Source: Protula sp. h YS-2021 (taxonomy: Eukaryota; Annelida; Polychaeta; Sabellida; Serpulidae). From it: a stretch of 64,000 nucleotides of DNA. Location of the stretch: NCBI GenBank assembly GCA_949752745.1, contig OX457032.1, positions 16,470,720-16,534,719 of the forward strand, in the 5' to 3' direction. A model generated the notes under the pieces. That model was not told the origin of the DNA. It ran no database searches and saw only the letters and a program-made list of their open reading frames with translations. The position numbers and the translations under genes were made by a program. Below, one piece after another: positions 1 through 64,000 of the stretch; the stretch's first letter is position 1; every line of letters begins with the position of its first letter.

Positions 1-2640
1 CCGCTGTTATCACGAGTTGTGTATTCAACACCAACACGATGTAAGCATCGATTACATATCATTGTCGACACAGGTACGATCAATTGGTCGAGTACGAAGT
101 GATGTCGTGATAGCGACGAGCTGTCACACGGCAGTATGGCGGTTATACGCAACTGTCGCGAGTTTTCAAAAACACGATACGGTGTAAGCATAAATCATTA
201 TATATGTATAATCACGTGATCGTGTGCGAGTCGTTGTCGTGGCAGCAGCGGCCTGTCACACGGCAGCGTTACTGCTATACGCAACTCTCACCATGTCAGC
301 ATGGCACGATCATGTGACTTGTGCCTACAGTGGCGTATCACTCAAGTCTAGGCCTTGTTTTCTATGATACGTGACCCGGACAAATTGGGTGACAAAGGGG
401 TTGCTAATCCCAAGGTTCCGAGTTCGGTTCCAGCTCGGGAGGGAGACAGGTATGACGTTCGCCCCAATGCCTCAGCTAAGCGAATGCAGTGGGCTAGATC
501 ACCTATCACACGAGTAGAGTATGCTACGAGTAGTCATTGCCACGGCCAACAGCAGTGACGGTGACTAGCTAAAGTTATCACAAATGTGTTTGCTACGGGT
601 TGTCACTGTCACGACCCGTAACGATGTCCATTATGTGACAGATCGATCATACCATGAGTTGTGACTGTCACGTATCCTATTTGTGACGAGTCATGACTAT
701 GAGCACTCGTCGCTGGAACGGATCGGTGCTATCACAACTTGTCCACATGACGGGCCGTTGCTGGTCCGACCCGTGACTATGGCAGATTGTCACATGTCAC
801 TCGATGCAGTGACAGGATTCGACGCAGTGTCGAGTCGCTCAGGTAACAGGTGGTTGACACAGCTACACCCTATACAATCTGATAGCGCACCGCTCTCACG
901 AGTCGTGTACGCAGCGGGTCGTCACTGTCACGACTCGTGGTACTGGCGAGTCGATCATGTGATAGGTCATTGCTTTCACTGGTCGTATCGGTGACGGGTT
1001 GTCATTGTCACCACCCGCACGGGAGACGAGCCAGTCAAGTGATGGGACGGGTCGCTGCTGTCACGTGTTGTGTATGGGACGAGTCGTGACTTTGGCCACT
1101 CGTGACTGTGACTGGTCGTCACTGTCGTGGGTCGTCCACGTGACGGGTCGTATCTGTCACGAACCGTAACTGTGCCGAGCTGGTGTCTGCAGTAACTCGA
1201 TCATGCGTCACTCAGTGCAGTGAGGGGTATCGACAGGTCGCGCATGTCACCGGTCTACACAGCGTCTTAATCACGTGTTGACGTGGCTGAATCCGCTTTT
1301 TATCACTGTTTTCAATGTTTCTTCGCAGTCGTCAGTGGGTCGTGTTGTATTTTATTTTAACAACTCTTACAGTAACAACAGTTGTTATTATATATATACG
1401 TAGCTTTCGTTTTGTTGTAGACCTGCAGCCGATCTCGTGTTAACGTCGCTGCTGACACAAGATACTGCAGCAACTTTTCCTTGGAAAGGCTGCAATCATT
1501 GTCTATTTCTGTGTCAGTCTTGCAAGCGTGGTCGTGTTGCAGTGACTTGCGTGCCGAGTAGTTGATGGGCTGGCTTCCTGTAGTACGGCTATTGAGTCAT
1601 GTAGTGATTGTCACAGCGACAACGGATTTGTAGCGGCACGTCAACTCCACACTCTGTCGTGTCGTTATATCAGTGACAGTGTGCATCCATCATCTCGGTA
1701 TTACTATAAGAGGATTCCCTATCTTTGTCAAGGTCCTATAGCTTCAATAGGGGGTTCGTGCATTGGTTTTCTACGTGAATTACTTCGAATGCCGGTGATA
1801 TTATCATCACGATTACGTGATCATGTATGTGTCGCTGTTCTGCCTGCAGCGACTCGTCACCCTGACTGGTGTGATTATTCTTACGCTACTGTCACGGCTG
1901 TTCCGATGTCTGTTGCTGTGTTGTCGCTGTGCCGACTCAGATATGCAACGGCGATGTGGTCGGTAGTTATGTGCCTTCTTGTCGTGTTTCTCACGACTTA
2001 ATTGACCATGTGAATCCTTGCCTGTATTTCGTAGTCAGACGCGACCCGTGATTCTGACATGTTGTGTGTGTGGCATTTGTCGTTATTGTCATGACTCGTG
2101 CATGCAAAGGGTCATCACTCTCACGACCCGTGGCAGTGACAGGTCAATCATGTGACGAGTTGCTGCTGCCATGGGTCGTACATGCAACGGGTCGTCAATG
2201 TCACGCCCCGGGGCAGTGACGGGGTCATTCGTGTGACTAGTTACGAGTCGTGCATCGTCAGTCTCCACCGTGGCGGTGACGGGTCGATCTTGTAACCGGT
2301 CATTGCTGACACGTGCTATGGGCCTGCCCTGCGTGACTGTTGCGACTCGTCGCTGTGACTGGTCGTCGCTATCCAGGGTCCTCCACGTGACGGGTTGTCA
2401 TTGTTACGATCCGTGACTGCGAAGGGTGGTCACTGCGGCGGGTCGGGTGTGCAGCAACTCGATCACTGATCATCAGCTGCGGTAACGGGTATCAACGAAG
2501 TGTTGAGTTGAGCATGTCACGGGTCACTCGCGCAATGTCTCGATCATATGTTGCCGTTGCCGTATCGATTGTCAGTGTTTTTATGCGATTTAAAGTTTGT
2601 GTTACATTAGTTTAGTTTGTGTTACATTTTATCGACTTAT
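1..2640. repeat. Tandem, motif-rich repeat block
   Basis: No gene is visible. The sequence is built from short permuted words such as 'gtgacgggtcgt', 'tcactgtcacgac' and 'cgactcgt' that recur every few tens of bases on both strands. A larger period of about 1.26 kb is also present: the word 'gcagtaactcgatca' near 1190 reappears as 'gcagcaactcgatca' near 2450, and a 'gttgtagacct-cag' segment near 1415 reappears near 2655. Open frames here have no family resemblance and look like by-products of the repeat. The same sequence class returns at 62190-63110. It is possibly the terminal or 5' part of a retroelement, since a reverse transcriptase relic follows it, but that link is inference. Confidence 0.6.
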
Positions 2641-3599
2641 GTGGCTTTCTTTCTGTTGTAGACCTACAGTCGATCCCGAACCCGTGAGCTTACATCAAGC
2701 AGGCCGATGATCCACACACGAGCTGCGCAGCATGTCTACCGATCTGAGGCATACAGCTATGCACTTTGGAGAATCGTCGAGACCAATGTGTGCACCTGGA
2801 GGATCCAATCTTTTCTTTGCTGTAGAAGCTAGAAGAATCGGCTCGTGTGCGGGCTAAAGATCGTAAGCGTTCGAAGAACGGTAAGTCGTCTGCGCACAGT
2901 TTCGTTTCAAGATGCGATCTTCCAAACCTTGTGCAAATTTGTGAAACCTGCAGACAATTCACTGTTTGATCGTGTATTTTGATGCAATGGTGGCAAAATC
3001 TTCCGATCTATTTAAGCTGCATGCTTACCTGCCAGCTTCTTTGGTGGTGCTACGGCGGATGAAACGTAGTCACATTCAAATATCATTGCAGACGACGCTT
3101 GCAAACGGCGATTTGCACCAATAGACGGTCAATAGTAACTTTTTTCTCACAAGACATTCTCATGTGTAGACCTTTGATCCAGTAGCACAACAGGCCAAGG
3201 CAGTGACACTCTTCCACCCGTCCATGCCAGCGACCAGGAAGCGTTTAGAGTCTTCAGCGGCATCTGCTCCATAGGCCAAGAAGCCAAGGTGGACAATAGA
3301 AACCCGGTTGCTCTTTCGAAGTAGAGTAACAGTTACTCAGAATATCCGGTCGACCTTGCCCACCGATCTCGCACAGATACTTTAAGTTCTTATGAAGAAC
3401 TGGTTTCTTCATCAGTCAGATCGAGTGCAAAGGTACCCATAGAGGTGAGGCTAAAGAATTTTTGCAAGCTTAACAATTACTCGGTGTTGGGGATACCCCT
3501 TTACCGTTTGCAAGGGACAAGTCGGGTCACCAGATCCTTCCTTCGTTGGCCAAATTTAGCGATCTTTTTATGTCATGTCTTTAGTCACGTAAGCAACGG

Positions 3600-4375
3600 G
3601 CTTTATATACAATGAGTAAAGAACTTTTAGACAACAAAAGCCATAGAAAAGATGCCTGTGGTCGCTCACGGTTTTTCAGTCGAGTCTTTATTGTACCAAA
3701 AAGTCGGGCAGCTGGCGCCTAATTTTTCAAAATTCAAGCAGTTCTTACATCTCATATCTGTACAAGTCAGAGCATGTGGGCCGTTTCAGTGAATCTCTCC
3801 GATGCACACCTTTTTATTATTAACATTATGTATCCATCGGGGTAGGAGAGGTGAAATATTGGTTTCTCGCTCTACTGTTCGGGTTGTCGAGAGTACCGTT
3901 TTTGTTCACCCACCGTTTCTGACCACTTTACTAAAAGAGTAAGGTGACTCCGGTCTGCTGCTGTGTTCCAAGAAGTCGAGTTGATTCCGGTTTAATGGAG
4001 AGCGTAATCGTAGATTTTGAAAGGGTCACAGCGTTTTCCACTCAAAATCGAATTGAAAAATTGTCAACTCTGATTGCTCAAGCCGTGTTCACCTCCAAGT
4101 CTCGGGTTTCTCTGTTGGAATCACTTCTCGGTTTTGTTAGTTGCCAAGGAGAAGACGGTCGAGTTAGGCAGGCATCATTTTTGCCAGTTTCAGCGTGTTG
4201 TTTGGTTTGGGGGCGTATAACTTCTCCCAGGGCAGAATTAATCTTGTCTCTGTCATTTACTCCTCTTCGACCACAATATAAGATCTGGTCGCAGACTTGT
4301 AAAGCAGATTTTACGTGGAAACTGCAGTTGCCTCTTGATGTCCATCAGCATTTACCAGCCATCTGTAGATGCTAA
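3600..4375 (+). mobile_element. Decayed DIRS-like retrotransposon pol segment
   Basis: Frame-by-frame translation gives pieces typical of a DIRS-type pol. Near 3655-3700 is RSRFFSRVFIVPK, like the first reverse transcriptase block. Near 3775-3830 is MWAVSVNLSDAHLFII, corresponding to reverse transcriptase motif A with its catalytic aspartate (family form S-x-D-x-x-D-A-Y). At 3944-4375 an open frame contains SLLESLLGFVSC followed by a segment like the RNase H linker of DIRS and Ty3 elements. The pieces lie in different frames with stops between them, so the copy is dead. The flanking 2641-3600 is probably its 5' or gag part but carries no recognisable domain. The assignment rests on motif memory, not on a search. 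Confidence 0.5.
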
Positions 4376-27152
<22,777 letters not shown>

Positions 27153-28610
27153 TCAACAAACCGTGTCCCTCAAAGCAGTCCCGTGACCAGATTGTGGGGT
27201 GTAAAATGTAAAAACACATTGCAACATCCAAGATATTTATCATGGTCTGTTTATGGAGCAATGTGAGGGGCATTGCCATGGGAAATAGAAGTGCTATCAG
27301 TGTGTGCTTTTCTGTGCTAAATCCAGCGATTGCATTTGTACCCACAAATTCAAAAAGAAATGTGGTGATGATGGATGTGTGTGCGTGTGTGTGAGTGGTG
27401 TGGTTTCAGATGCAGAAAGATTATCATTAAGTACAGCTAGAGAATTTGCCTTACCGTGATATACTGAGAGGTTATGGTGAGGCCTGAAAATTATTATTCA
27501 GTTACAATGATGTGTTGTTTAGAAGTGCCCTATGGCCAAAAAAAAAATGCCTTAATGCGCATATACTTTTAGGGTATTCACTTTGTTCAGCTGTGCACTT
27601 TTGCGAGCACCGTTGTTGGTTTAGTGTTCGTGATTATTCGCAGATATTATTACAAAGCGAGAAGTCAGTTTTGTTCATGAATATTTTTTACCTCAGACCG
27701 TAAACTTAGGTGTGCGTGAAATGTGTTATCAGCTGTGGAAGTAAAGGAAAAAAAGTGATCTCTTGTGTATATTTTAAGTTGCCACGCCACAGCTGCACGT
27801 CATGAATGTTGTGAAAGCATCCTCCGAATCGCGTCAGGTTTAAAAATATATATAATTAAGTGAGAAAGTTAGTAAATGTTTCCCCAGATAAACCTCATTC
27901 CTCAGATGTTTTTCAGTTTTGGTTTGTGAGAATAATTGCTCAGTTGCTCTTAGTGTTATTTTTGCTGTGTGGATTTTTCTGGTGTCTGGGTAAATGGCCT
28001 CCGACGTTCCCCGTACAATGAAGCATGTGATCTTTTGTTACACTTAGTGGCGATTCGCGGCTGTATACAGTGAGTTGAGCGAATCACACGGGAATTCCCT
28101 GTCGATGTAGGCGTTATTCAATAGATTGTGTTGTATTCTTTATGTTGGTCGACTTAATCCAGGGTATCCCTTTTTAAGCAGAACAAACTCATGAAAGAAG
28201 TTTATAACTTATGGTTGTAATTTGCTCAGTTGATCCGTCGGATCTTAATGCCCACTATTTTAAAGTGGACCGTGAATGAGTTAAACAAACATTTGAACTG
28301 CTATTCCATTCATTAAGTGTACACAAGCAAGTTTTGTCCAGTGCGTTTGTCTGTGTGGGAGGGAGGAGGGATGGGGGCTTGAGGGGGGGGGGGGGGTACT
28401 TGTGGATTGATATCGTTGCGAGAGGGTATACGCTACTGATAAACTCGCTCGATTGAAACTGAAATATATGAAAGTTGGAATTCATGAAACAATTATAAGT
28501 TCTGTTTATAGCGGAATTAGTTTGGTTTTCAATATAGTGTCTTGTCCATTGCATTAAGAGGCAGATAATCTTTGATATTTTTGTAATAAAAGCGAAAAAT
28601 AAAAATTAAA
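27153..28610 (+). other. Probable 3' UTR of NUP210
   Basis: No coding exon is visible downstream of the stop codon. A canonical AATAAA lies at 28585-28590, followed by A-rich sequence, and is a plausible polyadenylation signal; earlier ends cannot be excluded. The MITE-type word 'gattgtggggtgtaaaatg' lies at 27190, only about 40 bp after the stop. A 13-14 base G run lies near 28383. Confidence 0.4.
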
Positions 28611-29002
28611 TAATAAAAATAATAAAAAAAATTAAAAAAGAGAATTTTTTCTTGTGTTGCATTCCCGTGGTTGAGAGTCAGACATTTACATAATTTTTAG
28701 CAATCGACTTGTGCACATTCTCTATCTGAGCAACATTGATAACAAGACTATGATCTTGTGAAAAATAATCCAAGGGCCTCACATGAATTTTCAAATAAGG
28801 AGTGATGCTGGTTACTCGTTAAATAAGCCAGCGAGAGAGCACAGCCACAACCGGAAATGAAAGTCTAAGAAGGTCAAGGTCAAACGGGTGAAACTGAGTC
28901 AAGCTCCGTTGCTGTAAAACAGATGACCTCTGATTAGCTCCATCTGTTGTGTATAAACACAGAGCGGAGAGATATTTTAAAAAATAGTTCCTATCTTCTA
29001 TG

Positions 29003-30127
29003 GTCTCTGGTCGATTCGGCCCTTTACCGATTCGGCCCTACCGATTCGGCCCTTTGTGAAAGTCGATTCGGCACCAACTTGGACGATTCGGCCCTCGGCG
29101 TTTCGGCACCAAATTATCGACCACATGTAAACATTTTCTTCTTTAGGTTAGAATTCACCGGACTTGTTTTAGCGTGTAGAATGTCATATAAAGTCATTGA
29201 TATACAATAAATCCTTTTTTTTTTCTTTTTATTTATATGTTAAAATAAATTAAATTTTACACACCACAATTCCGCCCACTGCAAAGCTGATTTCGGTTAG
29301 CATCGAGTTACTTAAAATGTCCTAAAATCTAATACAACTGTTTGAATGACACGCTGAGTAGGGATTTAGTCTGATGTCGGGGCAGGGGATTAGCATTACG
29401 GGTTGATTCCAAATCGCAATTGTGATTAAGGCATGTTCTCTGGTATCTCAAATAGCGAATAAACGCAAGATTTCAGTGGAGTGAGTTAATTGCAATTTAC
29501 TCCGTGATATACTATGTTGTAAAGTTTAACAGACGTTTCTTATTGGTTATTCATGATTAGTTTTGCAGTATTTTAACTATAAAAAGCTCCCCAAAGGCGC
29601 TCGAAAACCATTTCCAATTTATGAGTCTTGAGAGAATGCTTTGAAATTTTGTTTTTTCCGGACGCATCGAATGAACTTGTGTGCAATCGTTATTGTTTGG
29701 ATAAATTTAATTAATCAAACCTTTGAAATGTCGGATAAATGCACTAAATGTGAACAGGACTTGAGGCCACGATAGTAAATTGTAAAATGTGTGGATAGTT
29801 CTGCTTTGCAACATCGGATATGTGGATCAAGTATCTCACAAAGAGAGTACCAACGCGCAAAAAAGGTAAATTTGCACAATTTTGTGTAGAAACCAACGAA
29901 TGTGTATGAACCAAATGTGTAGAAACCAACCGAAACTCAAACTGTGGTGAAAAAGATCCCTATGGAAAGGATGTTTTTTATGGTGTGTAAAATGTGGACT
30001 GCATCAAAGTAGTTTTGAAGCGGATCTAAAAATAGAATAATAATAACAAAACATGGTGCCGAATCAACCAAAAAGGGCTGAATCGGTTAAGGGCCGAATC
30101 GGCAAAGGGCCGAATCGACCAGACCCC
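29003..30127. mobile_element. 1,125-bp terminal-inverted-repeat DNA transposon (non-autonomous)
   Basis: The left end reads 'gtctctggtcgattcggccc' and the right end, reverse complemented, 'ggggtctggtcgattcggcc'; both ends carry several further 'gattcggccc' subterminal repeats. The element is flanked by a perfect 9-bp direct repeat, 'tcttctatg', at 28994-29002 and 30128-30136, consistent with a target-site duplication. There is no transposase-like frame. A second inverted pair, 'ttttacacacca' at 29256 and 'tggtgtgtaaaa' at 29980, lies inside, suggesting a nested MITE. An 8-9 bp duplication recalls hAT, P or Mutator-like groups, but the termini do not identify one. Confidence 0.8.
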
Positions 30128-30136
30128 TCTTCTATG

Positions 30137-32633
30137 AGTGCTATTTTCGCGGAATAACCAGTGGGTATGCGGAATGAAAAAGATGTGTTATACACAACCA
30201 ACCAAACCGCCGTAAAGGTTGGCTATTGGACAACAACGGGTCTAGGTCAAAATAAAAATGACGTGGACCTATTTACTATGCGGCGTCATCTTTATACCAA
30301 ATATTACAGGAAACGGATTGTCAGGGTGTTAGTAACGGCGATGGACGGGGGGGGGGGGGGCGGAACAACACACCTACAGCTATAGCTTCCCTGCGGAGCC
30401 TGAAACCCGGGTGGGGGCTAATAAAAGTCAGACATTTTCTATCTGTTTTATTGCCAGACTTTTTTTTCATTTCTCCACTGTGTAATCAAATCTTTGATAC
30501 GTTTTAATCGATACACCGGTACGAATTCAGTACACCTGAGACACAAGAAACCGTATGCAGTACAGTCCAATACTTAACATTTGCAACAAGTACACGCTAT
30601 GCAATTCTGCAGCTACAAACCAATATCCTTCAAATAACTTATGACATTTTTTGCAGAACATCTTCAAATACTGAATATAACTCAGAGTATCTAAAACTGT
30701 AGTACCCGACGCGTCAAAAGACCAGTTTGGAAGACTTAATCATTCACTTCGGAAAGTAACACTTCACGGGTGGTATTTTTTCAGGAAGGGGGAGGGGTGT
30801 TGCCAATAAGTATGACTCGAAAGCCAGCAATTCAGTTCCTCACCGGACCCAACGACGCCTCAAATGGCTGTAGAAGCAAACGTTTCAAGGCAGTGCTAGA
30901 AGGTCGAACCTGCAGCAAAGGTCGACGCCTCGCTGCACAACGAAAGGCGTAGGTGGTGACACTATTCTACTGCATTCTACAGAACTACTCCGCCAGTTAC
31001 TGACAGGCTTTGCTTTTCCGCTCCCACCATAATGTAGACAAAGCCAGTTACCACCCTTCCAAATCCTAACCCAGCCCAACGCTCAGTTTTGTTGCACAGA
31101 CAAACGTTTCGAACCAGCGCTGAAAGACCAAGTAAGCGGCGAGGGTCGAGCGAAGGGCGTAGATCAGGATAAGTACGGCCATCTTTTCTTTGAGAGATCA
31201 TATCGGCGCGTTTATTTATTAATATTATTTTTGTATTTATTTATTTTAATAAGTTTTGAGGAAAGGGGAAACATATTCCTATTTATCTATTTAAGTTCCA
31301 ATATCCATGGCGAGTAATGCGGGAATCGTAAATAAGTGAGAATCTATTTTTGCCATATGTTTGCAGAATATCCTTGTCGACTAGTCTAGATTTCCCGTCT
31401 AGGCCTAATCCCATCTTCCAAGCTGCCTAATTGTCACATTATTTATAGGATGTATAACTTATCCAACTTACACAAACGTCGAAGCACCACAATTCCGTGC
31501 CCAATAAAAAATAATAACTTGAGAAATAAATAGTTAGAAACAAACAACACCACAACGAGATTTTACCTAAAATTTAAAATATACTACTGTCTTTATGGTA
31601 CAAACTAAAAAAAAAAAACATTTTGCAACTGAGTATCACAAACCAAAATACATATATGTGTGTATATAGCGAAGATAAATAATAAAGATAAATAATTAAA
31701 ACAAAATAACAAATATAATAAATATCGAAGTGTATGCGTTGGCTACTTTCTTCTACGGATTTCAATAAATAAACGCTACATATTCACAGAAGACCTGACC
31801 TAAATTACAAGCTATGTTCATCTCATAGTTATCTTTTTAAAAATAAAGCAAACCTCAGCAGGATATCACCAACAGCACATAAATATATGTTTAAATTTAC
31901 GAAAATTTTCGGCAGTTTAAAGCACAACCTCACATCGCCAAAATTAGCTCCCAATGTGTTCTGTTCTAACGCAAAGAAACTTAGACCAAAAAACTTGTGT
32001 AGAAAGTTTGCCCCTCACAATATTGAGCTTTCAGCATTGAGATCATGCTTTTCGACTTTATTTCACTGATCGTTTGTTTGGTCGTGAGTTGGTCTTTCTA
32101 CGTAAGTTGTCCAAGTGGAACGCTCCAACTGAAATTCACCACTATCACAAACGAAGCTAAAAAAGACACTACTAAATTCGTCGATTTGGTGAAAAGAAAT
32201 TATTCGTTCATCTCTCTGTAAACCATCTAAAAGGCCACCAAGCACATGAGGACGGAAGCGTATGGGAAGCTCGAATTTTTCCGCAAGAGACTCATAAACA
32301 AACACAAGCATTACACACAGTGAGAACACAATGATGGCAAATCAACGGCAACATTTTTTTTCTTCGTACCTAACTTCTGGACGTCAAATAAAAAAAAATC
32401 ACAACCTGCAGTGAGATCCACACGTTTCACCATTAGCACAACCAATAACAGGTATCACAGTTATCTCACTAGCGCTGCATTGACAGAAATCAGTATAATT
32501 ATTCTCTTTTTTCATTCCAAGAACAGAATAAGCTCCCTGGACCGCAGACAGCAACCCCTAGAACCCCTCCCCACCCCCCACCTCCACTCCCCCCCCCCCG
32601 CCTCCCACTAACTCGTCTGCTCTATTTCTCTGC
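30137..32633. other. Intergenic space between convergent genes
   Basis: No supported exon was seen. A G run lies at 30346-30361. Two related segments of about 70 bp, containing 'gcaaacgtttcaaggcagtg' near 30878 and 'acaaacgtttcgaaccagcg' near 31099, look like a diverged duplication. Several TTTATT words on the + strand between 31210 and 31250 read as AATAAA on the minus strand and could end the transcript of the minus-strand gene. Pyrimidine runs occur at 32560-32600. Confidence 0.4.
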
Positions 32634-32775
32634 AGAAGCACTTTTTTTGCACGATACTGGGACCGAATTCGCGAGGTTCAGTACACCACTGACCACCACA
32701 CAGTTATTCTACTCTTTCCTTTAGAAGCACTTTTTATGGACAATACTGGAGCCGAATTCGTGGTACTCGTCCATG
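32634..32775 (-). repeat. Duplicated 3' end of the last actin exon
   Basis: 'agaagcactttttttgcac' at about 32634 followed by 'gatactgggaccgaattcg' repeats, with differences, the sequence at about 32723 that encodes the actin C terminus and stop ('agaagcactttttatggac', 'aatactggagccgaattcg'). The offset is about 87-89 bp and the downstream copy lies in the 3' UTR. Confidence 0.75.
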
Positions 32776-35700
32776 AAGATCCACTGCTGCGTGAAGGAGG
32801 AGAGGTTGGCCAGCGTGGCACCCCCCTGCCACACCAGGTAGCGTCGCTGCTCCGGGCTCTCAACACGCACGCACTTAGCCAGGTTGTTAGGGCACAGGTC
32901 CACCAACTCTTTCTGCATGCGCGCGGCGAAACCAGGAAACATTGTGGTGCCACCTGCCGTCAGGCCACAGAAAAATCATGACAAAAATGCACTACAAGAT
33001 GCTCGCTAATCTGTCTAGAAATCAGTAAAATATTAACAAAAAAATGAGTTCTTGTCAAAGAAAGGAACTTTGTGTGCAATCTCAAGTTACAAACTAAGAT
33101 CAGAGAAGAAAGGGTGTGAGGTGGTGGTAGTGGGAACGGGAAGGGGGAGGGGGGTGGCGGTAGGGGTAGTGTTGTCCGACAGAATGACTTTCTGGCTCAG
33201 GCCTCAATGTCCTTGGTCACTCAATAAAAGTTGTATAGGGGAGGGAGACTTACCCGAGAGTACAAGATAAGTGAGTGCTCAGACCTCAGGTCCTCGGCCA
33301 CCTTCTGCACGCTGTGGCATAGGGTGAGGTGTGTTTGTGGGGGGGGGGGGGGGGGGAGGGATGGAGAGGGAGACTTACCCGAGAGTACAAGATAAGTGAG
33401 TGCTCAGACCTCAGGTCCTCGGCCACCCTCTGCACGCTGTGGCATAGGGTGAGGTGTGTTTGTGGGGGGGGGGGGGGAGGGATGGAGAGGGAGACTTACC
33501 CGAGAGCACGACGTTAGCGAGGAGCTCACGCCTCAGGTCCTTGGTCACCTTCTCGACACTATGGTACACGGCGCGGTGTATCCCCCCGTGCTCTCTGCCC
33601 AACACCCGCGGCTGGAACAGCGCCTCAGGGCACCTGTCAATCACAAGGTTCCCCACATTGTCTCTCCTTGATGTGCTTTGTAATAAGTAAATTATATTAA
33701 TAATTTCTATCTTTATTCAGCTGTCAAAAGTACCACTGTTATAAGCATCTTTCAGCTTCTACTGACTGCTCACGTAAATTGATGATCAGAAGCGGCAAAG
33801 CGGATCGTGGGTGGGCACTAACCCATCACCATCATTGTTATTATGATCACCTTATTCTACTGATTAATCTTTTTTTCTGTCACCTGAAGCGCTCACTGCC
33901 AATAGAGACCACGTGACCATCGGGAAGGGTGTAGTGCTTCTCAAGCGTAATGTCACAATCGTTGACGCGGTAGAGTTCCCGCATGTAGTCCTCCGCCACA
34001 TAACATAGTTCCTCTTTCATGTTCTTGGCGATGTCTCTCTCCGCACTACTTTGCATAACCACTCCACTTTCATGCATCAACTGTCAACAGATTAACATTA
34101 ACATTTTGGTTTCCCGTCCTTTCATGTTACTCATTTCATATAAAGGGAATGTCTCTAAAGTGATGAAGAATTTCTAAATTGCCCAAATATTCGACCCTTA
34201 AGCCCGATTACAAAAATAATGACAGAAAAAACTCGTGAATTTTAACACGGAACCCTCTCCTTTCGGTGTACTGGAACCGAGAGTTTATTCGTGTATGTTT
34301 TATAGAGAGTACGTGTACTGGTACACGTAACTGACCTTGACGAGGTAATCGGTGAGGTCTCTGCCCGCCAGATCGAGTCGATGCGTGGCGTGCGGAATCT
34401 GACAGCCCTCGTACACGGGCACGATGTGACTCACGCCGTCGCCGCTGTCAAACACTAAGCCTGCCACAACAAACACACGCCCTACTTCATGCACATTGTA
34501 CACCAAAGACTGTCCGAAGGAACCTCCCTTAGTGTCCTCGTAAGAAACATATATTTGGTCGTTTTAAGACATTTCGGCCTCGAGGCAAACTCGACCCACC
34601 CCCATAATGTGACTCACGCCGTCGCCGCTGTCAAACACTAAGCCTGTCACAACAAACACACGCCCTACTTCATGCACATTGTACACCAAAGACTGTCCGA
34701 AGGAACCTCCCTTAGTGTCATCGTTGGAAACATATACTTGGTGGTTTTAAGACATCTCGGCCTCAAGGCAAACTCGACCCACCCCCATAAGGCATCGTAC
34801 CTGTCGTGCATCCGGTAGCGGAGAGCACCAGCAAATAGCTTACCTGTCGTGCGCCCGGTAGCGGAGAGCACCAGCACACAGCTTACCTGTCGTGCGCCCG
34901 GTAGCGTAGAGAGCCAGCACCGCCTGCACCTCCACGTATGTCGCCGGCACTGCGAACGTTTCGAACATGAGCTCGAGCATGCGCTCTCGGTTCTTCTTGG
35001 GGTTCTGCGGTGCCTCCGTCAGCAGCACGGGATGCTCGCTGGGGTCCGCACGGAGCTCGTTGTACAGCGCGTGGTGCCAGACCTGGCGACAGGAAGTACT
35101 TCAATTACAGCCATGACCTACTTGCTTGGAAAATTTAAAAGTAATACAAACATCATTCTGCGAAAAACTATTATTTTTCACCAGATTCGAAAGGTAAAAA
35201 TTGAAAACAAACGCACCTTTTACTCTGATTTTGACTACATTCGCACCACATTCCCTCCAAATTTCGGGACTGTCCAAGAAAACTGGTAAGATTAGATGGC
35301 TGGTTTTCATAGAAGTGCCTTTTGACCCACAAAACAGTTTATTTTCGAGCTCCATTAGGCTTTTTTGCAAACAGGAAAAGGTTTATTTTTCTTGATTCAC
35401 CAAAAACGTCTTTAAGAGGTTTTAGAGATTGTATGCAATATAGAGTGGAAAATAAGTCAAAACCATCAGCGACAGCTGTTCAATTCTCAGTGGACTGCAT
35501 GTTATAAAACATTAGTAAAATTGCTGTATAAACATTTTGAAAACATATAATCAAATATTTTAATACTCCTTTTTTTCTTTTCCGTTCAAACGCTGGAAAA
35601 AACCTAATGTGCAACCGCACCTTCTCCATGTCGTCCCAGTTTGTGACTACACCATGCTCCAGGGGGTAGTTCAGCTTGAGTACGCCGCGCATGGTCTGGG

Positions 35701-35869
35701 CCTCAGCACCCACGTACGCGTCCTTGTACTGGCGGGACATCGTCTGCGCGTACTTAGGGCGTCCCACGTAGGCGGGAAACGTCACTGTCGGCGCGTCGTT
35801 GCTGGAGAAGCCGCACTTACAAAAGCCGCTTCCGTTGTCAAGGATGATTGGGGTTTTCAAAGACAACGC
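32721..35869 (-). CDS. Exons 13-18: complete actin domain
   Basis: Six exons give 377 residues, against 375 for conventional actin. Phosphate loop 1 is [11 protein letters not shown], with the Asp at domain position 11 and the Lys at 18, exactly the actin numbering. Also present are [20 protein letters not shown], the Gln of YVEVQAVL (actin Q137), GRTTG, the second loop DSGDGVSH including the catalytic His, [36 protein letters not shown] and the terminal KKCF. ATP binding and hydrolysis residues are therefore kept. The DNase-loop region is one residue shorter and diverged. 'CKCGF' and the overall divergence recall actin-like or testis-type ARPs more than cytoplasmic actin. The intron inside the GRTTG glycine codon matches a classical actin intron position. 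The first exon starts at an acceptor with an in-frame TGA just upstream and no ATG, so the domain needs a 5' partner exon. Confidence 0.93.
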
Positions 35870-38800
35870 CTGTCAAATAAGAAACGTTTATAAATACACA
35901 ATAATAACACTAAAGCTTGCTAGTAACATTACGGTTTTATTTATTTTATAAGAAAAATTTCATTCGTTTTAATAATTTCGGTTTTCTGGATAAGTGGTTA
36001 AGCAAATATGTAAAATATCTTAAATATTGTCAACTACGCCAAGTTTATACGGTTATTAATTATAGCAAGTACTAAGGTTAAAGCCTTGAAATAAGAAATG
36101 AAAACCCGAAACCAAGACAAAATAAAGTCGAATGTAGGGGCTATGCACACAGTATTACGGCAGCTGGTTTCTGCATAGCCTTCAAAGGTAAATTTCACAT
36201 ATTTTTTTAAAACGAAAACATGTATTTAACTGAATAAAATTTTAAACATAAAGACACCACCACTAACGAAACGACAGTCAATTCATAACAATATAAAAGG
36301 GAAATCTGACCTGTGCACTGAAGCTATGAGCGTTGTTTGTTCTGACTGCGGCCCTCTTAAGCCGACCACCGTCGCTATGGCTATCACTGTGGTAAGACTC
36401 TGTCTCCTCATCTTCTGATTGGTGGAAATGTCGCTCACCATCTAAGGCTGATACAGTAATTTTGTCGTCTGTCTTTTCTACACTTTTATCCATGTCCTTC
36501 TTAATTTCCTGCAGCGTTTTTGCATTCATGGATTCTATCAAAGCATCTTCAAATTCCTGTGTACTCAACCCTTTGATCATGACGTCACCATCTTCTTTAT
36601 CTTGACCTTGAATTTCATTGTCAAGGTCATCATCAGAAGAAAAGCTTCCATTGGTTGGGTGAAAGTCACGTGGATCCCCTTCCCAGCTCCCCTCTTCTAT
36701 CGGCACAAGGTTTGACGTCTGAATTTCGGACTGCGTGACGGATGACTCCGAATGTGCTACGGAAAGTTCCGAATGCTCCTGGGATATTTCTTCTGCACAA
36801 TCCTCAACAATTCTTGGCGAATCCATACTATATACTTCTAGATCTAACATAGATGACATACTGGAATCATGCAGCGATGTACTGGAACTATGTACCGGCG
36901 ACCGTCGTCCCTCAGTGAGACGCGAGCTCTCTATTGCGTAAGTATCATCAGGTGACATACCACATAATCGGGGAGATACGTCATCAATGTTCGTTACAGG
37001 TAAATCGTCAAAACTTTCTTCGTTCACATCACTCGGTAAGACAAAACTCGTGTCCGTGACGTCAGCATTATGACGTACGTCAGCGTTATGACGTACGTCA
37101 GCTGGCTGGTGCTGATTGGTTTTCAAAGGGCTCTGTTCGTGAACGCCTATTGTGTCTGGCTCCATGCTGCTACCGGCATCTATGTCTTTGCGCCTTACAC
37201 CGTTCTGAATGAGGCACGGTTCAGTACCGCTAGTATCTTGGATACTCGTGTGTGTATCCTGCATACTGGTATATGTATAACTGGTGTCCCCATTACGTGA
37301 CTCCGTGTACTGCAGCTCCTTCATATACGATGACGCCAACGCTTCAAATTCCTCATCCACGTGGCTCTCTGTCAGGCTCTCTGCATGACTGTCTGTGTGA
37401 CTCGCTGCGAAGCTCTCGCCGTGGCTCCCTGCGAACCCACTCACCGACCTGGAGGATTCAGCCACAGACGCGTTAGCTTTGGACGTCGATGAATTGGCAC
37501 GTGACACAGATATCGACGGAAGAGCTTGGAAGTGATTCTCTTCTAGCATCAAATCGGAGCTTCCCTCGTTTCCAGAGTCGGAACCATCGTCCGCAAAAAT
37601 GACAGCATTTCTACCCTGAACTTTTGCATCCCTGTTGCAGTTTTGGTCTAACGTTGCTTTTGATTTATCCGTGGCCTGTTTCTCTTTGCTCGAACTTAAT
37701 CCCTCCTTTCGGTTGGAATGCGCCGCGTTTTTCGTCAGGTCGTCTTTACTAAGCGGTTGCTGCAGCGCATCTGTAGGCGCCTTCGGTAATGCGCGATTTT
37801 CCCTGCTCTGTCCCACTTCTTGTTCAGGTTCCCCACTTGTCGCTCGTGAAATAGTTTTAGTCTGTTTCAAAACCATATGCACTGATTTATCAGTATTACA
37901 ATCCACCAGCGGTGTTTGTTTCTTTGCGGTACTCTTCATATCGCTGTAGCCGTTCTTCAGAGGTATAAAGCTCGGTGGGAAGGGTTTATCCTGCACACCC
38001 TGTACTCGCGGCGTAGAGTGACTGCGAGGAGAGTGAGACACCGCTGTCACGTGCTTCACAACGACGCCGTTTTGTGGCGCCACTGATGCACCCTTGTTGC
38101 CGTTCCCTTTATTTCCAAGGCTTGGTGTATCATCTCCTCGAGGCTCTCCATTTACCGCGGAATTCCTCTTGTTAATCTTTGCGTTGACTTTCTCCAGAAG
38201 TAGACTCGCCTTTTCGGCATGCCTGGCTGAGTTAGCACTGCTGTTCCTCCGCACCATGCTGACAACCCCCGCACTAACCCTGCCTCTGCTTTCCCCGTTC
38301 TCACACGGAGACATGCCGTCTTCTATGACGTCATGGCACTTCACTGTGACGTCACTCACGCTTCTTGTGATCTTTGTCGGCACTTCTACATTCATATTTG
38401 CTCTTACAGTCGGAATATCCTTGCCATTTGAATTCGAAGCAGATTGTGTTTTCTCGCAATTTGACTCGGCACTTTCGTTTCGACAGACGTCAGATGGGTT
38501 CCCTCTGTCGCTTTCCGTGTTGGCTCCGACAGCAGGTGCGACAAGATCACCATGATTCGGAAGTGGGAATGCTTTAAGAGGTCCTCTCGTACCGTTGTCG
38601 TTTTTACCGAAGAAACTGACTGCTTTTCTTTCCTTCTCTTTTTCCTCGGGCACAACAGTTTCGTCAACGACACTTTCACTATCTGTAGTAGTACAATGTG
38701 CATCGACGCTTCCTCCATTTTGCTCCGGTTCCTTTACCTCAACAGAAGGAGGTGTTTCGCCACCTGCAGAAGGTGTTTTTGAAGCAGGATCTGAATCTGC

Positions 38801-41800
38801 TAGTGGTCTACCTACGACACGTGACCTGTCTGGGGACTCGCTGGCAATCCTCGTATAGTCTGCCGCTTGGTGGATTTTCTTTATACTTACACAGTTTATT
38901 CTTTCCTCTATTACGGAATCTACGTCGCTCCTTTCCGCCTCTGCTGATTGGTTGTTTTTGAGACCTTTCTGCGATTCGCCTTTCGTCGTCTTGTTGTCGC
39001 AACTTCGAACACTTTCACTGGTGTCTGATTCACCGGAAAATATATTTTGTTTTTGTTTTAAGTGCTTCCCTACCAACCTTTCAAATCGCTCATCCAGGGC
39101 CGCTCGTTCGTCGTCTGAAAGGGACCTTGACCTCCATTTCTCCAAGTCCTTTTTTGGTGAATTTTGTAGTGAGACGTAACCCAGATCCTCAATATTTTTC
39201 TGCCCATGTCTTTGCTTGTGGCCAAAAGTCGGCAAGGGTTGTTCCTCATCTATTTCTTCTTCACTTGTTGTTGTTACCACCCTGCGCACGGCCAGCTCTG
39301 TGCCTGACCTTTTCCCTATCACTACTTCCGGTTTCGTTTTTGATTGGGATTCCCTTACTTTCACTTTTTGATGCTTATCTCTTTTCACTTCAGTTTCACT
39401 GGACTGACAGCCAGCACTGCTGACGTCACGCGAATTCACCGCCTTGTCGCCGCCTTGAGTGGGAGGGGTCGTCCCCCCGTGGCGTGGAGACGCTGTGTGC
39501 TGTGACTGTTGTCCCCGCAGCTTTTCCCTTTCTCGAGGAGATTTCCTACGCTTTTGAACCGCATCAAGCGGTCTTTCTATCATTTCCACCGGGGAGCTAC
39601 GGTTACTGGTATCAATATGGGAGTCACACACCACACCCTGCTTGGTATTACCTTCCCCGTCTAATTTACCTATTTCTCTCGGCGTCTCATCCTCTTGAGC
39701 TTTCTTTTCCTCCATCTCATGAATCTTCGCTGAGAGATTGTCTCTGAACTGCTGCAAATAATTCGACCCAGCGGATCGGGCGGAAGCCTGAGCGGATTTG
39801 GGTGATGTAGGGAAACGCTGCTGAATAAAGGTAGCCGCATAGCCGCCGCCATTACGAGCCGCACTCCCCGGGCAGACATGGCGACTGGCACTCTCCGGGC
39901 AGACATGGCGACTGCCACTCTCCAGGCTGGTTTGTGTGAACACGCCACTCTCCTCGCTGCCGTTGTCGGTACTGTTTGTTCTCAGCATGGCGCGAGGTGT
40001 ACATTTCGGAGACATCAGCTTGTACTTTCCAGATTTCTGAAGCATCTCTTCTTCTTCCTGATCAAAATATATAATACACAACTTTGTGCCAACATTGAAC
40101 TGCATTTTCTCCCAGCGTTATTAATATAATATATTTAAACGTATATAAAATTACAAACCTATAATTTTACATTCACGAAAAAAAAACCAGACTTACTGTT
40201 ACAAAAAATAAATTGCTTAAATTATGAGTTTGAAATGCCCATCAAATACCAATTTTTTTGACAAATTAAGGAAAAAAAACAATGTACGGAAACTAACGAG
40301 AAGAATCTTCTCTGTGCGTCTCAGTGTTTCCTCAACCTCGTTCTGAGTCATAGCCTCCTTGTCAATCTCAAGGTCTTGTAGGCGGTCCTTCTCGCGCTGT
40401 AGCTCCGCCTCTTCAGTCACTCTGCAATACCATTTTTTTTTGTTTTGAAGTGGAACGTTTCAATGAAAAATAAGGAAACTAGGGTGCTTTATTCCCAATT
40501 TACATAATGCCTCGAGGCTTGCCGATAATTGCTTATAAAAACTCTTCAAACTGCCGTTAAAATGGAAGAAAAACTTCACAAAAAAAAAACAAACAAACAA
40601 AAAAACAAAACAAAACAAAAACAAAAAAAAACAAAAAAACAAAGAAACAAACGAACGAAAAAAAGCCGAATTTCCCTTGTGCACCAACCTGCCAGCAACG
40701 GCATCTTGGTACTTGCCGACATATTCCTCAAACCCGTCCGCTTTGCTTGAGCCCTCCGTTGACGATGGCCACACCTCCGTCTCAAACGAGCCTAATTTTT
40801 GCTTATTGATCCATTCCTGGATGTCAATGCCACAGGCCTTCTGATTGGTCGAGCCCTCTGGGGCCGTGCCAGAAGTGCTTTCCTGCAGATCCGGACTGGC
40901 TGTAATGATGTCGTCCGCGAATGATTGACGTAAATCTTTGGCGATTTTTTCCCCTCTGCTCCTCTTTATGGCCTTTTTATTGTCTGATCGTGACTTCTTT
41001 GTGTGTTTTGATTTTGATTTGGAACTTTTGGTGTGCGATGAAATGCTTTCCGGATTTTTTAGAATCACACATACTTCTTTCGAATGCTTTTCGTTCTTAT
41101 AATCCACAGAGCTTAAATTGTCGCGATAAGAATCAAAAGGAACATCAGTTGCCTTCTCATTTTTATTGTCTGTGTTTGTCAGTAAACTATCAAGATCCGT
41201 TAAATCCATCACGTTTGAGTTTCGCAGGAAATCAGATGTCATCTTTTCATTAACGTTTGATTGCTTAGAACTCTTACTGACACCCGTTTCCAAAGACTCA
41301 GACGCTGGAACACTGTCAGATTTGATACTTTCTTCTACAAGAATTTTTATGCGATGTTCAGTAGCAGGCGACATTTTGGGCTCACCCGTGTGATCGTCTG
41401 ACGCGTCACACATTGCCGCCATCATGGTGAATTTTTCATCCGGGCTTAAAGAACTGTTGACAATCGTTTCCACATTCTCTTGCGTCAAATTCGGTTTTCC
41501 TGAGTTTGAAAAAGTTATTTTACTCTCCGCTTTCTGCGTCAGAGATTCCCTGACGTCTTGCGGGAGATGATGAGAGTCCCTGAATAGCGGTGAGCCGTCG
41601 CCGAAATCGTACACAGATAAGTCACTTTCTTTCAACAGGTCTGGTTGGCTAAGAAATTTCCTATGGTTTAGTGCCTGGGGCTGCGATTGGTGGAAATACG
41701 AGCCGCTGATTGGCACATCACTGGACATCCTGGAATGTGGATAGCCCCTGGCTGACTGAGAATAATCGGCCGGTGGGCTCATCAGCAATTCATCCCGTGA

Positions 41801-44800
41801 AACACTGGATGGCAAATCGGATTCGACTTCTCCAAACTTTGTCTTTGATTTCTCTGGATCACCCTGGATAGTCCCAGATGTGCTGTTAGCACTTGACATC
41901 GAGGCATTCATTGGGGAATAAGACTTTTGTGTGTCCAGCTCTTTCGGGGATTGTTTCATTGGTGTCCTTGAGTCACGTGAGTATTCTTCTGCAGTAGGGT
42001 TATCACCACATTTATCCTCAAATACGATTGGATCAGAGTGAACAGGAGTTTGTAACAAGAACGCTGATTGGTTCATCGGATCAGGAGAATGTATTCCATG
42101 GTTTGATTCTACAGTACGGCTACCCGTTGGGACACTGGCGGGAGTTTCACTGACACTCAAGACAGTTCTGGATTCTTCGCTGTGACCGACAGACATATAG
42201 CTCTCCTCCGTCACGGAGTAGCGTACGCAGTCGTGTGTGGCCGCCCGTGTACCCCCACCGCTAGCTTCCGGTATGGAATCCATTCGCTGCATGTTCTGTG
42301 AGCTTGAGCCAGATCCCGGTAAGATCTTCTTACGCGCTTCTCCGTAAATCTTGTAGCTTTTTTGCCGCATCAATAGACCGCCGCTACCCAGACTGGACGA
42401 CAGGGGAGCGTCATTATCAGACATACTGCTGTGCAGGAACGACAGATCGAGCCGCGGCACCGGCGAGTAGACGTACGACATGCCGCCTCTGTCGGCCGTC
42501 ACGGACGGGTATGACGTCAGCCCGCCACTGTCCACCTCGTCGTGTCCCTCCAGCCTGGCGCCCGTCTCGGAGTCGTACTCGCTGGTGGTGTACGGCGAGT
42601 AGCGACAGTTGATGTCCTGCACGGTCGACACTTTCACAGGCGTCTTGGGCCGTGTGCTACTCAAGGGCGTTTTATTCCGGGCGCTGTGTTCCTCCACGTA
42701 GTCACTTATAGTCACTGTTTTGCGACGCGACTTGCTTTTCGGGGTGCGTTTCGACGGCTGAGAATCTAATTCCTCGTCTAAAATATCCAGGCTTTCTGTC
42801 GATTTGGAATACTTTGCTAATTTGGTTCTTTTGGGCTTCTTTGGGGATAATTTTACTGGGCTTTTCCGCCCGCTGTCACTGTTAACACTGTTGTTTAGGA
42901 TCGGGGTAATGGAGCGCAGTTGAACCGGTGACGGGGTCAACAATGCCCGACTCATCGTCTCCTCAAACTGGCCGGCGATCGGACTCTGATCCGGATCAAA
43001 CCGGCTCAAGTCCAGCATCGATGTGTTCACGTCAATCATCATGACGTCATTGCTGTCGCTAAGCAGCGCGTGGCGCCACCGGGTGACGTCACAGAGGTGT
43101 TGCTGCAGTGTTGCCATGGCACTAGGGTGGGCGAGGATCTGGCACAAGATGTCCACTCTGTAACAACAGGAAGAGGTGCCCTAATTACACCAAATTCGTG
43201 AATCACCAGATTGGCCTCACATCTATTGTCTTCAAAGAGGAATACGTACTCGTCTTTGGCAAATTATTTAAATTTGTTCAGCTGATCCAGCAATTCCTTT
43301 ACATTACAATACATTATACCGTATCTGTGTCACTACTTAACTATATTTAAGCTACTCGTTTATTATGAGAAACACATATCCAGCAATGTAACTGACAAGT
43401 GGCTACACGTCTTTGAATTGTCATTACCTATCCTCCCCTCTCTTCCTACCCCGCACTCTTGCGAGTAAATAATAAATAGGCACGCGTTTACATTCATATT
43501 TTAAAATAATAGTCCATTCCCGCTTTTTCTTGCAATATAGTCTTTCGAGAAGACAGTATCGGCTGACCTGTGAACCAAAACTCGAGCCTGGTTTCTGACA
43601 CTTAAGTCGTCAATCACAGGTAGGATGGCCTTGAACTTGTGTAAGTAGGCGGAGCTTGGACACGGATGATGCAATACATAGTTCTCTATGGAAACAAGCC
43701 ACGCCTCTGTGGCGTAGTACTGCGAACCGCTCCCTGATTCGCTGATATCCAGTAAATGCACCGGAAGGAACCTCAAGGTGCGCTGATACCACTTTGATAG
43801 CTGAAAGACAGAAATATAAAGAATTAGCGTGATTATTAAGAACTGAAACTTAATCAATGTGTATCATCAAATTCTCTTTCTGCTTCTCAGTCCTTGCTCA
43901 ATTTGCGATTTGCGTAAAGCCCCATTCTCTTTCTATTTTAAGAATCTATTCCGATATTTTTTTCAAACGCATTAATTTTTTTTTTCAAAATCTGTTATAT
44001 TTTTCCTTGTTACATTTAAAACTGACCAGATAATTTCTGGGAAATTAAATAACACACTATTTAACGTACGTGTGCAATTTTAACATTTTTTTACTTGCAG
44101 GAAGATCAACTGATAACTAGATCTGATAAAGGATACGAGTGGTGCAATCAAAAAAGAATACTTGACATGTATGGTACCCATATATTTATTATATATAACA
44201 CAAACATAATAGTATACGCTCAGACTGAAGCCCTCTCAACAAAAACTAACCAGCTGTTAATCGATTTATCCACAAACGCAACAAAATACATGCTGGGTAA
44301 AATAGATTTTCATACGGAATATATGTTTAGTAACTTATTTTATGCCAAATGCACATGTCTATATTTGGCATCACACCATGCCACAATAACGTCTACTATC
44401 GACATCCGTCAAGAGCCTCACCCCTTCTTTTATGATCATACAGCTTTTATGTCTACTAAATTGCATGCTCGGGGGGAAACAACAGCTTTAGCATTAAGCA
44501 TTAGCTGACAGTCTAAAAACGATTACCGGCTATTCAACGAACCAACGCTGTAGTAATTTGACGATTCACCGGCCATTTATACCGATGAACTGTGTTATAA
44601 TATACATATATATATATAAACCAGAAAGATGTTCAGAATAAACAGATTTTCAGAATTTCTCTGGCGAAAGGTGAATTCGGCTCAAGCTTGAGTTCGGGTG
44701 TTACAGATGTCTGAATTATTCTGTTTTTCAACACACAGCTACAAGACACAGACTATGGCAATGCAATGAGTGATTTGTTGTTTGGTAGGATGGTTAATAT

Positions 44801-47800
44801 CTAAGGCCAGTATCCGATAAACCTGACACCCCTCCGTTAAGTAACTCATTAAACCAACATCCCGCTCAAAAATGATAAAACTACATAAATTAAAAAAAAT
44901 AAACCTAACCATTACGTTTCCGGTTTTCAGTGACGAACTGAAACCATTTACAAGCAGCAAAACAACTAAAAACCAAGCAATAAAAAATTGCTTCAATAAA
45001 TAACCTCGACTAATTTACCTTCACCATGAGAAAAGCTATATCGTAACCAAAACCCGTTTTGTCTATTTTGAAAAAGTCTTAATTTAAATTAAAGATCGCA
45101 TGTTCAAAAAAAAAAATGAATCTCCACTGCTCCGTGATTGTAATTAAACCTTGATGAGGGAGTCCTGTAAATCCAGGCCTCGAGCGAATCCTGCTCCTTG
45201 TCTACTCTCCATATCCTACCAGACAGTATTGTTAACATGCAAGTGTAATAACGTTGGTAAGTAAACTGTATTTCATGCGTGTTATGGCGGAGTTTTTTTT
45301 AGTTCATACCATGTTTGACGACATTCCTCTAGAATCGATACATAACAAGTTTTGAAAGAGACAGCAAGTGTGTCTTAAGAATGTCTAGACGACTGTAAAG
45401 TGTTGCTAGTACGAACGTTTGTACATGGATAATTCTTAATGAATATTTAACGGTATTGATAGGGTACTATTCTATTAAAAATCCGGACTCTTTTAATCGC
45501 TGGCTGAAGAAAAAATGGCAAATAATTGATCAGCTTAAACCCAAAAGTACAAGTATATGACAGAAATCTAAAAAGCAAGCTCGCCATTTATTATTATTAC
45601 CGGTATTATTATAATATTGCTATCGTTATCGTTATTATTATTTTGCTAGAATTTTTTCAGATAAAAGAAAGAAAACGATTTTGTTCAGATTACTCCGCGC
45701 CTTATAAACGGGGTCAGCAGTCACATCGGATTACATGAAGGCGTAATGATTTACATGGCAAGAAGACGCTTTCGATCTACTTAAAGAATGCCTGATCCAG
45801 TAATTTTCTGTTCTGCCTTTTATTAAATGATAAACAGAAGTGAAATTAAGCCCTGCCCCCACGCCCCCCTCCCCCCTGCTTGTTATTTCACTCTTTTCCG
45901 TTTACCTTTTGCGAGGACAGATAAAACTGATGCACATTCTCATACACTTGGTGCTTCTTCTCTACGGCCGTCTTAAAGATGCCAAGTCTCGTCTGGAAGT
46001 GTCTCGCGTACACGAGAACTGACTGGATATCGTTGACGCTGTTGTCCTGCAGTAACGTGCTCTCGATTTTCTTGCCAATCTTCTCCGCTAGCCATAAAAC
46101 ATTCTGTAAGATAGCAATGAAAACTTGACTTGACTATTATAATTTTAAACACCAATTTTCGAACTGTAAGTGGGCTGGATCAACTTCTTGTTACAACGTG
46201 ACTTAGCCACGTGACTTAAACCCACATGTTACACAAATCACATGCGTTTCAGATTTATCTGCACGTTCCTCTTATCATACGGAGACACAAACATAAGTTT
46301 TTACTGTTCGATCGTTTCGTTGTCATCAATATCGCATCCTGACGTACATATGTATTTATTCATGTATATTCAACTTGGACTGCTTTTCCATTGATATTCT
46401 AAGTTACCATAGTAACTGTTTTACGTCCCCTGGCGACTTTCAAACGTTTCCTTTTGATAACCCAGAATCGTGGTGACTGTCTAGTTTTCATATCCTAAAT
46501 CACCATGGTAACCGCCTTACGTTTGCTATTGCGTAGAATCCTAAATCACCATGGTAACCGCCTAACGTTTGCTATTGCGTAGAATCCTAAATCACCATGG
46601 TAACCGCCTTACGTTTGCTATTGCGTAGAATCCTAAATCACCATGGTAACCGCCTTACGTTTGCTATTGCGTAGAATCCAGTCTCAAAGTGGTGTAGGTA
46701 CAGCTCGGCTTTACTCAGGCAATCGGCAATTTCCGGATCCTGGTTCACCGTCGGAAAACCTACTTCCTCTATCCAATGTAACACCTATTTTTTGAGAAAC
46801 GAATGACAAAATCGAAAAATTACAAACTTAAAATAATTTTAAGCTAAAATTTTTTTATTCATAGCGTTTTGCTCAATTCTTAAATTTAATATTTTACTAA
46901 AAAAACTCCCTTTTCATTAGGTTAAAAATAAACTCGAGACAAAAATAATATTCACGTAACTTTTTTATCTACGTCAGTCATGGCAAGTTTGTCTGATAGA
47001 GTAATCTTGAGACAGAAAAGGGTTCGACGTCATTTTACTCTAGCCTTGACCTAGTATCCGCACACCTTATCCGCTTTTGCCTTGTATTTATCCGTTTTCG
47101 ACGCCTGCAGTAACCTGGATTCCGCTTCCTGCCATAGCGTCATCAAATCCTGCTGTGATGACGTCAGCTCTTTGTGATGTCTTTCCACTGCACTCTTGTA
47201 CGTCACCATAAAGGGGGTGGACGCGATTGTGCTTAATACCGAGTCAGTGGTGCCCGCGCTCATCTCGCCAAGCATCCCTCGGCAATCCTCCATCACCGGC
47301 TCCATGTTTACATCTCTGAAAGGTCAACAAGCATATCAAATAATACCTTATAAATGATTTTATTAAAGAAACAAAGAACAAAGAAAGGAAATGGGAAAAA
47401 AAATCTTTCCAAGCGGCATTTTAGGGCAATTTGCTAATTTTCTGACTTTTTTATTTTGTGTTTTTTTTTCATTCTTTACCTCATGATCTGCGCATATTTC
47501 TTCCTGATATTGGTAAGCAGTAGCTGCACTTGCTCATGCTGCGCGGGAATGTCACACTCCTGCAATGCTGCTAGCTGCTCCCTTGCTTCCGCTAGTCTCA
47601 CCCGTATCAACGCCACGGCCTTCTCCAGAGCCGTGAACCTCTACAACCACATTACAACACATAAATAAAAGCAAAGGTAAGCCATATAACAAAGTGTCAG
47701 CAAGCGTCGAGCTATAAATAAGCTCAAAGGTGTTTTCGTAGCATGCTCGTGGTTATGTGGTGGGATGAGGGGGAGGGGGTGGAAGGGGGGTATGTGATTG

Positions 47801-50800
47801 TGCCGCAAAGTAACAGCGGAACGGGGGGAGACGGAGCGAAGCAGTAGAATGAGGAGCCATGGGCATGAATGATGGGTGGCGGACAGGTGCAAATGAACAC
47901 GAATAATAACCGGAAAATTGATATGAGGAGTTACGGAGAGGATAAAAGTGGAAAAAGTGACGGATAAGAAAATATGGGCCAGACGTAGCGGAAAAGAATA
48001 AAAGGAGGCAGAGAGGGTGACTGCCGGGTAGGGGGGTTACGGGAAAGCTGCACGGCACCTGATAGCAGTTCATATAGCTGTCATGGCTGTATGCGAGCGT
48101 GCCGCCGAACTCTGCTGTCCTCTCCGCCACGTCAATGTACGCATTTAGCTCCCCGGTCTCGCTCACAACCACGGTCTGCAACAGTCACAAGTACGTCACG
48201 AGTTACAACATTACGTACCTCCCCCACCCCACCTACCCAACTCTGTGGTCCTCTCCCTCATTGTACGCGGCTCCCCCGTCTCGATCACAGTCACAGTCTG
48301 CAGTACTCACAAGTACGTCACGGGCCGCTATATCATCACCCCCGCCACCCCATCACCCTCACCCTCCCAAACTCTGCTGTCCTCTCCCCCACATCCCTCG
48401 CAGTCAGCTCCACTCCTCACTTACAACCGCAGCCTACAACAATCAATGACGTCACTAGCTATGTCATCACCGCCTCCCCCAATCAAACTCTGCTGTCCTC
48501 TGCCTCACATTAATGTACGCAGTCGGCTCCTCCGTCTCGCTCACAACCAAGGCTGCAACAATAACAAGCCCCACCACCACCTCCCCCCCCCCCACCTTCC
48601 CCCACCCCCCTCCCCACCTCCCCCCGAGCTGACAGCTCCTTAAACACATGAGTGTCTGACCTAAATCCACAACAAAAGTGTAGAACTTGAAACTGACATT
48701 CCATAGAAATTTATTACAAATTTAAAATAGACAAAAATCTAATTTCTTCTTTTTATCAAAAAGATAATGAATATTAAGTGCCATAAAACTTCAGATTTAG
48801 AAGGAAAAAAGAGAAAACAGAAATCTCAGTCCCATCCCCTCACACATACATCAGCCTTATCTTTTCTTCAACACTTCAATATCTTTTATACATAAGAAAA
48901 TTGCGAAACAAGTTTTCTTTTGAGCTCTGACCAATATATCAATAAGTAACATACGTTATTGATATGCCTGACATATCGCATTTCAGTTTTTACCAATACC
49001 AACATCTTTCAAGTTTGTGATTAGAATTTCAGTGTATTATTTGAGCAAATTTATTGAACTCCTCAGAAAGCATATTAATCTAAGCCCAAACGTGACGTAT
49101 CAAAAACGTCACACATTTTCAGCCAATTAAAAAACCATCTATGGAATGCACATATTGATGAAGTTCAAGATTTTGATGTCGATGTATGACCTCAAGTTTA
49201 AGTTTAAGATTACTGCAAATTCGTTTCTTAACGCCAGTCTCTTAATGTATATTTGTGAGTATCTGTATGTCTGCAGTTTTCTCTCTCGCTATATAATATG
49301 TAACAGTATTCACTGCTGGTCAGTGGGCTTATTTCTTACTCGAGACATGTTATTTACATGTATTTACACTATTTGCTCAAACTCCCTGAAGCATTCAGTC
49401 AATTCGCGCAGTGAAGCACTTTGAAGCTCAGGAAATACGCGTATTGCCTAGAAAAAATTTTACGGAATTCATGGTCAAAACGAATACGTGAATTCCGTGG
49501 AAATTTCCAGTAATACGCGTATGCCTTGATTACGTGAATTTCATGTCACATATATATCACATGCTAACTGTTTTTTTTTCTTTCATTTACGCAAACACGC
49601 GCAAAATGCCATGACTGGACGAGAAGTTCTTACGTCAAACGCAGACTGTAGCTTGGCGTGTCTCTTGCCTTGCTTCGGGGCGACCAGCTTCCTGAACACT
49701 TTGTGGGCGTCCTTGTTCCTCGGCGGTAGGGCGTACAGCACAGCCACTGCCCCAGGACTCCCCGACTACAGTTATCAAAATACACAGGTATTATAACATT
49801 CCTGCATAAAAAGCAGTAGGCGCTGCATCATACAGATAATTTCTCCGGCAAGAGAGGGCGGGGTGGGTTGGGGTAAAAATCTTGGACATTTTATTATGTA
49901 CTTCTGCATAGTGCAAAAAAAAAAAAAAAAAACAAGAAAAAATAACATCATATTATTTAAAATAAGAATTCTGAAGCAAATAAGAAACCAGATATTTTTT
50001 AGGTATTATTTTAATACGGTGTTACATCTTTAATCTTGCCTGTTTTCAAACTTAATTTGCAGTGAAAATTTACCATTCGCTTTCCACAGATTTGAAATGA
50101 CTCACAAGACCAGATGGTTTCTATTTTTCATTGCAAAGCACAAGACTGATGTTACTGTTACTTTATATTTTTTCTTACTTAATTAACGTCTTTTACTCAG
50201 CAATGCTGAGGTGAAATTGCAACACATCAATAACCAATCAATACAGTGCGTCACTGCAGTTTGAGTTCATAAGAACCACGAGCAAACAACAAAGAAGGCA
50301 AAATGTAAATAACGAACCATCTGCATTAAGGCATGTCGTGGGCCTTTACTTTTTATGCTTTCAGGGCATCATTTTAGCAAAGTAGGTCCGTTTTGTGGCA
50401 TCACACCACAATTTTAGCCGAGTTGGTATATTTTTTGACGTCATATTTTGAAATGATCCACGCAATGAGGAACCAGCAGCTTCACGTAGCTTTAAGTTCT
50501 ATTATACTTTTATAATCTTTATAACGAAAGGTCTCGGGGTGGCCGAGCTGGGGGGGGGGGGGGGGGGGAAAGGGGGTTAAATGGTCACCAAGAAGAAGTA
50601 TGTTATTTTAGTACAGAAAATTGGAACTTTCAAAAAAGGAATTTTACTTTTTGGCTTTCTCATTAGTTAAAAACTTTTCGCGGCGGGTCGACTTTTTTCT
50701 GGAGATTACCAGCTAATGCTGGCTCTGTTAATTCTATAAGCCACAGAAACAATTCTGTAGAACCTACAAAATTCCACAGTCAACTTTGAGACAGAAAAAA

Positions 50801-52864
50801 TCTTGAGGAAAAAAGTTATAACACGTCAAATAAGACAAATAGCGAGTGCCCAAACCGTTCAATTACGCTCAGTCTGAGAGATATATAGCTCAGATTAAGG
50901 CATTTATTGGTAGAAAAAACATTCTTCCCATGCATAAATAAACTGGCTTAAAGCTGTTACAAGAAGTATTAATCAAGAGTCAATCATGACTTGACACATT
51001 ACCTAAGAAAACACTTTTTGGTTCAAAGGGGTCATTATTCGGCGTATTTATAAACCGAAATAAATTTTTAATTTATCGTCAGGTCAAGGTCAAAAACTAA
51101 AACAACACGTACACTGTTATTTGAGTAAAGTATAGTTTAAGGATTTAGGGGTCTGCAAAATGTCTCCCAGGCAAATACCAGACGATCGCTGACCGCAAAT
51201 TTATATGTCCAATAGAAATTAAGTAAAGCACTAAACATGAAATAAAGACTCACTTCCTCACTCTCCACATATATAAAACTCACGCATGTAAATAAATTAA
51301 AAAAATAAAAAATTTAAAAAAAAATACAGAAAATATCTAAAATAGGTTAATCTAATCCGCATAAGAAGTGAGAAATTTTACTTATCCAGTCCTTATCTGT
51401 GTTATCTGTGTCCCACCTACCTCGTTATCAGGGACTCTGTTATCGCAGTTATCTCGAACCTTTTTTTCAGTCTCGATGTCTCAGCGACGCCGAGATAACG
51501 CGAGAATACCGTATTGCTTTTTAGAAAAAGGTTTGATTTTGAATTCCGTGATTGGTGATATAAAACACTGCTTTAGCTTAGCTAACCTACTGCTTCGTAC
51601 CGACCCGGATCCAAACCCGTGACCTTTGGAGTACCAGACAAGTACTCTAACCAACCGAGCTAACGGTCATCCCTATTGTATTGTATTGGAGTACTGTGTT
51701 TAAGTAGAGTACCTGATTGCTTGTACTCATTACCTGTAACTGCTCCAGCGTTTCCATAACGATGACGACTGTTTCCTTGGAAACAGCTTTGAAATCCACG
51801 AGAAAACTGAATCCATTTTCGCGGCCATCCAGCGGCAGCGTATGGATATACTGATGCAGCAGAGTGATGAGGTGCGCGGCGGAATATTTGATGTGCACCA
51901 GGTGCAAACTACCGGTCTGAAATGCAAAAATTAAGTTGCCCTTCCTGTCGTGGCCGCCTACAACAGAAAACCACAAGATACAAACAGGTGATTTTTTTGT
52001 TTTGTTTTATTTTGAAAACACAAAACGATAATTACTGCGTCACAAAGACATGTCACAAAGGCTCATTCCCACGCCATTTACGTCAGTCTTGTTGGGTGCA
52101 GCTGTCGTCAGAAAATTTACAGATCAGTTCTTAAAACTGAAGCTTATTTTAGTACTCAGTTATGTTATAATATCAGGTATGTGATTATTTCAAACAAAAT
52201 AACTTTGAAAACAAGTCAAAACAACATAATATTATCAATATAGTCCGACCCACAGGTTCCAAATATCTCACTGGCCGGCGTATTTACCGTACACGTCACC
52301 TGTATATTAACCGAAAACGTCACATAACGATAGGTCATCACAGCAATATTCTTTTTACTTATCACCTGCGTATTTTCCGTACACGTCATCTGCTTTTGTC
52401 TGCACACGTCACCTGCGTATTGTCCGTGGACGTCACCTGCGTATTTTTTGTCGACGCCACTTGGGTATTGTCTGTACACGTCACCAGTGTGTTCTCCGTG
52501 CACGTCACCTACGTGTTGTCTGTAAACGTCACCTTCGTATTCTCCGTAACGTCACCATTCGTATTCTCCGTATATGGCATGTACGCATCTCTATATTCTG
52601 TGTACACGTCATTCGGATGGACTCTTAACTGTGTATTCTGTGCACATCTCGTCTCTGTACTCTCTCCGTACACGTCATTTGCCTAGCCTACATACACACC
52701 ATCTGCGTATTCCCAATCTAGTCTGCGTGCATTCTCCATACAAATGTTTGGGACAATATATCAGCACATGTCAGCACATGTCAGCACATGTCAGACGTCA
52801 CCACAACATACTCACCTGGCAGCGTGATTACTCCCGATTTAAGTAAATCCAGTTTATGACTCAT
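32721..52864 (-). CDS. SEC14-spectrin-disordered-actin fusion protein, 18 coding exons (predicted)
   Basis: Exons, 5' to 3': 52864-52816, 51957-51734, 49765-49634, 48175-48059, 47640-47480, 47315-47066, 46784-46659, 46103-45906, 43800-43568, 43157-40689, 40421-40298, 40057-36311, 35869-35621, 35082-34887, 34460-34336, 34080-33884, 33633-33500, 32953-32721. They total 8,964 nt, 2,987 residues plus stop, with every phase matching. Parts: SEC14 domain (1-174) resembling SESTD1 and the SEC14 heads of Rho-GEFs; spectrin-like helices (175-500); Ser-rich disordered sequence (500-2610) broken by a charged coiled coil (about 1320-1385); actin domain (2611-2987) ending KKCF. A lipid-binding head on a long tether with a terminal actin fold suggests a membrane-to-cytoskeleton linker; that role is inference. 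Exon 12 reads into a stop ten codons past its donor, so an isoform without actin, or two separate genes, is possible. No named gene with this architecture is known to me. Confidence 0.6.
33240..33590 (-). repeat. ~123-bp tandem copies of actin exon 17 end and donor
   Basis: The 3' half of exon 17 with its donor ('cttacccgagag' on the + strand, at 33495) recurs at 33374 and 33249, followed each time by 'cctcaggtcct-ggccac' and separated by G runs of variable length. The two extra copies encode a related peptide up to the donor but have lost one base relative to the genuine exon, so using them would change phase. They look like exon relics. Confidence 0.85.
34424..34789 (-). repeat. 183-bp direct tandem duplication across the actin exon 15 acceptor
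   Basis: Segments 34424-34606 and 34607-34789 are nearly identical. The genuine copy contains the acceptor and the first 37 coding bases of exon 15 (34460). The second copy places an identical decoy acceptor at 34643, which the splicing machinery meets first when coming from exon 14. Confidence 0.9.
34790..34920 (-). repeat. 43-bp tandem array copying the actin exon 14 donor
   Basis: The exon 14 end with donor occurs three times with exon-end positions 34887 (genuine), 34844 and 34801, a 43-bp step. The first two carry a full 'acag|gtaagc' donor and the third a weaker 'gtac' version. A 43-bp shift changes the phase from 1 to 2, so only the first keeps the actin frame. Confidence 0.9.
36311..40421 (-). 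CDS. Exons 11-12: charged coiled coil and 3.7-kb disordered exon
   Basis: Exon 11 (40421-40298) encodes [20 protein letters not shown] and continues in phase into [15 protein letters not shown] at the start of exon 12 (40057-36311), a short charged coiled coil. Exon 12 then gives about 1,230 residues of Ser-, Glu-, Asp- and His-rich sequence without a recognisable domain. It has small internal repeats, for example ADVRHN twice near 37070 from an 18-bp DNA duplication, and [16 protein letters not shown]. The donor CAG|gtcaga at 36311 closes it in phase 0. Reading through the donor meets a stop at 36278. Confidence 0.88.
40689..43157 (-). CDS. Exon 10: 2.47-kb exon, Ser-rich disordered segment
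   Basis: One uninterrupted exon of 822 full codons follows acceptor 'gttacag|a' and ends at the weak donor 'ggcag|gttggt'. It begins [20 protein letters not shown], still helical, then becomes low-complexity and rich in Ser, Thr, Pro, Lys, Asp and Glu, with many Ser-Pro sites and basic patches such as [12 protein letters not shown] and SRRGEK-like runs. No folded domain was recognised. The length and lack of stops in an AT-rich setting show that it is coding. The composition suggests a phosphorylated tether or scaffold. Confidence 0.88.
43568..47640 (-). CDS. Exons 5-9: spectrin-like helical region
   Basis: Exon 5 begins [20 protein letters not shown] and exon 6 carries [20 protein letters not shown], both helix-forming with heptad-like hydrophobic spacing. 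Exon 8 reads [15 protein letters not shown] then [20 protein letters not shown], the W-L and Leu pattern of a spectrin repeat. Exon 9 continues with [16 protein letters not shown]. The region follows the SEC14 domain directly, as in SESTD1 and the Trio family. No RhoGEF, SH3 or PH domain was seen. The 1.1-2.1 kb introns carry no additional exon that I could recognise. Exon 7's donor lies inside a 46-bp tandem array. Confidence 0.75.
46486..46690 (-). repeat. 46-bp tandem array copying the exon 7 donor
   Basis: On the + strand 'cgccttacgtttgctattgc' begins at 46513, 46559, 46605 and 46651 (46-bp step). On the minus strand each unit contains the last coding bases of exon 7 (codons for FYAIAN) and a good donor, aac|gtaagg (one copy reads gttagg). 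The first donor, at 46659, gives a phase-0 join to exon 8. The unit also contains 'caccatggtaac'. Confidence 0.92.
48059..48580 (-). repeat. Exon 4 with three degenerate tandem copies upstream
   Basis: 'actctgctgtcctct' on the + strand begins at about 48108 (inside the genuine exon) and again near 48240, 48369 and 48487, each followed by recognisable exon 4 coding sequence and an acceptor-side 'ctgca' segment. The furthest copy is still open and reads [20 protein letters not shown], against [20 protein letters not shown] in the true exon. All copies lack the second half of the exon and its donor. Confidence 0.82.
48059..52864 (-). CDS. Exons 1-4: SEC14 (CRAL-TRIO-like) domain
   Basis: The ATG at 52864 opens [17 protein letters not shown], joined to [12 protein letters not shown] in exon 2. 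This corresponds to the 'I-x-L-P-G-G-x-D-R-x-G' start of SEC14 domains in SESTD1, Kalirin/Trio and related proteins. Exon 2 continues with [16 protein letters not shown], the core strand and helix. Exon 3 carries [12 protein letters not shown] and exon 4 [15 protein letters not shown], matching the 'L-T-x-D-F-G-G-x-L-x-Y-x-H' end of the fold. The resemblance to SESTD1 is the closest I can recall. Binding of phosphoinositides or other lipids is known for relatives and inferred here. Introns 1, 2 and 3 are 0.9-2.0 kb. Confidence 0.85.
51599..51672 (-). repeat. tRNA-like sequence (SINE head or tRNA pseudogene) in intron 2
   Basis: The minus strand reads 'ggatgaccgttagctcggtt' then 'ggttagagtac', a good A box, with a 5-bp anticodon stem (agtac/gtact) around a 7-base loop, and ends with 'ggtcacgggtttggatccgg', a degenerate B box. 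The overall layout is closest to a tRNA-Ile-like gene. The acceptor stem is imperfect and the T loop is off consensus, so a functional tRNA is unlikely. Confidence 0.5.
52270..52790. repeat. ~24-bp minisatellite in intron 1 of the fusion gene
   Basis: From 52270 to 52700 the words 'cgtattctccgt' and 'acacgtcacctgcgtattgt' repeat with a period of roughly 24-26 bp and much divergence. Just before the exon 1 donor, 'tcagcacatg' is repeated three times (52758-52790). Frames inside are artefacts of the repeat. Confidence 0.8.
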
Positions 52865-52959
52865 TGTTATTGCAGTCTAATTTTCTGCTTCTTACAACAA
52901 CATTTAACGGCAGAATGGCGCACTGCCGTCACGCCATTTTCTGCTACAGCACCAGTCAC
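52865..52959 (-). other. Probable 5' UTR part of exon 1 of the fusion gene
   Basis: Upstream of the ATG, the minus strand has a good acceptor (pyrimidine-rich 'tttttgtgttttag') at 52960, so exon 1 probably starts there and a non-coding exon lies further upstream. The stretch contains a minimal upstream ORF (ATG-GCG-TGA) and no in-frame extension of the main reading frame. Confidence 0.4.
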
Positions 52960-53079
52960 CTAAAACACAAAAAGATGAACGTTTTGCGGAATTGTTTTGG
53001 TTCACTTAGAAACACATCGCAGACTACAGGACTGTCATAACTAAACTGCGTATTAAAATTAAATATCAGCAATTTTTTC

Positions 53080-53410
53080 GCTTACTGCTTGGTAACGCCA
53101 TGACGTCACGATATACTGACATCATTGCATGCTCAAGTTAGCGTGTTTCAAAATGCCGCAAAGTTCGGGTCATATTTGATTCGAAACAAGTTCACTCTGA
53201 AATGAAACGGATAATTTGGCATCAGTTTGACAGACCAGAAATCGCGTTACCTAGAAATCGTAAAATTCAAAGTCTCGGTCACACTAAAGCAGTTTGTATA
53301 ATTTTCCGTTCATTCAGGATTTACCGACGGTAAAAACTAAGTTTCATCTCATGTAAGGCTCACTTAAGGTCTTAGACTATGATTTCAGACGGGGCGGGGC
53401 GGGCTGGCAG
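53080..53410 (-). promoter_or_regulatory. Candidate promoter region of the fusion gene
   Basis: A CRE-type palindrome, TGACGTCA, lies near 53103 and a double GC box ('ggggcggggcggg') near 53391, about 0.2-0.5 kb upstream of the presumed first coding exon. These are suggestive only: TGACGTCA is common throughout this window, and no TATA box or mapped start is available. Confidence 0.25.
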
Positions 53411-56063
53411 GAGACAGAACGAGCGGCGTTCATTCAGCCTGAACAGTATATCGTATGTGTAAATGGGTATTTCTTATGTTTTTGGTACACTGGTAAAGAT
53501 TTATGACATTCAATGTGCAAAAATTAATACTTGTGCGTGATAGATAGACCCGCGCTCGTGGCCCAACTGATACCACCCCTTCCCACCCGCTTTTGTTTTC
53601 TGAATGGGCATTATGGGTTTTCCGCTAAGAGCACTCTCAGTGATTACGTTATCTATAACAGAGCGTGATTTACAACTGTTGTTATCAGTTATATTAGAGG
53701 CCACAGCCAATCCCACATCAAACACTCGTGAAGGATGACCACGGATGAGGCTACGTGCCGACCTTTCGTGACGTTTCCGGATATCAACGGAAAAGGTGAA
53801 CAGTACATGCAGCAAAATGCCCGGATTTAAAATATGTAACAGCTATGACTAAACATTTCACAGGAAGTACATCTGTCGTTGCGGAATCATTCACAGATTC
53901 CGAAATCCGGACAGCCGGGGCAACATCAATCGAGTTTATGTCGAAATTATGTCGGTCCGGATACACTCCCCCCCCCCCCCCCCCTCTGATTTCAAGTCGC
54001 CCACCCGTGCAGGTCAAGTTCAGATTTTGCCCATCCGACCGATTTCGTGGCGGTCATTGGTCGGTTTTAGCATTCTCTGATGGCCCATTACGTCATCATA
54101 ATGCCCTTTGTTTAATGCCGACAGCAAATTTCACACATCATATAAACCCAGGAATCGATGACGCATATACACACGTTTTAAACAGTATGAATTCCCCGAA
54201 AAAAGGACTATCGTAAAATTATGGGCTACTGTACTTCTCAAAAAGAATTCTGCAGAATGCCTCCTTACTTAGTGTTTGTTGAAATGGAACTTGTAGCCTT
54301 GCTATTCCGGATTAAGCCACCAGTATCCAAACAGTATGTTTATATCCAAATGCTACACACACAATATTTGTCTGCTGTGTGAATACTTCAGCACGTGCTT
54401 GCTCTTTTAATACGAATTTATCCCAGACCAAATCCGAATATCTCAACCACTCACCAAAAAAACGTTATCAATTTAAAATGGAAAGATCCTACAATATTCT
54501 AATATATTTACTTAATTCATCCACTCCGAAGCATTGCTCAAAATGAGATCTTGTCCTCAGAATATCACACTTATCTAATCACGCAATTTGATAAATTTCA
54601 AGGCTTTTTTTTTGCACCCACCAACGATGTTTCTACCCAAGTTTTATGCATATGTACGCACTGCATCCAAATGTATCGATTTTCGTTCACAGACCCCACA
54701 TAGTGATCTCTTGAGACATATATTCACATGTTCAGAAAAGTAAACTTGTGTTTACCATTTACTCATAAACAAGATGACCAGTTCATGCCTGGCGGTCTGC
54801 AAAGTGTACACTTTAAATATGTATAAATGTGAAATGTTTACTACCAGTTTCTGAAAAAAAACATGTCGCCCGGCGGAGAATGTGCATAATTCTGAGCTCC
54901 CGAATGAACTATCCAATTTACTGCGCACTAAAACAGACCCAGCAACGCAGCGTGGGCGCAATGAATCCCAATAGTTGCATTATGATACTAATTTCTTTGG
55001 TTATATTAAATGTGCACGCCCTGGGTGCCTCTTTGCATTTTAGAACACGTGAAATCCTCGAGAGTAATTTTTCAATGGTATTCATAAACGCTACCATTCA
55101 TATTTAATGTTCTTTTTTTCTCTTGATTTGTCGAAATTTTAGACTACTAAATCATGTTTATTCATGAAAAATTACAAAATACGTATGGGCAAAAAACTTA
55201 AAAACAAACCAAACTTGTTGTAAGTCACACGTATATCCAAACTGCAATAGTCGTTTTTCCCGAAGTACTTTCTCTATCAGTGGAAAATAATTCGCATTCA
55301 AAACTGTTTTTAGCTTCCTGGCAGGGGAGACGTTGTTTCATTGTTCTATCGCGATAACACTGCAGAGTTTTCAAGCACATGTCACGGAAGCTCCCGAATA
55401 TGAAAATCCACAATCGAGATCCGTGTCGATAAGCTCCGCCATAAAACAGTCACATAGCATTCATTTCATTCTCTCCTAGAAGCTACATTCATTATTATAA
55501 TACATACAGAACTAGCGTGCTATTCAATGCTTTCAATTAATCTTACTTAGTCAGGTTTTTTCTTTGGTCGTCTATCAATAAAATAAAATGCGTTTCCCCC
55601 TTTAATAAGTACGCGTATACAACGAAAAGGCCGATTTATGATATTACACCAGGCTCACATATCGAGCATGCAAACTACATACATTATAATAATGAGCCAT
55701 TCGTGACTGTATCTAAGCCAAAATGTTTTAATAGAGCAAGAAAAAATAGCGGGTTTGTTGTGAATGTAGAGATTTATCTCATTGTATGACTTACTGTAAG
55801 ATAAATGGCACATTCCAGCCTGCATTATATTGACAATGGATTATCCGCACAGAGCTCCACACAGACCCGATACCACCCAAAGGGGCCTTGTGCTAACTTC
55901 TGTCTCAACAAAAACGGATTGACTCGAATTATACGACAAGCTTCAAACTGACCACGAACAATATCCAAGTATTTATATTTATTTGAAGGTAACTTTCGTA
56001 GCTTCTTTCCAAGCAGGTTGATTCTTATACTTTAGAGAACAAAATAAGCATTTAATTCAAACA

Positions 56064-56102
<39 letters not shown>

Positions 56103-57600
56103 TAAACCTGCCAGCACTTAAGAAATGAGGGGGAGGGTAAAGGCACAAGACAAAGGCTTCGTCACGTGACCCACAATTTCGCGCCAACTCTCCAAACATA
56201 TCAGTGCACATAATCTACCAAAACTCGATACAAAGGAACTAAAGCAAACGCGGTGCGATCGCGATCAAATCCGCACTTCACAGTGTAATCCGCACACGGT
56301 GAAGAGGATCGGCGACTTATACATGCAAAACAAACTTCCAGAAACTAATCATGCGTTCGTTTATTGTAAACAGTGTGTTAGGACCATGATAAGCCATGTT
56401 TTTAGTCCGTTATAATTAGTTGTTTTTTTTTTACAAAACAGGAGCCCATAGCTTGCCGACCAAAGCAACCAACGCAGTACTAAAAATACAATTTCAAATT
56501 GTCTTTTTCTAAAAACTACAGAAATAATCGCAGTCCAAGCCGCGAAACCGTGGGAACGTTAGGTCAGGTAATGCCGAACCCCTTCCACACAGCAATCTAC
56601 AATAAATTCAAATCTGCCCCACCCCCTCCCCCCACTGTCGAAACCGGTGATTTGCAAAGTCCAGTCCCGCAAAGAAAGAGCTTTGATCTGGGTCATTAAA
56701 AAGGCGATATTTTAACAGCAGTTTTCATTTTACCCGGTGACACAATTAACCGTTATGAGAGTAGTAGATATCGTCTGTACTTGAATGGAAAACCAGCAAG
56801 AAACTACTCAAATAATCGGGTTTGGGTTGACAGTGGACTGGGAAAATTTGTATACCACCAAACAAAGTCAATCAAAACATTTATCACAGCAAATAATGTA
56901 CTGAGAAAAAGTAATTCACTAACAAGGACAGTATTCATTTTTCAACTATGCTTTCAGTCTGAACGTCGAAAGTAAAGCTTTTAGCACTTTTGCAAACTCA
57001 TTTCACAATCAACGCATCTGACTGTCATGCATAAACACAGTACTGTAAATCGAAGAAACGCAAATATCTCAAAAGTAGAAATCTGGTAACTCGACGCATT
57101 AACCATTCATAATTCTACAGGTAAAAACTTTTTTTCAAAACACGATCTATTTGTAGCAGTCTCTATTTTATTTCCTAGTGTCATTATTAATTCCCAGGCG
57201 AAAGAAAGTTTTCCGTTTAAATATTCTCAGTTACTACTTAATCGTCTTTTTGGAAATAAGGCAATCAAGTAAAGATTATTATTACAGCTGAACAAAAAAC
57301 TCTTGTGCAAATCAAAATCATTTCAAAAGAAAATTGAGTTCTAATGGCCTTAACAACAAAATGCAGAATTGAAAATAGCAAAATAATTCACAAAATGCTT
57401 TAATTATGTATACCCATAACGTATGTGCTACATTGGAATATACGCCATTTAGCAGAGCGACATTTAGCCGAAATATGTATTTACGACATTTCATCAAAAA
57501 CTATAATTGCCCAAACGCAAACAATTTTTTTTTTCAATTTATACCCAATTTTACCTTATTTATACTTTGCTGCACAGTAGAAGTACAAATTAAATGTTCA
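53411..57600. other. No gene recognised
   Basis: AT-rich sequence with short unrelated frames on both strands. A C run lies at 53969-53984, an (ATT)n microsatellite at 56065-56100 and a C/T-rich run near 56620. I saw no conserved protein pieces, splice-site series or RNA gene. It may hold the upstream non-coding exon of the minus-strand gene. Confidence 0.4.
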
Positions 57601-57960
57601 CTGGAAAAGAACAAAAAAAAAAAAAAAAAAAAAAAACACTGAAACTTTCTGTTGTGGATGTTGGCTTTAAATTGGTTACAAACTAGATGCTCGAGAAGCA
57701 TGAATCCACCGGGGTTTGGACAAAATTTGAAAGTATTTTTTTAACAATTTACCATTTTGTTAATTTCTGTTGTATTTCCAAAATTCCTGGTCACTGCACT
57801 GCACAAGGGTTGGAACCACCCCTGGATAAAATTTGAGACGAATCCATCCACTAATAAATGCTCTAGGCGCGTGAGACTGAAAGTGCACAGACAGAAGGAC
57901 AGTCAGACGGACAGAGTGAAAACTATATCCGTCCCCCGGCGGATAATTAAGACTAAAGTA
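57601..57960 (+). repeat. Probable interspersed repeat with tetranucleotide-like tail
   Basis: After a poly-A run (57611-57636) the sequence contains two similar passages ('ccggggtttggacaaaattt' near 57709 and 'cccctggataaaatttgaga' near 57819), then a 'cagacagaaggacagtcaga' run and 'tccgtcccccggcgg'. Such GGACAGAC-type tails ending in a 'ccgtcccccgg' motif are typical of dispersed repeats in marine invertebrate genomes. The family was not identified. Confidence 0.45.
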
Positions 57961-57999
57961 AACGACAAAGGTGTAAACTGGTTGAAAATAAAAATCTTT

Positions 58000-59252
58000 A
58001 ATTAAAAATTGGGTATAAATTGATCTTTCAATCAAATCTAAAACTGAACTCTAAACATACTTTATAACCCCAACTTTTCTCGCTTCCACGCAAATGAACA
58101 TATAATGTTGCATTTTGACACAAATAAATAAGCCAATTGCATATTTCGCAAGTCTTTCGACTCAATTTCGACTGGATTTGCGATAGTTGACAAAGTAACT
58201 TGTTTTCAACCACGGAAGATGATCTTTTTCATTTCACCAATATGGATCTACTGTAACCATTTGTTCTCCTCCGCTTCGTAAGCATGCGAGGTAGTTTCTT
58301 TGAAGAAAAATGGACTTGATTGCAAGATTGTTCAAGATTGCACACCTGAGAACATTGAAATTATTTTACCATTTTTCCCGTTTTTAACCTTTTTTCCAAT
58401 TTATCGTTATTTCCGTCACCATGTATTCCCTTACTGATTTTTCCACGCCCCGTCTGATATACACTTTGCTACTTTTTTAGTTTAAATGTATAAAAACTTT
58501 AATTAACTCATATGTAACGTTACTGCTCACGTGGCACACCGTCTTACATACACAACGTAAGTTCGCTATTTCGAACACATTTAAACCGAATTACTACATA
58601 ATCCAAACAAAATAGGTCGGTCCCAACTATATTTATCATATATTTATAGCAAAAAAAAAAAAAAAAAAAAGCTAGGATAAACGAATATGTTGGTTATCCG
58701 AACATTAAATGGGAATCTTGTTTTTCGTTTTTTTTTTAAGTTTCGTTGAGTTCACATACACAATACATGTTTGTGTAATTTACATGCACGGTAAATAATA
58801 ATTATTTTAATTATTAAATTTGAGCAACACAACAGACAGTCTTTTATGTCCCAGAAAAATAGAAAGCGTCCGCTGGGACTAAACTTAGGAACAGTTCTAA
58901 GGCAAAAGCGAGAGGCCGTATAAATTGTTTACGTAGTATCTCATAAATCTCGTAGAACTAAGTCCCAGCGGCCCCTTCCTATCTTCCCAATACAAAAGGC
59001 GCATGGTTTCTGTAACAGAAATAGCCAAATTTTCAACTTTCCAGGTTACGGATCTTTCGGCGTACGCTCTAAGATTTGAACCAGCAGGCCTTTTCCTAAA
59101 AGCACAATGACAAGTATCTAGGCGCATTATTTTCAACCTCGACGAGCATTCCAAACTTGAGTAAAGAGTGGTCTAGCAGTTGTATACCCACTCTGGTTCT
59201 GGGGCGATAAGCGAGTTTCTATATATTGATGTCAAGAAAACATTAATTTATC
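58000..59252. other. No gene recognised
   Basis: AT-rich sequence with a poly-A run near 58650. 'gcgtccgctgggactaa' near 58866 and its approximate inverse 'ttagtcccagcgg' class near 58957 form a small inverted repeat, possibly another fragment of the foldback elements that follow. Confidence 0.4.
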
Positions 59253-60002
59253 TCAGTACAAAATTATTATTTGACCACACAAATTGTGTGCCATAATTTA
59301 TAATTAGGCCATTTATGTGATACATCCTTTCTCAAATATGTGATATACCATTTGCACGAGTCATGTGCCGAGATCGGTAAAATTGAGATAAATGGCACGA
59401 TTTATTATAGGAACTATGCTTCAAGTGCCATCTTGGACTAATATCTCATAGCTTGAAATATTACCATGGTAGATAAACTAGAGGCCCTTATGCACTCATT
59501 CGGGGCCCGGTAATAACAATTTCCAGTGAGACAGTGCACTTCTGGAAAGAGGTCCTAAAAATGCAATGCAGACTATGTTGACTGGCTATATAGCCAGTCA
59601 ACACTTCAGACACGAAGTTGCTCGGAATCATGCCCTGGGCATTTTGGTTTACTTGGAACCCGTGTCTGAGAATTTTCTGTAACTTATCATTTTCTTACTT
59701 ACTACTGTACAAGGCAAGAAATATTCAAACTGAACAACCGATCGTAATTAGTTAAATTTCAAATCAGTCTTTTAGCTGAAGAAGATTTTCATTACTTATA
59801 CGAGTAATGGGATAGTCCCAGATGACTCTTGCTTCCCAGCAAGAGTCAGAGTTCCTATAATTTATCTTGTCATTGATCTCAATTTTGCCAATCTCGGCGC
59901 AGGACTGGGGCGTTATTTTAGAAAGGGCGCATCACATTAATAACCCAATTATAAATTATGGTGCGCAATTTTTATGGTCAAATAACAATTTTGTAATGAG
60001 AA
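59253..60002. mobile_element. Foldback (long inverted repeat) element
   Basis: The left arm (about 59253-59430) and right arm (about 59840-60000) are imperfect inverted copies. 'acaaaattattatttgacca' on the left matches the complement of 'tggtcaaataacaattttgt' on the right; 'gtgccataatttataattag' matches 'ccaattataaattatggtgc'; 'gccgagatcggtaaaattga' matches 'tcaattttgccaatctcggc'. There is no coding frame. This is the structure of a foldback MITE. Confidence 0.75.
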
Positions 60003-60840
60003 AAATAGAAGTTTTCTTCAGATCAGAATATAGACTCTCCCATTATTGCACACAACAATGAATTTGCAGTTGCAAAACCACTTTTTACTCCACTTTGGTA
60101 GTTTGGCCGAGGTCGAAAATAGCGCGCCAGGATACTTCTCAGTGTGCTTTTTAAAAAGAAGGCATGCTACTCCGAACCTCGGTGTCCTGGAATGTGACCC
60201 GAAAGACCAGAGCCTTGAAAATTGAGATCAATGGTCATTTCTATTACAGGAACTGTGACCCTTTCTGACCTAGGAATATAGAAAGGGTCCACTGTGACTA
60301 GTAATGGGAATGTCACAATGACTTGTAGTTACAGTGATATTAACGAAAACATTTTTTTCCCATTTCGAGGTTTGTTCAAGTTCATGTTTATCTCCTTGTG
60401 GACCAGATATACTCGTTCGGATTATGGATGATTGGCCCGTTAAAAGAGATTTTTATTACCGGGCCCCTAATGAGCGCATGGGGGCCTCCAGTTTATTGAA
60501 TAGATACCTACAGATAAGGGGAATTTAATTTAAACTCGGCATTTCGAACTTTGTTTGTTTATTTACCATTTGACAGGTCTGACCCAATTTGCATCGCATT
60601 GAAATGACTATAGACAGCACAGTGGTCTAAACAAATAAGTAGTTTTAACGGTTGCGGGAAAATATGAGCTCACTATTTTGCCCATTTTTTATATTTTTTA
60701 TTTTTATTTGTAACATTAAGACGTTGTGAAGACTAATTACTCTTTAAAATATTTCGCTATGACGCTTAGATAGCCAAACAGAGCAGAAATCAACCCCGTT
60801 TAGTATCAGATACCTCCATGTACTGTGACGCCGCCGATGG
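60003..60840. other. Fragments related to the adjacent foldback element
   Basis: 'ttaccgggcccctaatgagc' at about 60456 is an approximate inverse of 'gcactcattcggggcccggt' at 59491, so the inverted-repeat relationships extend beyond the main element and suggest nested or repeated insertions. No gene was seen. Confidence 0.45.
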
Positions 60841-60854
60841 CTGTCCGTAAAGGT

Positions 60855-61015
60855 TAATTGTAGTCACCCAAGTAACAGGTTTCATCATCACCCCAATACA
60901 GAAGACCGGTGTGGACTCGTTGCCTGTACATGGAGTCGTACTTCATGTAGTAGGTGAAGGGATAATGCTGACACATGCTGATGAATCTGCACTGTTTTAC
61001 GGCTTCAGGGGATTC
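60855..61015 (-). pseudogene. Possible retroelement gag-like relic
   Basis: One minus-strand frame, open for about 53 codons before a TAA, reads QCRFISMCQHYPFTYYMKYD followed by SMYRQRVHTGLLYWGDDETC and YLGDYN. The pattern of aromatic residues, 'Y-x-x-Y-D-x-x-x-R' and a later 'W-G-D-D', resembles gag-type proteins of DIRS and Ty3 elements as I remember them. No start codon and no flanking continuation were found, so this is a fragment at most. Confidence 0.3.
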
Positions 61016-62189
61016 GAAAGCACCAGAGTGTTAGAGCATCTCGTATATGCGGGAGTGCCCGATTGCCTATAGCTATTACGTCGTCTATTTGCGTTTCTTG
61101 GTCGTCTATCTCAAGAAGACAACGTTTACATTTCTGTGTGCTGTAGGCACAATTTCCTCACTCCTGGTACCAAGCTAAGGGCCGCAGTAGTCCTGAACAG
61201 AAAAAGGTTTATTGTGACCAGACTATGTTTTGTGAGCCAGGGGTCTTCTTCGGGGACCCACGAAAGGCTGCGACGGGCCCTTTTCATGCGGAAAGTCGAT
61301 CAACTTTACATAGGGAAGGGGTCTATGGCTCTGTGTCAGATGGCGGCATGTCACTTTATCTCGGAACTTTGGATCTCTCCCCGCTGCCTTCTATACCTGT
61401 CAATTTGCAAAGTGCCGCTTAAATATTTGCTGTTTCGCGAAGAGCTTCAGGATGTTACAAGCAACACCATCAATAAGGAAGAGGCTCTATATATGGAATT
61501 TTAATTTCAAAACTATCGGCTTGTTGACTACGAAGGCATAATTATGGGATTTCCAATATATTAAGATTCGTTATCGCCATCCATATAAACAATTTGCGGG
61601 ATATTGCCCTAAATGTCAACATTGAACGGGTCACCCTGTTCTTGTGTTCACAATACATTGTCAACCAGTCGCAATAATCACCATCGGTACAGTGTTATCA
61701 CCTGACCCATCCGTTCCTTAGTCATCGCTATCCGATAATCAGAATTTTTTACCGCCCACTTTGCATGGTTATGAGGGATCAAATTCAAGGTAATTTTACT
61801 ACTTTTGAATGCCATTTATCTTTAGTAGTATCTGTATTTATACTGTAAATTTCATCTTATTTTGTTTGCGGATTACGGTTTGCTTATTTTGCTGATTTCT
61901 GTATGTAGAAGTTTTCAGTTTTGACAAAACAACTTTAGTCAGGTGAATGCTTCCTGACGATCATGAAATTTCATGTGGATTACAGGTAATTTACATTGAA
62001 GTGATTTTTGAGCGATTCGAGAGATTTTTAGAAATCCTTTTCCGAGGGCTTTCCTCATTGTCAGCATCTAGTTCGCATCGAGCAAACAGGAGAGGTTAAG
62101 CTTCCCAGCGTCTTACTTCCATACTACTAGGGTAATTGGGCATGCAGTTGAAGTCACCATGGTGAGCTTGAATCTTTCACGTTTTATTG
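61016..62189. other. No gene recognised
   Basis: Two overlapping plus-strand frames at 61136-61504 have no family resemblance. The composition changes from GC-balanced (61000-61450) to AT-rich. I could not assign any element. Confidence 0.35.
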
Positions 62190-63110
62190 CAGCGACTTTT
62201 CCTTGGGAGGGTTGCAAAAACGCTCTCTTTTCTCTCTTCTTGTGTTAGTATTGGCAGAGTTGGTGCATTGGTACGGCTTCACACAGCGCCGAATAGTAGA
62301 TGTACTGGGTGCGGACTCTAGTAGTCGTCCACATAGTTGTCATAGCAGTGGCGTATCTCTAGCGGGTACGCCATCTCAACGCTATGTTGGATCGTTGCAT
62401 GGGCGACACCGTAAATGCCTAGTCAATGTATCACTGTACAAGGTTCCCTCTAGCCGTCTCAGAGGTATACAGCTTGAGCAGGGGTTGTTGTGTTAGTTTT
62501 TACGTGAACTACTATAAGTTCTGTTGTGCATCGACTTTGGAACGATCTCGTGATTTCGTCACAACAGCGACCCGTTACACTGGGCCTTGTTTTTATTTAT
62601 ACGCTCGTGTCAGGGCAGCACGCTGTCATGACCCGTGACTGACAAGTTGGTCATGTGTTGCGTCGAGGATTCCACGGTCACGTGGTTAGTAGCAATACGC
62701 TCAGATATTGGGTCTGGCACGGGTCGAACAAGAGGCGGGTAGTCCGTGTTTCCAGTCGTGCATGCATTGGCTTGTGACTGTCATGATCCGTCACGGTGAC
62801 GGGTAGCTGCTGTCACGGGTCGTGACTATGGGGCGGGTCGTGGCTGTGACGAGTCTTTACTGTGACGGGTCGTCGATGCCACGGGTCCTACACGCAGCGG
62901 AGACGTATGTGACGGGGCGGTATTGAACCATGCAAAGACTCGATAAGTGTCGGGTCGTGCTTCTGACGAGTAGCTCGGGTAGTGTCTTGATCACGTATTA
63001 ACCTGGCTGTATCGACTTTGTATCACTGTTTTCAAGGTTTTGATGCCATTTTCACTGATAAAGTTGTGTCGTGTCTTGTGTTAAAGACTACATTTGCTAG
63101 TCATTTCTGT
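62190..63110 (+). repeat. Second copy of the repeat class found at 1-2640
   Basis: 'cgacttttccttgggagggt' at 62191 matches 'caacttttccttggaaaggc' at 1469. The following 'gtgacgggtcg' and 'gtcacgggtcgt' words repeat densely at 62600-62960, and 'tatcactgttttcaaggttt' at 63021 matches 'tatcactgttttcaatgttt' at 1300. Order and orientation are the same as at the left edge. Confidence 0.7.
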
Positions 63111-63315
63111 TTTTGACAAGTAATCGACCCTGGACTGCTATGCACACGTCAAACGGACCCATAATCTACACACAAGAAGCACGGCATGTTAGCCTTGCTG
63201 GGATGTACAAACTTGTAATCTGTTCAGTCATACTTGGACGACTCACTGTTTTCTTTTCTGCTACAGAGAGAGAGAGAGAGACAGACAGAGACAGAGACAG
63301 AGAGACAGAAAGAGA

Positions 63316-63349
<34 letters not shown>

Positions 63350-64000
63350 CAGAGAGAGAGAGAGAGCTGACTCGTTTGTGATCCACAGGCCTAATCTTTC
63401 TAGAAGTGAAAAGCCATCAGTGTAGCAAGAGCCCGTGTCGACGACTTTGATTGACAAATCAGACACTGATGCTTCAGTCAAATCGAAAAAAGCCGAAACC
63501 ACCCACTCTTGTGCCTGTTACCTCGTTGATCTCCATCAGGTGGACGTCACGTCAGCGATGGGGAGGAGCATTGAGAGATCGACAGATCCTATTCAGTCTG
63601 TGTTCTCGACTCCGGTGTTGTCGAATGCTTCATATAGTGACTTGACAATTGAAATCAACGCAACTGTACAGGAAGTTATTATTCCGGATTTGATATTTTT
63701 CCTTCGAGGTCCAAATTGCGTTAGCAGTACGACAAGTTTTTGCTAGTACAGAGTCTCGTTCTTTGCAGAACTTATCTCCTCTAAAGATGTTTGTTATAAG
63801 TATCAATCTGCAACCGGACACATTGAGTCTTGCATAGGACGAAGAGCTCAAGGTACATCGAGATCTGACGTCAAAGCCTAGGTCGGTAGCCTCAGCCACA
63901 TCACATCTTGTTGAGGCTTCTACAGCGGTGATTACCACGGAACCTCCCCTATGGTTGATGCACCCCTACACAGCCTTAACGGCAAAGACGCCTAGGGCTC
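63111..64000 (+). other. Continuation of the right-edge repetitive element
   Basis: This stretch includes a (GA)n-rich microsatellite at 63262-63366. By position it corresponds to 2640-3600 of the left copy, which precedes the reverse transcriptase relic, so it may be the 5' or gag part of the same element family running out of the window. The open frame at 63435-63746 (AMGRSIERSTDPIQS region) has no recognised domain. Confidence 0.35.

Follow-up and report, generated by a model that had tools for sequence, protein, structure and literature searches.

A putative single gene joining a SEC14-domain protein to a divergent actin in Protula sp. h YS-2021

The window, a stretch of 64,000 nucleotides (positions 16,470,720-16,534,719, contig 9) of the 863-Mb genome searched (218 contigs), carries on its minus strand from 52864 to 36311 a gene model of 13 exons and 2,632 codons without a stop and with a SEC14 domain at its start. 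From 35869 to 32721, again on the minus strand, six exons encode an actin of 377 codons, closing with its own stop. Joined, the two halves present 3,009 amino acids in a frame that is open throughout, the sole stop standing at the end. The features are:

52816..52864, minus strand, exon 1 of the SEC14 gene; ATG at 52864, donor CAG/gtgagt 10.6
51734..51957, minus strand, exon 2 (SEC14), exon model
49634..49765, minus strand, exon 3 (SEC14), exon model; weak acceptor (-0.1)
48059..48175, minus strand, exon 4, in which the SEC14 domain ends; kalirin SEC14 match across exons 1-4
47480..47640, minus strand, exon 5, exon model; start of the middle region, without a spectrin match
47066..47315, minus strand, exon 6, exon model
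46659..46784, minus strand, exon 7, exon model; weak acceptor (-0.1)
45906..46103, minus strand, exon 8, exon model
45150..45215, minus strand, exon 9, 66 nt, uncertain; weak sites
43568..43800, minus strand, exon 10, exon model
40689..43157, minus strand, exon 11, exon model; largely of disorder-type composition
40298..40421, minus strand, exon 12, charged stretch; weak donor CTC/gttagt 1.3
36311..40057, minus strand, exon 13, 1,249 codons of disorder-type composition; 3' end is the junction donor
35870..36310, minus strand, 441-nt gap (an intron if the fusion holds); contains acceptor 36084 and poly(A)-like motifs at 35973, 35945 and 35941
35621..35869, minus strand, actin exon 1, exon model; phase 0, starts without ATG
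34887..35082, minus strand, actin exon 2, exon model
34336..34460, minus strand, actin exon 3, exon model
33884..34080, minus strand, actin exon 4, exon model
33500..33633, minus strand, actin exon 5, exon model
32721..32953, minus strand, actin exon 6 with stop codon; Pfam Actin E = 6e-119 for the whole ORF

For the scoring of splice sites, other actin-family loci of this genome supplied 51 introns, of which 50 entered the tables after a GC donor had been dropped; some training introns are doubtful, as two of the nine rebuilt actin models are broken (L016 with 215 aa, L018 with 51 aa). The first-pass annotation had arrived at 12 exons ahead of the junction and 2,987 amino acids. The total as an exact multiple of three was reproduced, the exon number rose to 13, and the length became 3,009 amino acids because a 66-nt exon (22 residues) was placed at 45215-45150; its acceptor (1.3) and donor (4.8) are weak, and the frame is intact with or without it. 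Further low scores within the model were obtained for the acceptors at 49765 (-0.1), 46784 (-0.1) and 40421 (1.8) and for the donor at 40298 (1.3). The nearest recognised gene on the actin side is a NUP210-like gene on the opposite strand, the last, weak match of which lies about 8 kb off. As an argument for a fusion this distance is weak.

The start of the long model supports an N-terminal SEC14 domain: residues 4-170, encoded by exons 1-4, align to the SEC14 structure of kalirin (E = 1.8e-6), while the Pfam CRAL_TRIO profile remained below threshold (E = 0.0097, 16.2 bits, cut-off 22.6). A protein combining SEC14 with spectrin repeats had been announced; the SEC14 part stood, but spectrin repeats were detected neither by Pfam in the first 608 residues and exon 13 nor against PDB sequences. 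The Pfam scan of this half covered those two pieces, and a RhoGEF domain was looked for within the same limits. Exon 13 and most of exon 11 have a disorder-type composition. In a search of the genome that scored the best candidates, neither the SEC14 part nor exon 13 turned up a second time, thus no paralogue indicates where the protein would naturally end.

The actin is complete and ends at its own stop, as had been claimed: PF00022 matched over its full length (profile 5-410 of 410, E = 6e-119) with 397.7 bits against a curated cut-off of 27, and the top solved actin structure reached 511 bits. The window actin shares 217 residues out of 374 aligned (58 %) with one canonical actin encoded in this genome. 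Canonical actins were also the closest of the other genomic matches, with 56-57 % over the long exon and at most 71 % over shorter exons, and a second copy of the window actin was not found in the genome. The functional sites were compared by means of residue lists. By these lists 19 of 23 ATP-site residues are identical (altered are 16, 210, 306 and 336), 11 of 15 are kept in the target-binding cleft, 8 of 13 in the plug and 8 of 17 on the pointed face of subdomain 4, but only 4 of 15 in the D-loop and 3 of 11 on the barbed face of subdomain 3. The retained D-loop and longitudinal contacts of a conventional polymerising actin were thus not found, and the divergence of D-loop and subdomain 3 barbed face argues against ordinary copolymerisation. 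Compared with one canonical copy, the four-fold degenerate sites have reached saturation, with 0.724 of 98 differing and 0.720 expected. A second canonical copy gave values close to saturation (0.634 of 101 differing, 0.713 expected). Since this saturation goes along with 217 of 374 conserved residues, the window actin appears to be old and under selection rather than a decayed copy. Partial repeats of exon ends were seen in actin introns 2 and 5, as was a repeat of the C-terminus past the stop. Three stretches on viral contigs fitted a pattern for relatives of the window actin, none was confirmed.

Between the halves, the donor CAG/gtcaga at 36311 and the acceptor tttgacag/GCG, with the exon beginning at 35869, are 441 nt apart, a distance within the range of the 17 introns of both halves (164-1,968 nt). 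The letters and the phase 0 on both sides were re-read as first described. With a score of 8.84 the donor exceeds the training mean of 7.6, and 15 of the 3,861 GT sites of the minus strand, true donors and itself included, match or exceed it. The acceptor (9.58, training mean 9.5) is matched or exceeded by 18 of 3,556 AG sites, true sites again included. Both scores lie where the training introns typically do. Seven decoy donors of such strength occur in the 64 kb, when 18 model donors and four duplicated copies are excluded, so 0.004 would be expected in the 33 nt ahead of the exon 13 stop. Exon 13 itself contains donor-like sites at 37449 (8.83) and 39670 (8.46), neither of them in phase with the actin; because the former sits there unused, strong donor-like sites evidently arise by chance. 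Agreement of phase counts by itself only as 1 in 3 evidence. The ten codons read beyond the donor are unusual for the exon: their hydropathy was equalled in 7 of 1,240 exon 13 windows and their low GC in 18 of 1,239. Since these read-through codons look foreign and the donor is strong, exon 13 likely ends by splicing at 36311; the identity of the splice partner is less sure.

The actin exon offers no start of its own. It has no in-frame ATG upstream and, as already noticed, an in-frame TGA, which is the second codon upstream. For comparison, first-exon places of other actin-family members were read over the preceding 25 codons, 13 places in all from 12 of 20 stretches, the remainder being without an N-terminal match. 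In ten of the 13 the matched exon contains an ATG in frame. The three others are a fragment at 2179 of L016, an Arp1-like exon in which the start does not lie (L022) and the gene L023, which we take to be Arp-like and to start probably in a separate upstream exon. A separate short 5' exon is therefore feasible for the window actin as well. Within the gap the top donor scored 3.7 (36106). Where a gap donor has an in-phase ATG that also lies in the gap, as three do, the scores were -0.5, -1.0 and -2.4. In exon 13, however, an ATG stands directly before a donor, ATG/gtgagc at 36439, with a score of 5.4 that is inside the range of the model donors; its use would yield a free actin of 378 residues.

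From the letters alone, a single minus-strand gene from 52864 to 32721, with some 3,000 residues and the SEC14 half spliced in frame to the actin, is the best single reading because of the open frame, the strong paired sites, the start-less actin exon and the intron-sized gap. We consider it somewhat better than an even bet. The annotation had presented the single fused gene as its prediction, and the prediction is supported in part, now with competitors at 36084 and 36439. Sites, frame and both domains are read directly, whereas the splice from 36311 to 35869 is predicted. Weighed against the fusion are the rival acceptor and donor, the unused exon 13 donor, an excess of poly(A)-like motifs and a jump in third-position GC. 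Its main competitor, two adjacent genes, is unlikely though substantial. In that case the stop at 36278 or a small terminal exon at 36084 would conclude the SEC14 gene, and a separate promoter and a short ATG-bearing 5' exon, e.g., ending at 36439, would serve the actin. The acceptor at 36084 (9.96, phase 0) indeed outscores that of the actin, and exon 13 joined there reads 16 codons to a TAG; the resemblance of the two acceptors was rejected as a clue, being at chance level (462 of 2,000 resampled sequences were as good). ATTAAA at 35973 and AATAAA at 35945 and 35941 lie in the gap, three motifs where about one is expected, but such motifs are common anyway, 2.25 per kb of introns, and AT is 0.71 in the gap against 0.62 in introns. 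Codon usage of the actin is unlike that of exon 13: third-position GC stands at 0.42 over the final 300 codons of that exon and at 0.77 in the actin, with 0.75 for a canonical actin and 0.39 to 0.75 among the free actins of the genome, two broken models excluded. With two genes, on the other hand, the strong, phase-matched pair 36311/35869 would be a coincidence, and over several kb an occasional ATG followed by a moderate donor is presumably to be expected. The gap is also without a CArG box, yet so are two of six other actin upstream regions, one of them just 1,205 nt long. The readings are not separated by poly(A)-like, TATA-like or CArG motifs.

It is improbable that alternative promoters or ends yield three products side by side: the fusion, a protein with only the SEC14 half, and an actin whose shorter N-terminal extension begins at a Met of exon 13. 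Exon 13 has 21 in-frame Met codons, the last 61 residues short of the junction, and one CArG box, and the rival acceptor and donors exist, but the internal promoter is purely putative. Within the fusion reading, an additional isoform may terminate ahead of the actin, by splicing to 36084 or by reading on to the stop at 36278. Very improbable is an operon-like organisation with trans-splicing at 35869, where the start codon would come from a spliced leader that has AUG as its last three letters. By alignment the actin exon begins roughly at the canonical Met position, and the poly(A)-like motifs are about 75 nt upstream of 35869; against this, the mitochondrial COX1 is read more sensibly under the invertebrate code 5 (ATA = Met) than under code 9, the flatworm mitochondrial code. 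All four canonical actins of the genome, moreover, have their own ATG. Spliced leaders terminating in AUG are described for flatworms (PMC12582326). Most improbable of all is that the actin copy is decaying and its start has been lost. The absent ATG and the partial repeats would suit it, whereas 377 open codons bounded by GT-AG, the ATP site with 19 of 23 listed residues kept and the saturated four-fold sites speak against it.

If the fusion is real, the protein would consist of a SEC14 lipid-binding domain, a middle part without recognised domain, a linker of about 2,000 residues and a complete C-terminal actin. The SEC14 part might set the protein at a membrane, from where the long linker would extend an ATP-binding actin unit that has kept most of the target-binding cleft and lost D-loop and acidic N terminus. 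Such a unit could recruit actin-binding proteins or occupy a filament end without free copolymerisation, as an anchored docking unit or filament-end piece. For a tethered actin the first-pass annotation had suggested a conceivable role in nucleating or capping filaments at membranes. Even granting the fusion, we propose this working only tentatively, with the chances rather against it. Approaching an even chance is the wider proposal of an ancient invertebrate SEC14-actin fusion under selection, a membrane-tethered ATP-binding protomer on a flexible arm of 2,000 residues with an origin independent of POTE-actin and filactin. A natural, long-kept membrane-tethered actin would indicate how an actin becomes a fixed part of another protein, would permit a direct test of the effect of covalently anchored actin on filaments, and would extend the few published cases of actin as a domain (POTE-actin, filactin).

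Actin is nearly always a free-standing protein, and the first-pass annotation had accordingly called the architecture unusual. With C-terminal actin fusions already published, POTE-actin and filactin, it is unusual rather than unheard of; a SEC14-actin fusion was not found in the open-licence literature, among the matches listed. In primates, POTE-actin carries an in-frame C-terminal actin retrogene and a predicted spectrin-like helical part (PMC7073761, PMC8292509). POTE-actin (POTEE, POTEF and kin) resembles the window in being a membrane-associated protein with a complete in-frame actin at the C-terminus. Its N-terminal part, however, is cysteine-rich and bears ankyrin repeats instead of SEC14, and its actin comes from a retrogene of beta-actin that was joined on in the primates, whereas the window actin has five introns and 58 % identity to canonical actin. 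In the pieces scanned with Pfam, the first 608 residues together with exon 13, an ankyrin match was absent. The combination of ankyrin repeats and beta-actin retrogene that characterises POTE-actin was not seen. Filactin of Dictyostelium discoideum is an actin bearing a long N-terminal extension, as the window actin would be, but its actin domain is described as extremely homologous to conventional actin (PMC2441452); in the window the actin has diverged, and a SEC14 protein would form the extension. SESTD1 and Trio8, for which a SEC14 domain is described (PMC4536496), share with kalirin and the window a SEC14 lipid-binding domain toward the N-terminal side. The same descriptions mention no actin domain for SESTD1, Trio and kalirin, and the window protein differs by a much longer linker and by undetected spectrin repeats.

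Within the genome, divergent actins and Arps (C4, C5, C2, C6) are like the window actin members of the actin family with moderate identity. The canonical and C4/C5 actins differ from it in that no intron position is common and most have their own ATG. The five introns of the window actin correspond to canonical positions 86, 151, 193, 257 and 302; the canonical genes have theirs at 43 and 123 and the C4/C5 group at 43, 123, 169, 205, 269 and 309, without a shared position. In a FastTree tree from a query-anchored alignment of actin-family loci the window actin was not firmly placed, standing with a support of 0.57 beside an Arp2-like gene, and one of the five introns, that at 193 in phase 0, is common to an Arp2-like gene.

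Exon-intron borders within the divergent actin gene are partly duplicated in tandem at three places, with splice-site sequence included in the repeats:

34424-34789, tandem partial repeat in the actin gene, 183 nt in two copies, 96 %
33238-33487, tandem partial repeat in the actin gene, 125 nt in two copies, 96 %, plus a shorter third match
34798-34926, tandem partial repeat in the actin gene, 43 nt in three copies, 72-91 % to the reference copy

Directly past the actin stop codon, at 32634-32671, the gene's end occurs a second time, with 33 of 38 nucleotides matching. None of 2,000 resampled sequences equalled this likeness, and the translated match to the actin end was REFGPSIVQKKCF.

Clusters of divergent actin genes were located elsewhere in the genome of the source animal (G000), on two contigs:

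C4:36134221-36157458, divergent actin gene cluster
C5:55234231-55244460, divergent actin gene cluster

The actins of both clusters had an identity of 60-79 % to canonical actin, and intron positions, up to six, were in common.

A further gene in the window resembles a nuclear pore gene:

12642-24554, plus-strand exons, NUP210-like nuclear pore gene with Ig-domain matches

Ig domains 6 and 9 exceeded their cut-offs, a third match fell under its cut-off. Three overlapping open frames on the minus strand (25632-26511) are composed of a short tandem repeat. The mitochondrial COX1 (L029) lies in an open frame of 609 codons, with apparent additional residues at the N- and C-terminal ends.
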